Of a stretch of DNA of 64,000 bases, positions 1 through 64,000 are shown one piece after another. The stretch covers positions 1 through 64,000 of the forward strand of contig JAKFWA010000107.1 of the NCBI GenBank assembly GCA_021732995.1, written 5' to 3'. The notes under the pieces are model-generated. The model was not told where the DNA came from. It did not search any database and worked only from the letters and a program-made list of their open reading frames with translations. The position numbers were made by a program, and so were the translations under genes. Numbering within the stretch: the stretch's first letter is position 1; every line of letters begins with the position of its first letter. This DNA comes from Planctomycetaceae bacterium. GTDB lineage: Bacteria; Planctomycetota; Planctomycetia; Planctomycetales; Planctomycetaceae.

Positions 1-2
1 CG

Positions 3-3000
3 ATCATCCTGAGCTTCATTATCCCAAGCGGCACGTCTCTCGGCACGACCTTCGCCCGTTTCCGACTCAGCACTGCTGGCGGACTAGCTCATGAAGGCGA
101 CGCACAAGACGGCGAAGTCGAAGACTACGCAGTCACGCTCGCGGCAGCAGGCTCACCGACCACGATCTCGGCCGCGCCGGGCGTCACCGGAGCCATCGTC
201 ATCACCAAGAGCGGTTCGGATATCCTTGTCACTCAAGCCGGGCACACGTTGCAGCAGATTCCGCTCGCCGGAGCCGGAGCACTTACGCTCAACGGTACGA
301 CCAACGGCACCGATCTCTTCATCATCGACCTGAGCAACGGCAACCCGATCCCGACCGGCGGCATCAACATCGACGGACTCGAAGATCCGCTGCACGCTGA
401 CAACGATATGCTCAGCGTCATCGGCGAAGGGCAGGACGCGACGTACTCACCAAGCGCCACTACGCCAGGCAACGGCACAATTACGTTCGGCTCGTCGACC
501 ATCACCTTCGGCAATCTCGAACCTGTCGATATGACCGACTTCAACTCGGTCACGGTCGATGCTCCGAACGCCAACAACGTTTTCAACATCGCCAACGGCT
601 TTGATCTGACGGGTGCTCACAACATCCCCGCAATCATCATCTCGGGGACGTCGGACGGAGTTGCCATCGAGACGCTGGCCGTCTTCAACACGCCGACGCT
701 CATCATCAACACCAACGCGCCGCAAGGCTCGGACACGTTGACGATCAGCGGACTTTCCTCGTCGGCGAACGTCGCAAACCTGCAGATCAACGCCGGCACT
801 GGAGTCGACAGTCTCGCCATCAACGGCGACGTCACGCTGACGAAGCTGGATGTCGCGCTGACCGGCAACATCACTCAAAGCAACGCCTCGACGCTCACTC
901 TCAGTGGAGCGACCACGCTCAACGCACAGACAGGCAATATCTCGCTGACGACCGCGACGAACTCCTTCGGCTCGTCCGTCAGCCTGAGCGGTCACGACAT
1001 CTCCATCACCAACAAGAACGCGATGAACGTCGGTCCGATCACAGCGACCGGCAACCTCGTTGTCACGGCGGGAGGCCACATCACGAACGGTGCGACGCTC
1101 GACATCACCGGCGCCGCGACCTTTAACGCCGTCGGCTTCGACATCACACTCGACGCACCGACCAATCACTTCGGCTCGACGATCAGCCTCAACGGAGCGA
1201 ACGGCAAGATCATCGGCACGAGCGCTCTCGATCTCGGCGACTCCACGCTGACCGGCACGCTGACCGTCATCACAACGGGTGCCATTACCGACAGCGGCAC
1301 GCTCAACGTCACCGGCAGCACCTCGCTGCAAGCACCGGGCTTCGATATCACGCTCGACTCAGCCAACAACAACTTCGTCGGAGCTGTCACCGCTAGCGGT
1401 CACAACATCACGCTCAAGAACAGTAGCGCACTCGTGCTCGACCAAGTCACAGCCACCGGCACGCTCAACGTGAACGCCAACGACAACATCACTCAAATCG
1501 ACAAGCTAACCGTCACCGGTGCCGCCCAGCTCTATTCGACCAACGGCGACATCGTGCTCGACAACACAGCGAACACCCTCGGTTCTTCGGTCGCCGTCAG
1601 TGCGAACGATGGTGTCCTCAACGCCACCGGCAGCGTCGATCTTGCCGACGTCACTCTGACCGGCACCTTCAACGTCGCGACGACCGGCAACCTTACGGAC
1701 AGCGGCACGATCTCCATTATCGGAGCAACCACGCTCAACACCGGCACCTCGAGCATCACGCTCGACTCAGCCAACAACGAGTTCGCGTCTACCGTCAGCC
1801 TCGCCTCGAAGAACGCAACGATCGTTGACGCGACGGGCTTCGAGTTCGGCGCGTCCTCGCTGGCCGGCAACCTCTTGTTGTCAACCGGCGGCGACGTCAC
1901 TCAAACCGGCACATTGACCGTCGCTGGTACGACAACGCTGCAGAGTGTTGGCACCAACATCACGCTCAACGACGCCAACAACGACTTTGGCGGCACAATC
2001 AGCATCAACGCCACCAATGCCGCGATCACTGACAAGAATAGCGTCGATCTGGGAGCCTCCACACTGCTGAGCAACCTCAGCGTTACGGCCTCTGGCAACG
2101 TGACCGACAGTGGAGCACTCGCCATCAGCGGCGAAACAATCATCAACGCTGTCGGCTTCGACGTTACGCTCGACACCGCGACGAACGACTTCGGCGGAGC
2201 CGTCTCGCTCAATGCGAAGAACGCCACGTTGGTAGATCAAACGGCGCTCGAGTTCGGCACGTCCATCTTGACCGGCACGCTGAGTGCAACCGCTCACGGC
2301 CACATCACACAAACCGGTCTGCTCACGATCAGCGGCAACACGACCCTGACCGCATCCGGCTTCAACATCACGCTCGATGACGTCGGCAACGACTTCAGCG
2401 GCGCGCTGAGCCTCACCGCGCTCGATGCCACCATCACTGACGTCAACGCGCTTGATCTCGGCACCTCAACGCTGACCGGCAACGCGTTGCTGATCACAAC
2501 GGGTAACCTCACCGACAGCGGCACGCTGACGATCGCCGGCACAACGACGATCAACACGAACGGCTTCGACGTCGTTCTCGATCAGCCCAACAACGACTTC
2601 GGCGGAGGAGTCAGCCTTACGGCGAAGAACGCGACGATCAATGACAAGACCGCGCTCGATCTCGGCGACACTTCGCTGACCGGCAACCTCAACCTGACCA
2701 CAGATGGAGCCCTCACTGACCGCGGCAAATTGCTCGTCACTGGTACGACAACGATCAACTCGACCGGCGGCGACATCACGCTCGATACTCCGGAGAACGA
2801 CTTCGTCGGCAACGTCCAATTGACTGGTGGCAAGCTGAACATCGTCGATGTCAACAGCCTCACGCTCGCGGCGATTACCGGCACTCAACTCAATGTGAGA
2901 ACGGGCGACGCACTGACGCTGACCGCCGCTGTCAACGCGGGTTCGGGCACCGTTGAACTGCTCGTCAACCAGGAGTTTGCGAACAGTGCCAACGACGACT

Positions 3001-6000
3001 TCGTGATGCTACCTGGTTCGTCGATCGTCACCACGAACGACACCAGCTCAGCAGTCTCAATCTCGGTGACTTCGCTGCTCGGCGGTCATGGTAACGCGAC
3101 GCTGCAATCGATATCGACGGGTACGACAGGCGGCCGCGTCACGATTGACGCCTACACCGGAGCAGTCATCGACGGTAACGGAGGCGCGAATAACATCATC
3201 TCCGGCGAAGCCGTCTTGCGAGGTCTGGGCGGTGTCGGAACGTCGGCCGATTCGATTGAGACTACCGTTGACGGGCTGGCCGGCATCGGCGGCTCTGGTG
3301 GCTTCTTCGTTGTGAATTCAAAGGATCTCACGATCTCGCAATTCGACTACACAACAGGCATATTGACGAAGAACAGCAACATCGACATTCGCGCGAACGG
3401 TTCGCTGACAGTGGCCGAGAGGGTCATGAGCTATGGGGGCTCAGGAGACATCCTGTTGAAGGCGAATGAGACCGCAGCCGCGAACAACGTGGTGGTAAAT
3501 GCCGGAGTCATCATTCAATCTGCCGATGGCTCTGTGACGCTGGCCGCCGGTGACGACATCACGCTGACGGGCACCTCGCATGTCGTCGCCGCGAAGAGCA
3601 TTACCATCACCGCTGATAGTGGAGACAACGATGCGAACGGCTCACGACTGACAATCGCCGCCGAGTTCGATTCCGGCACCGGCACGTCGATCACCAGCGG
3701 CGACGACAACGACACGTTCATCATCACGTATCCCGAACTGCCCGCCACGAACTCGGGCCTCGTCACGATCAGCGATCAAGGCGGGACCGACGCAGTCATC
3801 GTCAATGGATCGAACTCCGCCGACGAACTCTCGATCAAGACGACAACGACCACAACGACCGTCACACGCGGCAATCCGCCTGCCGAAGACATCGTCTTCT
3901 CGGGTAGCATCGAATCGTTGCGCCTCAACGGACTCGGCGGCAACGACGTGCTCTTTGTGCAGCCATCGGTCCTGCATTCCATCACCGTCGACGGCGGAGC
4001 CCCCGGTTATGCTGGTCCCGGCACGCCTCCGGGCAACACGCTCAACCTCGACACCTTCGGTAACGATTTCACATTTGTTGCCCCGCAGATTCTGGTGCTC
4101 GGCGGCTCACCCACGGCCTTCAAGCACATCACCATCATCGGCATCCAACGCATGCCAATCGAACCCGTCTCGCCATTGGCCAACCCGCTGAAGTTCGACT
4201 TCAACGAGAAGTTCTCCAATGGTACGACGACCGCAACGCAGGCCGGATTCATCGGGATCACGCAAGACACGGTCTACAACCCAGCGGCGACTGGTGCGCC
4301 AGGAACACCAGGCACCTACGGTTGGTCGAGCCCGGTCAGCGGCTTTGTGCATCGACCGACATCCACTGGCACGCTGGCCAACCTCAGCGACGACGGTCAC
4401 GTCTTCGAGTTGCAGACGCCATCGCAATCGAAGACCTTCACCGCCAACGTGCCCAACGGCTACGTCCTCGTGACGGTCGATTACGGCTCGTGGAGTTCAC
4501 CCAATACCGCCTTCCAGATCTACAATGGCGATACCGGTCAACTCCTCGCGAGCAACCTGTCGACCGCGCAAATGAAGTCGAACAGCGTTAGCTTTGTGAC
4601 GCGGGTCACTGACGGCAGCCTCAACCTGCGCTTCATGGATCCGTCGACTGACGACAATCGCATCATCAGTTTGCAGGGCATCGTAATCGCGCCCGCCGTC
4701 CTGCAGACGATGGGCTTCGATGTCGCCGGTCCGCTGACCGCTGACGGCACGACCGTCGATACCTTCACGATCTTCAACGCTCCGCCGAACAGCTTCGTGA
4801 CGATCAAGCCATCCAACGGCGCGCTAGTCAGCGCTGACGCCAGCACGCGTTTCGACGGCTTCCAAGCCATGGCGAACGCGCAAGGACAGGCGACCTTCCA
4901 ACTGCGTCGTCCGAGCGGAGCAGGGATGGCCAACGTCGAGCTGACTACTCCGACCGGCGAAGCTTACAGCAGCATCGCGATCGAATATGGAGCCGTGACG
5001 GCGCGCAACTTCGACTTTAACGCTCCAGATTCACCGACCTACAGTCCGTTCAGCGCGACGACGAACCCCAGCGGCTATCTCGGTGTGCTGCCGTCCGACC
5101 TCTTCACCGAAGCGCGCGGTTACGGTTGGTTGACGATGCCCGACAGCAACGTGCAGCCGTCCAAGCCAGGACTCGCGACATCGGACCTCATTCGAGACAG
5201 CCATCGGGGTACTGCACCCGGCACGTTCCGAGTCGCTCTGCCCGATGGCATGTACTCGGTTCACGCCACGATTGGCGGAGTCGGTGATCACCTGGGTTTG
5301 ACGCTGGTTGCGAACGGCTCGCCCGTGATCTCGAATGTTCCGACAAGCCGCGGCCAATATATCGACCGTACCTTCAATGTGTCTGTCAGTGGTGGCCTGC
5401 TGGACCTCACGTTCTCGCACAACGACGGCAATTTTTATGACCGTCACTGGACTGTCAGCGCGCTCGAAATCCTGCCGCTCAGCGCCGTGAAGCCGATTGT
5501 TCCGACCAGCGTTGGAGCAGTCGATGCGAACGGCTCAACGCTGACGACGATCAGCGCCGCGATGCCCGGAGTTGCGAACGGCAGTCTCGTGACGGTCAGC
5601 TCGACGCTCGGCACGATCACGACGCCAGACGCCGACCCGACCTATGCCGGCACGCAAGTTCTCGTCACCGGTGAGTCCATCAGCTTCACGCTCAAGTCGC
5701 CCACGAAGTCCGGCACGCCCACCATCGATCTACGTTCAATCGACGGCTTCGCTCATTCGACGATCTCGAATCCTGCAGTACTTGACTTCGTCATTCCGAC
5801 CACGCGTCGTCTTGACTTCAACAAGGGTCCGACGATTTCTCAAAGCCCGACCGCGGCGGGCTTCATCGGTGTGCCGAGCGACACCAAGCCAGCACTCCAA
5901 GGCTTTGGCTGGACGCACACGAATACGAACGTCTTCGACAACAAGTACGTCGTTGGCAAGACGACGACCGCGCTCTACCAGGACGGCCATCGAGGCACCA

Positions 6001-6734
6001 CCGCCGAACCCGCTCGGACCTTCAACTTCGAAGCCCAGCCGGGCCAGGCATATGACGTTCGCGTCTACGTTGATCGAGTTGCCTACACGGGTACCGCCTA
6101 CGACCAGTTGGTGATCTCCGTCGAAGGTGCCGGTCAGCAGAACATCGCCACGACCGCAAGCCTCTACACTAGCTTGTTCTTCAACAACGCGATGGACCTC
6201 AACAGCGACGGGTTCATCGGAGTGACGATTGATGATCTCGGCGGCTCGGACAACGGTTGGGGGCTCAACGGACTGGATATCTTTAAGGACGGTAGCGCCG
6301 ACCCCGGTGCTGCACCGCTCCTCGCAACATCAGTTCAATCGCCCGCACCGAATATCGCGAAACTGACAGAAGTCGAAGCTCGTTCCGCGCTCAGCACGGT
6401 CATCAACTTGCTGGCCAGTACCGGGCTCAGCGATGACGAAGTCGCTCGCCTGCAAGCGGTAAGCATTGTGATCACCGACATGAACGAGCAACGAGCCCTC
6501 GGATTGACGCTCGCCAGTAACCTCATCATCCTCGACGACGACGGAGCTGGCTTCGGCTGGAACACTGACAACGATGATTGTCCAGAAAGCAGGTACGACC
6601 TGCTCACTGCAGTCGCCCACGAGTTGAAGCACACTATCGGCGAAGCTCACGCCAATCATGGCTTGATGGCCCCACACCTTAACCCCGGAGAACGCCACGT
6701 TGACGAACTCTTTAGCGACTTCAGTTGGCTGTAA
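3..6734 (+). CDS. Giant extracellular beta-solenoid adhesin-like protein with matrixin-like C-terminus (5' end outside window)
   Basis: The frame is open from the first bases, so the gene begins upstream; 2243 residues are visible. The first residues contain a GEVEDY motif, the GEVED module typical of large planctomycete surface proteins. About ten copies of a 67-residue repeat (TDSGTL / ITLD / NDF pattern) follow and look like a filamentous-haemagglutinin-type solenoid. Then come three beta-sandwich-like modules, each starting with FDFN or LDFN and carrying a Y/F-G-W motif, as seen attached to polysaccharide-active enzymes. The last 130 residues contain HELKHTIGEAH, which matches the metzincin HExxHxxGxxH signature, followed by GLMAPHL, which could be the Met-turn. 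I infer a secreted or surface-attached protein for adhesion or glycan contact. Whether the metallopeptidase-like end is active is unknown. No partner gene is adjacent; the downstream region is decayed. Confidence 0.9.
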   Translation: MILSFIIPSGTSLGTTFARFRLSTAGGLAHEGDAQDGEVEDYAVTLAAAGSPTTISAAPGVTGAIVITKSGSDILVTQAGHTLQQIPLAGAGALTLNGTTNGTDLFIIDLSNGNPIPTGGINIDGLEDPLHADNDMLSVIGEGQDATYSPSATTPGNGTITFGSSTITFGNLEPVDMTDFNSVTVDAPNANNVFNIANGFDLTGAHNIPAIIISGTSDGVAIETLAVFNTPTLIINTNAPQGSDTLTISGLSSSANVANLQINAGTGVDSLAINGDVTLTKLDVALTGNITQSNASTLTLSGATTLNAQTGNISLTTATNSFGSSVSLSGHDISITNKNAMNVGPITATGNLVVTAGGHITNGATLDITGAATFNAVGFDITLDAPTNHFGSTISLNGANGKIIGTSALDLGDSTLTGTLTVITTGAITDSGTLNVTGSTSLQAPGFDITLDSANNNFVGAVTASGHNITLKNSSALVLDQVTATGTLNVNANDNITQIDKLTVTGAAQLYSTNGDIVLDNTANTLGSSVAVSANDGVLNATGSVDLADVTLTGTFNVATTGNLTDSGTISIIGATTLNTGTSSITLDSANNEFASTVSLASKNATIVDATGFEFGASSLAGNLLLSTGGDVTQTGTLTVAGTTTLQSVGTNITLNDANNDFGGTISINATNAAITDKNSVDLGASTLLSNLSVTASGNVTDSGALAISGETIINAVGFDVTLDTATNDFGGAVSLNAKNATLVDQTALEFGTSILTGTLSATAHGHITQTGLLTISGNTTLTASGFNITLDDVGNDFSGALSLTALDATITDVNALDLGTSTLTGNALLITTGNLTDSGTLTIAGTTTINTNGFDVVLDQPNNDFGGGVSLTAKNATINDKTALDLGDTSLTGNLNLTTDGALTDRGKLLVTGTTTINSTGGDITLDTPENDFVGNVQLTGGKLNIVDVNSLTLAAITGTQLNVRTGDALTLTAAVNAGSGTVELLVNQEFANSANDDFVMLPGSSIVTTNDTSSAVSISVTSLLGGHGNATLQSISTGTTGGRVTIDAYTGAVIDGNGGANNIISGEAVLRGLGGVGTSADSIETTVDGLAGIGGSGGFFVVNSKDLTISQFDYTTGILTKNSNIDIRANGSLTVAERVMSYGGSGDILLKANETAAANNVVVNAGVIIQSADGSVTLAAGDDITLTGTSHVVAAKSITITADSGDNDANGSRLTIAAEFDSGTGTSITSGDDNDTFIITYPELPATNSGLVTISDQGGTDAVIVNGSNSADELSIKTTTTTTTVTRGNPPAEDIVFSGSIESLRLNGLGGNDVLFVQPSVLHSITVDGGAPGYAGPGTPPGNTLNLDTFGNDFTFVAPQILVLGGSPTAFKHITIIGIQRMPIEPVSPLANPLKFDFNEKFSNGTTTATQAGFIGITQDTVYNPAATGAPGTPGTYGWSSPVSGFVHRPTSTGTLANLSDDGHVFELQTPSQSKTFTANVPNGYVLVTVDYGSWSSPNTAFQIYNGDTGQLLASNLSTAQMKSNSVSFVTRVTDGSLNLRFMDPSTDDNRIISLQGIVIAPAVLQTMGFDVAGPLTADGTTVDTFTIFNAPPNSFVTIKPSNGALVSADASTRFDGFQAMANAQGQATFQLRRPSGAGMANVELTTPTGEAYSSIAIEYGAVTARNFDFNAPDSPTYSPFSATTNPSGYLGVLPSDLFTEARGYGWLTMPDSNVQPSKPGLATSDLIRDSHRGTAPGTFRVALPDGMYSVHATIGGVGDHLGLTLVANGSPVISNVPTSRGQYIDRTFNVSVSGGLLDLTFSHNDGNFYDRHWTVSALEILPLSAVKPIVPTSVGAVDANGSTLTTISAAMPGVANGSLVTVSSTLGTITTPDADPTYAGTQVLVTGESISFTLKSPTKSGTPTIDLRSIDGFAHSTISNPAVLDFVIPTTRRLDFNKGPTISQSPTAAGFIGVPSDTKPALQGFGWTHTNTNVFDNKYVVGKTTTALYQDGHRGTTAEPARTFNFEAQPGQAYDVRVYVDRVAYTGTAYDQLVISVEGAGQQNIATTASLYTSLFFNNAMDLNSDGFIGVTIDDLGGSDNGWGLNGLDIFKDGSADPGAAPLLATSVQSPAPNIAKLTEVEARSALSTVINLLASTGLSDDEVARLQAVSIVITDMNEQRALGLTLASNLIILDDDGAGFGWNTDNDDCPESRYDLLTAVAHELKHTIGEAHANHGLMAPHLNPGERHVDELFSDFSWL
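840..2880 (+). repeat. Tandem ~201-bp coding repeats inside the giant adhesin gene
   Basis: About ten consecutive units of roughly 201-204 bp are recognisable by the recurring codons for ITLD followed by N-D/N-F, for example near 1141, 1345, 1549 and 1752. The units are diverged but in register, so each adds one 67-68 residue solenoid repeat. Such arrays can change copy number by recombination. Confidence 0.8.
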
Positions 6735-6885
6735 TCAACAAAGGAGCGGGTCTAGGGCTGCTTGACCTCGCGAGCCAAAGCAGACGCTTGGTAGTGGCCT
6801 TGCCCGTCTCCTTGAGATAGACGATGCGTGGGCCCTTCTTCCCCTTTGAATCCTTCGCGGGAAACGCCCAGCGGTGATCGTCACA
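6735..6885 (-). pseudogene. Fragment of a tyrosine recombinase (phage-integrase family)
   Basis: Read on the minus strand, this stretch gives a continuous peptide with a WAFP..KGKKGPRIVYL motif followed by TTKRLL. This resembles the strand before the catalytic His/Arg box of tyrosine recombinases common in planctomycetes. A stop codon lies just upstream in frame and the catalytic RHTF/Tyr segment is absent, so only a fragment remains. It touches the stop codon of the giant adhesin gene. The family assignment rests on about 40 residues and is tentative. Confidence 0.4.
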
Positions 6886-6890
6886 GAATC

Positions 6891-7082
6891 AACCGAGCAT
6901 CCCAATTGTGCGTGGTGGAGCAAACGAAGGAGTTCCTCGATCAGACGATGGGCCTAGAAAAGAAGCCTTCGATTGTGATGCACGACCGCGACACGAAATT
7001 CACTAAAGAGTTCGTGAAGACACTCGAAGACAAAGGCGTGCGCACCAACAAGTTGCCGATCGCGGCACCTGACTCTATCTCG
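6891..7082 (+). pseudogene. Fragment of a DDE integrase-core transposase
   Basis: The peptide from 6891 contains VVEQTKEFLDQ, IVMHDRDTKFT and FVKTLEDKGVRT, which matches the central rve integrase-core region around the second catalytic Asp (HDRDTKF). The rest of the domain, including the NAxxE-type helix, is missing and the frame degenerates after about 60 residues. It is a dead remnant of a mobile element, next to a tyrosine-recombinase scrap on the other strand. Confidence 0.65.
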
Positions 7083-7205
7083 TCAGCAGAAGGAGATACT
7101 CATTCAAACGTATTCTTTGCATCAATAATGACTAGCTGGTCGAGGAGCGGTCGCGGCTGGTGAAACTTGGTAAGGCCATCGGACAAGCGGTCGAAGAACT
7201 GCTGA

Positions 7206-7511
7206 CTATCGTTTCGCCTCGAGGGCGGCACGGTTTTGCGCTGGCACCGCGGTGCTGATGGAAAAGGGGCCTTGCTGACTGCCGACATCATCCAGGTCGT
7301 GCCCGACCGAAAGCGTGTCAGCTTCATGTACTCGCACCCGAACTACGTCCCGCTGTCGGCAGCGGCGGTTGAACGCAGTGTTCAAGCAGTCGGACCGTTT
7401 GAGTTCGACAGGGTGTACGGCGCCTTCTGGGACTGGGTCATCAGCCACGACGGGAAAGCAGCAGTCAGTCGATCATCGGAGCGGTATCAGAGGGCCATTA
7501 GGGACCAGTAG
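7206..7511 (+). pseudogene. C-terminal remnant of an MBL-fold metallo-hydrolase
   Basis: Codons 7206-7511 encode GGTVLRWH, GKGALLTADI, SFMYSHPNYVPL and FDRVYGAFWD, which I recognise as the last third of a planctomycete/proteobacterial MBL-fold hydrolase. The HxHxDH zinc motif of such enzymes would lie upstream, but a TGA at 7203-7205 closes the frame and the preceding sequence shows no MBL similarity. A TTG at 7236 could start a 91-residue peptide, but this would lack the active site. I call it a 5'-truncated pseudogene. Confidence 0.6.
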
Positions 7512-7526
7512 CTAAAAGGTGTCATC

Positions 7527-8029
7527 ATGAAGTCCAACGACAGTCTCGAGCCCAGTGATCCCTAAGTTCGTATCGGCCACGTCCACCTGAAGGTCGCAGA
7601 CTTGGAAAGGGCGTTGCAGTTCTACTGTGGCGTACTAGGCTTTGAACTCACGCAGCGGTACGGAACACAAGCAGCTTTCATTTCAGCGGGTGGTTATCAC
7701 CATCACATTGGCCTGAACACCTGGGAGAGCTTGGGCGGCTCACCACCGGCACCGGGGAGACGGGCTTGTATCACACCGCTATCGTCTACCCCACTCGACG
7801 TGCGCTTGCGGACGCCCTATAGCGTGTCTCGGAAGCGGGCATCCAGCTCGATGCAGCGAGCGATCACGGCGTCAGTGAAGCACTTTACCTGCGAGACCCA
7901 GATGAGAACGGCGTCGAACTTTATTGAGATCGCCCTCGATAAGGGTGGCCTCGAACTCCCGAAGGAAGAATCTCCATGTTCACGAGAAGCCTCGACCTCA
8001 ACGGTCTGCTAAGCGAGCTGAAGCCGTGA
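7527..8029 (+). pseudogene. VOC (glyoxalase/bleomycin-resistance) family gene, disrupted
   Basis: The whole length of a typical ~165-residue VOC protein can be followed: an ATG at 7527, a TAA at 7563, then RIGHVHLKVADLERALQFY and AGGYHHHIGLNTW in one frame up to about 7755. The match then continues in the next frame (GLYHTAIVYPTR, ASDHGVSEALYLRDPD, NGVELY) and ends with MFTRSLDL before TGA at 8027. The reading is broken by TAA 7563, a frameshift near 7755, TAG 7820, TGA 7925 (where the family has Trp in ELYWD) and TAA 7940. Metal-ligand positions (His of the first strand, His and Glu later) are still visible. It is an ancient but nearly full-length pseudogene. Confidence 0.85.
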
Positions 8030-8083
8030 AAGATGCACCGAAGGCTGATGAAGGGTCGCAGGACTTGTGAGCGGAGGACTCCA

Positions 8084-8487
8084 ATGACTTGGATTGAATG
8101 GTACGACTCTCTGGCAAAGCCCTTTTGAACCCCTACCCCGTCAACGATCAGCCCAATCTAGAGCATCCTCTATCCGATGATCGTCGTCAGCTACGTGTTC
8201 GTGTTCGTGAAGGCGTTTCGCAAGCAGCTATCGTCGCGAACGCAGTGCTGTTTGCCATCAACCTGATCGCAAACTTGTTGTTCACGCCGATCTTTGCAGG
8301 ACTACGAAACGTGCCACTCGCCGCCTTGGACGTCTTGATCGTGTGGGCCACAATCATTGCATGTGCCATTTCCATCTGGCGGCACTATCGCTGAGTGGCC
8401 GTGGCTCAGGTTCCGTATTTCTTGTGGGTGTCACTGGCGACCGTGCTGCAACTGTCGATCGTGGCAATGAACTGGGGAAAGTCATGA
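8084..8487 (+). pseudogene. tspO: TspO/MBR family (tryptophan-rich sensory protein) gene, disrupted
   Basis: Starting at ATG 8084 the translation MTWIEWYDSLAKP and ILYPMIVVSY, then after a frameshift NLLFTPIFAGLRNVPLAALD and later AQVPYFLWVSLATVLQLS, follows a TspO/MBR membrane protein from end to end. It is broken by TGA at 8126, TAG at 8159, a frameshift near 8220 and TGA at 8392. All three stops fall where TspO proteins usually carry Trp (KPxW, LIW, HYRW). The final TGA (8485-8487) overlaps the uvsE start as ATGA, so the two were probably once co-translated. Intact TspO proteins bind tetrapyrroles in the outer or inner membrane; this copy cannot make one. Confidence 0.85.
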
Positions 8488-9380
8488 TTCGACTTGGGCT
8501 CTGCTGCATGTTTCGAGACCAGCCCATCAAGTTCGTTACGACGACGGCCACTTCCATCGGCAAGATGCAACGCACAGACGCCTTGGCAAAATTGAGCCGT
8601 CTCTGCCTTCAAAATGCCGATGCCCTGCTTGCGGCACTCAAGTTTTGTGCCCACAACGGCATCGGCTGCTTCCGGGTGAACAGTCAGATTCTCCCGATCA
8701 AGACGCATCCAACCTGCGGATACTCCGTCGGCGATCTGCCCGATGGCGACGAGATCATTCGTCGTTTCAAGGAGTGCGGCACGTTCGTCAAGAAGCAAAA
8801 GCTACGAGCCTGCTTCCATCCCGATCAGTTTGTTGTGCTGAACTCGCAAAAGCCCGAAGTCGTGGAGTCCTCGATCCGAGAACTCGAATATCAAGCTGAA
8901 GTTGCCGAGTGGATCGAGGCTGATGTCGTCAACATCCACGGCGGGGGAGCCTACGGCGACAAAACGAAGGCGTTGGCCGATTTCGTTCATAACCTCGACC
9001 GCCTGTCATCGAGAGTCAGGAAGCGTCTGACCGTTGAGAACGACGATAAGGTCTTCACGCCCGACGATCTCCTGCCCATCTGCGAGGCGACCGGCATTCC
9101 ACTCGTCTACGACGTGCATCATCACCGTTGCCTTCCCGACAGCCTGAGCGTTGAGGAAGCCACGACGAAAGCACTCGCAACCTGGGATCGGGAGCCGCTG
9201 TTCCATATCTCAAGCCCTCTGGAAAGCTGGCAGGGACCAAAGCCAGAACGCCATCATGACTTCATCGACGTGAGCGATTTCCCATGGTGCTGGAGAAAGA
9301 AAAGGATCACGGTCGAAGTCGAGGCCAAGGCGAAGGAAGTTGCCATCGAGAAGCTGGCACGGGAGTTGATGGAAACTTAA
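8484..9380 (+). CDS. uvsE: UV damage endonuclease (UvsE/UvdE family)
   Basis: This 298-residue protein begins MIRLGLCCMFRDQPIKF, the standard N-terminus of UvdE enzymes, and keeps RVNSQILP, ACFHPDQFVVLNS, NIHGGGAYGDK, LTVENDD, VYDVHHH and HISSP, which carry the His/Glu/Asp metal ligands of the TIM barrel. The enzyme nicks DNA 5' of UV photoproducts and starts an alternative excision repair. I chose the ATG at 8484 over an upstream start in the same frame because it matches the family start and overlaps the stop of the decayed tspO gene by ATGA. It is the only intact gene in a decayed block, suggesting selection for repair function. Confidence 0.93.
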   Translation: MIRLGLCCMFRDQPIKFVTTTATSIGKMQRTDALAKLSRLCLQNADALLAALKFCAHNGIGCFRVNSQILPIKTHPTCGYSVGDLPDGDEIIRRFKECGTFVKKQKLRACFHPDQFVVLNSQKPEVVESSIRELEYQAEVAEWIEADVVNIHGGGAYGDKTKALADFVHNLDRLSSRVRKRLTVENDDKVFTPDDLLPICEATGIPLVYDVHHHRCLPDSLSVEEATTKALATWDREPLFHISSPLESWQGPKPERHHDFIDVSDFPWCWRKKRITVEVEAKAKEVAIEKLARELMET

Positions 9381-9414
9381 TTGGCACGCTGCGAGTAGAT
9401 AGGTGGGTAAGTTC

Positions 9415-9726
9415 TTATTTCTTCGGCAATGTCTTCACGAAACTCATCGCCAGGTCGATCCAGCCAGCCAACTGACCTTGATCTTCGATGCCTTCTGGTT
9501 CAACTACGACCCAGCCCATCATCGGCTTGCCCGTGATATCGAACTCTCGGACGTGCGGAGCCACAAGTACGTCGTCGTAGATTTCAGGGCCGAGGCGGAC
9601 GATCAATGAGCCCTTCCAGACTCCAACAAGCACGTTGCCATTGAGCAAGAAGCCAACGCAGCCAAACAACTTCTTCTGTTGGATACCACGAGTGGAAGAA
9701 CTGATCACGCTGGTGTCGCCCACCAC
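9415..9726 (-). CDS. TfoX N-terminal domain family protein, probably N-terminally eroded
   Basis: The 103-residue product contains KKLFGCVGFLLNGNVLVGVW, LIVRLGPE, PHVREFDITGKPMMGWV and EPEG, a close match to TfoX_N domain proteins of about 110 residues. The normal N-terminal helix (usually MAYDE..) is not present: the frame begins with a GTG at 9726 and the first 15 residues do not resemble the family, with an in-frame TAG six bases upstream. It may therefore be a recently damaged gene that still makes a shortened protein. It converges with uvsE, leaving 34 bases between the stops. The cellular role of stand-alone TfoX_N proteins is unclear. Confidence 0.6.
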   Translation of the reverse strand: MVGDTSVISSSTRGIQQKKLFGCVGFLLNGNVLVGVWKGSLIVRLGPEIYDDVLVAPHVREFDITGKPMMGWVVVEPEGIEDQGQLAGWIDLAMSFVKTLPKK

Positions 9727-10349
9727 CTTCTATCATTGGTGTCGAGAAGATTGGGCGCGTAAGCCCAAGAAGAATCCTACCGCAGGCCGCGCGAGATCCG
9801 AGAGTTCGTAGTTGAGGTAACTCGGACTACTTCATTTGGATAAACGAAGCCGTATCCATACTACGTTCCTTGGCGATTTGCTTAACGACGATCTGACGGT
9901 GATTGGGGCGTGGTGAGCTCTGCCGGTTAAGGTCAGTCCGACCCGCGGCTTTCACAATTCAACAGCCAACTCCACCGCGCGTTGCAGACTGAAATTCGAC
10001 GACAGTCTGCGAAACTCGATCATGCAATACAGGACGAACTCGCCATCAACCCGGATCGGCGCGGCGTTGCGAATCTAAATGCGGATTTCGGGACAGCCTC
10101 CTTGTTCATCAGGAGTTCATTCTACAAATGGCGACGTCCAACACGCCTGTGGCGGAATTCTAAGGCTGCCTCAAGCCGGGGCCGTACGGCTGGTGAGACC
10201 GATTCCAACTCAATTGTAGCGGCAAAAGGTCGCTGAAGTCGTGAGACTTCAGCCCGGAACACTTACGGGTTCTGCGACAGCCAGCATGGCAACGGCGAAG
10301 TTCGCCAATTTGCAGGCCGTGAATCGGGCCGGGACAAGGAGCGATCAAC
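9727..10349. other. Intergenic stretch without a recognisable gene
   Basis: No frame here gives a peptide I recognise on either strand. Given the decayed neighbours, it may hold further eroded coding sequence. The only clear structure is the hairpin at 10232-10253. Confidence 0.5.
10232..10253 (-). terminator. Hairpin downstream of the TolC-family gene
   Basis: GCTGAAGTC and GACTTCAGC form a perfect 9-bp stem around the loop GTGA. It lies about 100 bases after the stop of the minus-strand TolC-like gene. Only a short T-run follows on the minus strand, so it may be a terminator or a REP-like hairpin. Confidence 0.45.
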
Positions 10350-12011
10350 TTAAGGAACGACATCCGTGGCGAGAGCGGCGCGGTAGTCGGCTTGAGCGTT
10401 GAAGTAGTTGAGTTGGGCTTCGACTTCGGTCACAGCGGCGTCAGCGGTGGCTTGTTCGCGGAGATTGACCAACAGCAGGTTGCTGTCGCCGAGGTCGAAC
10501 TTGCGACGCTCGGCCGCTTCCATTTGGCGAGCGAGGTCGAGGGCTTGTCGTGCTTGGGTGAGTTGTTGATACGCGGCGCCGAGCGCGACGCTGGCGGATT
10601 GGACTTCGGCGACGATCTTCTCTTGAGTGAACTGTGTCTTGGCTTGCAGTTGAGCCAGCTTGCCTTCGACTGCTTGCGACTTGCCCTGAGCCTTGCGTCG
10701 CTGCAGCGGGACGCTCGCGACGAAGCCTGCTTCGAGTTCAAACGGGCCTTTGTCGTCCAGCTTCTTCTTTGCCGGAGCGCCGACATCTTGCGAGCCGACG
10801 AGCACGGCATCGACTTGCGGAAGGCAGAGGTTCTGTGCGTTTGCGAGGTCGATGTTGAGTTGTTCTCGCACAATCGCGAGCGCTCGCAGTTCGGGGCGGT
10901 TCGAGATTGCCAATTGAATGTCGGCGTCGAGGTTGCGCAGCGATGGATCGTCTTCGTCTGGGAATCGCGGCGGCAAGCGGTTCGAGTCGATGATGCGCGG
11001 GTTGCCCGACTCATCGCGCAGGAACAGCGACAGCTTGTACGCCGACTGCTGAAACTTTCGCTGAGCGTCGATCAGCTTCGTGCGTCGCGACACGATCAAG
11101 CGTTCGTTGTCGGTCAGTTCGATGGCCGGAGCGTCCCCTCGATCGACTCGCTTGCGTAGACCTTCGGTCCGATCCATCGCGATCTTCAGCAACTCGTCGT
11201 TGACCCGCACGTTCTGTCCGGCCGCAACCCAATTCCAGTAACTGATCGCCGCCGCTTGGATGAACCCGATGAATTGCGCTTGAATCTCCGGCTCGACCGA
11301 CTGCACTTCCCAACTGCTGCGATACAACCCGGCTCGGCGGTCGTCGATGTCGCGCCCCTGCGCGAGCGGGATCGTCGCCCCCACTTTGAGCTCGCCCCCT
11401 TGCTTTGTATCGCGCTCGCCGTACCACTCCGGAAAACTGCCGCGCCCGATCCGATAACCACCAAACACCGATCCGCCGCCGAACAACGGTTGCTCAGCCC
11501 CGATCGCGTGCCGGTAGTTCTCGTAGAAGCCGAGCGGCATGTTGAGCGTGTCGGCCTTGAGCTTCAGATCGAACTCGCCGTTCGCCTGTAACAACTCACC
11601 CTGAGCGATGTTCCGCGCGAACATCGCCGACCGCAGCAATGGATAGCTCGCGATGACTGAGCCGATCACGTCGTCGAGCATCAGTGGCGTGACGGTTGGT
11701 TCCTGCCGTGGTCGTGCGTCCGCGGGTTCTTGTGCCGAAATGAGCCGGAACGGACTCGTGTCTGGTTCGAGCTCTGCGATGGCGCTGTGCGCTTCGTTAG
11801 TTGCATCTAACTCTGAATCGGACGCTAACGCGTGCCGACTGGTGGGCGGGGCCTGAGAGTCGCGCACTGGCGGTGCTACCCGCGAAAAGTGTGCTGTTTC
11901 TGTTCGCGAGAGGAAGTTTTTCCTCTCGGCGAAAGACGACGCGGCGCAACCGCTAGCGGTCACTGCCGCGATCAGGCACAGCAGCGAGCCGTTCCTCCGT
12001 GATGTCCTCAT
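10350..12011 (-). CDS. TolC-family outer-membrane efflux lipoprotein
   Basis: The 553-residue protein has two TolC/OEP repeats (about residues 110-300 and 330-540) rich in long heptad helices, with sequence such as PLLRSAMFARNIAQGEL and IPLAQGRDID typical of planctomycete TolC members. I set the start at 12011 because a GGGAGG ribosome site lies about 10 bases upstream and the resulting N-terminus (RRNGSLLCLIAAVTASGC) is a lipoprotein signal with Cys after ASG. It would form the outer-membrane channel of a tripartite exporter. The cognate adaptor and ABC protein are probably those at 16064-19601 on the same strand. No substrate can be named. Confidence 0.88.
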   Translation of the reverse strand: MRTSRRNGSLLCLIAAVTASGCAASSFAERKNFLSRTETAHFSRVAPPVRDSQAPPTSRHALASDSELDATNEAHSAIAELEPDTSPFRLISAQEPADARPRQEPTVTPLMLDDVIGSVIASYPLLRSAMFARNIAQGELLQANGEFDLKLKADTLNMPLGFYENYRHAIGAEQPLFGGGSVFGGYRIGRGSFPEWYGERDTKQGGELKVGATIPLAQGRDIDDRRAGLYRSSWEVQSVEPEIQAQFIGFIQAAAISYWNWVAAGQNVRVNDELLKIAMDRTEGLRKRVDRGDAPAIELTDNERLIVSRRTKLIDAQRKFQQSAYKLSLFLRDESGNPRIIDSNRLPPRFPDEDDPSLRNLDADIQLAISNRPELRALAIVREQLNIDLANAQNLCLPQVDAVLVGSQDVGAPAKKKLDDKGPFELEAGFVASVPLQRRKAQGKSQAVEGKLAQLQAKTQFTQEKIVAEVQSASVALGAAYQQLTQARQALDLARQMEAAERRKFDLGDSNLLLVNLREQATADAAVTEVEAQLNYFNAQADYRAALATDVVP

Positions 12012-12167
12012 GCGATCCGAGCCTCCCGACAGAACAGTCATCGGCATCCGCAACCTTTGCCCGTGAGTCATAAGCGGCAGTTCAAGCAAGCTTGTCTTGG
12101 ATTACCCAAACTGACAGTCGATGGGGAACGATTTGGCGAGCAATTCGAGGCAGCGAAAGAGTCGCTG

Positions 12168-14582
12168 CTATTGACCGCTCACGAACAGAGGCAGGCGGCT
12201 GCCCTGCAAGAATGACGCGCGGAGCGAGGCGTCGCCTCGCTTCAGGTCCTTGGCTTCGCCCTGACGGGTTTCGCGCACGAGGGTGTGGAAGGGGTCGCCG
12301 GAATAACAGACTTCCCCTAGCGTGACCGACAGCGCGGCGTCTTCGGTCACGAACATCGGGCCTAGTTTGCCGTTCGTCGTGGTGTAAGACAGGCCGCCCA
12401 GGACTTCGGTTCTGCCGCCGGTGCGGGTCACGATCAGCGGACCGCCGCGCTCGGTTTTCAGGCCGAGAAACCAGGCTTGGCCCCCGGCGTTGAGGAAGTG
12501 AACACCTTCTTCTTCAGTGTTGAAGTGCCGCGCCCAGAGTTGTTGTCGCGGGCCGATTTCCCACTTACCGACGACGTTCTCGAAGAAGACTTTCCCTTCG
12601 CCGAGCAGCACACCGTTCGCTTCACAGTTGCGGACGACGATCGTGCGGCGCGAACGACTCTCGATTTTCAACGCGAGCGAACAATCTTCGATGACGAGCG
12701 GTTCGGCGGAATCTCCAGCGATGCGCAGCACGGGCGCGTCGCGATCCTTGAGCGTGTGACCTCGCAGCTTTCCGAAAAGGCCGGTCAGGCGGCGCACCTT
12801 CGGGCCGATGGTGACGGTGTCGGTGACATGCGAGTCGCTTCCTTTCGGCAGATAGACGGTCGTCGCGCCGGAGTCGAGCGCGCGTTGCAACGCGGCGGTG
12901 TCGTCGGACTCGGTGACTCGGCGATGGCTACGGATGTTTGCCCATTCGGTTAGGCGATCGAGCGCGGGTTCGGGAGTTTCTTCGACCGGCAGGTTCAGCG
13001 AACTCGTGCGGCCGGGGAACAGGCTTAGCACCGGAGCCGACACAAACTCGGCAACGTCCGATCCTGCGACGCTGGGCCTGCCCTCGTCGTCGGTGTTTTC
13101 AATCGCCAGCTTGTAGCCGGTCGCGCGGATATTCCGAGCGAACAATGCCTCGCGCGAGACGATCGCCGACGAATCGCTCGCCGCACCGTTGCCGATCAGC
13201 TCAGCATCGACGAGCGCGACGATTCCGAGTTTGCTCTGAAAGGCCGTGACAGCGTTGCGGCTTTTCAGTCCGCGAATCGCGAGGCATTGACCTTCATTGA
13301 GGAACCCAACCTGTTTCTGACCCGCGAGCGTGATGTGTTCCAGCGTCTGGCTGTTGACCGTGCCACCGGTTTTGATGCCGATCTCGAAGCCTTCCACCTG
13401 CAACCGCTTCACGAGCAGCGGGCCGTTCATGTCGAAGTACGCGAGGTCCAGGCCGATCACACCCGCGCCGTCGCCGCTGCGGATCGTCACATCGCGCAGG
13501 CTGCCGGTGTTGTTCGAGTAAAACTGCAAGCCGATCGCACCCGCATTGCCGAGACCGGTATCGACTGTCAGTTCGGCAATATTGTTGTTGAACCAATCAG
13601 CCGAGCCGCGTTGCCGCTCCTCGTTGCCACAAAAGCCGAGCGTCAGGACCGGTTGCGGCTTCGAAATGTCGTTGAATATCGCATCCTTGAGTCGCAGCGT
13701 CGTCCGCTCTCGCGATTCGCCACGCACGTTGTTGCGACCATGCCCGCGACCCGGCTGAAACTTTAGTGTTTTCGAGATGAGATACGTTCCTGCCGGGAGG
13801 TAGATGACTCGGCCCGTCGCTTGGCACTCGTCGATGGCTCGCTGAATCGAGTCGGTGTCGTCGTGCTTGCCGTCGCCGTGCGCAGAATACGGAGCCTCGC
13901 GCACGTTGAGCCAGCCGCAGTCATCGGGATAACTACCAAATGCCGAGTGATCGACAGGCGTGGCAGGCAGCGCGGTGGTCTCGCTGGCGATGAACCGCAC
14001 TTTACCCAGCCCCGCGACATCCGGCTGCCCGCCCGTGCGATGAGTTCCATTGCAGAAGAACCGAATCCACCGCGCCGTGATTGGCGACTTGAATCGATGC
14101 AACTCACCCGTGTAGTTGTCTGCTTTCGGAGCCTTTGCGAATCGGAAGCTTTGACGGACTGTGCGCCAGCTTTTCGGGTCCAATTCCGTGTTGCCCTCGT
14201 CGCTGACCGAATACTGCACCGTCACGTCCGCGAACCCGCGATGCGGCGAGCCATTGTGATTCCACACGCGAAACGCCCCGACCGTTTGTATCCGGCCGAG
14301 ATCGAACTCAACCACCGGGTGTTCGTCCGGCCCGCTCGGCAAATACGCCCCGTTCCACATCGACCCACCATCGGCATAACCATTCGTCGTTAACTGAAAC
14401 ACGCCGCTTTCCGACGCGGTCTCCTTGAACCCGTGGTCGTTGACCAAGTTCATGGCGCTCATCAACCCCTTGACCTGCTCGCTGGACGCCCGCGCCGTCA
14501 CGCCCTCAATGAACCGCTCGGCCGCCGACGCCGCGCCGTCGATACTGCACCACAATGCCACCACGAGAATACTGTTTCGCAT
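12168..14582 (-). CDS. Discoidin-like plus right-handed beta-helix (pectate-lyase-3/GH28-like) secreted protein
   Basis: The 804-residue protein starts with a signal peptide (MRNSILVVALWCSIDGAASA), so I use the ATG at 14582 rather than the longer frame. Residues about 25-200 look like an F5/8-type C (discoidin) carbohydrate-binding module (VVEFDLGRIQTVGAFRVWN, ARWIRFFCNG). Residues about 215-600 hold a pectate-lyase-3-type beta helix beginning with ARGDG-like HGDGKHDDTDSIQRAID and IYLPAGTYLISKTL. It is a paralogue of the protein at 50321-52210 and shares the blocks GAIGLQFYSNN, DMNGPLLV and NEGQ. Function is likely binding or cleavage of a uronic-acid polysaccharide at the cell surface. The catalytic residues cannot be fixed by eye. 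Confidence 0.8.
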   Translation of the reverse strand: MRNSILVVALWCSIDGAASAAERFIEGVTARASSEQVKGLMSAMNLVNDHGFKETASESGVFQLTTNGYADGGSMWNGAYLPSGPDEHPVVEFDLGRIQTVGAFRVWNHNGSPHRGFADVTVQYSVSDEGNTELDPKSWRTVRQSFRFAKAPKADNYTGELHRFKSPITARWIRFFCNGTHRTGGQPDVAGLGKVRFIASETTALPATPVDHSAFGSYPDDCGWLNVREAPYSAHGDGKHDDTDSIQRAIDECQATGRVIYLPAGTYLISKTLKFQPGRGHGRNNVRGESRERTTLRLKDAIFNDISKPQPVLTLGFCGNEERQRGSADWFNNNIAELTVDTGLGNAGAIGLQFYSNNTGSLRDVTIRSGDGAGVIGLDLAYFDMNGPLLVKRLQVEGFEIGIKTGGTVNSQTLEHITLAGQKQVGFLNEGQCLAIRGLKSRNAVTAFQSKLGIVALVDAELIGNGAASDSSAIVSREALFARNIRATGYKLAIENTDDEGRPSVAGSDVAEFVSAPVLSLFPGRTSSLNLPVEETPEPALDRLTEWANIRSHRRVTESDDTAALQRALDSGATTVYLPKGSDSHVTDTVTIGPKVRRLTGLFGKLRGHTLKDRDAPVLRIAGDSAEPLVIEDCSLALKIESRSRRTIVVRNCEANGVLLGEGKVFFENVVGKWEIGPRQQLWARHFNTEEEGVHFLNAGGQAWFLGLKTERGGPLIVTRTGGRTEVLGGLSYTTTNGKLGPMFVTEDAALSVTLGEVCYSGDPFHTLVRETRQGEAKDLKRGDASLRASFLQGSRLPLFVSGQ

Positions 14583-14673
14583 GTTGAAGTTTCTGTTTCG
14601 GGTTCCGGCTATTGCACTCAATCTCCGCAAAGTCATCACGAGATGGTCTGCGGACAAACACTGATGCAACCGC

Positions 14674-14976
14674 TCAAAACTTCGCGCTGCGGATGACTTC
14701 GATGTCTGTCGAGTACGCGATCATGGCGAAGCGGGCGAAGAAGTCTTGTTCCAAGCGAGCAAGCAGTTGCAGGGCCGGGTCCGGTGGGAGCACCACTTCG
14801 ATTTGGATGTTTCCGAACTCTTCGATGTCGGCGACGCGCGAGCCTTGCGCGCCGACTCCTTCGACCGGGAAGAGCGTGTAGCCGTGAGCGCCGATCTTGA
14901 CCAGCAGTTCGACGACCGGCGTGCGAGCGAGAGCCTCGCAGACAATTGTCACAAGTTTCATCGAGTGCAGTTTCAT
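14674..14976 (-). CDS. sbtB: PII-like regulator of the bicarbonate transporter (SbtB-like)
   Basis: This 100-residue protein has the ferredoxin-like PII fold pattern of SbtB: MKLVTIVCEAL, a GAHGYT turn, the short T-loop region with GVGAQGSR, and the C-terminal FGNIQIEVV and FAMIAYSTDIEV. SbtB binds adenine nucleotides (cAMP, AMP, ATP/ADP) and controls the Na+/bicarbonate symporter SbtA. Its start overlaps the sbtA stop by four bases (ATGA), which indicates translational coupling. Unlike many cyanobacterial SbtB proteins it lacks the C-terminal CGPEGC redox loop and ends in RSAKF. The assignment is strengthened by the neighbour. Confidence 0.88.
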   Translation of the reverse strand: MKLHSMKLVTIVCEALARTPVVELLVKIGAHGYTLFPVEGVGAQGSRVADIEEFGNIQIEVVLPPDPALQLLARLEQDFFARFAMIAYSTDIEVIRSAKF

Positions 14977-15968
14977 GGCGTGCCTCCGAACAGGCGTTTG
15001 GCGACTTCAAAGTAGATCGGCAAGCCGATCGTGATGTTGAACGGAAACGTGATCGCAAGCGCCGACGTGAGATACAACGTCGGATTCGCGTCGGGCAGCG
15101 ACAAGCGCACGGCGGCGGGAGCGGCGATGTACGACGCGCTTGCGGCCAGCGTCCCCAGCAACATCGCACCGCCGAGACTCAGTCCAGCGAAGTGACCGAC
15201 GGCGACACCGAGCGATCCGTGAAGCACGGGCATCGTCACGCCGAACGCGATCAAGAACAGACCGACCTTGCGCAGATCGCCGAATCGCCGCGCGGCAACC
15301 ATCCCCATCTCCATCAGAAACAACGCGAGCACTCCCTGGAACGGAGCGACGAAGAAGCCGGCAGTCGCGTCGTAGCCACGCTCGCCCGACAGGAAGCCGA
15401 TCAGCATGGCTCCGACCAACAGGATCACACTGCGGCCGAGACACGCTTCATGCAACGCGACTCGCAACGTCGGGCCGAACAATTCCCCCGGCTTCGCGTT
15501 CATCAGCTTGCCGAGCACAACGCCAATAATGATCGCCGGTGACTCCATCACCGCGAGAAACGCTGACGCGAATTCCTCATACGGCTGATTGAGCGACTTC
15601 AGGAAATTCGTCGCCGCGATGAACGTGACCGCGCTGACCGATCCGTAGTGCGCCGCGATCGCCGCCGCATCGACCGGCGACAACCGGCCGAGGAACCGCA
15701 GCACGGGATAGCTCCACAAGGGAATCAACGTGCCTAGCACAATCGCCGCAAGCGCCGGCAGCCACACGGCCGCCAGACCCGCCTTCGAGATCGCCACGCC
15801 CCCTTTGAACCCGATCGACGTCAGCAAATAGATCGTCAGCCCCAGATACAGCGGCTCGGGAAACTTGAGATCACTCTTAGATAACGTCGCGAACACGCCG
15901 AGCAAAAAGAACAACACTGCCGGCGACAACAGATTCGCCTGAATGGCCTGCATCAGGTCGGACGTCAT
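14973..15968 (-). CDS. sbtA: Sodium-dependent bicarbonate transporter, SbtA family
   Basis: The 331-residue membrane protein has about ten hydrophobic segments in two inverted halves and family blocks such as LSPAVLFFLLGVFA, LTSIGFKGGVAI, HYGSVSAVTF and LAVMESPAIIIG. A good AGGAGA ribosome site precedes the ATG at 15968. SbtA imports bicarbonate with Na+ across the inner membrane; outside cyanobacteria it probably feeds carboxylation reactions or pH/carbon homeostasis rather than RuBisCO. It forms a two-gene unit with the PII-like sbtB immediately downstream. Its position between exporter genes is unusual. Confidence 0.92.
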   Translation of the reverse strand: MTSDLMQAIQANLLSPAVLFFLLGVFATLSKSDLKFPEPLYLGLTIYLLTSIGFKGGVAISKAGLAAVWLPALAAIVLGTLIPLWSYPVLRFLGRLSPVDAAAIAAHYGSVSAVTFIAATNFLKSLNQPYEEFASAFLAVMESPAIIIGVVLGKLMNAKPGELFGPTLRVALHEACLGRSVILLVGAMLIGFLSGERGYDATAGFFVAPFQGVLALFLMEMGMVAARRFGDLRKVGLFLIAFGVTMPVLHGSLGVAVGHFAGLSLGGAMLLGTLAASASYIAAPAAVRLSLPDANPTLYLTSALAITFPFNITIGLPIYFEVAKRLFGGTP

Positions 15969-16020
15969 CGTGTCTCCTATCTTTCGTCGTCACGCACGGT
16001 TTCGTGGATGTCCTCGAACC

Positions 16021-16057
16021 ATGAGCCGGAACGCGCTCGGGCCCTCCGGCTAATGGG
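16021..16057 (-). repeat. REP-like interspersed repeat, copy A
   Basis: On the minus strand this reads GCCGGAGGGCCCGAGCGCG followed by TTCCGGCTCAT. Ends AGCCGGA/TCCGGCT can pair. Similar sequences recur at 19702-19738 and 20878-20909, all between genes. Confidence 0.55.
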
Positions 16058-16063
16058 CAGTTC

Positions 16064-17392
16064 TCACTTTTCCTTGTCTGACTTGCTTGCGCCGCTCGCT
16101 TCGGCATAGGCGACCGTCGGCGGGAAGCCGTTAAGTCTTCGCCAGGCTTCGTAGCCGAGGCCGACTTGGTCGAGCAGTACCCAGCCGTTGGCTCGTGTAC
16201 CTTGCCTCAAGAACTTCGTGCTCGGCCATTTCGGCGAGTCGGGGTCGGGGACGACGAGCACTCGGAATTGGTTTTTGCTGTTGCCGGCGGCGGCATCGAC
16301 GTTGATGACTTCACCGCCGAACGTGCCGACCGCGACGCTCGGCCAGCCGGCAAATTGCACGGCGGGCCAGCCTTCAAACTGCAATCGCACTTTACGGCCG
16401 ACGCTGATCAGTGGCGCGTCGTTGCCATTGGCCCAAATCTCGGCCGCGCGGTCGTCGGCATCGGGGACGAGCTGAAACAGAGGGTCGCCCTGCTTAACCA
16501 TCTCGCCCCCCGCGTGTGCCATCAGGTGCATGATGCGGCCGGCTCGCGGAGCACGCACGACCTGACTTTGCTGCTGAGCGATCTTCACCTGCAACTCGGC
16601 GATCGTCTTTTCGAGCTTCGAGACATCGCCGTTCGCCTTTTGAAAGGTCGCCTTCGACGAATCGACCTTCGCCTGAGCCTCCCGCTCCTTCGCCGACCGC
16701 TCGTTCCGCTTGGCCTTGAGTTCATTCTGAGCCGCTCGGATGTACGCCTCGGCCTTATCGACCTTCGCGATGGCCTCCTTCCACTTCCGCTCCGCCTCTT
16801 GCACTTTCAACTCAGAAGTGAGGCCGTCCTTCTTGAGTTCTTTCTGACGTTCAAAGTCGAGCCGTTGTTGCAGCTCGCCGGCTTGCTCGGCGTCGAGGTT
16901 CCGTTCCTCGATCTTGAGTTTCTCCTCGGCCACTTTGATGTACTCATCCGCCGCCGCGACTGTCTGATCGCGAGCCGTCTCGAACGCCGCGACCTGAGCC
17001 TCATACGCCAGCACGACGATCTTGTTCGCTTCCAGTTCCCGCTGCGTCGCCGTGAGTTGCTCTTGCTGCCGCACCTGCAAGTTCGGATCGAGGTCTTGAA
17101 TCTCCAAGATGAATTGACCCGCCGCCAGTTCGGCACCTTCGTACAACCCGTCCCCCCACCGCACGACTCGCCCGCTGATCGGAGCCTCCACCGGCTGCTG
17201 TCGTTCGAGCGGCGAGTACGCGACGACTCGCCCTGTCCCGCTCACGGTCTGCTGCCACGGAGCAAACCCCAACGCGAGAATTGCCCCGCCCAGAAAAACC
17301 AACAGCACGCGCGCGACACGCCTCGCGATTCGCGACGACCGCGCCAATCGCATTGCGGGAAACATGTGAGGTGATTCAACGATCGTTTGCAT
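16064..17392 (-). CDS. HlyD-type periplasmic adaptor (membrane fusion protein)
   Basis: The 442-residue protein has an N-terminal cytoplasmic tail, one membrane helix (about residues 22-42, LLVFLGGAILALGFAPW), a biotinyl-lipoyl-like half (VEAPISGRVVRW), a very long charged coiled coil (about 85-285) and the returning lipoyl/beta-barrel part with VRAPRAGRIMHL. This is the layout of type-I secretion adaptors. It overlaps the end of the ABC exporter gene by about 17 bases, so both are surely co-translated. It would bridge the ABC protein and a TolC channel. I use the ATG at 17392 (MQTIVE); a start at 17404 is also possible. Confidence 0.88.
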   Translation of the reverse strand: MQTIVESPHMFPAMRLARSSRIARRVARVLLVFLGGAILALGFAPWQQTVSGTGRVVAYSPLERQQPVEAPISGRVVRWGDGLYEGAELAAGQFILEIQDLDPNLQVRQQEQLTATQRELEANKIVVLAYEAQVAAFETARDQTVAAADEYIKVAEEKLKIEERNLDAEQAGELQQRLDFERQKELKKDGLTSELKVQEAERKWKEAIAKVDKAEAYIRAAQNELKAKRNERSAKEREAQAKVDSSKATFQKANGDVSKLEKTIAELQVKIAQQQSQVVRAPRAGRIMHLMAHAGGEMVKQGDPLFQLVPDADDRAAEIWANGNDAPLISVGRKVRLQFEGWPAVQFAGWPSVAVGTFGGEVINVDAAAGNSKNQFRVLVVPDPDSPKWPSTKFLRQGTRANGWVLLDQVGLGYEAWRRLNGFPPTVAYAEASGASKSDKEK

Positions 17393-19601
17393 GTGGGCTC
17401 CCAAGACTCCAGGTTCGGTCGCACTGCTTGGCGATCGCTTGGCGACCGGTGGCGATTAGGACCGTGCAGTCGTTTCGGTGCGATTTCAATTCGTGCAGCA
17501 ATCGCTCGGCATCCGCGTCAGCGAGTGAATCCAGAAGACCGTCGATCAATAGTAGCCTCGGGCGAGCAACCAGCGCGCGGGCCAGCATCACGCGGCGAGC
17601 CTGACTTTCCGACAACGGCTGGCCGTCATACGCGAGGCGTGTGTCGAGGCTCCAATTGGCTTGGGACGTCGATCGCGCCTCGGCATTCGTGTCGCGGAGC
17701 GACACGGCTACGTCGTCTTCCAATCCGACGCGCCGCAGCGCGTTGCGGACTTCAGCGGTGGAAACATCGGGGCGATCCAGATGCACATTCTCGGCCAGTG
17801 TCCCTTCGAGGATTTCGATGCCGCGCACAAGCGATACGTTTTGCCGTAGTACGTCCGGTCGCAGGTCGGTCAGGTCGAGATCGTCCAAGATAATCCGGCC
17901 TGACGACAGTTCGCGCAGTCGGAATAGCAGGTCGAGCAGCGTGCTCTTGCCGCACCCGGCCGGGCCGGTGATCGCGACGATCTCACCGGGAGCGACGTCG
18001 AACGAAACCTCGTTGAGCAACATCGAGTCGCGCCCGTGAGCGAACGACACATGGCGTACCGACAGGCTGGCCGCTCCGATTCGTCCCAAGTGAAGTGCCC
18101 CCGAGGATGGCTCGACCGGCAAGTCGAACAAATGGCCGAGCTTGTCCATCGACGTCAGCAGGTCATAAAAACCTTCGAGGTGCTTATCGAACTTCGCGAC
18201 CGCCGCGACGATCAGCGTCACGATTAGCTCGGCCGCGACAAGTTGCCCCAGCGTCATCTGCCCTTGAATGACCAGGAATCCGCCAAGTCCCAGCAGGACC
18301 GCGCTGGCGAATGCTTCAAGCGCGAGGCCCATCAGAATCTGCCGCATCAGCACGCGGTAATGAGCTTCACGCGCGACGAGGTAATCGGTCGTCAGGCGAT
18401 CCGCACGAGCCAACGCGAACTCCGCCGCACCGCTCGCTTTGAACGTCGTCGGGCAGCGAGCGATGTCTTCCAGCCAACCGGCGACCGCGTATTTGCTCCG
18501 CGATTCCGCGATGCTCGTCCGCACCGCCCCGCGGCCAAATACGAACACGTTTAACACCAGCAGTACCAGCAATACCGCGTCGAACGCCAACAGCCACGGG
18601 TGATAAAACGCCAGCACGATCATGCCGAGACCCACCGTCAACACAACCGTCAGCCCGTCCAGAGCCAACTGTGCGACGATCTTCTGCATCGTCACCACGT
18701 CGAAGAAGTGATTCAACAACTCCGGCGAGAACTCGTGAGCGTGATCCAGTCGCACGCGAGGCAACTGCCAAGCCAACCGCGCCGCCGTTCGCGCGAAAAG
18801 CCGACGCTGAATCAGTTCGACCACGAACTTTTGCAGGAACCGCAACGCCGCCGCGAAGCCGAGAAACGTCAGCAAGATGATAGACAACACAACCAACGGT
18901 TGCAGCAACGTCCCAAACGCGACCGTATTGACGAGTGCTTCGACTGTGATCGGCGTTGCCAGGGTCAGCATCCCGATCACCAGCGCGAAGATGACAACAA
19001 TCCACAAGTCCGACCGCTCAGGCCGCAGAAACTCCCGCAACCTTGCGAACGGCGAAACATGATGAGCCTCTGGCGAACCGGGGAACCTCAGCCCTCGGCC
19101 CCCATCGGATTCATGCCCGAGAGCAAACGGTCCCCGGCTCGCCGATTCGACATGCGGCATGTCATCTGAAACTGGATCAAGCACGATCCACCGCCGAGTT
19201 GTCGTTGCGCGCGCTCCGGCCAGTAATCTCGAGAGTTGCCGTTGCGACACCCATCGCCCGGCCGAATCGTCTGGCAATTCAAAGAGTCGAAATCGGTTCC
19301 GTTTCGCCCCGGACAACACCAGCAGCCGCGACTCATCCCCATCCGCCTGTGTCACCGCCACGACACCGTGCCGAGCCAACTCGAACACTTCATGCGGCGA
19401 GGCATCGATCACACGCGCGGCGTAGCTCAATCCGCGACTCGTCTCAACCAGCCACTTCCACCAGCGCTCACGCTCCCCCCCGGGCCAAGCGAGCATCGCT
19501 TCGGCCAGCAACCGGCGGATGGCCAAAACATCCACGCGCCGCGATTCTCCGCACAGCAACCGGATCGCTTCGGCTCCAAGTTCTCCAAACTGTTGAGTCA
19601 T
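17376..19601 (-). CDS. ABC exporter (type-I-secretion-like, fused TM and NBD) with degenerate nucleotide-binding site
   Basis: The 741-residue protein has a ~190-residue N-terminal region, six membrane helices (about 205-480) and an ABC domain. Walker A (GPAGCGKST, about residue 546) and an LSESQ signature (663) are present. The Walker B Asp (LLLIDG, 687) is followed by Gly instead of the catalytic Glu, the H-loop His is replaced in TVLIATGRQ (719), and the Q-loop Gln is replaced by Gly (594). It overlaps the adaptor gene downstream. I prefer the ATG at 19601 because the 33 residues before it look unlike a protein start, though no strong ribosome site is seen. Possibly a slow or regulated exporter, or one that pairs with another subunit. 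Confidence 0.85.
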   Translation of the reverse strand: MTQQFGELGAEAIRLLCGESRRVDVLAIRRLLAEAMLAWPGGERERWWKWLVETSRGLSYAARVIDASPHEVFELARHGVVAVTQADGDESRLLVLSGAKRNRFRLFELPDDSAGRWVSQRQLSRLLAGARATTTRRWIVLDPVSDDMPHVESASRGPFALGHESDGGRGLRFPGSPEAHHVSPFARLREFLRPERSDLWIVVIFALVIGMLTLATPITVEALVNTVAFGTLLQPLVVLSIILLTFLGFAAALRFLQKFVVELIQRRLFARTAARLAWQLPRVRLDHAHEFSPELLNHFFDVVTMQKIVAQLALDGLTVVLTVGLGMIVLAFYHPWLLAFDAVLLVLLVLNVFVFGRGAVRTSIAESRSKYAVAGWLEDIARCPTTFKASGAAEFALARADRLTTDYLVAREAHYRVLMRQILMGLALEAFASAVLLGLGGFLVIQGQMTLGQLVAAELIVTLIVAAVAKFDKHLEGFYDLLTSMDKLGHLFDLPVEPSSGALHLGRIGAASLSVRHVSFAHGRDSMLLNEVSFDVAPGEIVAITGPAGCGKSTLLDLLFRLRELSSGRIILDDLDLTDLRPDVLRQNVSLVRGIEILEGTLAENVHLDRPDVSTAEVRNALRRVGLEDDVAVSLRDTNAEARSTSQANWSLDTRLAYDGQPLSESQARRVMLARALVARPRLLLIDGLLDSLADADAERLLHELKSHRNDCTVLIATGRQAIAKQCDRTWSLGSPHANDR

Positions 19602-19701
19602 CGTCAAATAATTTCGTCTTTGCGAGAGATATGTCCTGATCACCCGAAGTTTGTTGTCGTCGATCAGCGAGCGGGCGCTAGCCCCGGTTCCGAAGGTCAA
19701 C

Positions 19702-19738
19702 GGTTATTGGGACCGGACGCCAGCGCGTTCCGGCTGAT
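19702..19738 (+). repeat. REP-like interspersed repeat, copy B
   Basis: Contains ACCGGACGCCAGCGCG followed by TTCCGGCTGAT and lies between the ABC exporter gene and the TerC-family gene. Related to the copies at 16021-16057 and 20878-20909. Confidence 0.55.
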
Positions 19739-19741
19739 ACG

Positions 19742-20779
19742 TCACACAATGGTTCGCCGATGGCAATTAGTAATCTCACGCTCACGACAAATGCCATCAG
19801 GAACCACCGCAACGACCAGCGGTTCGGGATCATGTTTCGTTGCGAAGGTCTCCGACAATGATGAAGCCTCGGTCTTCGCTCGCCACAGTGACGCGATAAC
19901 GGAGGCGGCCAAGATGGCAACCACGACGCTCAGACTGACGGCAATCGGGATCGGCGCGACATCAATCAGGAGCATCTTCGTTCCAACGAACGCCAGGATG
20001 CCCGCGAGTCCGTACTTGAGGTATCGGAACCGATCCATCATCCCGGCGAGAGCGAAGTACAGCGCGCGCAGGCCGAGCATCGCGAAGACGTTCGACGTGT
20101 AAACGATGAACGGTTCGCTCGACACCGCCAGAATCGCCGGGATCGAATCGACTGCGAAAATCAGATCGGTCGTTTCCACCAACAGCAACACCAGCAACAG
20201 CGGCGTCGCCCACAACTTGCCGTCCTGCCGAATCACAAAGCGGTCCTTGTGATACATCGGCGCGACTCGAAACAAGTTCCGGCAGAGCAGGATCACCCAA
20301 TGCTTCTCCGGATCGGCTGGCTTGGGATTCGGCTGCAGCATCTTCAATCCGGTCAGCACCAGAAAACCGCCGAAGACGTAGATCAACCAATGAAACCGCT
20401 GAATCAACGCGACCCCGGCGAAGATCATCCCAGCTCGCGTAAGCAGCGCCCCGAAGACCCCCCAGAACAAAATTTTGTGCTCGCAGTGTTTGGGCACTCG
20501 AAACGCGGCGAAGAGCACCGCGAAGACGAATACGTTGTCTACGCTCAGCGACTTCTCGATGAGATACCCGGTCAGAAACTCCAACGCCGGCTTCGATCCC
20601 GCCGTGAAGTACAGACCGAGGTTGAACGCCATCGCGAGCGCGATCCACACGCCGCTCCAGGCCAGCGCTTCGCGCAGCCTCACAACGTGCGATTGGCGAT
20701 GAAACACACCGAGGTCCAGTGCCAGCATCGCCAGCACAAACGCGTTGAACCCGATCCAACTCCACGTTGAGATTTCCAT
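19742..20779 (-). CDS. TerC family integral membrane protein (Alx-like)
   Basis: The 345-residue protein shows seven to nine membrane helices and the TerC hallmarks: an acidic residue in LALDLGVFHR, EKSLSVDNVFVFAVLF, and VETTDLIFAVDSIPAILAVS. These conserved Asp/Glu/Asn residues in membrane helices are thought to bind metal. Family members such as Alx and MeeY export manganese or support loading of exported metalloproteins, and others are linked to tellurite resistance. The upstream region (20780-20960) shows no yybP-ykoY riboswitch that I can recognise. The gene is separate from the exporter operon downstream. Confidence 0.9.
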   Translation of the reverse strand: MEISTWSWIGFNAFVLAMLALDLGVFHRQSHVVRLREALAWSGVWIALAMAFNLGLYFTAGSKPALEFLTGYLIEKSLSVDNVFVFAVLFAAFRVPKHCEHKILFWGVFGALLTRAGMIFAGVALIQRFHWLIYVFGGFLVLTGLKMLQPNPKPADPEKHWVILLCRNLFRVAPMYHKDRFVIRQDGKLWATPLLLVLLLVETTDLIFAVDSIPAILAVSSEPFIVYTSNVFAMLGLRALYFALAGMMDRFRYLKYGLAGILAFVGTKMLLIDVAPIPIAVSLSVVVAILAASVIASLWRAKTEASSLSETFATKHDPEPLVVAVVPDGICREREITNCHRRTIV

Positions 20780-20877
20780 GACGCTGCCTCAAGAGCCTTT
20801 CACTGGCGGATGCAACCGATGACGAAGACACCATGAACTGGTACGCGCGAGCGTCCGGTTTGAATGTCTTTCGCACT

Positions 20878-20909
20878 TCCAACCCGGGCGCTCGCGCGTT
20901 CCGGGTGAT
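20878..20909 (+). repeat. REP-like interspersed repeat, copy C
   Basis: Contains CCCGGGCGCTCGCGCG followed by TTCCGGGTGAT, closely related to copies A and B. It lies upstream of the TerC-family gene. Confidence 0.5.
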
Positions 20910-20965
20910 GGTCTGTCGAAACACCATCCTGATCGCTACGACCGAGGCGAGATCAGACGCGGCAT

Positions 20966-21300
20966 TTAGATCACCCACTCGACCACTCCACCGAAGTCAT
21001 GCGTTCGACGTTCCACCGCGCGAGCCACGGATCGCGAAGCTCGTTCCGTCACGTTGGCCACAACCGACTCAATTGAGGCATCGACGTCTTCGACGATACT
21101 TCGCCGCTGAAAATCATCGAGATCCGCAAACGGCGCTTATTATCTTCGCCGCCGCGATCTCCATTCACGTCGCTGAAGATCGCCGACACACGGCGAATCC
21201 GCGTCACAAATCGCCCAATCGTGAACTGGATGCGCCGCACGACCCATTCCCTCTGCTCGTCACGCGAACTCACACTTCGGTTGGACACGTCGATCAACAC
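20966..21300 (-). pseudogene. HPF/RaiA-family ribosome hibernation factor gene, single frameshift
   Basis: A GTG at 21300 with a GAGGAG site upstream starts MLIDVSNRSV, RRIQFTIGRF and AIFSDVNGDRGG, which is the N-terminal half of an HPF/RaiA-like protein of about 110 residues. Near 21085 one base appears lost. Reading on in the next frame gives VEDVDASIESVVANVTERAS and SVARAVERR, the expected C-terminal half, to a TAA at 20966. One indel therefore separates it from an intact gene. Such proteins bind the 30S subunit and quiet ribosomes in starvation. It is either a recent pseudogene or a sequencing error; the nearby hemH decay favours the former. Confidence 0.75.
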
Positions 21301-21523
21301 GGCACACGCTCCTCATTCCACGGTGTGTTGACGAGGGGGGGGGGCTTTTTCCCCTGAAGCCGCTTGGGTTCGTCGGGTCGAGAACTGCCAGACAACTTCA
21401 CCGACACCCTGTCGGCCACTCGCCTGTCTCTCAAGTTCGGCACACAATACGGCCGGTCATGAGGTTCGACTAATTGAAAGTCTGTTGATGACACATTGAT
21501 TTAATCGAATTACACTCTGAGCC

Positions 21524-22426
21524 ATGGATTGGCTCAACTACCACCACTTGCTCTACTTCTGGACGGTCGCACGCGAGGGAACGATCGCTCGTGCCGGCGA
21601 GAAGCTGCATCTTGGCCAGCCCGCGATCAGCACGCAGTTGCGGCAGTTGGAAAGTTCGCTCGGTGTGAAGCTGTTTCAGAAGAGCGGTCGGAGCTTGGAA
21701 CTGACCGAGACTGGCCGTACGGTGTATCGCTACGCCGATGAAATATTTTCGCTCGGCCGCGAACTGACAGACACGCTCAAGGGACGGCCGACCGGCAAGC
21801 CCGTACGGTTCGTCGTAGGTATCGTCGATCTCGTCCCGAAGTTGGTCGCCAAACGATTGCTCGAACCCGCGCTGCAACTTCCCGAACAACTGCGGCTCGT
21901 CTGTATTGAGGACTCGCTCGAACGGCTGCTGAGTGAACTTGCGTTGCACAACGTGGACATCGTTCTGTCCGACACGCCCGTCACCGGAGCCATGAAGATT
22001 CGAGCGTTCAATCACTTGCTCGGTGAGTCGCCGATCGCGGTATTTGGCACCCGAGACCTCGCTCGCAAGTACCGCCGAGGTTTTCCGCAGTCGCTCGACG
22101 GAGCCCCGTTCCTCATGCACGGGCGAGCCAGTTCGGTCCGCCGATCACTCGAGACATGGCTCGAGTCCCACGACCTGCATCCACTCATCCGCGCCGAGTT
22201 CGACGATAGCGCGCTCCTCAAGGTCTTCGGCCAGGCGGGCGAAGGGTTGTTCGTGTCGCCATCGCTGATCAAGGACGAAATCTGCCGCCAGCACGAAATC
22301 GAACTCGTCGGCGAAATTCCAGCCATCCGCGAGCACTTCTACGCCATTTCCGCCGAACGCCGCCTCAAGCACCCCGCCGTCGTCGCCATTTCCGAATCCG
22401 CCCGCGAAGACGCCTTCAAACGGTGA
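21524..22426 (+). CDS. nhaR: LysR-family transcriptional activator, NhaR type
   Basis: The 300-residue protein starts MDWLNYHHLLYFWTVAREG with a winged helix-turn-helix (residues 3-62, including LHLGQPAISTQLRQLE) and a periplasmic-binding-protein-like effector domain (about 92-295). The LNYHHL..FW start and the VGIVDLVPKLVA block mark the NhaR branch. In enterobacteria NhaR senses Na+ and activates the antiporter gene nhaA and the pga operon. No antiporter gene is adjacent here, so the target is elsewhere or different. Flanking genes on the other strand are decayed (HPF-like, DUF2177, hemH). Confidence 0.9.
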   Translation: MDWLNYHHLLYFWTVAREGTIARAGEKLHLGQPAISTQLRQLESSLGVKLFQKSGRSLELTETGRTVYRYADEIFSLGRELTDTLKGRPTGKPVRFVVGIVDLVPKLVAKRLLEPALQLPEQLRLVCIEDSLERLLSELALHNVDIVLSDTPVTGAMKIRAFNHLLGESPIAVFGTRDLARKYRRGFPQSLDGAPFLMHGRASSVRRSLETWLESHDLHPLIRAEFDDSALLKVFGQAGEGLFVSPSLIKDEICRQHEIELVGEIPAIREHFYAISAERRLKHPAVVAISESAREDAFKR

Positions 22427-22590
22427 TTCAGTTCTGCGGATGCGCAAAGCTGGCACCATACATTGGAGCTTCCTCTGCTCGGCAAGCCAGTTTTCAAGTA
22501 ATGTTTTGAGTCATGTCGTCAGCCATCGATCTTCGACCTTCATGACAACACTGATCGTGCCGCGCAGGGCGCAGCCACAGATTATGTAGG

Positions 22591-22925
22591 TCAACGTCTG
22601 CGTACAGTCCATTTTTTGAGAATGGCGAGATCTGTCAGGTCATACACGCCATAAAGCGGCGGCACGAACGATGCTCCCCAGTCGAAAGCCTGCCAGGCGG
22701 TGCGTTCTCTCCTGTGAGTAGCCGCACCAACAAAACGATGCCGACGGGAATCAGCGGATAGACCCGCATGGCCGCGCCCCATCGAGGGGCAAGTACCACT
22801 CCGTTCCGTCGGGCCAACTCACCAAGTTCTTGGCTGTAGAACTCTTTCATGACGGTGCCCAGCCAGAACAAATCGTTGAGCAGAAAAATTGGCAAAACAA
22901 TCGCGAACAGTTTCCCGTTTTGCAT
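22591..22925 (-). pseudogene. DUF2177 family membrane protein, frameshifted and C-terminally truncated
   Basis: An ATG at 22925 with an AAGGA site gives MQNGKLFAIVLPIF and NDLFWLGTVMKEFY, the DUF2177 N-terminus, up to about 22730. The match continues in the next frame as WGASFVPPLYGVYDLTDLAILKKW, which is the conserved YGVYDLTN block, and then stops at 22591, before the family's last helices. It follows the ferrochelatase remnant with an 18-base gap and was probably in one operon with it. Confidence 0.7.
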
Positions 22926-22943
22926 CTTGAATCCTTTTGGCAC

Positions 22944-23527
22944 TCACGTCGAAGCGACGGGCAGCGCGGGACGTCCAGAAAGGCAGCATGTTTGTGGGCA
23001 GACATCCGGATTGGGACCGAGCGAACCGAGCGATTGTGGCGGCAAGCCCTCCATTCGCTCGGTTATCAATTCGCGAATCATACGGACGAAACGGGGATGG
23101 GTTGCGACGGTCCCGGATCGTATCAATCGCAAGCCGCATCTGTCGGCGATCACTTTGGCTTCCTGGTCGAGGTCGAACAGGACTTCCACATAATGCGAAA
23201 TGAAACCGATCGGGATCACGACGACGTACGTCCGTTCGTTCTGTCGCGGAAACTCACGGAGCCAATCACCAATGTCTGGTTCCAGCCAAGGCTAGCCGGG
23301 CGATTCACCTCGGCTCGTGCATGCAAACGAGCACGTCAGTCCCCCAACACGATCGGCAACCAACGAACATGCATCCCGCAGCCGCGTCGCGGATTGGCAG
23401 CCGTTCGCCATCGCAATCGGGATGCTGTGGGCCGTAAAGACCAATTGGGTGCTTGCGCGATGATGCTGCGGGACATTTGCGAGCGACTGCCGATCCCGAT
23501 CGGCAAGGGCCGCGATCGAGCCTAGGA
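22944..23527 (-). pseudogene. hemH: Ferrochelatase remnant (C-terminal ~60%)
   Basis: On the minus strand the peptide VFTAHSIPIAMANGC, then after an in-frame TAG PWLEPDIGDWLREF, VVVIPIGFISHYVEVLFDLD and THPRFVRMIREL can be followed to VCPQTCC. These are the ferrochelatase signature with the active-site His (TAHSIP) and the C-terminal Cys cluster. The stop replaces a Gln (CAG to TAG in GQPW). The N-terminal ~130 residues expected are absent upstream of 23527. Ferrochelatase inserts iron into the porphyrin at the end of haem synthesis, so a functional copy must exist elsewhere if the cell makes haem. Confidence 0.85.
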
Positions 23528-23682
23528 GCCTGTCCGAATAGCCCTAGCGGAATGGGATAGAATTTCCTCCAATGTATGCGTTGGATGTCTGTCGTTGCAG
23601 GCTGAGGGAAGCCGCCTCGATCGCGGCAGAATTGCGACCTACGACATGCTTCGCAAAATCCGCCCTTGAGTCGCGGACGAGT

Positions 23683-24783
23683 TCACGCCGTTTGCAGTGA
23701 CGATGATCGAGTCATTGCATAGCTGCATATCACCAGCAGCACGCTGCCTCCAAGGCCACCAATGAGTGCAGTGCCGAGGTAGAATTTTCCAGCGTGCGGG
23801 GAGGACAGTACTAAGGATATGTCTTTGTCACGCTGGGCTGTCCCGAACTGGTAGTTGACTTCGGATGCGTCTTTCCCTTGATTACTGCTCCGTACCGGAT
23901 ATTTAATCCCGAGTGAAACCTTTAGGTCGCACTGTCTCCAAGCTAAATCCGCTGAGTTCGAAACACGACCCTTCATCCACGGGGTAAAGGACTGCTCCTT
24001 CTTTGATGAGATCCGGCGGCCCTCCAATTTTTCCCGGTCGGAGCGAGTCGAAGCTTCTATTCCGATATTTGCATATCCAGCATCAACCTTCGTTTTAACA
24101 CTGGCGGTGCCTTCCCAAATACCTCCCAAACTGCGAAGCCCCTCAAGATCTGTGTTACGTTCTTCATAATTTCCCCCGTTGATGTCCGAAAAATAGACCG
24201 TGAAGCTATCTCCGGGACCGACCACTTCGGGAAAAATGGGATCGTTCCTAACCCACCCATTGGCTCGTCGCAGAACTTCAGCGCTCACGATTCCGACGAC
24301 ACAGAGGGACATCACCAAGACGGTGGCGAATTGACGGCGCATTGGTCGCGTCGGTTCGACAATGGTTTCGGCAGTCGGATCACCGGCTGAGATGCGTTTG
24401 AGTTGGTGAGCATCGATCAGTGCATTGGCCCGTTTCAGATTCGCACCGATGTCGAGATTCGTGTTGCGCGTCGCGACAACGAGATGTCCGACGACAGCTA
24501 AGATGCCTATTAGGCCGCTGAGCGTGCAGCCTGCTGCAATCGTGATCAGACCAAAACCAATGAGCGTCGGCGGTAAAATCAAACTGCACGACGCCACAAA
24601 AATCTTGAAGTGCCGACGAGCACGCTCGGATGCGAACTGCTGCACTGCGTAATGACCGCAGTCCGGGCAAGGACACGTTTTGGCATCCACTTTTGGTGCG
24701 CCAACAAATCGGCAATGACAGCGGAGACATTCCACGGTCTTCGGCGCTGACTTTGATTGAGAACTTTTTCGTTTGGCAGCCAT
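23683..24783 (-). CDS. Zinc-ribbon membrane protein of unknown function
   Basis: The 366-residue protein has an N-terminal zinc ribbon (ECLRCHCRF and CPCPDCG, residues 20-50), two adjoining membrane helices (about 68-110), a third near 155-172 (LVMSLCVVGIVSAEVL), a soluble 150-residue region and a last helix near the C-terminus (LIGGLGGSVLLVICSYA). I do not recognise the soluble part. It lies 40 bases after the larger zinc-ribbon/HEAT gene on the same strand, so the two are probably one operon. The ribbon faces the cytoplasm if the helices are placed in the simplest way. No enzymatic motif is visible. Confidence 0.8.
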   Translation of the reverse strand: MAAKRKSSQSKSAPKTVECLRCHCRFVGAPKVDAKTCPCPDCGHYAVQQFASERARRHFKIFVASCSLILPPTLIGFGLITIAAGCTLSGLIGILAVVGHLVVATRNTNLDIGANLKRANALIDAHQLKRISAGDPTAETIVEPTRPMRRQFATVLVMSLCVVGIVSAEVLRRANGWVRNDPIFPEVVGPGDSFTVYFSDINGGNYEERNTDLEGLRSLGGIWEGTASVKTKVDAGYANIGIEASTRSDREKLEGRRISSKKEQSFTPWMKGRVSNSADLAWRQCDLKVSLGIKYPVRSSNQGKDASEVNYQFGTAQRDKDISLVLSSPHAGKFYLGTALIGGLGGSVLLVICSYAMTRSSSLQTA

Positions 24784-24823
24784 GAATGAACCGTCTTTGG
24801 GATAATGATTGAGTAGTCTTACG

Positions 24824-27800
24824 TCATTGAGAACTGGCTTTCGGTCGCTGGCTGGGAGCGGCCTGCATCTCGGCGACGAAAGACAACAAGTAAGGATGCT
24901 TCTGTAGTATTTGCTCGAGTAACTTTACGTCTTCAGGTCGGCCCACTTCGGCAATGACAAACCCAGCGGCGGTGGCCAGTCCGAAGTCGGAGTCAGCGAT
25001 GAGGGGCTGCACGGCTGCGATGACAGGATCCAGATTTCGAGCTGCTTGTCGTCGCAAAGCAGCTCGACCGAGACTTCGCGTTTCATGATGCCGGAGCAAC
25101 TCGACAAGCGGACTGAGCGCACTTTCCGAGTCGATTTCGGAGAGTGCCTCAGCGGCGGCTTCGGCCCGGAATGGCTTTCCCGTTTTGAGCTGCTCAACCA
25201 ACTTAGGAATGGCGGCAGGTCCCGCTGATTTCGCGTAAGTCACGGTCGCAAAGCATGCGACCGCAATGTTCGGGCTATCAATCAACTTTAAGCACGCCGC
25301 TGCCACCTCGGGATGTCCGGCGACCCCAAAGTCTTTCCGTTTCATCCAAGCCAGAGTTTGTGACTGAAGCAGCGCATCTTCGGTTTCAAGTGCGGTGATG
25401 GCTTTAGCAAGATCGCCTTCCTCAACGGCATCGCGCCGCCTGATATAATTGAGAAGAGCATTAAAAAAGGGGGCTGTCTCACTCCGAGCAGGTGGGTAAT
25501 TTTTACGATTCTCGATCAATTCGATCGCTCTATCAGCGGCCTTCGCGACCGCAGGATTTCCATTGGCGAACTTTTTCACGACATCCAATGAGTCAACTGT
25601 CCCACGCACACTCAAGATCTGAAGAATCGCCAACGACAGGCCGTCATCTTGCGATCCTTGCAGCATCTCCACCAGAAGAGCTTGATGGTTCTCGGTCCTC
25701 CAACCCTGCAGCGCCTGACTGACCAATGGTCTTAGTCGGGCATCAGTCAGCCCGCGCATCACCAATATCACATCACTGGGTTCGCCGGCAGTCAGAAGCA
25801 AGTCACCGACGGCAGCTCGAGTTCGCACGTCAGCAGCTCCTAACAGTCCTCGAGCAATAGTCAGCACGTCGTCGCGGCAAGCGGAGTCGACTCGCAATAT
25901 CGCTGCCAGTGCTAGAATCGAGGTTGATTGCGCCATTTCCCACTGACTCAACCCTGGAGTTGACGAAGGCGGAGAGAGACAAAGCGCTCGCAAGATTGGT
26001 GCAACTTCGGGTCCAAGAACGATCTCATTTGTTTTCCAGCTTTGAGGCAACGCGAGTGCTTTTTGAGCGTCGAGCGGAGACACCAAGTACGCTTGCGGAC
26101 ATAGAGGCAAATAATCTTTCGAAGACCGAAAGATCGAGTCGATCGTGACTTGTGCTCGCTCGCCGGTTTTCGCGGCTTCGTTCAGCTTTCCCACGATACT
26201 TGGACCGATGGATCTCTTGTCCCCCGCCGATCCGTCAGGTCGAACCTGGCCGTTCAATATCTCTGCCGAGATGACGACGACGTCCTGATCCGACGAAGTG
26301 ATCGATTGAGCGGCTACAAGTGCCCAATCGACATCGGCGTTCGAGTAGCTCGGCCATTGCTTATTCAGGAATGCCGCGATCATCGCATCACCGATCTGAG
26401 GGTGCGTCACCTTTGAAAGCTGTTGAAACCACTTCTGCGGAATCTTGCCGTTGTCGATCGCTAAGCCAGAGACAACTTCGGTCATCGATCGTGATCCCAA
26501 CTTCGCCGACAAGTGAATGAATGCGTTTATGTTCACTGGGGAAGCCCAAGTTTCGATAGCCAGAGCAAATGGCTTTCGGAACTCGGGCGGTACATCGAGC
26601 TTCAAGAGTTGGGTTGTCGTCAGACCTTTGCCTGCCCTTCCAAGTTGGACGTCGTTGCCGTCGATTCGCACTTCGCCTTCTTGAGCGAGCACTAGGACTC
26701 GCTTCCAGATTGATTCAATGGCGGCAGTCAGAGCCGGTGAAGTGCGTGGCTTTGCTGCATCCAAACTCTGATCCTTAAGAGCCAGCAGCTCCAACAGTGC
26801 CCGCAGTCCGCCGTGTTGACCATAGAACTCGAAAGCGATGTCGGTCTTGGCATTTTTTGCGCCGCTCTGCCACTCTTCGTCTGGCAGCCCGAGCAGTGCG
26901 TCGCGAATCAGTTTTGGCTCGCGGCCTTGAGTAATCGCATGCTCATAGGCATTTAATAGAATATTCGCTCGCAAGTGAGGTTCAAGTTGAAGCATGTTCC
27001 GAAGAGCTGCCTGCGCGACGCGGTCATTAGGATGCGAAGCCATTTTTGCAGAGAACTCGTAATTCCAAAAAGTGGTTGTGCGCAGTAGGACTTCAACGCG
27101 GTCGTCCTTCATGGCTCGCGCCACGATTTCCTGTTGAGTCCCACGAGGCAACGTACTTTTTTTTGCGATGATCGCGTCCATGACACTCAGCAAGTCGGAC
27201 TCCGATCCCTCGAAAGACCCCTGCGCAAGCTTCTTATGATTGACCGGTCCAGCTAGTTCGCTCACTGGCGCGTCGGTCGGCAGGGTGCCGTAACGTGTGA
27301 TTTCAGGACTATTTGTTGGCAGCGCAACTGAAGTCAGGAACGCGATCAGCGCACATCCCACTGATACTTTCGCCGCCAGTTCGCCAGTGCGACTAGAAGT
27401 CGACCGTGCCTGATCGGTATCTGCCGAAGCGACAGTCTTCTGAGTCCGACGTTTCCGATCGGTCGGCTCATCCTCGTAGACATCTTCAAGGTCGTCATCG
27501 CCCTCTGCGTTGAAGTCGTCTTCATCCAGTGCTGCATCGTCTGAGTCGACTTCGCCATCATCGACGTACTCGAGGTCTTCAACTTCGTCCTCCGGCTCAG
27601 CGGTCGTTTCCAAACTGATCGGCGGCGTCTTCGTCGAGCGTTGCAAGCTGTAGGTCTCTTCTGAGGTTGTCTCGGCTTCTTCGGGCGGTTCCGCAGGCGA
27701 GCTTTCACGCTGAGGAATTTCGATCCGAAACGACTGTGAGCAGCCAGGACATTTCACTAGCGAGCCAATCAACTCAGGGCGGCTTATCCGTATACGAGCA

Positions 27801-27841
27801 TGACAGTGAGGACACGTCGCACGAAGATTTGCAGAAGACAT
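24824..27841 (-). CDS. Zinc-ribbon, acidic-linker, single-TM protein with HEAT-like repeats
   Basis: I start the protein at 27841 (MSSANLRATCPHCH), giving 1005 residues. It opens with a CPHC..CPGC zinc ribbon (residues 9-35), like many planctomycete membrane proteins. A strongly acidic, low-complexity linker (about 45-130) and one membrane helix (CALIAFLTSVALP, about 150-168) follow. The remaining ~800 residues are helical with repeated patterns such as VAAACLKLIDSPNIAVACFATV and RAEAAAEALSEIDSESALSPLVELL, typical of HEAT repeats. These usually form protein-binding scaffolds. It precedes another zinc-ribbon membrane protein by 40 bases. Function unknown; a joint membrane complex is an inference. 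Confidence 0.82.
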   Translation of the reverse strand: MSSANLRATCPHCHARIRISRPELIGSLVKCPGCSQSFRIEIPQRESSPAEPPEEAETTSEETYSLQRSTKTPPISLETTAEPEDEVEDLEYVDDGEVDSDDAALDEDDFNAEGDDDLEDVYEDEPTDRKRRTQKTVASADTDQARSTSSRTGELAAKVSVGCALIAFLTSVALPTNSPEITRYGTLPTDAPVSELAGPVNHKKLAQGSFEGSESDLLSVMDAIIAKKSTLPRGTQQEIVARAMKDDRVEVLLRTTTFWNYEFSAKMASHPNDRVAQAALRNMLQLEPHLRANILLNAYEHAITQGREPKLIRDALLGLPDEEWQSGAKNAKTDIAFEFYGQHGGLRALLELLALKDQSLDAAKPRTSPALTAAIESIWKRVLVLAQEGEVRIDGNDVQLGRAGKGLTTTQLLKLDVPPEFRKPFALAIETWASPVNINAFIHLSAKLGSRSMTEVVSGLAIDNGKIPQKWFQQLSKVTHPQIGDAMIAAFLNKQWPSYSNADVDWALVAAQSITSSDQDVVVISAEILNGQVRPDGSAGDKRSIGPSIVGKLNEAAKTGERAQVTIDSIFRSSKDYLPLCPQAYLVSPLDAQKALALPQSWKTNEIVLGPEVAPILRALCLSPPSSTPGLSQWEMAQSTSILALAAILRVDSACRDDVLTIARGLLGAADVRTRAAVGDLLLTAGEPSDVILVMRGLTDARLRPLVSQALQGWRTENHQALLVEMLQGSQDDGLSLAILQILSVRGTVDSLDVVKKFANGNPAVAKAADRAIELIENRKNYPPARSETAPFFNALLNYIRRRDAVEEGDLAKAITALETEDALLQSQTLAWMKRKDFGVAGHPEVAAACLKLIDSPNIAVACFATVTYAKSAGPAAIPKLVEQLKTGKPFRAEAAAEALSEIDSESALSPLVELLRHHETRSLGRAALRRQAARNLDPVIAAVQPLIADSDFGLATAAGFVIAEVGRPEDVKLLEQILQKHPYLLSFVAEMQAAPSQRPKASSQ

Positions 27842-27980
27842 TGTCGAACCGACTCCGTGTATCAATTGTTACAGAGCGATAGAGCCTTACCGCGAGGGTC
27901 GCCCAAAAGCATGACGTCGTCTATTGCTCCAGAGGAATGCTAAGGGCGGCAATTCTAAGGTGCCCTAAGCTCGACTTTTG

Positions 27981-28451
27981 TCATCCTGACACGACGCTAA
28001 CAGCCCCGTCCGTGAGTGCTAACCGTTGCTGCAACGACCCAATCAAAATATTCCCTTCGCGAAGCCGCTCGCTCAACCCATTGATCAACTCCATCTGCTT
28101 GCCAAGCATCTCCGTCTGCTGAGCGATCTGCTGATTCTTGATCTGCAACTCTTCCCGCAATATCGCGAGCAACTCACTCTGTCCACCCCCGCCCGTTGCG
28201 TGTGCCGCCGCTCCTGTTCTTTCCGCCTGTGAAACGACGGGAATCTCCCGCTTCAAAAGTTCCTCACTAATCCGCCAAGCGAAGTTCTCACCTTTCATTC
28301 TCAAAGCTTGTGCGTCGTCCACACTCGGCGAAACATGCACCCGATCCACATGCCCGTCATCCCGAACAATCGGATAAATCACCCGCCGAACCGAACTCGC
28401 CGACTTACCCGTGAGCTTCGCCGCTTCCTTGACCGTCAGAAATGTCGTCAT
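27981..28451 (-). CDS. Small DNA-binding protein: helix-turn-helix plus coiled coil
   Basis: From the ATG at 28451 the protein is 156 residues. The start MTTFLTVKEAAKLTGKSASSVRRVIYPIV is a MerR/excisionase-like helix-turn-helix. A linker (VSPSVDDAQAL..) leads to a heptad-rich C-terminal half (LAILREELQIKNQQIAQQTEMLGKQMELI), a coiled coil that probably dimerises. I infer a sequence-specific DNA-binding protein of unknown target. The 400 bases upstream carry degenerate short repeats that could be operator sites. No partner gene is nearby. Confidence 0.75.
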   Translation of the reverse strand: MTTFLTVKEAAKLTGKSASSVRRVIYPIVRDDGHVDRVHVSPSVDDAQALRMKGENFAWRISEELLKREIPVVSQAERTGAAAHATGGGGQSELLAILREELQIKNQQIAQQTEMLGKQMELINGLSERLREGNILIGSLQQRLALTDGAVSVVSG

Positions 28452-28929
28452 CGTGGAGTGGGGGAGTGATCCTTCCGAGCCTACCACGCCGAGACGCCTT
28501 GGCAAGAGTTTCCAACACCCTTCCACACACGCTCTCACGCTACATTCTCAACACCTTCCACGGCAGCTTTCAAATCAAAACAACCCGCTTCCAAACCGGC
28601 CTTTGTCGGTATTGCCGGAACCATCCCGAAACGCTGTCGGCAAGCCATCACCCCTCGCTCCGTCCGTTGACCGTGTAGCGTTCAACGGAGAGTTTCCAGA
28701 GACGACACCACCATCAGTCATGACGACGTTCCAGAAACCATCGCGACACGGCTTCCGAAAGGAGAGTCGAGTTGCTCGGTCGCTTGGGCAAGGGCTGAAA
28801 GCGCCATGCAATTTCGATTCAACAAACCACACGAAGCCATCTCGGAACGGTCTCCCATCTCAGTCACTCACTTTCTCAGTACGTCAGTCTTTGCAATTGA
28901 TTCCGTATGGCAAACTCGATCCGTGCTAA
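28452..28929. repeat. Non-coding region with degenerate short repeats
   Basis: No gene is recognisable. A motif like AARCCATCNCGNNACGG followed by a TTCC-type box recurs near 28620, 28736 and 28832, and TTCCA boxes occur at further sites from 28508 to 28880. Spacing is irregular (about 115 and 96 bases). It lies upstream of the HTH protein gene. Confidence 0.4.
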
Positions 28930-29160
28930 TCAGGTCGAGGCAACTTTCACAAACAGATCACCAACTCGACAGCGGAAGCCGGGCACAACCGCCTCTCCGC
29001 TCAGCGCATCTGAAGCGTGCAAACGCGAATCTGAACCCTCAGGACGATGGACGATCACGCTTTGCGTGCGCGGATAGATGACCCAAACCAGCTTCACACC
29101 TGCCGACAAATACTCTTCCAGCTTCTGTTCCAGGTCGTTCGCGTTCTCATGTGGAGAGAC
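28930..29160 (-). pseudogene. Uma2-family putative endonuclease, C-terminal remnant
   Basis: Minus-strand codons give VSPHENANDLEQKLEEYLS, GVKLVWVIYPRT, VIVHRPEG and VVPGFRCRVGDLF before a TGA at 28930. This is the C-terminal half of the restriction-endonuclease-like Uma2 (DUF820) family, including part of the active-site strand (LVWVIYP). The N-terminal half is missing. Similarity ends at about 29160, close to the decayed IS110 element at 29261, so insertion or associated deletion probably removed it. Confidence 0.75.
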
Positions 29161-29260
29161 CCCTTTGATATCAATGAAAGAGGGCTGTTGCTAAAGCGGA
29201 GCTGTTGCCCCAAGTTGGGCGAGGGAGTTTGCGTTTCCTCAGTCCCTCAGGAGCAGCACG

Positions 29261-29925
29261 ATGATGTATCTGGGAATCGACCAGCACGCACGCCAACTGA
29301 CGATCTCGCTACGAGACGAGAATGGCGACGTAATCCAGGCACGGCAGGTGTCGACGCAGCCCGAGAAGGTGCAAGCCTTCTTCACCGCGTTGACACGCGA
29401 CTGTGCCGCGCGGGGCGAGTCGTTTATCGCGGTGGTGGAAGTCTGCGGGTTCAACGATTGGCTGCTCAAGCTGTTGCAGGATTATCGCTGCCATCGTGTG
29501 ATCCTCATCCAACCCGAAGAGCGCAAGAAGCAGAAGACCGACCGGCGCGATGCGTCGTCTCTGAGTGAGTTGTTGTGGGTGAATCGAGCGCGTTTCCTGG
29601 CCGGTAAGCCGGTACGTGGCTTGAGGCAGGTGGAGATTGGCAGCACGTCCGATCAAGAGGACCGGCGGCTGACGACACTCCGACAAGAGGCCAGCCAGGC
29701 TCGCGCGCAGATCATCAACAACATTAAGCACCTGTTGTGACGGCATAACCAGCAAAGGAGCCTGCCGACGAAGACGTTTCCCATACGGGATGCGCCGGGT
29801 TGGCTCAAGTAATTCAGCTTACCGACGATTGATCGACTGGAGATGAATCATCCGCTTGTGAATCTCGAACAGGCGCAGCAGCGGATCTTGGACTTGGAGA
29901 GCGGTGCGGCGAGAACAAGCAGGCC
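29261..29925 (+). pseudogene. IS110-family transposase, degenerate and truncated
   Basis: The first 159 residues are intact: MMYLGIDQHARQLTISL carries the first Asp of the DEDD RuvC-like domain, VVEVCGFNDWL the Glu, and KTDRRDA the last Asp pair. A TGA at 29738 and a TAA further on interrupt a continuing match (PTKTFPIRDA, LPTIDRLEMNH, LEQAQQRILDLE) up to about 29925. The C-terminal transposase-20 domain with the catalytic Ser is absent, so the element is dead. A CAGGAGC ribosome site precedes the start. Confidence 0.85.
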
Positions 29926-29970
29926 ATTCGCTGTGCCCCATGTCTTGGATCAATTACTTCATGGCGACGG

Positions 29971-29994
29971 GGAAGGGCCTTGAAAGGCCCTTCC
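29971..29994. terminator. Strong hairpin between IS110 remnant and CsrA-REC gene
   Basis: GGAAGGGCCT and AGGCCCTTCC form a perfect 10-bp stem around TGAA. It sits about 110 bases past the stop of the minus-strand CsrA-REC gene and could end transcription from either side. No T-run follows, so a terminator role is uncertain. Confidence 0.45.
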
Positions 29995-30102
29995 TCATGA
30001 AGGCTGAGAGGATCACTCCCCGGGCGCTGACCGTCATTGAGAAGCAAACGAACCGATCACTTGCCCCTGAATTAAGGTGGTAATTCTCGCGGTCAAACAG
30101 GC

Positions 30103-30855
30103 TTAAGTACTGATCATCGCATACGGAACCTCATTGCCTCGCACAGCCTGCAATAGCGAATCAACGCGCACTGGTTTCATGAACCACCCATCGAGAGGAA
30201 CGCTGTTCGACTCAAACTCACTCCGTGGTGAACCGCTCACAGCGAAGACTCGCAGCGCATGCAGGCGGATGTCGTCGCGGACATTCTTCAAGAACGTCGG
30301 GCCATCAATTTCAGGCATGCGCATGTCGAGCAGGACGAGGTCGGGCAGTTCGTGTTCATGAAGATAGTCGAAGGCTTCGCGGCCATTGCTGGCAGTAGCG
30401 ACTTCAATGCCACCTAAACGCAGGCACGTGGCAAGAAGTTCGCGCTCGTTAGCTTGGTCCTCCACGATTAAGACCTTAGGCGGAGTGCTATCGACGACCG
30501 TGTCTGGGGTAGATTGTTCGAGGTCCGTCAGTTCAGAAAACACTTCCGCGAGATTTCGCTCGGGATCGCCCGCTTGGCCAAGTTCTAGTTGGCGTTGCAA
30601 AATTTGCAGCTTGAGCATTAGGTGATTGAGCTTGTTGCGCCATGTATGGCGCCGCTCGCGGTCTTTGGAGGAAACCGTGAGGCTGTTTCCCGTGGCGCCC
30701 GTCTGGGCCAGCACTTCATCACGCACGACGGGAACATCATCGGGAGCTTCGATTCCCAAGCGCGTAACCGACCCGCGCGAACGTAGGACTTCGATGGCGA
30801 TGCCGAGACTTGGGAACAAAACTTTTTGGCCGGGACGACGTGAGAGAACTAGCAT
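30103..30855 (-). CDS. CsrA - DHp-like helical hairpin - response-regulator receiver fusion protein
   Basis: The start at 30855 is fixed by an AAGGAAGG ribosome site and by MLVLSRRPGQKV, the CsrA N-terminus. Residues 1-50 are a complete CsrA domain that keeps the RNA-contact residues (L4, R6, R7 and R45 in APDDVPVVRDE). Residues 66-118 are helical, with a HTWRNKLN motif (His70) that recalls the H-box of histidine kinase dimerisation domains. Residues 126-240 are a full receiver domain with acidic pair E132/D133, phospho-Asp 177 (LLDMRMP), S207 and K227. CsrA binds GGA motifs in mRNA leaders and alters translation. The fusion suggests phosphorylation-controlled RNA binding. The neighbouring hybrid kinase is a natural partner. 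CsrA works as a dimer, which the helical hairpin could support. Confidence 0.9.
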   Translation of the reverse strand: MLVLSRRPGQKVLFPSLGIAIEVLRSRGSVTRLGIEAPDDVPVVRDEVLAQTGATGNSLTVSSKDRERRHTWRNKLNHLMLKLQILQRQLELGQAGDPERNLAEVFSELTDLEQSTPDTVVDSTPPKVLIVEDQANERELLATCLRLGGIEVATASNGREAFDYLHEHELPDLVLLDMRMPEIDGPTFLKNVRDDIRLHALRVFAVSGSPRSEFESNSVPLDGWFMKPVRVDSLLQAVRGNEVPYAMIST

Positions 30856-31027
30856 GGACGACCTTCCTTGGAAAAGACAAGACGCGTGTACTGTCACCAA
30901 GTGACAGTCACAACGTCCGGGGGAGCGTCTTGCTCATCCGACACTGCCGTGTGTGCCCCAGACCGAGCCATCAGGAATCTAGCGGCCGGATTTCAGAGTT
31001 CAAGATCAATTGAGGCGGCACAGCAGA

Positions 31028-34000
31028 TCATTTCGTTCGTCCGACCTTCACCAGGAGGGAATGGAGTTCGGCTCGCTTCAGAGGTTTGACGAGATGCACA
31101 TCGAAGCCCGCCGCGATCGCTTTCTCGCGATCAGCTGGAAAGCCGTAGCCAGTAAGGGCGACCAGGTACGGAATCGGAGTTAGTTGGTTGGCGCGTATTC
31201 GTTGCGCAACCTCGAAGCCATCGAGACCGGGCAGGCCAATGTCGATGAGGGCGACTTCGGGCCGCCACTCGAGAATGAGTTCGATGCCTTGAAGTCCATC
31301 AGCGGCAGCTCGAACTTCATGGCCGTCGAGTTGCAACAGCGATTGCAACGTGGAGCGACTGTCGGCGTTGTCTTCGACGATGGCGATGCGAAAGCAGCGT
31401 GATTTGTCACTCGCCGCAGAGGGCTCAGCATGACGCGGTGGAGTTACCGCGGCGCAAGTCAACAGTGGCAGACGAACCGTAAATTCACTCCCTTGGTTGT
31501 GACCGGCGCTTGCTGCGACGACCGATCCGCCGTGCAGTTCGACGATCGCTTTGACGAGCGTCAGGCCGACCCCCATGCCGCCGTCGGCGCGGTCGAGCGT
31601 TTCGTTGGATTGGACGAAGAGATCGAAGACTCTGCCGAGCATCTCCACAGATATGCCAACGCCGTTGTCTTTGACTCGAATGATCGCCTGGCCGTCTTCT
31701 TCGCTAAGCCGGACGGAAATCGTGCCGCCTGGGGGCGAGTATTTGGCCGCGTTCTTCAACAGGTTGATGAGGACTTGCTGCAAGCGCGCGGGGTCACCGT
31801 CCACGCGAGCGGCTGAATCGATGCCAATCACATCGAGGCGTCGCTCGCGAGCGGTTACGAGCGGTTGAACCGCATCCATCGCATCTGAAATCACCTCGGA
31901 CAGCAAACAATCTTGGCGGCGGAGCACGATTTTGTTTTGCGTGACTCGCGCTACGTCGAGCAGATCGTCCAAGAGAAGCCGCATTTGTTCCGATTGGCGG
32001 CGGACGACCTGGGAGGCGGCGTAGCTGCGCTCATCGTTGCTGGTCGTCTGGTCGAGTATTTGAGCGGCATTGAGGATTGCACCGAGTGGGTTGCGCAGTT
32101 CGTGCGAGAGCATCGCCAGGAAGTGATCGCGGTTGCGGATCGCTTGCTGGAGGTTGGATTCCGCCTTCTTCAAAGGCGATATATCGATTAACGACAGGAC
32201 GACTCCGTCGAGTGCTGCGGCACTGATGCGGTATGACAGGATGCGCAGGAAGTAACAGTTGCCGTCGCGGTCATGGATTTCTTTCTCCACTGGCGTGCCG
32301 CAGTCCAGCACTTGTTGCAGCGAGTCTATCAGCGGTTCGTCGAGCAGATTCGTGAAGCCGGTGATGGGTCGCCCGATGTCCTGTGGCAGCAAGTTGAACA
32401 GCTTGCCGATTCGCGGAGTGAATCGGCGGATGCAGAGATTGCGATCGAGAAACAAGATGCCGACATCGGTCGCCAGCAGCAGGTTTTCGAGGTCCGCCGT
32501 GACTTGTGTCAGCTCTTCGATCTTGTGCTGGTACTCGGCGTTGACGGTGTATAGTTCTTCATTCACCGAGTGCAGCTCCTCGTTGGTGCTTTGCAGTTGT
32601 TCGTTCGAGGCGACGAGTTCCTCGTTCGTCGCCTGCAGCTCTTCGTTGCTGGATTCCTGCTCTTCGATCATCGCTTGCAGGTTTTCGCGCGTGTGGCCGA
32701 GTTCCTGCTCGAGAGCATGAATCTGCTCGCGCGAGGCGACCCCCAGGTCGATGGCAGCTTCGTCGCGCGGCGGCGCGTGCTGTTCCATCTCTTCAAGGAT
32801 GATGAGAAAACTCGTCAGGCCAGAAATGCGATCGTGCAACGGTTTGACCGTCAGCCGCGTCAGCGACTCGCCACCCTCTTCGGACGGGACGCGAATGCCG
32901 GTGAAGACGACCGGGACCAATTGCTTCTCCGCGCGCGCCAACGCGCCGAGCAGGATCATCTTGAGTTCGCTGTCGACGAGCTCGAGTAACTGCGTCGTGG
33001 CTCGCCCGTCGCGAACGCGGAGATACTTGCCCGCTCCGCCAAAGCTGTGGACCAGCTCCTTGCGGTCGTTGATGAGGAAGCTCGGCGGCATGTGCTCTTC
33101 GAGCAGCCGGTCATACACCGCTTGCTGGAGGCGATCGGACGCGGCGGCGCTCGACGCATACGCCATGTTGATGCGAGGTCTCTGCGGCGGCCCGGAGGGA
33201 AGTAGCAGACGAAAGTCGGGACGCAACCGCACATCACGACGTTTGCGGTACACCTTCCAGTGGTCATCGACCGGCTCGAACTCGTCGGACAGATCGCCGG
33301 GGCTTTCGCTCGGCCCCATGAACATCACGCCCCCCGCCTTCAGGCCGAAGTGAAATAGGGAGAGCACTTTTTTCTGTGCCGACGGCTGCAAGTAGATCAG
33401 CAAGTTGCGGCACGAAATTAAATCGAGCCGCGTAAACGGCGCGTCCTTCAGCAGATCGTGCGGAGCAAACACGATCATCTTGCGAATGTGCGGCACGACC
33501 TGAAAGCCGTCTCCCTTGCGGACGAAGAATTGCTCGCGGCGTTGTGGGCTGACGGCGTTTAAAGCCTCTTCTGAGTAGATACCTACACTTGCAATGTCGA
33601 GCGACGCTCGATGCGCGTCGGTCGCAAAGATGCGCACGGTCGGCTGCCGATTCATCGTCGAGAGTTGCTCGTGAATGAGGATCGCCAGCGAGTACGCCTC
33701 TTCGCCAGTCGCACAGCCCGCGACCCACACGCGAAACTCCTGATCGTCCTCGACGGCCGCGAGTAGCCTTGGCAGTTCGTCGATTGCCAGCCGATGAAAT
33801 GCCTCGCGGTCTCGGAAGAATTGCGTGACGCCGATCAGCAAGTCTTTGTAAAGCTGATTCAGCTCAGCACTGTTCTCCGCGAGCCGCTCGACGTACTGCT
33901 CGACATCGAGCGATTGATTCAACAGCAGCCGGCGCTCAACGCGGCGCGTGACGGTGCTCGGCTTGTACTGGCTGAAGTCGATGCCATATTCGGCTCGCAA

Positions 34001-34708
34001 CATGCGAAAGATCGCCTGCAAGCCAACTTCGGGGACGGATGGCAGCTCATCGCTGCCGAGTTCCGGCGAGCGACGCAAACGCACGAGCTTAAGAATCGCA
34101 TCCGGCATGTCGGCGGCCGGCAAGACCAGATCCACGAGTCCGGTCTCGCGAGCACTGCGCGGCATCCCGTCGAACTTCGCCGACTCTTCACTTTGAGCGA
34201 CGATCAATCCGCCCGCTTCGTGGATGTCCCGAATTCCGCGCGAGCCATCGCTCCCGGTGCCCGACAGAATGACGCCAATCGAACGGCTGCCAAAATCCTG
34301 AGCCAACGAACGCAAGAAGCGATCAATCGGCAACGCGAATCCCTGCGACGGGTCTTTGTCCGTGAGAAACAACCGCCCGGCCGACTGAATCATCTCTTTG
34401 CGCGGCGGCATCAGGAAGATCGCATTCGGCCGCAGTTCGATCCCGTCTTCCACGCGGACAATCGGGATGCGAGTTCGCCGTGCGAGCAACTCATCCATCA
34501 TGCTCTTAAAGTCGGGCGACAGGTGCTGCACGACAACAAAGCAAAGCCGCGAGTCCTCCGGCATGTGCTCGAAGAATTGTTCGAGAGCCTCCAGGCCGCC
34601 GGCCGAAGCTCCGATGCCGACCACATAGAATGGTTCGCCGTTCGGGGCGACTGGTAACACTGCGTTGATTTCCAGAATTTGTTTTTCGCTCGCATGTTGA
34701 GTGTTCAT
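31028..34708 (-). CDS. CheB-CheR-PAS-histidine kinase-receiver hybrid protein
   Basis: The 1226-residue protein begins with a CheB methylesterase domain (S35, H62 and D154 form the triad: GASAGG, VQHLSP, GSDGSRG), followed by a CheR methyltransferase (about 225-490, with [15 protein letters not shown] for SAM binding). A coiled coil of repeated [14 protein letters not shown]-type heptads (about 640-720), a PAS domain (about 725-840), HisKA with [11 protein letters not shown] (about 855), an HATPase with NLLKNAAKY and DNGVGIS, and a C-terminal receiver ([16 protein letters not shown]) complete it. Such proteins link methylation chemistry with phosphorelay. No chemoreceptor gene lies nearby. 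The CsrA-REC gene follows after 172 bases on the same strand and could receive its phosphate. Confidence 0.95.
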
Positions 34709-34758
34709 CTTTGAACCTCAGGATGTGGCGACCATCTGAAAAGAACTCCCTGATTTTG

Positions 34759-34823
34759 GTAGCCACGTTCGCCAGAACGTGGGGGTTTCGCTGTTGAATC
34801 CACGTTTTGGCGAATGTGGCTAC
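34759..34823. repeat. Nested inverted repeat (REP-like) upstream of the hybrid kinase
   Basis: Two 24-base arms (34759-34782 and 34800-34823) are inverted copies with two differences, separated by 17 bases. Each arm is itself nearly palindromic (CCACGTTC GCCA GAACGTGG in the first). Nested palindromes of this type are typical of REP/BIME-like elements or transcription-ending hairpins. It sits between the htrA-like stop and the kinase start. Confidence 0.7.
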
Positions 34824-34936
34824 GGCATGAGCAGGACAGAACTGCGTGCCACGGATCTTCGAGCCGTGCAATTGAGAAGTGTTGTGAGATTCCCAACACG
34901 GAGAAGCTGGCCGCGGCACGCAGCGAATCGCTGCCG

Positions 34937-36439
34937 TTAGCGACTCTTCAGAAACACAAAGCGTCGATGATTGCCGTCCAATACTTGCAGCCGCAATCCG
35001 GCAGACAGGTCTTGTCCGGCGAGCACATCGCGGAAGCCGCGAGCATCCATCACTTCTCGGTCGTTGACCGACACAATGACCTGTTCGGGTTTCAGACCCG
35101 CTCGTGCCGCCCAACCGCCCGTCGTGACGTCGCGCACAACAACGCCCTTTTGGTTCTCGGTGTAGCCGAGTTGCCGTGCCAGTTCGGGAGTCAGCGTTTG
35201 TACGCTCAGTCCCAAGTCGGTCGAAGTCGATTGTCCTTGATCGGCATTGAGCACCACCTTGTCATCGAGCAACCCGATCTGCACGGGGATGGTCTGCCGC
35301 TTGCCGTCTCGGAAAATCTCGACATCAACCGTCGAGTCAGGATGTGTCTCCGCAACGGTGTTGCGGAGTTGTCGCGCGTGATTCATCGTCCGCCCATTGA
35401 AGTGGATGATGATGTCGCCAGACTTGAGCCCCGCCTTTTCGGCAGGGCCGCCTTTGGAGACGTCGCTGACCAGCACACCATCACGACCGTCGTAATTGAA
35501 CGACTTCGCCAGTTCTTTTGTCAGATCCTGAATGGCGGCTCCCAGGAATCCCCGTTCAATTTTTCCATCGGGTATCAGGTCCTCCATAATCGACTTGGCA
35601 AGATTGCTGGGAATGGCGAAGCCGATTCCGGCACTCGTACCTGACCGCGACGCAATCGCCGTATTGATGCCGACTACCTCGCCACGCAAATTGACCAGCG
35701 GGCCGCCGCTGTTGCCTGGATTGACGGCCGCGTCGGTTTGTAAAAAGTTTTCGTAATCGGTGATTCCCACCGAATCTCTCCCTGTGGCGCTGATGATGCC
35801 CGCCGTGACGGTGTTCTCAAGCCCAAAGGGACCACCCACGGCGATCACCCAATCGCCGACACGCGCCTGTTCAGAATTCGCTAGGCGCGCCGCCGCGAGA
35901 TTTCCGGCCTCGATTTTCAAGACAGCCACATCAGTCTTAGGGTCTGTTCCAACCACCTTGGCTTGATGCTCGATATTGTCCTGAGTCTTCACAACAACGC
36001 GATCGGCATCAGCGACGACGTGGTTATTCGTCAGTACGTAGCCGTCAGGGCTCACGATCACGCCACTACCATAGCCTTGTTGAATGGACTTCTGACTGGG
36101 TGAGGGTGTGTTGAAAAACTTGCTGAAATCCTCGCCGAAGTACCGACGGAACTGGTCCGGCAACATTGGTTGCACGAATTGCTGACCAATTCGCAGATTC
36201 TTTTCCGCAGTGACGCTGACCACCGCGGGGCGGATCGCCTCGGTCGCATTGCGAAAGGCATTGGACAGATCATCCGCATGCCGCAGGGATTCGGTGTCGA
36301 TGGCTTTCAGCGGGTTAGATTGAGACGCAGAATTGTCATTTGCGGTCAGAAAGGCCGTGGTGCCAGCACTGACTAGAATGACCAGGAATATGAAGAAAAG
36401 ATTCGCGACCCAACGTGGGACAGTAATCGAACGGTTCAT
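34937..36439 (-). CDS. HtrA/DegP-type periplasmic serine protease with two PDZ domains
   Basis: The 500-residue protein has an N-terminal membrane anchor or signal (VANLFFIFLVILVSAGTTAF), a trypsin-like domain with the triad H140 (TNNHVV), D170 (KTDVAVLK) and S244 (GNSGGPL), and two PDZ domains (about 290-385 and 400-495, with FLGAAIQDLT and KGGPAEKAGLKSGDI in the first). This is the Do-family layout: a protease and chaperone for misfolded envelope proteins. It lies downstream of an Hsp20 gene on the same strand (gap about 230 bases), which fits a stress-response setting. Confidence 0.95.
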   Translation of the reverse strand: MNRSITVPRWVANLFFIFLVILVSAGTTAFLTANDNSASQSNPLKAIDTESLRHADDLSNAFRNATEAIRPAVVSVTAEKNLRIGQQFVQPMLPDQFRRYFGEDFSKFFNTPSPSQKSIQQGYGSGVIVSPDGYVLTNNHVVADADRVVVKTQDNIEHQAKVVGTDPKTDVAVLKIEAGNLAAARLANSEQARVGDWVIAVGGPFGLENTVTAGIISATGRDSVGITDYENFLQTDAAVNPGNSGGPLVNLRGEVVGINTAIASRSGTSAGIGFAIPSNLAKSIMEDLIPDGKIERGFLGAAIQDLTKELAKSFNYDGRDGVLVSDVSKGGPAEKAGLKSGDIIIHFNGRTMNHARQLRNTVAETHPDSTVDVEIFRDGKRQTIPVQIGLLDDKVVLNADQGQSTSTDLGLSVQTLTPELARQLGYTENQKGVVVRDVTTGGWAARAGLKPEQVIVSVNDREVMDARGFRDVLAGQDLSAGLRLQVLDGNHRRFVFLKSR

Positions 36440-36672
36440 GGCAATTGCTCCTTTCTATCGACTCGCGCGGCAAAAACGCCGGCTCAGTAAGTCTTGAGAG
36501 ATAGACTTCGTGGCAGACTTTGGTCGCGTCCGAAAAGGGTCGAAGTCGTCGCGCTGACGCGAGCGGCGTCAGATAGGAGAAGAAGTCCGCCAGCGCGAGC
36601 GAGGCCACACAGCCCCACTCGCGCCGCGAACATCAGCGGAGAGACGTCAGGCACACTCCAACACAGACACAC

Positions 36673-37149
36673 TTACTCGGACGTCTCAATCCGCTTCGCG
36701 TCAGAGCCATTACTGTAATTGATGGTTACCTTCTGACGCTGGGCCTCAGGCTTCTTGGATAGCTTGAGGCGCAACACGCCGTCACTCAGCGTGGCTTCGA
36801 TGGTGCTGGGGTCCACCCAGTCACTCAGCGCTACAGTCCGCTCGAACTTCCCGAAAAAGCGTTCTTCGTGCAGTGAGTCGGACGTACGCTCGGCGGCCTT
36901 TCGTTCGCCTCGAATGGTTAGCTTGCCGTTCTCAAATGCGACATCCAGGTCGGCCAAAGCAATCCCCGGCACATCCATGTCGATGAACACCGAATTGCCA
37001 TCGGACCACAGCGAGAGCGGAGCAACCTTACGCACCATGTCGGCAGATCCGTTGCCGTTCCAGAGTAACTCGCGATCGGAATCACGGAACGCGGTTTGGA
37101 AGGGATCGGCGAACATCGCCGACACCCGATTGGGGAGAGTCGTCAACAT
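36673..37149 (-). CDS. Small heat-shock protein, Hsp20/alpha-crystallin family
   Basis: The 158-residue protein has the alpha-crystallin domain (about residues 45-145) with VFIDMDVPGIALADLDVAFENGKL, RTVALSDWVDPSTIEATLSDGVLRLKLSK and the conserved GVL motif. A GGAGG ribosome site lies 8 bases before the ATG at 37149. It forms oligomers that hold unfolding proteins for refolding. No CIRCE or ROSE-type element is obvious upstream. It precedes the HtrA-type protease gene on the same strand. Confidence 0.93.
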   Translation of the reverse strand: MLTTLPNRVSAMFADPFQTAFRDSDRELLWNGNGSADMVRKVAPLSLWSDGNSVFIDMDVPGIALADLDVAFENGKLTIRGERKAAERTSDSLHEERFFGKFERTVALSDWVDPSTIEATLSDGVLRLKLSKKPEAQRQKVTINYSNGSDAKRIETSE

Positions 37150-38094
37150 TGTAAATCCTCCAAAGAGAGAACCGATGAGATGAGTTAAACCGTTCCTATT
37201 TCCAACAAAGGCAACCGATGTTTGAGACGGCCGTCATTCTGACCGGATGCTGTTGATAGCGGCCGACTACTTCAAACGGCGTGCCAATTCATTGAGGCGG
37301 GATATGGGTCGGCGAAAGTCATTTATCTGCAAAAAGATAGGAATCCGGTACCGCAAGTCAGCCTTAGAAAGCAGGTGCCAATTTGGCACTGACGAGCATA
37401 AAGGATCTTGTTTGCCTGCCAGCGATGGGCATCGTGTTCGATCGGGATTATCAATCCCCATTGATTTCTCTGATAGACGCCGGTTGTCAAGGCGACGCCG
37501 TCGCTCAAAGTCGGTCCGCAAGGCGCCGCAAACAGGCTGCGAAGTATGAGTGTCTTTTCAAGTTCATTCTTTTTGGCAAAGCTCATCTAGACCACGTAAT
37601 TCAATCATTCGTCGTGTACTAGAACGCTCGCCGTTCCCACATGGAGCGTGAGCACTTGCCGCCAATCCGAAGCGAACCCGATGAGGTGCAGAAGTTTCAA
37701 CGCAGCACGATCGAGATGAAGTCCTATGTTGGGGGGCTTGTGCCGCTCGTTTGAGCGGAAAGCGGCATGACTGTCGGATGTGGCTCAGTGCCAAACAAGC
37801 CATCTCGATCCATCGCGCGTCTCCGCACGGAGGAGTCCATTGCACACTGCCCCGTCTCGTCGTTGCCAGCACGAGCTGTGAATCGGCTTGTCTATCGCAA
37901 GCAAGGGTGCCTGAGGCCGACTCATCCGAGCTAAATGCCAGCCTTCGTGGTTTAGCTTCAAACATGCCGGTTCTCTCGACATACTTCGCCGATGCAATTT
38001 GGCCGCGACTACTTCCATTGGACAGGGCGCTGCTCGTCATAAGCGGCTTCTGTGAAACCGCGGATGTATCCGAGTTGACCCACCTATCGTGTCG
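37150..38094. other. 945-base stretch without a recognisable gene
   Basis: Several open frames of 60-158 codons exist on both strands, but none has a recognisable motif, a plausible start context or protein-like composition. The part next to 37149 must contain the promoter of the Hsp20 gene. The rest may be eroded coding sequence. Confidence 0.5.
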
Positions 38095-40599
38095 CTATCG
38101 GTAGAAGCTGGGCTTTCTCGGCACGATGTTGAGCTTCTTGTAGGCGAAGCCGCTGTCGGGCGGGTTGTATTCGCCGACAAGGTCCATGCAGGACGTTTCT
38201 TCGAGGGCGGCTTCCATCTGTAAGCACCAGTAGGTGGCGTTCACGGTCAGGCGACGCAGCCCCTCACTTTGAAAATCCTGGGCGCTCCCCATCGTGACAT
38301 GGAAGACTCGCGCGGTGTGACCGGCATTTCCTGTCCAGGTTTTTACCCAGGCGACCGGTAGTGGCATCAGTTCGGAGTTCACCTCGTCATCGTGCTTGCG
38401 GCCCTTCAGCGGCTGACCGTCCACCAGCGGTAGACAGCCTTCGGGGAGGCCGCCACCCTCTTTATAGGTGCGATAGACATCGGAGGTGCCCCAGATATCC
38501 TTGACCCCTTTCAGAACGGGATGAGCTTTATTCTGTTCGACGATGATGCCGCGGGTAGAATCCTGCTGCCAGCGGCCATGATGGTTGCGGAAGGAACCAC
38601 CCAGCACCGCTTCTCCGAAGTCGATCTTCTTACCTTCCTTTTGGTAATCAAAACCGATGAAACCGTGATTGGCGGTCCGGATACCGATGATCGGCTTGCC
38701 AGAATCGAGATAGTTGTAGATGTGCTTCAACTGCTCGGGCGGCAGAGAAATCAGCCGGCTGAACAAGATGACGAGATCGCACTTCTCCAGATGTTCGAGT
38801 CCGGGGATGTTGTGAGTGACCGTCTTGTCCTCCCAACGAATCTTCTGAGTCGGATCGACATCGTTGTCCTTGTTCAAGCTGAAGAGGACCGTGCAGTGAA
38901 ACCCATGATGCTTGGCCAGGAGCCGCGCCAACATCGGCATCGAGTATTCGCTGCGATATTCCTGATCTGCCGCGATCAGGACGATGTGTTTCCCCGCTCC
39001 CGGCCCCTTATCACCGGAGTATGTCAGCCAGAGCGGACTTTCTTTGACTGGATGCTTAGTGGTATTCGTTCTGTGAGCGGCGGCTGGAGTTGCAGGCAAA
39101 GAAGGGATTTCATTGACGGTGTAGAACGCGTTGCGATGCAGCAGTTCTTCCTGATCGCGAGAACGCAGTCGGGCCAGGTCGAGTTCGTACACGAACCCTC
39201 GGTCGAGCTTCTCGAGAGTGACTTTGGCAGACAGTCCGTCTGCGGCCAGTGAGACTGCTTTTACTCCGGGCTTGTGCTTTTCAATTTCCGGGCCGCCGTA
39301 GCCCGCGTGGTAGGGGTGCGTAAACGCGGAGATCGAGTACGACTCTGGTGAGCGGCCAGTGATCGGTTCGACGGGTTTAGTGAACGTCACTTTGAAGCCA
39401 TCCGGCTCGATCGTGACGCGGTTGATTTCGAAGGGAGTCTTGCCGCTCCATTCGAGTCGTTCGAGCGCGAATGGTTTGATGCCTCGAACGGGCCAGCCGC
39501 GATTGGTTCCGCCACACAGCAAGTTTCCGCCTGGAGTGAATTCGACGTTGAGGATGCCTGTCGAAAGGCCCTCGCGGAATGGATAGCAGGCTCCCTGCCA
39601 GACGCCGTTGACCTGCTCGGTCGTGGCCCGCATCAGGATCGACTGCGTGTAATCGCCGAGGAACAACTGGTTTTCAAAGGGGCCGAACTTCCCCTGCGTT
39701 CGATCTACATTGAACGCGGTGATCGACCGGCCCATGCGGATGTAAGGAAAGATGACGGCGTAGGGAACCAGTTGTTTGACGTGGTCCTTTTCGGTTGCGA
39801 TGCGAGTGCCCGACTTCGGCAGCTCCGGCACAGGCCCCAACTCTGGTGAATGCTGATACCAATTAAAGCTCGCCGGATGACCGTGAAAGCTGCTCTGCGA
39901 CACGGCTTTCAAGCTACACGAACAATTCCAGGGCCCCTGGCTTTCGACATAGAACAACGCTCCGTGCTCATCGTGTCCGATCCCGCCGGGGCTGCGCAGG
40001 CCACTCGCGAAGGCGGTGGTCTTGCCGTCGGGCGCGACCTTCATGATGAAGCCACGGTTCAAGGCATGTGAGTGGTACGATTCCGACAGGCCGAGCGCCA
40101 CGAACTGGTTTCCGTCGGCATCGAGCTTCGAACCGAACGCGTATTCGTGGTAGTTCGCATATCCCCAGGCATCGGAGATGGTTTCAAAACGATCCGCCAC
40201 GCCGTCGCCGTTTGCGTCACTAACGCGAGTCAGTTCACAGCTTTGAGTGACGCGGAAGGCGTTGCCTTTCCAAGTCAGTCCGAAGATCTCGTCGAGTCCC
40301 GTCGCAAAGCGGTGAAACGACGGGATCGGCTTCGGTGCGTCCACGCCGTCCATGAGGAAGATTTCGCCGTGCCGCGTCCCGACGGCCATTCGACGATCCG
40401 GCAGTGCCGCGAAGGCTCCTGCTTCGATGACTGTGTCCTTCGGCAATGGAATGCTGACGATTGGATAGAACTCACGCTCACGCTCCTCGGTTCCCCAGCG
40501 TTCGCCGACTTCCTCGGCGCGCAGAGTGCCCCGCGCGGAGAGGGCTATCAGAAGGAGCAGGCAAACGAGTCGCAGGTAGCTACTTCTTGAGTGGTTCAT
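38095..40599 (-). CDS. Secreted beta-propeller protein fused to a ThuA-like domain
   Basis: The 834-residue protein has a signal peptide (LVCLLLLIALSARGTLRA). Residues about 50-390 resemble the PQQ-sugar-dehydrogenase-like propeller of planctomycete haem-associated proteins (AALPDRRMAVGTRHGEIFLMDG, DANGDGVADRFE). Residues about 530-790 form a ThuA-like (class I glutamine-amidotransferase-like) domain beginning GKHIVLIAADQEYRSEYSMPML and ending near QSEGLRRLTVNATYWCL. ThuA domains are linked to sugar metabolism in rhizobia, with no settled reaction. The start overlaps the end of the pentahaem cytochrome gene by 20 bases, which ties their production. Together they suggest a periplasmic oxidation system for a carbohydrate-like substrate. 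Confidence 0.85.
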   Translation of the reverse strand: MNHSRSSYLRLVCLLLLIALSARGTLRAEEVGERWGTEEREREFYPIVSIPLPKDTVIEAGAFAALPDRRMAVGTRHGEIFLMDGVDAPKPIPSFHRFATGLDEIFGLTWKGNAFRVTQSCELTRVSDANGDGVADRFETISDAWGYANYHEYAFGSKLDADGNQFVALGLSESYHSHALNRGFIMKVAPDGKTTAFASGLRSPGGIGHDEHGALFYVESQGPWNCSCSLKAVSQSSFHGHPASFNWYQHSPELGPVPELPKSGTRIATEKDHVKQLVPYAVIFPYIRMGRSITAFNVDRTQGKFGPFENQLFLGDYTQSILMRATTEQVNGVWQGACYPFREGLSTGILNVEFTPGGNLLCGGTNRGWPVRGIKPFALERLEWSGKTPFEINRVTIEPDGFKVTFTKPVEPITGRSPESYSISAFTHPYHAGYGGPEIEKHKPGVKAVSLAADGLSAKVTLEKLDRGFVYELDLARLRSRDQEELLHRNAFYTVNEIPSLPATPAAAHRTNTTKHPVKESPLWLTYSGDKGPGAGKHIVLIAADQEYRSEYSMPMLARLLAKHHGFHCTVLFSLNKDNDVDPTQKIRWEDKTVTHNIPGLEHLEKCDLVILFSRLISLPPEQLKHIYNYLDSGKPIIGIRTANHGFIGFDYQKEGKKIDFGEAVLGGSFRNHHGRWQQDSTRGIIVEQNKAHPVLKGVKDIWGTSDVYRTYKEGGGLPEGCLPLVDGQPLKGRKHDDEVNSELMPLPVAWVKTWTGNAGHTARVFHVTMGSAQDFQSEGLRRLTVNATYWCLQMEAALEETSCMDLVGEYNPPDSGFAYKKLNIVPRKPSFYR

Positions 40600-43027
40600 A
40601 GACGAACTCCAGAGCGGATTTGCCTTGGGGAATCTGCAGCCGCAGCAGCAGCTCGGATCGCTTCGGTTCGCCGGACAGCGATCTCAATTTCGTTTCGGTC
40701 TGGGGGATCGTCAGCCGCAGTCGGCCGCTGCGGAACACGCGATCGGACTCCTGAATGATGTCTCCGGTGAGAGCTCGAAACCAAACGGTCTGTGGTGACG
40801 GCGAGTCGAATTGCAGAACGCGTTTCAGTTGCCGTTGCTCAGCGGTTCCAATGGCTGCCGAGCGATCCTCGATCTCAATCGTCCCGCTGCGGTACTGAAA
40901 CGTGGGAATGGACGATTCACCAAGGAAGTAGCCCCGGAACTGATAGCCGACGTTCTTCGGATAGAGCGGGTTGGGATTCGTGCGAGCCTCTTTGGTCATC
41001 ACCGGCAGTAGCGGCCATGTCGCGTTCTCATCTGCGAGCGCGACGAACGAAACATCCTGCGCCAGCGTGATCGGCTCGCTTGCCGGATTGAAATCGCCGG
41101 AGCCCTGACCACTCCAATTCACGCCAATGAAGTCGCCCTGCCAGACGGCCGAGAGCGTTCCGGTTTCGGCGTTGAAGGCGTAGCTGAGCTTTTCCGGCAA
41201 GCCGACCGCGATGCCTCGAAAGCCAGCGACTCGACTACGTCCGCGATGCGTTTTGGCCTGATCATCGACTGTCAATTTTGTGCTCACGCTCTTGATGCCA
41301 GACGGATCGGCGGCGGACGTGCCGAGCGAGAGGTAGTACCAGATGGCTTCGATCTGCATGTCGGTGTTGCCGTCGAGGATCGTCTTATGCGCGGCGATGC
41401 CACTGGGCCACGCGGTCGGCATGACGGTTCGCGGACGGAACGCGCCGGGGTTTCGCACGTAGCTGTTGAACCAGACCGGCTGAAGTCGCGGATAACTCGT
41501 CAGCAGGTCGATGCCCTGATTCGTATGCGCCGCTTTGCCATTGAAGTTGTGACAGGCGATGCAGTTCACGCCCTTGTCGCCGAGCAGTTCGCGACCCGCC
41601 GCACGGAGCAGCTTCTCCCGTTGTCGCTCGCTCTCGGTGCGACTCTCCGGATTCGGAATCTTCATCTGCGGGCCGTTCAGAACATCAAGCCGAGTGAAGA
41701 CGGCTGGCAGATGCTGAAGATTGGCCGAGCCGTACTGCGGCATCCGAGTCGCCATGTAGTGGCGCACGCTTTCACCATCGAACAGGACCTTCTTCATCCA
41801 CGCAGGTTGTAATTTTGCTCCCACCAACGTGAGCGGTGGCGGGATTCGACCGTCATCACCGAGCTTCAGTTCGCTCCCCGCAAAGAACGGGTTGTGTGCG
41901 TCATGCACGCCGCCAAAGTCGTCGCGGACGTGACAGGCGACGCAGTGAAATGCAGTCAGCGTTTTCGCCACCACAACTTTGTCCGAGTCGGCAGTCGGCT
42001 CTCCTCGAAGCGCCGCGACAATCGCCTTGACCTGAGCCTCTTCGAGGTAGAAGCGAGGACTGCGACCACTCGTCTTCGACAAACAACCGCGAGTCAGATC
42101 CGCAGTTCTCAACGAACCAACCGCTGGAGCCGCCGCGATGCCGGGGAGTGAGTGACACGCCGCGCAGTTCAATTCCTGAAAGTGCTTTCGACCTTTCGCC
42201 ACGAGCGTCGCCTCGGGAACCAATGCTTTTCCCGGCGGTGCCTGCTCTTCCATCAGATAACTGGCAATCGCGAGTGACTCGGCGGGAGTCAGCTTCATGT
42301 CCGGCATTCGCCCCGAGCTTCTGACTCGAAGCGGCTGAAACAGGAACTCGCTGAGCGACTTCACGCTGTACTTCGATCCGACATGCCCCAGCGTCACGGC
42401 CAGCGGCTTGACGGCCTTCTTCGCGGCGAGTGCCTTGTCCTCTTCGTCGTCCTCCTCGTCGTTGCGTTTCGGTTTTTGAAGTGAGCCGTCGAGTGCTTCT
42501 TTCGGACCATGACACGCCACGCAGCCGACCGAATGAAACAGCGCCTTGCCTTGCTGCCGATCGACTTGCTGCGGTGCGTCCTTCTGGAAGACGGCCTTCG
42601 ACTGCGAAACCAAGAAGTGGGTCAACGCCTCAGCGATCCGATCTCGTTCCGCTTCTGGTTGCGACGACGCCAACACGTCCGGCATCGTTGTTCCCGGATG
42701 AGCCAACAACGGCGACGCGAGATATCGCCGCAGGTATTCCGGTGAGACACGTGCCCCAACGTCGCTCAAATCCGGTGCTATCTTGTCTGGCACGGAACCT
42801 CGCTCGACGCCCCCATGACACGCCGCACAACGTAGCTCAGAGATCAACAAACTCCCCGCCTGAGCCTGAGTCAGCGGATGATGTCCGGGCAGTGCCGGAT
42901 CACCGAGTTCTGCCGAGGCCGTGCCAACCAGCAGAGCCGAAATCAGTTTCGCCAAAATCATCCGGCCTGCTCTGCGGACCGTGAAAACACGTCTGCCCAA
43001 TTCAACCGCCAGTCGAAGGTTTCTCAT
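40580..43027 (-). CDS. Secreted pentahaem cytochrome c
   Basis: From the ATG at 43027, preceded by a GAGGA site, the protein is 815 residues with a signal segment (MILAKLISALLVGTASA after a charged n-region). Five CxxCH haem sites are visible: CAACH near residue 67, CVACH near 170, CAACH near 295, CVACH near 365 and CIACH near 500, with Met-containing segments that may supply the sixth ligand. The first two pairs resemble PSCyt1-type mono-haem modules. The last ~250 residues have no haem site and look like beta structure. It overlaps the propeller-ThuA gene downstream and lies 33 bases after the PDZ/HEAT gene. It likely carries electrons from a periplasmic dehydrogenase. Confidence 0.9.
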   Translation of the reverse strand: MRNLRLAVELGRRVFTVRRAGRMILAKLISALLVGTASAELGDPALPGHHPLTQAQAGSLLISELRCAACHGGVERGSVPDKIAPDLSDVGARVSPEYLRRYLASPLLAHPGTTMPDVLASSQPEAERDRIAEALTHFLVSQSKAVFQKDAPQQVDRQQGKALFHSVGCVACHGPKEALDGSLQKPKRNDEEDDEEDKALAAKKAVKPLAVTLGHVGSKYSVKSLSEFLFQPLRVRSSGRMPDMKLTPAESLAIASYLMEEQAPPGKALVPEATLVAKGRKHFQELNCAACHSLPGIAAAPAVGSLRTADLTRGCLSKTSGRSPRFYLEEAQVKAIVAALRGEPTADSDKVVVAKTLTAFHCVACHVRDDFGGVHDAHNPFFAGSELKLGDDGRIPPPLTLVGAKLQPAWMKKVLFDGESVRHYMATRMPQYGSANLQHLPAVFTRLDVLNGPQMKIPNPESRTESERQREKLLRAAGRELLGDKGVNCIACHNFNGKAAHTNQGIDLLTSYPRLQPVWFNSYVRNPGAFRPRTVMPTAWPSGIAAHKTILDGNTDMQIEAIWYYLSLGTSAADPSGIKSVSTKLTVDDQAKTHRGRSRVAGFRGIAVGLPEKLSYAFNAETGTLSAVWQGDFIGVNWSGQGSGDFNPASEPITLAQDVSFVALADENATWPLLPVMTKEARTNPNPLYPKNVGYQFRGYFLGESSIPTFQYRSGTIEIEDRSAAIGTAEQRQLKRVLQFDSPSPQTVWFRALTGDIIQESDRVFRSGRLRLTIPQTETKLRSLSGEPKRSELLLRLQIPQGKSALEFVYEPLKK

Positions 43028-43060
43028 CGTGATCCTCGCAACGGACTTGCCCACGGGTTT

Positions 43061-45532
43061 CTATTTGAGCCGGATGAGTACCGGAGCATCCGTCATCGCC
43101 TCGATGGCGCGGATCGTCTCACGGACAGACTTGGCCTTCATGCGCATCAGCTCTGGCGGGAAGTTCTTTTCGTCCTTTTCAAAGTAGTCGGCGATCCTTG
43201 TCAGTTCTGGAATGACCGTCTTCGCATGAGCCCCGTAGCTCAATAGGACCGTCATCAATTCTGGGGTCCGCGTCTGGCTATTCCAGGGATTCTGATCTCG
43301 CGTGTACTTCACACAGGCGCTGATGCCTTCTTCGATCCGATGCTTCGCCAGCAGGCGAAGTCCCTCCACACGGATCGAATCGGCAAACATCTCTCCGCTG
43401 GGGGCTGGTTCGATGACCGCCTGATGGATCGCGGGGAGCAAGGGTTTGATCTTCTCGGAGGAGAGATTCCGATAGACGGAGCCGATGCTGCTCCGGGCGC
43501 GGCCGTCCTGATTCGTAAGCCCGGCCCGAACGGCCTTGTAGAGTGCCTCGGTATCAACTCCATCCAGCGATCGGGCCAGCATCCCGTCATGGTTATCAAA
43601 CAGGGCGAAGGTGAGATACCGCTGCTGCATGCCGCGCGGATCCTTTTCCTTATCGACCTGAGCCAGCAGTTCCAGAATGACTGGCACCGTCTGCATGGCT
43701 GGTTTGCCGATCCTGGCGAGGGCCTCGGCTGCCTTGATGCGCAACCAGAGATCCTTGTCCGCCAAGAGTGTCCGCAGTGATTCGACGGCCGGTGCTCCAC
43801 GTCCGCGCAGGACGATCAGTGCCTGACAGGCACCGTAGCGGGATTCGAGGCGAGGAGACTCAAGCATCTTGAGCAGGGCTGGAATTGGAACCTCGTTGCG
43901 GCGACCCAGTACCATCGCGGACCGCTCGCGGACCACTGGCGACCAACTGGCAAGGCCTTCCAGAAGCTGGTCTGTGCTGAGTTTGCCATAGGCGCTGTTG
44001 CGGTCCTTGTTGCTCCAGCCACGGCCATCATTGATGAGTGCTTGTGCTGCTGCGGCATCGAGCTGCGGGGCGATACCCGGCCGTTTGCCCGTTAGATAAA
44101 TCTTCTTCAGCGGCATCGCATAGGCCAGCAGATAGCTGCCGGTGCAGTCCCAGCCTGCGTAGCTGTCGTGCCCATTCTCCGGAGGGCCTTGGTGAAGAAA
44201 GGTGCCGTCCCAGAGCCGAGCAAGGTCGAAATACCAGGCACCAAATTCGTTCATCCACGCCCCGGTCGCATGGGGGCCGGACTGAGCGACTCCTGGCATT
44301 GACCACAGGATGTTGAAGAAATTGCCGGTGTGGCCAGTGTCTCGCTCGGCTCCGTGAGAGGCAACGCTCATGCGCGAAAAGAACTCCGCGCCTTTCGCTT
44401 CGCCGAGCAGGTTGAACAAGACGGCGGCCATGCCGCACTTGCCGTTGTCGTCGTGGGTCTCAATCCACGGGTGATGATCGCCGTAGGGAATCGCTCCCTT
44501 GCCAATGTAGAACCGCAACAAGCGGGCACTGAGTTCAATCGCGCGGGAGACTTCCGGGTCTTTCACTCCGGCCTCTCGGGCCATGACCAGCGAAATCGTC
44601 AGCGGCACTCCGGGTGAGTTCATCATCCCGTAGCCGCCGAGTCTGCCATCAGGCACAGCGAAGCCATGCCCCCACGAGCCCACCGCACTCTGTCCTTTGG
44701 CGGCTTCCAGCGCGAGTCGCCGCAGGCCCGGCATGACCGACTGGTCGTCGGTCGCCATCACATATTCGGAGAGCAGCATGATGCAGTAGCTGTAATGCCA
44801 AGTTTGCATGTGCCTCGAAGAGAAGTCCGCTGCCCACTGGGCTTCTTTCTTGACCAGCGGGAGGTATTCGGGATTGCCGCTCGCCAACAAAGCGAGCGCA
44901 TTGAGGGACCGAGTGATCGGATCCTGTGGAGGACTTTTGTTAGAGGATGGGTCAGCCAGACGGATCGCAATCGCCTTGCACCCTTGCTCCAGAATGCGCT
45001 TCGACTTTGGGCAGTCATACGGCGCAGTGACGCTGTAGCTTCCAAGCACTGGGAGCTTCAGGACGACTTCGTCCGTCTTGCCCTCTCGCCAGCGGGTCAG
45101 TGTGAGTTTTCCTTCACCGGCTTCCGATTCGGCAGCAGTGACTGCCTTACCCAGTTCCGTTCGCGGGTCGTAGGAAAATGGCTTACCGCCGACACCAAGG
45201 ATGACGTCGCCAACCTTGAACACGCCATCGGCGGGAGAACCCTTCACCACGTTGGTTATGGCAACTTGGCGAGCATCGGTGGTCACCATCTTGTCGCAAA
45301 AGATCCAGCCGCGCAGCCCCGTGGGACCGAGGTTCCAATCGTGCTTTGCGCCGGCAGGGATACTCTGGCCTTTGGTGAAGTCCGGAACGGTCAACCCGCC
45401 ATTCGGAGCGGCCGGAGCGGGAGTCGCCAAAGCCGCCGCGATGATGAGACTGGCGACAATGGTGATTCGCTTCATGTTGGTTCGCATCCCCAAAGTGGTC
45501 TCGTTCTTCTCATGAGTCATGCTGTTCACCAT
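43061..45532 (-). CDS. Secreted PDZ plus HEAT-repeat protein (DUF6288-like)
   Basis: The ATG at 45532 has a perfect AAGGAG site 8 bases upstream and overlaps the stop of the preceding gene as ATGA, so I use it although a shorter signal peptide could start at 45475. The 823-residue protein has a signal segment (ITIVASLIIAAALATPAPA), a PDZ domain (about 65-150, VVKGSPADGVFKVGDVILGV), a central alpha/alpha-toroid-like region (about 170-530, GGYGMMNSPGVPLTISLVMA, HTGNFFNILWSMPG) and C-terminal HEAT repeats. This layout matches uncharacterised planctomycete and verrucomicrobial proteins. A glycan-handling or scaffold role is possible but not shown. Confidence 0.85.
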   Translation of the reverse strand: MVNSMTHEKNETTLGMRTNMKRITIVASLIIAAALATPAPAAPNGGLTVPDFTKGQSIPAGAKHDWNLGPTGLRGWIFCDKMVTTDARQVAITNVVKGSPADGVFKVGDVILGVGGKPFSYDPRTELGKAVTAAESEAGEGKLTLTRWREGKTDEVVLKLPVLGSYSVTAPYDCPKSKRILEQGCKAIAIRLADPSSNKSPPQDPITRSLNALALLASGNPEYLPLVKKEAQWAADFSSRHMQTWHYSYCIMLLSEYVMATDDQSVMPGLRRLALEAAKGQSAVGSWGHGFAVPDGRLGGYGMMNSPGVPLTISLVMAREAGVKDPEVSRAIELSARLLRFYIGKGAIPYGDHHPWIETHDDNGKCGMAAVLFNLLGEAKGAEFFSRMSVASHGAERDTGHTGNFFNILWSMPGVAQSGPHATGAWMNEFGAWYFDLARLWDGTFLHQGPPENGHDSYAGWDCTGSYLLAYAMPLKKIYLTGKRPGIAPQLDAAAAQALINDGRGWSNKDRNSAYGKLSTDQLLEGLASWSPVVRERSAMVLGRRNEVPIPALLKMLESPRLESRYGACQALIVLRGRGAPAVESLRTLLADKDLWLRIKAAEALARIGKPAMQTVPVILELLAQVDKEKDPRGMQQRYLTFALFDNHDGMLARSLDGVDTEALYKAVRAGLTNQDGRARSSIGSVYRNLSSEKIKPLLPAIHQAVIEPAPSGEMFADSIRVEGLRLLAKHRIEEGISACVKYTRDQNPWNSQTRTPELMTVLLSYGAHAKTVIPELTRIADYFEKDEKNFPPELMRMKAKSVRETIRAIEAMTDAPVLIRLK

Positions 45533-46476
45533 CACGCTTTCTCCTTGCCCGGCCAGTTGCTCCACCACTGCTGGAAGAGTTTCAGTTGTGCTTCGGCAAA
45601 GTGCTGTTGGCTGGGTGAGAGTCGGTCGGATTCGTTGAAGTGCAGTTCGTAGTCGGCCTCGCCGAGCAGCACGAGCAGATGCTTGTAGTACAGCACTAGA
45701 TCCGGCCCTTCGTCGAAACGGGACAGCTCGGTGAGGGCGTCTTCCAGTTCCCTGGCCAGTCGGCGGGCTTCGACGTCACCGGCGGCAGCTCGTTTGCAAA
45801 GCGCGATCAAGTGCAGCACTTCACGCGGTAGGCAATTCCCGATGCCGGTGATCGCACCCACCGCGCCGCAGCGAATGAAGCCATGACACACTTGCGTATC
45901 AACACCGACCATCAGCAGGACGTTGCTGTCGGCATGAGTGATGTGCTCGGCGGCGTAGCTCAAAGAGTCTGCACCGCCGAATTCCTTAAAGCCGACGAGA
46001 TTTGAAAACTCGCGCCGCAGATCGTTGAACAGGTCGGCTTTGGTCTCGAACCCATAGTAGGGACTGTTGTAAATCACGGAGGGCAGATCGGGTGCCGCAC
46101 GGAGCACTCCCGCGAAGTGCGCTCGCTGGGCCGCTGGAGAAGTTCCACGTGACATGAGTCGGGGAATGACCATCAACCCCTTGGCTCCCACTCGCTGCGC
46201 ATGAGCCGCATGTGCGGCGGCTCGCGCGGGATTCTGAGCACCCGTGCCGACGATGACTGGAACTCCGGATTCCGTCAGTCGGCGGACACCTTCCTGTCGT
46301 TGCTCATCCGTCAGCAGCGGCCAGTCTCCCATCGAGCCGCAGTACACGACGCCGTTCATCCCAGCCGCCATCAGGGCCTGAGCCTTCTTCACGAGGGCCG
46401 GATAATTCGGCGTGCGATCAGCCAGGCAAGGCGTCATCAGTGCCGGGACACAGCCTTGGAAAATGTTTGAGTTCAT
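45532..46476 (-). CDS. DapA-family (dihydrodipicolinate synthase/N-acetylneuraminate lyase) aldolase
   Basis: The 314-residue TIM-barrel protein starts at 46476 (MNSNIFQGCVPALMTPC) after a GAGGAA site. It keeps the family GxxGE-like position as GSMGDWPLLT, the catalytic Tyr in VIYNSPYYG and the Schiff-base Lys in LVGFKEFGG. Members make or split 2-keto acids through pyruvate, and some act as pyrroline-hydroxy-carboxylate deaminases in hydroxyproline breakdown. Its stop overlaps the next gene by ATGA. It lies 34 bases after the S9 peptidase gene and near an enolase-superfamily dehydratase of the 3-hydroxyproline type, which supports an amino-acid catabolic role. Confidence 0.88.
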   Translation of the reverse strand: MNSNIFQGCVPALMTPCLADRTPNYPALVKKAQALMAAGMNGVVYCGSMGDWPLLTDEQRQEGVRRLTESGVPVIVGTGAQNPARAAAHAAHAQRVGAKGLMVIPRLMSRGTSPAAQRAHFAGVLRAAPDLPSVIYNSPYYGFETKADLFNDLRREFSNLVGFKEFGGADSLSYAAEHITHADSNVLLMVGVDTQVCHGFIRCGAVGAITGIGNCLPREVLHLIALCKRAAAGDVEARRLARELEDALTELSRFDEGPDLVLYYKHLLVLLGEADYELHFNESDRLSPSQQHFAEAQLKLFQQWWSNWPGKEKA

Positions 46477-46510
46477 CGCGTTTCCTCGCCAAAAGGTGAT
46501 TGTTCCAGGG

Positions 46511-48778
46511 CTACTTAGGTCCGAGTGGAAGGTGCTCAATCAAGTAACGAGTCATCAACAGGCGCAGGTGGACTGCGGTCCCTTTTCCTTCCCGCAGGCC
46601 GTGGTCGCGATTGGGGTAGGCCATGTAGTCGAAGCGCTTGCCCAACTCGATGAGTCGATCGACAAGACCTTCGGTGATTTGAAGATGTGTGTTGGTTTCT
46701 CCGGTGCCATGCACGATCAGCAGATCTCCCCGCAAGCCCTCTGCGAAATTGATCGCCGCCGCACGGCGGTAGCCTTCCGGGTTCACATCGGGAGTGCGCA
46801 TGAAGATCTCTTGAAACCAGGCGTTGTAGAGATCCGGCTGCGGTTTCGGGGCCACCGCGATGCCGACGTGGTACACGTCGGGCTTGCGGAACATCGCGTT
46901 CAACGTGTTCGAGCCGCCGCCGCTCCAGCCCCAAATTCCTACTCGCGACAAGTCCACAAACGATCGCGTGCCGCCGAGTTCCTTCACGCCAGCAGCCTGC
47001 TCTTCGGTCGAGAGTGGGCCGAGACTTCCATAGACCGCTCTTCGCCATGCGGCTCCTTTCGGGGCGGGTGTCCCACGGCCATCCATCGAGACCACCAGAT
47101 ATCCGAAGTCGGCAATCATTCGATGAAACATCGAGTGATTCTGGCCGCCAGTCCAATCGTCAAGGACCGTCTGACCGTGCGGCTCGCCGTAGATAAAGAC
47201 GAAGACCGGGTACTTCTTCGTCGCGTCGAAGTCGCGCGGCTTGATCATCCACGCATCCATCACGACGCCGTTTCCGATGTCGAGCTTCAAGAACTCGGTG
47301 GGCCGAGTAATCAATGGGCTGACTCGACGGCGGCACTCGGAATTGTCCTCCAGGACTCGCACCGAGCGATGTTCAGGAAGCTCCACCAAGTCGATCACGG
47401 GCGGCGAGTCGAACGTCGAATAGGTATGGAACGCCCACTTGCGATCGGGCGAGAAGTCGTATCGGTGAGTGCCCGGCTGGTCCGCAGGAGTCACTCGCTC
47501 AGCATCGCCCGTTCCATCCAGTCGAATGCGATAGAGGTAGCGCTGAGTAGCGTTCTCCGGCGACGCGAGAAAGTAGAACCAGTCGCCGCTCGCATCGACC
47601 GGCCCGCGGCCGATGATGTCGCTGGCGTGCTTAGTCAGCAGCTTCTGATTCTTGCCATCTCGCGAAATCAGGTAGGCGTGTCGCCAACCATCACGCTCGC
47701 TGAGTAACACAAACGCCTTGCCATCCTGAATCCATTCGAGGCCAGCGTTGGCGGAATAACTGGCATCGACCCAGGCAGGATCCGATTCCTCATACGCCTT
47801 CGTCGTTGTGCCGGTCTTTATGTTCGCGAGTAGAAAGGTCCGCGAGTCGCGCGAGCGACTTAGCATCTCGACGAGTAGTTCTTCCGAGTTGCCCGCCCAA
47901 CTGATGTCGCTGATGTAGAACGTGCCCGGATCGGCTGGCAGGTTCACCCAGCGAGTCTCTCCGCCGTCCGCATTGACGACCCCCACTCGCAACGTCGGGA
48001 TCGGCGTCCCGACGCGAGCAAACCGTTGGAGCGACACTTCCGGATAGGTCGGATCCGTCGGATGAACAACGGGGCGTTGGCGAACCTTTGAAGAATCGGA
48101 TTGAAGGTAAGCAATCTGTCGCCCGTCAGGACTCCAGCTTGCCTGGACCAGCGATTGATCAGGACGCCAATTGCTCTGAACTCCATTTTCACGCACGCTC
48201 TGAGCTTCAGTCTGCGACAGGGATGTCGTTCGCTGACTGGACAGATCGAACACATAAAGATCCAGACCGCGCGCGAAGAGAAGTCGATCCCCTTTCGGAG
48301 AGAACGTGCTCTCCAACGACAACCGAGGGATCTCGGCTTTGATCGCTGTGAGGTCTCCGGATTTCGAATCGAACAACCAGTAACTCGTTTTCCCACTGGT
48401 GGAGACTCGCGCGTGCAACAAGAACTGGCTGGCGACGGGCGATTGAACGAATTCCTGAATCGCCAGTCGATCACGCGTGCCTGGCACAACGAGCTTGTCG
48501 GCGCCGATCAACGTGGACCGCTTACCACTCGCCACGTCGTACTGCACGAGTGCTGGATCGGCACCATCCTTCGATTTTTCAAGCACCAAGTAGCCGGAGC
48601 TGTCTCGCAGCCACCTTCCGGAAAACGTGGCAGGTGCAAACTCCCGCGTGTCATAGATCGCTTTCAACCGAGTCTCGGCCTCGCCCAGGATTCTTGCATG
48701 ACTTGCCCGGTCGTCCGCAGCGACGAACGCGCTGGCGATGACCAGCCAGCAAGTCATAAACGCGGAGACTCGACTCAT
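46511..48778 (-). CDS. S9-family prolyl-oligopeptidase/DPP4-like secreted peptidase
   Basis: From ATG 48778 the protein is 755 residues with a signal peptide (SAFMTCWLVIASAFVAADD). Residues about 40-490 form a DPP4-like propeller (ASWSPDGRQIAYLQSD and similar), and the C-terminal 250 residues are the hydrolase: GIWGWSGGGSNTLNA carries the catalytic Ser and NRDHGL the His. The acid residue, Asp in DPP4 (HGTADDN), is Glu here (HGTGETNTH). Enzymes of this group remove dipeptides after Pro. The neighbouring genes could use the released proline-type amino acids. It lies 79 bases after the dehydratase gene on the same strand. Confidence 0.9.
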   Translation of the reverse strand: MSRVSAFMTCWLVIASAFVAADDRASHARILGEAETRLKAIYDTREFAPATFSGRWLRDSSGYLVLEKSKDGADPALVQYDVASGKRSTLIGADKLVVPGTRDRLAIQEFVQSPVASQFLLHARVSTSGKTSYWLFDSKSGDLTAIKAEIPRLSLESTFSPKGDRLLFARGLDLYVFDLSSQRTTSLSQTEAQSVRENGVQSNWRPDQSLVQASWSPDGRQIAYLQSDSSKVRQRPVVHPTDPTYPEVSLQRFARVGTPIPTLRVGVVNADGGETRWVNLPADPGTFYISDISWAGNSEELLVEMLSRSRDSRTFLLANIKTGTTTKAYEESDPAWVDASYSANAGLEWIQDGKAFVLLSERDGWRHAYLISRDGKNQKLLTKHASDIIGRGPVDASGDWFYFLASPENATQRYLYRIRLDGTGDAERVTPADQPGTHRYDFSPDRKWAFHTYSTFDSPPVIDLVELPEHRSVRVLEDNSECRRRVSPLITRPTEFLKLDIGNGVVMDAWMIKPRDFDATKKYPVFVFIYGEPHGQTVLDDWTGGQNHSMFHRMIADFGYLVVSMDGRGTPAPKGAAWRRAVYGSLGPLSTEEQAAGVKELGGTRSFVDLSRVGIWGWSGGGSNTLNAMFRKPDVYHVGIAVAPKPQPDLYNAWFQEIFMRTPDVNPEGYRRAAAINFAEGLRGDLLIVHGTGETNTHLQITEGLVDRLIELGKRFDYMAYPNRDHGLREGKGTAVHLRLLMTRYLIEHLPLGPK

Positions 48779-48857
48779 TGCTGTTTCTTTCGCTGATTGT
48801 TGAGGAATGGATTTCTGTTCGTGAGCGCCTTGCCGCTCACAACCGGGCGTGCCGTAA

Positions 48858-49961
48858 TCACACAACCTCTACGACTCGTTTGCCGATCACTTCGCCACGC
48901 GGAGTGATGCCGAGTCCCGGTGACATGGATGCTTTCATGAATCCGTTTTCGCGCTGTGGAGCGCCGGCCGCCGTGCTGACGGTGACGTAGCTGTTGAAGT
49001 CGGTGCTGGTGAAGCGGAACTCTTCGGGCGTGCTGTGCGCCAGATGCGCGATCGCGGCCGTGGTGATGTCGCCGCCCCAACTGTCTTCCAGCGTCATCGC
49101 GATTCCCATCGAGGCGCACAGATCGCGAACCTGCTTCGTCTTCGTCAGGCCACCGAGTTTGCTGATCTTCAGATTCACAACGTCCATCGCGAGGTCGGCC
49201 TTGGCTCGCAGCAGCATGTCGAGACCATCGACATTCTCATCCAGGACGAAGGGATGATCCGTGTGCCGACGCACGGCCAGACATTCTTCGTAAGTCAGAC
49301 ACGGCTGCTCGATATAGACATCAACGTCTCGAACGGCGCGAACCACGCGCATCGCTTCGTGCTGCGTCCAGCCGGTGTTGGCGTCGGCGACGAGACGATC
49401 GGTCGGTTGCAGAATCTTGCGGACTTGGCGGATGCGTTCGATGTCCTGATCGGGATCGCCGCCGACCTTCAGTTGGAAGCGCGTGTAACCCTGCTTGCGA
49501 TACTCGGCGACATTGCGAGCCATCTCATCAGGCGGCTGCTGCGAGATCGCTCGATACAGCCGCACGCTTTCACCAAACCGGCCTCCCATCAGCACACAAA
49601 CCGGCAGCCCCGTGACTTTGCCGAGGATGTCCCAGCAGGCGATGTCGATTCCCGACTTCACATACGGATGCCCCTTGAGCGCCGCGTCCATTCGGTGGTT
49701 CAGCTTGGCAAGCTCGCGCGGATCAAAGCCGATCAGATGCGGGCCAAGTTCCCGCAGTCCGGCTCGCACACCTTCGGCATACGCCGGCAGATAGAACGGC
49801 CCCAGCGGACAGACCTCGCCGTATCCGACCAGCCCGCAGTCGGTCTCGACTCCGACGATCGTGCTATCGAACACCGACACCGACTTCCCGCCGGACCACT
49901 TGTACGAGCCTTCGACCAACGGAAGTTCGACGCGGTGTGCAAAGATGCGTGCGATCTTCAT
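48858..49961 (-). CDS. Enolase-superfamily dehydratase/racemase, cis-3-hydroxyproline dehydratase-like
   Basis: The 367-residue protein starts at 49961 ([15 protein letters not shown]). The capping domain (1-125) is followed by a barrel with Lys in RFQLKVGGD, metal ligands Asp in VADANTGW, Glu in YIEQPC and Asp/Glu in VLDENV, Lys in [10 protein letters not shown], and EDSWGGDI. That set, especially LKVGG and EDSWGGDI with [10 protein letters not shown], is the pattern I know from cis-3-hydroxy-L-proline dehydratase and betaine epimerase members. It would dehydrate or epimerise a proline derivative in the cytoplasm. It heads a minus-strand run with a prolyl peptidase and a DapA-family enzyme. 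The exact substrate is not certain. Confidence 0.82.
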
Positions 49962-50020
49962 GGGACGCGTTCCTGCTTTGCGGATGAGGGATTTCAAGTC
50001 GCAATTGTAGTTTTAGCGAC

Positions 50021-50200
50021 GGCCACTCTCTTGGCTTAGAATCGCATCGAGCCATGAATCCGCGCACAGAACATCCCGAACCTGCCATGTCTCCGTGCGT
50101 TTCGCACGTTGAGATCGCGTTGTTGGAAACGCTCTTCGACCGTTCGCCAAACCGGGCTTTATTTTCAAAAACATTGAATGAGAGACACTGCGTTGATTGG
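50021..50200 (+). pseudogene. Truncated duplicate of the PAS-AraC regulator promoter and 5' end
   Basis: Bases 50021-50165 align closely with 62790-62934, which cover the upstream region and first ~35 codons of the intact PAS-AraC gene. Both share CTCTCTTGGCT, AATCCGCGCACAGAACATC and CTCTTCGACCGTTCGCC. The start here is ATG at 50054 (GTG in the intact copy). The match ends after SVNRALFSK-like codons and the rest of the PAS and HTH domains is missing. It is a remnant of a second regulator of the same family, divergent from the dehydratase gene. Confidence 0.8.
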
Positions 50201-50320
50201 GTCGCTCGGCGCAGTAGCCGTTTCGATGACCGCTTGCTGGATGTCGTAGGCGAATGACACAACCTTCGCTCATCAACGACTCCCGGCACTGACCCTATCG
50301 TTCTGGCCGGGGCTGAAAAC

Positions 50321-52210
50321 TCATCGTTCCGCTGCCGAAGCATAGGGAGTAGTCGTTCCCTCACTGCGTTCTACGAACTTGGTTTTCTTCCCGCGAGTCT
50401 CCTGGATCAGCGTCGTGAACGGATGGCCGCTGTAGCAGACTTCGCTGAAGAACGTGAAGATGGACGAGTTGTCGTTAACGAACATCGGGGCGAGCTTTCC
50501 GGCTGTCGTGGTGTAGCTGAAGCCGCCCAGGATTTCGCTGCGACCGCCACCATGCGTGTGGAGTAGCGTGCCGCCGCGTTCGGTCTTGTAGCCGAGCACC
50601 CATAGGTCGCTGTGATCGTTCACAACATGCGTCCCTTCGTTTTCGACGTTGAGTTGTCGTGCCCAGACTTTTTGATTCTTGAGTTTCAGGTCGTGCGTCA
50701 CGAAGTCCTCGAAGAAGAGTTCGCCCCCTTCGGCTTTGCGAGTCATAGTCAGGTCACAGTCCGAGACGCTACGGAACAAGACTGTCCGTTTCGTGTCGAT
50801 CTCGACGCCACCGTGGATGTACGCGAAGTGTTCAAGAGAAACGACGGGAGATGCTCCGTCACCGATGCGGAAGTCTGGTTTCACGTTGCCCAAGTAGTCG
50901 ATCATGCCGCCGACGCCGACGACCCGGCGCACCTTGCGACGAATCACCACGGTGGTCTTCAGCGCGTACGAACCGGGCAGAAAGACTGTGGTAGCTCCGG
51001 AGTCCATCGCTTTTTGAATCGCAGCAGACGAATCGTGCTGGCCGGTGGGATCTGCGCCGAAGTTGTCCGCGTTGGCCCACGTCTGCGGGTCATCGACGGG
51101 AACCTCGGGAGGCTCTTTGATCATCAACCGTATGGATCCCGATCTCGAAGGAAAGGGACTGGTCGCTGCGTGCGAGCAGTACTCGGCAACATTCGGCCCT
51201 TCGCTGCCGGGCTTGTCTGCGCCGGCAATGCGGAACGCCGCCGCCGAATCGGGCGTGGCGACATCGCCGACCGCGCGGCCGTAGCCGCTCGTCCGGATGT
51301 CGCGCAGAAAGATGCGTCCGCCGTTGAAGTTCACAATGGCGGGCATCTTCGCAGCGGCATCCTTACCATGCAGCTCTGCGTCGATCAGGCAGAGCGTGCC
51401 GTAGCTTTGGATCGCGGGGACGGCACTCTCGCTGACGAGTCCTCGAATGCTGATCGCCTGACCTTCGTTCGTGAATCCAAATTGAGTCTGTCCGCGCAGC
51501 GTGATGTGCTCGAAAGTCTGCCCGTTCACCGCTCGCGCCGTGCTGATGCCGCGTTGAAAGCCGCTAACCTCGCAGTTCCGCACGAGCAACGGACCATTCA
51601 TGTCGCGATGACCGAGATCAAGTCCGACGAGCCCGCTTCCCTCGCCAGCGATGATACGACAGTTGCGCACGGCTCCGGAATTGTTTGAGTAGAACTGCAA
51701 GCCGATCGCACCGGGATTGTTGCTACCAACATCGAACGTCACGTCCTGTATGTAATTGTGAAACCAGTCCGCCGAGCCAAACCCACCGCACCACATGATA
51801 CTCGCGGGCTGTTTCAGATCGGTGAATGTTGCGTCCTTCAGCCGAATGACGGTCTTCGTGACGTTCTGCCCCTGAATGAAATTCTTACCCCACGCATCGC
51901 GCCCCGCCGAGTTCTTCTTCGACCAGTTCAGTGTCTTGGAAATCAGATACGTCCCGTTCGGAAAATAGAGCAGCTTGTGTTGCCCCATCACATCGAAGAG
52001 CGCTCGTTGAAGTGCCTCGGTGTCATCGGTCTGGCCGTCTCCCCTCGCGTGATACGGAGCCTGCGTGACATCGACGACCGCCGGGCTCGCCGGGTACGAA
52101 ATGTTGGACTTCTCATCGAAGGTCGCGCCAAACTCAGGCGCTTCCTTAGCGTGAGCAGCACTTGACCCAAGACAGGCCACTCCGAAAACAAGCCAGCGGA
52201 GAGAGCGCAT
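50321..52210 (-). CDS. Secreted right-handed beta-helix protein (pectate-lyase-3/GH28-like)
   Basis: The 629-residue protein starts at 52210 with a signal peptide (SLRWLVFGVACLGSSAAHA). A pectate-lyase-3-type beta helix begins near residue 45 (VTQAPYHARGDGQTDDTEALQRAL, LLYFPNGTYLISKTL) and runs for most of the length. A second such start occurs near residue 400 (ADNFGADPTGQHDSSAAIQKA, TTVFLPGSYAL), so the chain may hold two helix domains. It is a paralogue of the protein at 12168-14582 but lacks its discoidin module. Role: binding or splitting a uronate polysaccharide outside the cell. It is followed on the minus strand by nothing co-directional before the truncated AraC copy. Confidence 0.82.
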   Translation of the reverse strand: MRSLRWLVFGVACLGSSAAHAKEAPEFGATFDEKSNISYPASPAVVDVTQAPYHARGDGQTDDTEALQRALFDVMGQHKLLYFPNGTYLISKTLNWSKKNSAGRDAWGKNFIQGQNVTKTVIRLKDATFTDLKQPASIMWCGGFGSADWFHNYIQDVTFDVGSNNPGAIGLQFYSNNSGAVRNCRIIAGEGSGLVGLDLGHRDMNGPLLVRNCEVSGFQRGISTARAVNGQTFEHITLRGQTQFGFTNEGQAISIRGLVSESAVPAIQSYGTLCLIDAELHGKDAAAKMPAIVNFNGGRIFLRDIRTSGYGRAVGDVATPDSAAAFRIAGADKPGSEGPNVAEYCSHAATSPFPSRSGSIRLMIKEPPEVPVDDPQTWANADNFGADPTGQHDSSAAIQKAMDSGATTVFLPGSYALKTTVVIRRKVRRVVGVGGMIDYLGNVKPDFRIGDGASPVVSLEHFAYIHGGVEIDTKRTVLFRSVSDCDLTMTRKAEGGELFFEDFVTHDLKLKNQKVWARQLNVENEGTHVVNDHSDLWVLGYKTERGGTLLHTHGGGRSEILGGFSYTTTAGKLAPMFVNDNSSIFTFFSEVCYSGHPFTTLIQETRGKKTKFVERSEGTTTPYASAAER

Positions 52211-52481
52211 CACAATCAAAGGACGGTTGCAGCCAAGCATCGTGATGTCTCGCGAACAGATGACGGGAAGTTTGAGAAACTTTGAGCCCCGGCCTATCAG
52301 GCTCCTGCGACACAATCGGCGTTTGCCAAAGCCTCAACAACGACGTACGACTCATGGCAACTCTCATTCTCCGCAAAGTCTCGCCGAACCCATCGGCGAC
52401 AGGTTACAAGAGACTGCCGTGCGGCGGCAGGAATTTGGTGTCGCTGATTGCGAACGCCATGAAATTCGACGAATAGGTAGA
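52211..52481. other. Intergenic region between two minus-strand genes
   Basis: No gene is recognised. A plus-strand 40-codon frame beginning at 52354 exists but has no family match. The part next to 52210 should hold the promoter of the beta-helix gene. Confidence 0.4.
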
Positions 52482-55400
52482 TCACTCGACAAGCCACACG
52501 CCCCACTCGGCCGGGTGTAATTCGGCTTCGCAGGGAGTGTCGCTGACGATGCTCGCGGCGGGACTGCTGTTGAAGAGGTAGGCTCGGCGTTCGGTGACGA
52601 GTCCCGCTTCGTTGCCCCACAGGATGCCGATGTCGCCGCGCAGTCGTAGGCCGCTGCCGAGATGTTTGAGTTCGATGTGGTCGCAACTCAGACGGGCTTC
52701 GACCACATAGCCTGTCTTCGTCGTCTGGAACGCGACTTGGGTATCGCCGACCGGCAGTACCGAAGCGAACGTATGCGACTTCACGGGGGACTCAAACTTG
52801 AGGGCTTCTTCAGGCTTCGCATCCGGCTTGACCGGACGATACGCCATGACGATCGGACCCTTTTCGCTCGGCGCGATCAGCATGCGGATGTCTCCGGCCA
52901 CGGGTGAAGTGCGGTCAGGACGATCAGGGCCAAGGGAGAGATCAATCGCGTCGCCGGTTTTGAACGCGAACTTGGGATCAGTTCCAGCGTTCTTCCAAGG
53001 AGACGGGTCTTCGACCTCGGCGAGCAGCCACAGGTTCTCGAGTGTGTGAGCGATCGCGACCTTCGCAGCGACATCGTCGCCGACTTTGATCTGGTGACGA
53101 GCGATGTCTTTCCACTCAACAGGATCGCCATCGACTTTGAACGCAGGAAATCGGCCGCGCACGTTCGGGACGCGCAGCGGACTAGCCTGACGCGCCAGCG
53201 AAGGATCTGGTGGTGAATTCGGTGAGGTATCCGGCCCTCGCTCAGGCTTCGGATTGCTTTCCGTGAGAGTGACCGTGCCCGCATCGAACCGGCGAACCGA
53301 TTCCAGTCCTTCGACGCGCACGACCTGGCAACCGTTGCGGCCGAACATGTAACGCACAACACCATCGTCCTGCCGAGCCATCATGCCACCAAACGGTTCG
53401 TCGTAGAGACTGATGTTGGTCCAATCGGCTCCGAAGTCTTCTTTGCCTCCCCAGCCTTGCGGGGATTCGCGGCTGTCCTTGAAGAGCGGGCTGACGAATA
53501 GACCGTCTTCGCTCCACAGGAACGACTGGCCTTTGTTGCCCTGCATGGCCACGACGTGCCCAACTTCGCTACGGGAGTCGATGATACCTGCGTAGTGCAG
53601 CTCGCCGACGCTGCGACCCGTCTGGCCGGGTTGGTGCAGCGTAGAACTCCACGAAGCATGCACGGCCGGCCAATTGCTGCGGTAGGTCCCCTTCGTCTGG
53701 CCGCTCCGGTCGGTGAAGAGGTGATGTCCCGCCTGATACACGCCCGCCTGCGGACTGTTGAACTTGCCCTGCAAACCCGTGACGAGATGCTGGCCCACGG
53801 GCAAGTAGTGTTGCGCGATCGGCAACCGATTGGCCGAGGCCACGTCGTACACCGGCACGCCTTGGGCCGTGAATCTTTGCGGCTTGAGCTCGATCCCCTC
53901 GACATACCAGATCAACTCGCCCGACGGTGGATAGCCGGTGCCGACATCGGCTCTGTAAGTAGATCCCGGCAGATGCTGGAACTCATCTGGTTGAGCCTTC
54001 GCGTCGGCGTTTAAGTCGGTCCATAAGAAGACTGCTTTAGGCTCGTCTTTCACTTTGGGGAACGCCTTGTTGTGCTCGTGCGAACCGATGGCCAAGATCG
54101 GTCGGTACGCGCCACGCTCGTCCGCCTGGAACAGAATCGGGAAGCCATTCGATTGCAGTAGATACTCGCGCATCGAACCGCTGATATCGCTGCGGAACAA
54201 TCGCGCTGAACCAAACAGCGTCCAGGGAGCACCGGTCCAAATCCAGAACGGCGCGTCAGGCGGTTGAGCGACACTGGCATAACGCCACGGCCGATAGCCC
54301 GGCTTCTTTCCCGGGTCCAGCTTGTAGAGCACTCCGTAGCCGTATCCGAGTGTCGGGTCTTGCTCGTGCAGGCAGCAGGTGTTTGCCGAGTACCACGTGG
54401 TACCAACGAAATCCTTCTTGAACTGACTGTCTCGATCCCAAACCGCGATGCGGCGAATCAGACCGAAGCCGTCCGGTCGGTCCTGATCACCATTCTCCGC
54501 CACCCACAGCGATCCGTCATCATCGACCGAAATCGCTTCGACACAGTGCAGCGCCGCAGGATCGAACTCCAGCTGCTGGCCCTGACCGCCCTTCGTCCCG
54601 ATCGCGCGAAGTAGTTTGCCGTCCGGTGCGAATACTTTCGTCTGATAGTCCGCGCCGCGGTCCATCACGAACAGGTTGCCGTCTTTGTCAGTCGCCAGCG
54701 CACCCGGCTTTTCCACTTCGGCAGGAGTCACTCGCTCCCACTGCGGATTCGCGTCGTGAGCCGGCACTCGGAATAAGCCTGCGACTGACGAGATCAACAA
54801 CGCTCGTCCCGTCGCATCGAACGCCAAACCATTGCGGTTACCGGCGTGATCCATCGGCAACACGACTCGGTTTTCACCCGTGTTCTTGTCGAAGATGACG
54901 ACGCGATCTTTCCAATTGGCGTCTTTCTCCTTGTGAACGAGCACCGCGGCCTTCTCGGCTCCGACGGCGATGGCCCAGACGTCCTCGTCAAACTTCAGCA
55001 CTGGCTGCGGACCCTTCGCTGTCTGAAACGGAGCGTTGCCTCCGGTGTGATATTTGATCCGCTGGACGTCTTTGCCGCCGCCGAGCGCGATCCACAGCAG
55101 CCCGTCGCTCGCGGCCATTGCTTTCGGCCCGCTCCAACCGCGACCGAACGCATGAGTTTTCTTGTCGTCCGCACCGAGCACAAACCCCGGCGAACCACCC
55201 TCTGCCGTGTGTCCACCAAGTGCGACTCGCCACGCACCGTTATTGTGACCTCGCAGGCATGCGATGGCGTGAGGATACCCATGATCTCCCCCCCAGCCGC
55301 TGTTCTTATAGTGCTCCCAAGGCGGCGAGCCGGGATTGAGAAAGCTGTACTCGTAGATGCACTTCAAACCGCGATGCGAACAACCTCGAATGCGATACGT

Positions 55401-56222
55401 CCCGTCCGGCGCCGACCGGCCGTAATCGTCGAGGCCGTTCCACTCGATGCCGAGTACTTGCGGCTCGGTCGCATCTGCTTTTCCTCCGAGCTTCGCGATA
55501 TCCACTGCATCAAGCAGGTTTCGCACGCGGACACCGTTCGCATCGTCCACCACCACAGTCACGAACCTGTGTCCTGCTGGAACCGTGATGCTGGTCGAGA
55601 CCGGTCGCACCAGGCTCGCATCGACCGGCTGCCAACGAAACTTGTCCCACTCCCAATGCGCAATCTTTTGTTTATCTTTGAGTGCCGGTATCGGAGTCGG
55701 CTTTGCAGGATCGGCAACATTCTTCTTAGCCAACTGCTCCGAGTTTGCATCTGGCTGCGCGTCGTTGGCTGTTTTCTGTGTGGCGTCGTCTTGAGCAAAA
55801 TCATGTGTTGCGTCCGCCGGAGCACCACCGACAACGGCCAGCCACCAGCGAGCAACGAGTCCGCGCAGCGGGGGCAGCACGGCTGCACTGGCCATGGTGG
55901 CGACGAGCAAGACGACTGCTGCTGCGATCACTCTTCGTAATCGTCGCGATCTTACGACTGGTGGCGTTCGTGCGGCAGTGCCCTGTGTCGGAGCAACTAC
56001 TGAAGAGTCCTTCGCTGGCGCATCAAGTGGCGATGCACAGATTGGCGTTCCGCCGCGCGATTCTTCGACGAGTTGCTCCAGCAACACTTCCTGTTGAGCG
56101 TGTTCCCACATCGCACGCCGCGCGGCTGGCGAATCGACCAAACTTCTCGACAACTCGCGAGATTGTTCGTCGGTCAGTTCGCCATCGAAGTACTTCTCCA
56201 TCAGTGCCTTGAGGTCCGTCAT
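52482..56222 (-). CDS. Giant membrane sensor: anti-sigma-like N-terminus, FlgD-Ig-like, propeller and CBM9-like domains
   Basis: The ATG at 56222 overlaps the stop of the ECF sigma gene as ATGA, so the 1246-residue protein is translationally coupled to it. Residues 1-60 (YFDGELTDEQSRELSRSLVDSPAARRAMWEHA) look like the short cytoplasmic segment of planctomycete anti-sigma/FecR-like proteins, followed by a membrane helix (VIAAAVVLLVATMASAAVLPPLRG, about 95-120). Outside the cell lie a FlgD-Ig-like strand unit (GHRFVTVVVDDANGVRVRNLL, WNGLDDYGR..PDGTY), an NHL/Kelch-like propeller (about 350-850) and a C-terminal CBM9/DOMON-like domain (FKVDGDPVEWKDIA, DAIDLSLGPD). I infer a one-chain sensor that binds a glycan and controls the sigma factor. 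Confidence 0.8.
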   Translation of the reverse strand: MTDLKALMEKYFDGELTDEQSRELSRSLVDSPAARRAMWEHAQQEVLLEQLVEESRGGTPICASPLDAPAKDSSVVAPTQGTAARTPPVVRSRRLRRVIAAAVVLLVATMASAAVLPPLRGLVARWWLAVVGGAPADATHDFAQDDATQKTANDAQPDANSEQLAKKNVADPAKPTPIPALKDKQKIAHWEWDKFRWQPVDASLVRPVSTSITVPAGHRFVTVVVDDANGVRVRNLLDAVDIAKLGGKADATEPQVLGIEWNGLDDYGRSAPDGTYRIRGCSHRGLKCIYEYSFLNPGSPPWEHYKNSGWGGDHGYPHAIACLRGHNNGAWRVALGGHTAEGGSPGFVLGADDKKTHAFGRGWSGPKAMAASDGLLWIALGGGKDVQRIKYHTGGNAPFQTAKGPQPVLKFDEDVWAIAVGAEKAAVLVHKEKDANWKDRVVIFDKNTGENRVVLPMDHAGNRNGLAFDATGRALLISSVAGLFRVPAHDANPQWERVTPAEVEKPGALATDKDGNLFVMDRGADYQTKVFAPDGKLLRAIGTKGGQGQQLEFDPAALHCVEAISVDDDGSLWVAENGDQDRPDGFGLIRRIAVWDRDSQFKKDFVGTTWYSANTCCLHEQDPTLGYGYGVLYKLDPGKKPGYRPWRYASVAQPPDAPFWIWTGAPWTLFGSARLFRSDISGSMREYLLQSNGFPILFQADERGAYRPILAIGSHEHNKAFPKVKDEPKAVFLWTDLNADAKAQPDEFQHLPGSTYRADVGTGYPPSGELIWYVEGIELKPQRFTAQGVPVYDVASANRLPIAQHYLPVGQHLVTGLQGKFNSPQAGVYQAGHHLFTDRSGQTKGTYRSNWPAVHASWSSTLHQPGQTGRSVGELHYAGIIDSRSEVGHVVAMQGNKGQSFLWSEDGLFVSPLFKDSRESPQGWGGKEDFGADWTNISLYDEPFGGMMARQDDGVVRYMFGRNGCQVVRVEGLESVRRFDAGTVTLTESNPKPERGPDTSPNSPPDPSLARQASPLRVPNVRGRFPAFKVDGDPVEWKDIARHQIKVGDDVAAKVAIAHTLENLWLLAEVEDPSPWKNAGTDPKFAFKTGDAIDLSLGPDRPDRTSPVAGDIRMLIAPSEKGPIVMAYRPVKPDAKPEEALKFESPVKSHTFASVLPVGDTQVAFQTTKTGYVVEARLSCDHIELKHLGSGLRLRGDIGILWGNEAGLVTERRAYLFNSSPAASIVSDTPCEAELHPAEWGVWLVE

Positions 56223-56758
56223 TCTTTTATTGCCTCCGTAGCGGTCATTTGCCGCTGCACGCAGCCCCACAAGACATCCTTCGCCCGCGACAACGCGACC
56301 TTCACCGAGCCGACTGTCCACGACATCCGCAACGCGACCTCTTCCAGACTCAGCCGCTCGGACGAGTACCGCAGTTGCACGACCTCGCGCGCTCGAGGAG
56401 CCAATTCGCCGAGACATTGCTCCAAGGCCTGACGTCGGGCATCCCACAAGTCATCCACTTCATGGGCCGATTGGGCGAGCATGTCCCAAGCGTCGTCGGT
56501 CAACTGGCCAGCAGCCGGGAATCGTCGCTGACGCTGCTCCAGCACTTTCAACCGAGCGATAGTTCGCACCCACGCGAGAAAGTCCGTCCCGCCCTGAAAC
56601 TCAGCCGCCTTCGCGGTGACAATCAGGAACACTTTCTGCAACACGTCGTCGGCCGCAGCTCGATCCGGCAGTAAACCCAGAATGAACCCTCGCAGCCGAT
56701 TCGTCTGCTGCAAGAACTGAGATTGAACATGGCGAAGATGTGCGTCTGGTTGCTCCAT
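56219..56758 (-). CDS. ECF sigma factor (planctomycete type)
   Basis: From the ATG at 56758 the protein is 179 residues with sigma region 2 (about 15-85, ending in AWVRTIARLKVLEQRQR; the -10 binding part is DVLQKVFLIVTAKAAEF) and sigma region 4 (about 125-172, LAPRAREVVQLRYSSERLSLEEVALRMSWTVGSVKVALSRAK). This matches the planctomycete/verrucomicrobial ECF groups. It redirects RNA polymerase to selected promoters. Its stop overlaps the start of the giant sensor gene, so sigma factor and likely anti-sigma partner are made together. The regulon is likely to include nearby polysaccharide genes, but this is inference. Confidence 0.92.
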   Translation of the reverse strand: MEQPDAHLRHVQSQFLQQTNRLRGFILGLLPDRAAADDVLQKVFLIVTAKAAEFQGGTDFLAWVRTIARLKVLEQRQRRFPAAGQLTDDAWDMLAQSAHEVDDLWDARRQALEQCLGELAPRAREVVQLRYSSERLSLEEVALRMSWTVGSVKVALSRAKDVLWGCVQRQMTATEAIKE

Positions 56759-56920
56759 ACAAACCAATGAGCCAACTCGCGGAAAAATTAGCAACTCATG
56801 CCGATGCCGCGTGAATAACGGCGCTTGCCAGGAGTGTGTCAAGGTAGGTTGAGAATCCTTCTCGACCCGTCTGCGAGATAAGGCGACTTACGTCACTCAA
56901 AGTAGCAAGCAATTCAGAGC

Positions 56921-56949
56921 CCGCTAACGGGCCCTTGACGATTTTTCAT
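56921..56949. terminator. Hairpin with T-run between the sigma gene and the SGNH gene
   Basis: GAGCCCG and CGGGCCC pair around CTAA (one mismatch) and a TTTTT run follows eight bases later on the plus strand. It lies in the 330-base gap between the sigma factor start (56758) and the SGNH gene stop (57090). Confidence 0.4.
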
Positions 56950-56980
56950 GCCGCTACTTGCCGACCTTGCTCCCGCTGCG

Positions 56981-57001
56981 GGTCGGGATGGAATCCCAAC
57001 C
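56981..57001 (-). terminator. Hairpin after the SGNH gene
   Basis: GGTCGGGAT and ATCCCAACC form a near-perfect 9-bp stem around GGA, about 90 bases after the stop of the minus-strand SGNH gene. It may be its terminator or a short dispersed hairpin. The rest of 56759-57089 shows no gene and must include the sigma promoter. Confidence 0.4.
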
Positions 57002-57089
57002 TACGACGAATGGAGCAGTCTCCTAACGCCTCGGAACTTGCAGGCGTCCACCGGCTGATTTGATGAGAGCCAATGACCGCGTCGTGATG

Positions 57090-58337
57090 TCATTGGCGTT
57101 CTTGGTGATTCATCATGGTGAGCGTGGCTTCGGCGAATGCACGGCCCATGAGGGCGAAGGTCTTCGCGCAGCCGAGATAGTGGTAGCCGGCGTTCGAGGC
57201 TCCACGTTTCCAAAGCAATGCTTCTTCCGGCGAGATGAGTTTTGCCTCGAAGTTCCGCAGGTACTCGCGCTTCTGTTCGGCGGTCATCGAGCCGTCTGCA
57301 TTCGGATGGTCTTTGTGCTTGGAGTCCAGGAAGTAGCTCATCTGGCGAACTTTGTCGTGCTTGTCGGCGATGGCTCCGAGTTCCTCGGACCAAAACGGCG
57401 CGGTCGGCACGGCGATCACATTGCCTTTGAATTCCGGCAGCAACGCTGGTGCTGCCATCGCCTTACGGAACTCGATGGTCTGCTCGTTCGACTTTGCTCC
57501 GCCGATTCCCAGGACGCCAATCACGAACGGCATCCGTGGGGCGTTCAAGTCTTTGCGTACATCGCGAATGAAGTGTGCCATCGCATCGCTGTAGGCGTCG
57601 TAGCCGCCGGGCTTGTGGCGATTTGGATAGACGCCGGAATCGACGAGGTCGTTCCAGCCTTGCAACCAGACGAACCCAGAGATTTCATAGCCGTGCTGTT
57701 CGTCATAAGCCGGGCACACACGTTTGATGTCCTTCAAGACATGCCCCACATGCTCGATCATCAACCGGTAGTAGTGACCAGTCTCCTTGGTCTTGTCCGC
57801 CTTGATGGCTTCGATGTCCTTGCCTTGCTTCTGAAAACTTGCGAGCTGCGTCTCGTTGAACGCATAAGGCCCGGCGCTGGGCGAGCGAAAATCGGTGTGC
57901 AGGCTCTTGCCGCCCCAGGCGGTCTTGATGATGAGGACGGGCTCGTCGAACGCGGCGTCCATCGTAATTCCGAACGTGAATTCAGGACCGATCTTGCCGC
58001 CATCTTTTTGGGGATCTCGACGGGAGCCATAACCCGCAGTCAGCTTGCCGTGTCCTTCGCCATTCTGATCTCCCGATCCGGTGAAGTACGAAATCCAAAC
58101 GCCATCGCAGACGCGCGGCTGTCCATCCTCGCCGCGCATTTGCTTCAGCAGCGGAGCCGTTGCGGGATCGTCTCCGATGTAATCAAACGTCTCGACCTTC
58201 GCATGGCCCTCCATGTTGGATTGCCCGGCGAGAATAAAGACGCGCAGCGGCTTCGACTGTGCCGAAGCTTCAGTGGCTGAGAAGCAACAAGCGGTAACTA
58301 GTGCGAGAATCAGTTTCTGGAATTGCGGTGTAGACAT
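57090..58337 (-). CDS. Secreted SGNH carbohydrate esterase (sialate O-acetylesterase-like)
   Basis: The 415-residue protein has a signal peptide (LILALVTACCFSATEASA) and the SGNH blocks: Ser40 in LAGQSNMEGH, Gly in AWGGKSL, Asn in WLQGWNDL and His in NAGYHYLG near the end. These belong to the DUF303/CE6-like sialate O-acetylesterase group that removes acetyl groups from polysaccharides. It is the last gene of a minus-strand set with a heparin-lyase-like lipoprotein and a sulfatase, with a 37-base gap. It would strip acetyl decorations so the lyase or glycosidases can act. Confidence 0.9.
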   Translation of the reverse strand: MSTPQFQKLILALVTACCFSATEASAQSKPLRVFILAGQSNMEGHAKVETFDYIGDDPATAPLLKQMRGEDGQPRVCDGVWISYFTGSGDQNGEGHGKLTAGYGSRRDPQKDGGKIGPEFTFGITMDAAFDEPVLIIKTAWGGKSLHTDFRSPSAGPYAFNETQLASFQKQGKDIEAIKADKTKETGHYYRLMIEHVGHVLKDIKRVCPAYDEQHGYEISGFVWLQGWNDLVDSGVYPNRHKPGGYDAYSDAMAHFIRDVRKDLNAPRMPFVIGVLGIGGAKSNEQTIEFRKAMAAPALLPEFKGNVIAVPTAPFWSEELGAIADKHDKVRQMSYFLDSKHKDHPNADGSMTAEQKREYLRNFEAKLISPEEALLWKRGASNAGYHYLGCAKTFALMGRAFAEATLTMMNHQERQ

Positions 58338-58374
58338 GAATGGTTCTTTGTTTGCAGGTCGTGCGACCGTGGGG

Positions 58375-59145
58375 TCATCGCGCGGTTTGAGTAGTGATGG
58401 TCAGATCGTCGAGGTAAATCCAGTTTTCGGTCGCAATCTCCGGATGACGGTACATGCCAATCTTGAGAAAGTGCCGAAAATCATTGTGCATGTTGGGTCC
58501 GTCGATCTTGGCAGTTGGCTGACTCATGTCGTCGAGAAACAAAACGGCGCAGCCGTCTGCGCTCTGAGACCAGCGAATCTCAAAGGCAATGCTGTGCCAT
58601 TGGTCCGGAGTGATGAAGAATGGACCACGCTTCTGTGATTGATCTGGCCCGTAAGCCATGCCGATCCCAAGTCGGCCATCCAACTCGCCAATGCTGAGCA
58701 ACACGGGTGGACTGTTCGAGGGAAAGCCATCCCAACTCTCGCCGCGATCACGGTTCGGTTGATCGTGCCATTGGCCGATGATCCACCAGCGATTCTGCGG
58801 CGCATCGGATTGAAATCCCTTGGGCACCATGAAGCGCCAAGCATAGCGCACCGTGTCGCCCGACTGGTATGGATAATCGACACTGATCTCCGCGCGGATG
58901 CCCTTGTTGATCTTCTTCTGACCGGCAAACAGATGCAGACCGAGGTACTGGTCCGCACCTGCCCCTTGAATCGCGATGTTCTCGATCGCGGGTGCTTCGA
59001 CATGCGCGAACTCCAGCAAGCTCTCTGGCATGATGCAGCGGAGATAGCTGAGTTCCCGCTCTCGTCCATCGGGACCGGCAACCTGACTGCAAGACGGCAG
59101 GAACAAGACGAGGAGAAGCAACAAGAACTGTAAGGCTCGCTTCAT
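58375..59145 (-). CDS. Heparin-lyase-I-like polysaccharide lyase lipoprotein
   Basis: The 256-residue protein starts with a lipoprotein signal (ALQFLLLLLVLFLPSC, Cys after LPS). The remainder resembles Polysacc_lyase (PF14099) beta-jelly-roll proteins of the heparin lyase I group: YAWRFMVPKGFQ, WWIIGQWHDQ and WHSIAFEIRWS are typical strand blocks. Such enzymes cut uronic-acid-containing chains by elimination. It overlaps the sulfatase gene by ATGA, so both act on the same target most likely. Catalytic Tyr/His residues cannot be pinned without alignment. Confidence 0.75.
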   Translation of the reverse strand: MKRALQFLLLLLVLFLPSCSQVAGPDGRERELSYLRCIMPESLLEFAHVEAPAIENIAIQGAGADQYLGLHLFAGQKKINKGIRAEISVDYPYQSGDTVRYAWRFMVPKGFQSDAPQNRWWIIGQWHDQPNRDRGESWDGFPSNSPPVLLSIGELDGRLGIGMAYGPDQSQKRGPFFITPDQWHSIAFEIRWSQSADGCAVLFLDDMSQPTAKIDGPNMHNDFRHFLKIGMYRHPEIATENWIYLDDLTITTQTAR

Positions 59146-60719
59146 GGCGCCGCCGGTTGAAGCTGGTGCGGTCGACTGCGACCGGAGATTTTGGATTGTT
59201 CAAGAAGTACTTTTAGTTCGGCCACAACGTCTGGCCGGGCGCCGTACAGGTTCGTCTTTTCGCCGGGATCGGTGGCGAGATTGTAAAGCTGGCCCGGCGC
59301 GTCGGGGGCCGTGTCTGGCAGATGGAATGGTTTGAGTCCGGCATGGTTGTCGTAGCGATTGCCACCAGAGCCGGTGTGGTCGATGTATTTCCAATCGCCG
59401 CGACGAATCGACAATGTGCGCGAGCCACCAAACGCTTGCTGCAAGAGATAGGGTCGGATGGGCGCGCGAGCATCTTCAAGTAATGCGGGGATTAGGCTAA
59501 AGCTGTCTTCGGCGGCGTTATCCGGCAGCTTCGCACCGATGATTGCCGCGGCCGTCGCCATCACATCGGTGAGGCTCGCGAGCTGCGAGCTGGTCGTGCC
59601 CGCTTTCACCTTCCCGGGCCAGCGGACGAGGAACGGCACGCGATGCCCACCTTCCCAGCTATCACGTTTGATCCCGCGCCAAGGGCGAGCTCCATCGTGG
59701 CCAAAGTCCGCACGCATGTGGATGACGCTGGTGGTTTCAGGCCCGTTGTCGCTGGAGAAAAGGACAATCGTGTTGTCGGCGACTCCGAGTTTCTCCAGGG
59801 TGGCCAGCAGTTCGCCGACGATCCAGTCGAGCTGATGGATGAAGTCACCATGCGGGCCGGCCTTCGTCTTCCCCTGAAACAGCGGCGCGGCGAACGACGG
59901 CAGATGCACGGCTTGCGCGGAGTGAAACAGGAAGAACGGCTTGTTCGGCGAGTGGCGAACGTGCTGCTCCAGAAACTCGCGGCTTTTGTTCAGAAAGACG
60001 AGGTCTACTTCCTCCATTGGAAAATCGGGCGCGATCAGCCCGTGACGACAATCGTTCGCATAGGGATGCTTCGGCAGCTTCGATTTATCAATGAGGTCCG
60101 TCGGCGGTACCGGCACGCGGTCATTCTCAATGAAGGCATACAGCCAGTCGGTCGTGGGGCAGCAGGCGGTCCCGAAGAAACGCTCAAATCCATGATCGAC
60201 CGGCCCTCCATCGATACGTTGCGAGAAATCGACGCGCCGCACCGCCTCGACGCCATTACCGCGTACTGGCTGTCCGTCCTTATCGACGAATGTCATGCCG
60301 ACATGCCACTTGCCAACGCAAGCCGTGGCATAGCCGCTCTCACGCAGCAAGCTCGGCAGTGTGAGTCGTCCCGGCGCGATCAGCGACGGCCCGCCGACAC
60401 CCGTGAAGACCGTTCCACCATTCGGCACACGAAACGCCATCTGCCCCGTCATCAGGCTGTAGCGAGTCGGCGTGCACACCGTGCAAGGACTGTGAGCATC
60501 GGTGAATCGCATCCCTTCGCGTGCAAGCCGATCGAGATTTGGAGTCGCGACTTTCGACTGGTCGTTGTAGCAACGCACATCTCCGTACCCGAGATCGTCC
60601 GCGAGGATCAGCAGGATGTTGGGATGTTGTTGTTCGGCGGCCAGCGATTCGCGCAGCGACACAAAGACGCTGAGTAGGATCAGCGACATGCGTGCAAAAT
60701 GGACAGCCGTGGCCTTCAT
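59142..60719 (-). CDS. Secreted arylsulfatase-family sulfatase
   Basis: The 525-residue protein has a signal peptide (MSLILLSVFVSLRESLAA), Asp41/Asp42 metal ligands in LILADDLGYGD and Cys82 in CTPTR, the formylglycine site of type-I sulfatases, which a formylglycine-generating enzyme converts. VGKWHVG, SSDNGPE and FLVRWPGK are also present. Sulfatases of this subfamily act on sulfated glycans. It is translationally coupled to the heparin-lyase-like gene by an ATGA overlap and precedes the SGNH esterase. The set looks built for a sulfated, acetylated polysaccharide. An upstream SGNH/metallopeptidase gene on the same strand is 173 bases away. Confidence 0.95.
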   Translation of the reverse strand: MKATAVHFARMSLILLSVFVSLRESLAAEQQHPNILLILADDLGYGDVRCYNDQSKVATPNLDRLAREGMRFTDAHSPCTVCTPTRYSLMTGQMAFRVPNGGTVFTGVGGPSLIAPGRLTLPSLLRESGYATACVGKWHVGMTFVDKDGQPVRGNGVEAVRRVDFSQRIDGGPVDHGFERFFGTACCPTTDWLYAFIENDRVPVPPTDLIDKSKLPKHPYANDCRHGLIAPDFPMEEVDLVFLNKSREFLEQHVRHSPNKPFFLFHSAQAVHLPSFAAPLFQGKTKAGPHGDFIHQLDWIVGELLATLEKLGVADNTIVLFSSDNGPETTSVIHMRADFGHDGARPWRGIKRDSWEGGHRVPFLVRWPGKVKAGTTSSQLASLTDVMATAAAIIGAKLPDNAAEDSFSLIPALLEDARAPIRPYLLQQAFGGSRTLSIRRGDWKYIDHTGSGGNRYDNHAGLKPFHLPDTAPDAPGQLYNLATDPGEKTNLYGARPDVVAELKVLLEQSKISGRSRPHQLQPAAP

Positions 60720-60892
60720 AGTGATTCAATTTCCATCAGGGATTTCGGCATGTGCCATGCCCTGCTGATGAGGTCGCCGCTGTACGATCGGATTAAGTCC
60801 GAAGTCAGGGAACCGCGTCGCAGCCTGAACCGTCACGCTCGCAAGACCGACCGGAATGAAGAACGACGCGGTGATTGCGACCCGATGGAACA

Positions 60893-62662
60893 TTACTTCG
60901 TCTCTTTCAACATCGAGGTCATGGATCGGCCCAACGCATGGCCGGTTTCGTAGTAGGTCTCGGCGTTGTGGTTGTAGTGGTAGCCCTGATTCACGGGCGA
61001 AACGTCGGCCTCGCGCCAGAAGTCGCGCGTATCGACGGCTTTCACGTTGCCTTTGAACTCGGGGTATTTTCCGTTGTCGCCATCGACGGCCAGTTGAGCT
61101 TCCGCGATCTGCAAACCGAATCCTTCGCGACCTGGATTGCCGCAGCCTGTGGCCAGCACGAACTTCGCGTTCGGTGAATCAAAATCTTTGCGCAGCAACT
61201 TGATGAGTCGCACAAGGTTTTGCTCGTAGCGACTCGCCAGCGCGGCGCTTTGGTCCTTGTGCCCCTGCCACCAGACGAAGCCCACGACCTCGTAGCCCTG
61301 ACCTTTGTAGCCGGGGTAGTACTTGTCAAGGTTCTTCAGCACGGCTTTCGCATGTGCCGTATCGGCGTCGTACTGACGACCGGCATACCACGGCACAGGC
61401 TTCGGTTCAGTGCCCTTGTCCCAGAAGTTTGCGATGTCCTTGTAGCCCGCATAGATCTTGCCTTCGTGCTCGAACCGCTCACTGCCCGGCGGGAGCAAAT
61501 CCCAACCGAGGCTGCGATTGCCGATGCATGCTTTGAGCAGCAGCACCGGCTCGTCGTGAAAGTGGCCCATCACATGCCCGAAGCCCAGTTCCGGACCGAA
61601 CGACTTGTTCGGAGTCAGCCACTCATTGCGGACGTCGCCGAACTTCTCCATGTCTTTGTAGTCGACGCCCCGCTGATCCATCACATGGACGTAGCGCACA
61701 TCCTGCCGCGTCGTCCAATTGCCCGAGTCATCAATGAGGTGCGGGTACTTGCTCTTCTCTTTGACCAAGAACTCAAGCGAGCCGCGCACCTCCTTGGGTC
61801 CCACCCTGCCAAAGCCGAGCATGTTCGACTGCCCCAGCATGACATAGACCTTCACCGGCTTGCTGTGATCGGCGGGCTTGCCATCCGGCCTCGGCAACTG
61901 TTGTGGCTTCAGGTCAGACTCCTCCACCGCCGCGACGTTGAGCGACTCGCCCCACAGCGTTTTCAGGAGTGCGAACATGTCGGGGTCGTGCTTCTCTAAT
62001 TGTTCGCGAGTGAACGGGAAGAAATCGTTCGTCGAGAAGAACGCTTCGCTGCACTCGGCGAAGTACTCCATCGGACTCGTCATTGCGTAGGCGCGGACGT
62101 TGGCCGAGCGTCCGTCGCCGAAGCGTTGCTCGACCCGCTCGTAGAGGCCCTTCGCTTTGGCTTTCTCAAAAGCGGTTTTGATCTCTTCGTTCCCGAAACC
62201 TTTCGGGAGAACTCGGTCGTGATACGCGTGAGCGAGTTCGTGCAGTGTGAAATTGGGCATCCGCTTGGTCTCGCGTTCGAAATCTCGGATGTCCGTGAAT
62301 TCGACCGCTTTTGCCATCGCCGGATCGCGTTTGTTGTCGCGCAACCAGCCGGCTCCGGGGTGATACTCCGCGCGCGGTTGCACCTTGGGATATTCGGGAG
62401 AGAACCAGAGCGGAACTTTCCGCAATTCCACGACGGCCGAGGCGGGAACCACGCGTACAATCTCTTGAAGCTGTAGCGTCAGCAGTTCCACGGCCCGTTC
62501 TGTGGCGGCCTTATCCTGTTCCAACAACTGATCGTTGATGAGCAGCGTCCAACCTTCCACCGTTCTCATCTGGCGGCCCAGCGCTTGGGGTGGTTCAGCG
62601 GAACCAGCCAGATTCGCGACCACGAGAAAGGCCAGACAGATCAAGGCAACGCAGGGCTTCAT
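60893..62662 (-). CDS. Zinc metallopeptidase-like domain fused to an SGNH acetylesterase
   Basis: The start at 62662 gives a signal peptide (MKPCVALICLAFLVVANLAGSA) and a 589-residue protein. Residues about 25-260 form a zincin-like domain with HELAHAYH (H141, E142, H145) and PMEYFAECSEAFF (about 197-209), which offers the third ligand and is known from glutamate zincins of the lethal-factor/MtfA-like kind. From about residue 270 an SGNH hydrolase follows with VMLGQSNMLGFG, WWQGHKDQ and QGYHYNHNAETYY. The combination in one chain suggests action on a glycoprotein, with peptide and acetyl cleavage. It heads the sulfatase cluster and is divergent from the PAS-AraC gene. Confidence 0.85.
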   Translation of the reverse strand: MKPCVALICLAFLVVANLAGSAEPPQALGRQMRTVEGWTLLINDQLLEQDKAATERAVELLTLQLQEIVRVVPASAVVELRKVPLWFSPEYPKVQPRAEYHPGAGWLRDNKRDPAMAKAVEFTDIRDFERETKRMPNFTLHELAHAYHDRVLPKGFGNEEIKTAFEKAKAKGLYERVEQRFGDGRSANVRAYAMTSPMEYFAECSEAFFSTNDFFPFTREQLEKHDPDMFALLKTLWGESLNVAAVEESDLKPQQLPRPDGKPADHSKPVKVYVMLGQSNMLGFGRVGPKEVRGSLEFLVKEKSKYPHLIDDSGNWTTRQDVRYVHVMDQRGVDYKDMEKFGDVRNEWLTPNKSFGPELGFGHVMGHFHDEPVLLLKACIGNRSLGWDLLPPGSERFEHEGKIYAGYKDIANFWDKGTEPKPVPWYAGRQYDADTAHAKAVLKNLDKYYPGYKGQGYEVVGFVWWQGHKDQSAALASRYEQNLVRLIKLLRKDFDSPNAKFVLATGCGNPGREGFGLQIAEAQLAVDGDNGKYPEFKGNVKAVDTRDFWREADVSPVNQGYHYNHNAETYYETGHALGRSMTSMLKETK

Positions 62663-62821
62663 GGGATTTCTTCGGTAGAATGGTCGGCCTGTTGAAAAAT
62701 GGGATAGGCTGACAGCCAATCATGTGCTCCCCGGCAGAACCCCAGCCTGGAAGCCTATGCCATGACTTACGTTTATAACTTTCAAGGCCGCCGCTCTCTT
62801 GGCTCAGAAGCGCATCGAACC

Positions 62822-63571
62822 GTGAATCCGCGCACAGAACATCACGACTCCGCCATGCCGCCACACGTTCCGCAGGTTGAGGTCGCGTTGTTGGAGCGGC
62901 TCTTCGACCGTTCGCCGGACGTAGCCTTTTTCGTCAAAGACGCGGCGGGGCGATACGTTGCCGTAAACGATTCCCTGGTCGAGCGGCATGGCTTGAAAAG
63001 CAAGTCGCAAGTCATCGGCAAGTGCCCGCGCGACATTTGCCCAGGCGATTTTGGCCGGATTCCCACCGAGCAGGACGAGAAAGTTCTGCGCACCGGACGT
63101 CCGCTAGTAGACCATCTCGAAATGCAATGGCATCGACCGCACGACCCGGTCTGGTGTCTGACAACGAAGCTACCGATGCTTGATTGCAACGGGGCCATCG
63201 TGGGCCTGATTGGCTTCTCGCGCGATGTCCGCGTGCCCGTCGAGCCTTACGAAATTCCCAAGGACTTCGCGCGTGCCCTCGAAGAGTTCGAGCACAGCCT
63301 GTCGTCGGAAGTGACTCCGGCCTGGCTCGCACGCCGCTCGAAACTTTCATCTCAACGACTAGCTCGCTTAATTAAGCGGCTCTTCGGTCTGACGCCGAGC
63401 CAGTTCATCACGAAGTCGCGAATCGCCGCGGCATCACGGATGTTAGGCGATCCCAAACGAACCGTGGCCGAGATCGCTCATTCCTGCGGCTTCTACGACC
63501 ACAGCGCCTTCACTCGCGCGTTCCGCTCCGCCACGGGCATGACACCCTCCGAGTTTCGCATGCAACAGTAA
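62822..63571 (+). CDS. PAS-domain AraC-family transcriptional regulator
   Basis: From GTG 62822 (aligned with the ATG of the truncated copy at 50054) the protein is 249 residues; ATG 62855 is an alternative. Residues about 15-130 are a PAS domain (VEVALLERLFDRSPDVAFFVKD, GRYVAVNDSLVERHG, PMLDCNGAIVGLIGFSRD). Residues about 150-249 are the double helix-turn-helix of AraC proteins (RLARLIKRLFGLTPSQFITKSR, TVAEIAHSCGFYDHSAFTRAFRSATGMTPSEFR). It is divergent from the metallopeptidase-SGNH gene with 160 bases between the starts. It is the natural candidate to control the polysaccharide genes downstream on the other strand. Confidence 0.92.
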   Translation: MNPRTEHHDSAMPPHVPQVEVALLERLFDRSPDVAFFVKDAAGRYVAVNDSLVERHGLKSKSQVIGKCPRDICPGDFGRIPTEQDEKVLRTGRPLVDHLEMQWHRPHDPVWCLTTKLPMLDCNGAIVGLIGFSRDVRVPVEPYEIPKDFARALEEFEHSLSSEVTPAWLARRSKLSSQRLARLIKRLFGLTPSQFITKSRIAAASRMLGDPKRTVAEIAHSCGFYDHSAFTRAFRSATGMTPSEFRMQQ

Positions 63572-63663
63572 GGCGATCCCCAAGGCTCATCGCCGAATTG
63601 AATTGACGACTTACGGTGGCATGAAGCGATGACCTCCTTGTTCATCATCACTTGAAACAGTCG

Positions 63664-64000
63664 TTAGTTCTGAGTGTCAGGTGGATAAGTCCCTGATTTG
63701 GCCACTTTGCTTCGCGACAGAGTAATAAAATCGGGGAGGTCGCGGAGCGACCTGAGATCGTCGTCTTTTTGCATGTGGTTGAAGTTGTCGAAGCCGGCGT
63801 CGACTGCGTCTTTCAGGCAGGCCAGAGCCAAGTCGATGAACATCTTGCGTTCGGCGAGTTCCGACTCGGTAGGTTGCGGATTGGTCTTTTCGCTCAGTGT
63901 CACACACAAGCCGTAGGCACAGGCGGCGCCGTAGAGTATCCCGGCTTTCTGTGAGTAAGCATTCCCGGCCTCCGCGGTAGCGGATAGCTCGCGGAGCTTT
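63664..64000 (-). CDS. C-terminal part of a TPR-containing protein (possibly a Ser/Thr kinase tail), cut by the window end
   Basis: The minus-strand frame is open to the window edge, giving 110 visible residues. AYSQKAGILYGAACAYGLC, ERKMFIDLALACLKDAVDAGF and MQKDDDLRSLRDLPDFITL form the TPR-like end seen in planctomycete serine/threonine kinases and related TPR proteins. The stop is at 63664. The rest, including any kinase domain, is outside the window. The 92-base gap to the AraC stop holds no feature I recognise. Confidence 0.75.
   Translation of the reverse strand, partial: KLRELSATAEAGNAYSQKAGILYGAACAYGLCVTLSEKTNPQPTESELAERKMFIDLALACLKDAVDAGFDNFNHMQKDDDLRSLRDLPDFITLSRSKVAKSGTYPPDTQN

Follow-up and report, generated by a model that had tools for sequence, protein, structure and literature searches.

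CsrA/RsmA proteins (PF02599) are global regulators of about 60 residues that ordinarily stand alone, and their known control works by sequestration, either by small RNAs, as set out in excerpts of PMC7652899, or by FliW. Two-component signalling can also end on CsrA activity, as in the BarA-UvrY and GacS-GacA systems (PMC4682653, in part). There the route runs through transcription of CsrA-sequestering small RNAs, whereas in the protein described here a receiver domain is covalently joined to CsrA. It resembles the CsrA/RsmA family in its domain match, its RNA-contact residues and the GGA hairpins at start sites that are its likely targets, and differs in being tied to a receiver, in a genome that shows no FliW match. 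An RNA-binding effector in a response-regulator setting is likewise found in the ANTAR regulators AmiR, NasR and PdtaR, in which an antitermination domain lies at the C-terminus (PMC12471899, in part), whereas the fusion has an N-terminal CsrA output and a DHp-like hairpin between output and receiver. That hairpin is reminiscent of Spo0B, HPt and the DHp of HisKA kinases in its helical form with an H-x-x-x-N-x-L motif, in its similarity to a HisKA profile and in weak SPOB_a matches in two of 62 family members. Spo0B has an ATPase-like second domain, which is absent from the fusion; here there is the hairpin only, on one chain with its putative acceptor receiver and the output.

No paper describing a CsrA-receiver fusion was found among the matches listed in the open-access literature, judged partly from titles and abstracts. 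Domain databases would show such an architecture, and the Galperin surveys of response-regulator output domains reportedly may list rare CsrA output domains. E. coli CsrA is itself tabulated as an orphan response regulator in the available portion of PMC12471899, an entry that we believe to be a mistake. The accessible excerpts of PMC12316311 report CsrA as enriched among sigma-54-linked functions in Planctomycetia and describe sigma-54 promoters of csrA in Pirellula; within those excerpts no CsrA-receiver fusion is mentioned.

Architecture and spread of the CsrA-receiver fusion

The fusion gene lies on the minus strand at 30103–30855 of the window, the 64,000-nucleotide stretch of Planctomycetaceae DNA that was analysed, and encodes a 250-residue chain composed of CsrA, a DHp-like hairpin and a receiver, as defined by its open frame, Pfam matches and full-length relatives. 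The frame opens with an ATG at 30855, closes with a stop codon ending at 30103 and has the N-terminus MLVLSRR; an alternative TTG start is listed 15 codons farther out, and relatives start at the position of the ATG instead. Relatives with the same three-part layout share the start M-L-[VI]-L-[ST]-R and are open across both junctions, which speaks against a frame error; because the layout recurs in 62 aligned members, a frame error at a domain junction was rejected, as was a chance fusion or assembly join. All 62 distinct members match both CsrA and the receiver in Pfam (E up to 1). The AlphaFold2 model, built on the 62-sequence alignment, consists of CsrA strands, an antiparallel hairpin and a receiver (mean pLDDT 88.2), with a low pTM of 0.63 that makes the modelled placement of the domains relative to one another no more than tentative. 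Among the 50 best Foldseek matches to the complete model, all but one, a poor superposition, belong to receivers or response regulators.

The CsrA domain (residues 1–51, 30703–30855, minus strand) scores 50 bits in Pfam PF02599 against a cut-off of 27, and solved CsrA chains are matched at E 8.6e-5 and weaker. Its alignment with E. coli-type CsrA spans 51 residues and contains one inserted residue, which brings R45 of the fusion onto position 44. L4 and R44 are critical for RNA binding by CsrA according to excerpts of PMC7652899, and both RNA-contact residues, Leu4 and Arg44 in E. coli numbering, are present in the window fusion as L4 and R45. Conservation is strong at these contacts, with R6 and R45 in 62/62 distinct members and L4 in 53/62; in the second set, of 66 named loci, R6 is kept in all 66 and R45 in 65.

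The receiver (residues 127–239, 30139–30477, minus strand) is equally clear, with 65.4 bits for Response_reg over residues 128–239 against a cut-off of 30.2 and a Foldseek match to solved receivers at E 1.6e-10. E/D132, D133, D177, S/T207 and K227 are each kept in 62/62 members, and D133, D177 and K227 in 66/66 named loci, so that the phospho-acceptor Asp177 (codon 30325–30327, minus strand) is invariant in both sets. The initial annotation had proposed, without giving a strand, a 250-residue chain with a complete CsrA domain and its RNA contacts, an H-box-bearing helical segment and a full receiver with all phosphorylation residues, and each of these elements is borne out by Pfam, the AlphaFold2 model and the relatives; as for the refuting observations that it named, all 62 members keep R6, R45 and the receiver Asp, and no junction frame error was encountered among them.

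The fusion is real, widespread in its class and clearly constrained. Searching 294 genomes of the phylum gave full-length relatives in ten, each of them belonging to the window's class, which contributes 21 of the genomes searched. The rows listed for the other 273 genomes (E 1e-12 or better) start at residue 100 or later; as nine candidates were scored per genome, this search does not prove that the fusion is missing from other classes. A class-wide profile search of 397 genomes found a full-length member in 96, under nine family labels (full-length meaning a start at or below model position 4 and an end at or above 229; with six candidates per genome, members may be missed). Matches at E 1e-25 extend to 114 of the 397 genomes, partial and receiver-only rows included. 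The GTDB contig scan yielded 72 loci. Their titles name planctomycetes or read simply 'bacterium', with two exceptions: L192 and L193 belong to other groups, and their matches lie outside the CsrA part. Six loci with no full-length fusion by the frame criterion of the linkage analysis (L181, L186, L187, L190, L192 and L193) were dropped, leaving the 66 named loci, whose organisms overlap the first set. Named hosts include Blastopirellula marina DSM 3645, Rhodopirellula baltica, R. europaea, R. rubra, Rubripirellula obstinata, Thalassoglobus neptunius and Lacipirellula limnantheis.

The window genome (9.39 Mb) contains 14 CsrA matches, 13 of them besides the fusion, a large paralogue set, and no FliW match. 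At one of its loci (L042, G000:C44; CsrA match 38967–39119), about 40–50 extra residues separate apparent N-terminal and C-terminal CsrA parts. Next to the fusion gene in the window, a 159-residue frame on the plus strand (29261–29740) matches only an IS110-type DEDD transposase domain and is probably a truncated copy. Elsewhere in the window, a 1013-residue frame on the minus strand (24824–27865) has, by eye, a zinc-ribbon-like N-terminus (CPHC...CPGC) followed by a part that looks like helical repeats.

The central hairpin and His70

The middle segment (residues 63–115, 30511–30669, minus strand) is modelled by AlphaFold2 as two helices, 63–92 and 98–115, with pLDDT of 73 to 93 in blocks of residues 61–120. 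Its H-box-like motif HTWRNKLN, pointed out in the initial annotation, contains the candidate phospho-acceptor His70 (codon 30646–30648, minus strand), which is kept in 61/62 distinct members and 65/66 named loci. Asn74 is kept in 58/62 and 60/66, position 76 is L or I in 62/62, and R73 is found in 46/62. The residue directly after His70, position 71, is acidic in just 26/62 members. In kinases an acidic residue at this position serves autophosphorylation, and its loss fits a domain that would receive phosphate rather than make it.

The DHp-like nature that the initial annotation ascribed to this segment is supported by profile comparison. A hairpin profile of 60 sequences, from which two of the 62 members were left out (the L115 pair, which lacks the motif), was aligned by hhalign with a profile of 55 HisKA stretches (54 frames) from the kinases of the named loci, giving a score of 39.4 and a probability of 89.5 with the H-boxes in register, HxLRNxL on HELRNPL. 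Column-shuffled hairpin profiles scored at most 14.0 in 100 trials, although shuffling also destroys helix periodicity, and three other segments of the same kinases scored 1.2, 3.6 and 1.4. Weak Pfam matches to HisKA occur in 13/62 members (E up to 1 allowed, best 1e-4) and to SPOB_a in 2/62 (best E 0.16); the window fusion (P0001) has neither match up to E 1, and no HATPase match in Pfam. Hpt (PF01627) was considered and set aside, as it is missing both from the matches of the window fusion up to E 1 and from the 25 listed out of 45 families that members matched; the hairpin may nonetheless work like an Hpt though it is not classed in that family.

Searches against solved structures gave the DHp assignment no support. 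By sequence, the hairpin profile found CpxA only at E 5.3, and its best match was a designed protein (E 0.00067) over profile residues 18–50, off the H-box, whose three pieces each matched at 2.8 or weaker; the other matches were helical repeats and further designs. In the fold search, the hairpin by itself had 75 matches up to E 10, all of them weaker than E 0.001, with a CsoR best at 1.4 and a DHp of PhoR at rank 12 (3.7). Support for the assignment therefore comes from the hhalign result, the weak Pfam matches and the motif, and on this sequence evidence we interpret the hairpin as a DHp that has lost its ATPase.

Across 59 genomes of the class the hairpin profile gave 22 rows, of which 19 are in known fusions and one in a frame (G266) that the class-wide search matched from position 40 onwards only; the remaining two are weak (E 3.8e-6 and 8.5e-6) and lie in other long frames. 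Beside the fusion gene of L165, a 352-residue frame (477–1532) combines an extra N-terminal part, an HxLRNxL hairpin and a receiver with no CsrA match, which suggests that the hairpin may travel with the receiver. Paralogues in L115 (635–1450 and 3766–4587) and L183 have kept CsrA and the receiver while their H-box motif has decayed or been lost.

Hairpins at the start sites of the fusion genes

The ribosome-binding site of the window fusion, CCAAGGAAGGTCGTCC (30856–30871, minus strand), places a GGA in a six-base loop closed by CC/GG, with only two pairs. Across the family, the leaders often carry the start-site GGA within a small hairpin loop, above a stem that varies with pairing kept (GGT/ACC, GGA/TCC, GGC/GCC, GGG/CCC, GAT/ATC and others). 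Of 62 fusion leaders examined, 60 have the GGA, and at least three Watson-Crick pairs surround it in 35 of these; the same measure on 200 shuffles gave a mean of 11.5 and a maximum of 20. Among the 67 named fusion leaders, which overlap the first set, the hairpin is present in 34 of 63. With the GGA chosen regardless of pairing, 30/60 leaders qualify, with nine stem types, against a mean of 13.9 and a maximum of 25 in 1000 trials in which the 3' halves were dealt among the sequences. Other genes of the same loci, fusions removed, gave 33/172 (464 examined), 18/184 (466 examined) and 38/317 under three start choices, all control starts being mechanical guesses. An earlier control set gave 32/187, and a handful of fusion genes whose start was misplaced may be among it; the Fisher value for the excess over this set, 2.6e-9, ignores relatedness, and the leader counts generally are non-independent for the same reason.

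The pattern is not uniform, as 25 of the 60 leaders have fewer than three pairs and a few of the 35 use an unusual GGA or register; the longest hairpins belong to the leaders of L014, L087 and L103. Single-leader folding energies are mildly better than those of shuffles (z −0.44 to −4.17 in six leaders). For the linked CheB-CheR kinases, 35 starts at guessed start codons were examined, of which 20 have a GGA and three show the hairpin; in the window genome, a script located 11 stand-alone csrA starts, five of them with a similar hairpin. The six-base ANGGAN hairpin loop is an RsmE target, CsrA binds at two sites, one of them on the glgC ribosome-binding site, and csrA is autoregulated by translational inhibition, all according to excerpts of PMC7652899. 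Taken with these described targets, the start-site pattern predicts that a CsrA-type protein binds the leaders. Autoregulation of the fusion through its own start-site hairpin, with which the clean controls agree, is accordingly predicted, and we regard it as reasonably probable. A two-site CANGGANG arrangement, seen in 7/62 fusion leaders (L014, L072, L074, L077, L079, L084 and L089) and 2/514 control genes, was set aside as evidence, given that five of the seven fall in one subgroup and that the control still held fusion genes.

Farther upstream, seven distinct leaders of the window's subgroup share a conserved element of about 52 bases (30913–30964, minus strand), about 58 to 109 bases before the start codon in the window, which can be drawn as an outer stem enclosing two hairpins and may act as RNA or DNA. 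Its upstream CsrA-like loop carries CANGGANG, with GGA, in six of the seven leaders and has GGC in the window. No such element was seen in L127, and Rfam gave no match up to E 10 in 30700–31200. A dispersed repeat was rejected, the genome having one exact site and seven matches with at most one mismatch, against eight for a reversed-pattern control. Between the element and the start, a perfect inverted repeat, ACTGTCAC-CAA-GTGACAGT (30890–30908), folds as a hairpin and is not kept as such in aligned relatives.

The neighbouring hybrid kinase and a proposed phosphorelay

The next gene upstream of the window fusion, 172 bases away on the same strand, encodes a 1226-residue hybrid kinase with the domain order CheB-CheR-PAS_10-HisKA-HATPase-receiver (31028–34708, minus strand). 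A frame with HisKA and HATPase lies within 500 bases of the fusion in 44/66 named full-length loci, and 35 of these 44 kinases carry CheB and CheR. The arrangement varies, with the kinase upstream on the same strand in 19, downstream on the opposite strand in 14, upstream on the opposite strand in eight and downstream on the same strand in three, and further HisKA-HATPase frames in the same loci number just six in 864 kb. These counts come from stop-to-stop frames with the window's own kinase and fusion as queries, so that the scan may have passed over distant kinases, and the gap lengths, some of them negative, are approximations. Among the 22 loci without a kinase within 500 bases, five have one farther off and 17 have none; nine of the 17 lack 3 kb on one side and eight have it. 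L122, the closest named relative (79 percent identity), has no such kinase in 8 kb on either side. A pairing that survives such rearrangement argues strongly for a functional pair, and we consider it highly likely that the fusion pairs with the linked kinase, which in the window is the likely cognate partner; the partnership would presumably work by phosphotransfer.

The composition of the linked kinases bears on the route that phosphate would take. A strict receiver Asp motif is found in 36 of the 44 and in the tails of seven more, while the kinase of L153 runs into another frame. Four kinases were scanned fully in Pfam, those of the window and L124 being of the CheB-CheR-PAS type and those of L154 and L139 carrying DUF4118, and all four end in a receiver. 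His70 is present in 44/44 kinase-linked fusions and in 21/22 of the remainder. The window genome has six CheB matches, two of them in long frames (1229 and 1524 residues), one being the neighbour, and 14 Hpt matches, all of them on contigs other than the window's. Phosphorelays use a histidine-containing protein to move phosphate from a receiver of this kind to the final one (PMC12471899, in part). With a receiver at the end of the linked kinases, the next step calls for a histidine carrier, and as no Hpt match lies on the contig, we infer that the relay may pass through His70. The initial annotation had suggested phosphorylation gating of RNA binding and a relay role for His70, and had missed both the linked kinase and the CsrA-type hairpins at the ribosome-binding sites; the hybrid kinase next door in two thirds of the loci makes both suggestions more likely.

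The model that we favour treats the fusion as a response regulator with CsrA as its output domain. The hybrid kinase would autophosphorylate on its DHp histidine and pass phosphate to its own C-terminal receiver, from which His70 of the DHp-derived, ATPase-less hairpin would take it in the manner of HPt or Spo0B and hand it to Asp177 of the fused receiver. Phosphorylation would then rearrange the CsrA dimer and alter how firmly it holds GGA hairpins in mRNA. Its first predicted target is the ribosome-binding site of the fusion itself, with negative autoregulation as the outcome. This two-protein, four-step phosphorelay ending on translation, with one chain serving as phosphotransferase, response regulator and mRNA-binding effector and controlling its own ribosome-binding site, is given a probability of about 0.4. 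The broader proposition, that the fusion is an RNA-binding CsrA response regulator working with the kinase next door, whether or not His70 takes part, is probably correct, while the chances that His70 carries phosphate are evenly balanced. The layout, its conservation, the likeness of the hairpin profile to DHp, the kinase linkage and the start-site hairpin pattern are observations; phosphotransfer between kinase and fusion, the route through His70, the direction of the RNA effect and the assignment of autoregulation to the fusion rather than to a stand-alone CsrA are the presumptive parts of the model.

The main competing account is a simple response regulator, in which the kinase DHp would phosphorylate Asp177 directly and the hairpin, left from a lost kinase, would be a dimerisation device or an Asn74-based phosphatase element, with no phosphate on His70 in the forward path. 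A HisKA-like hairpin with no ATPase and mostly no acidic residue after the His is what such a remnant would look like; a DHp hairpin would dimerise, and Asn at the +4 position (58/62) would fit a phosphatase role. The CsrA part would be served by such a device as well, as CsrA acts as a dimer (excerpts of PMC7652899). We nevertheless find this account rather unlikely, since His70 is the most conserved hairpin position (61/62), beyond what dimerisation seems to need, and since 43/44 linked kinases end in their own receiver, which calls for a histidine carrier next, on a contig with no Hpt match. Far less probable is that RNA binding is not the function of the fusion at all, its CsrA part merely dimerising or docking a partner under receiver control: RNA binding is predicted from sequence, which leaves room for such a view, yet R6 and R45 are invariant in 62/62 members, L4 is kept in 53/62, and CsrA-type hairpins stand at the family's own start sites.

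Two further alternatives concern the RNA side only and touch single elements. The start-site hairpins could be targets of stand-alone CsrA and so be uninformative about binding by the fusion, a reading compatible with the proposed relay except for its autoregulation step. The 13 other CsrA matches of the genome and the hairpins at 5/11 stand-alone csrA starts speak in its favour; sequence cannot separate the two binders, a shared recognition code would let both bind, and we are doubtful that the hairpins serve stand-alone CsrA instead. For the upstream leader element of the window's subgroup, a DNA operator or promoter rather than an RNA structure is possible, though we lean away from it: inverted repeats are present, and of the 16 predicted pairs just three vary on both sides, chiefly because of one divergent sequence; against this, the divergent L074 retains the enclosing stem, though with changes. 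A crude scan of the leader region for a sigma-70-type promoter found none, which neither helps nor hurts the DNA interpretation much.

If the proposed relay is correct, CsrA would be the direct output of a phosphorelay in many Planctomycetia, a covalent two-component route to translation control alongside the known control of this global regulator by sequestration. A signal could then directly change which messages are translated, probably including that of the fusion itself, and CsrA control in these bacteria could be put to the test, the kinase partner and an RNA target both being defined.
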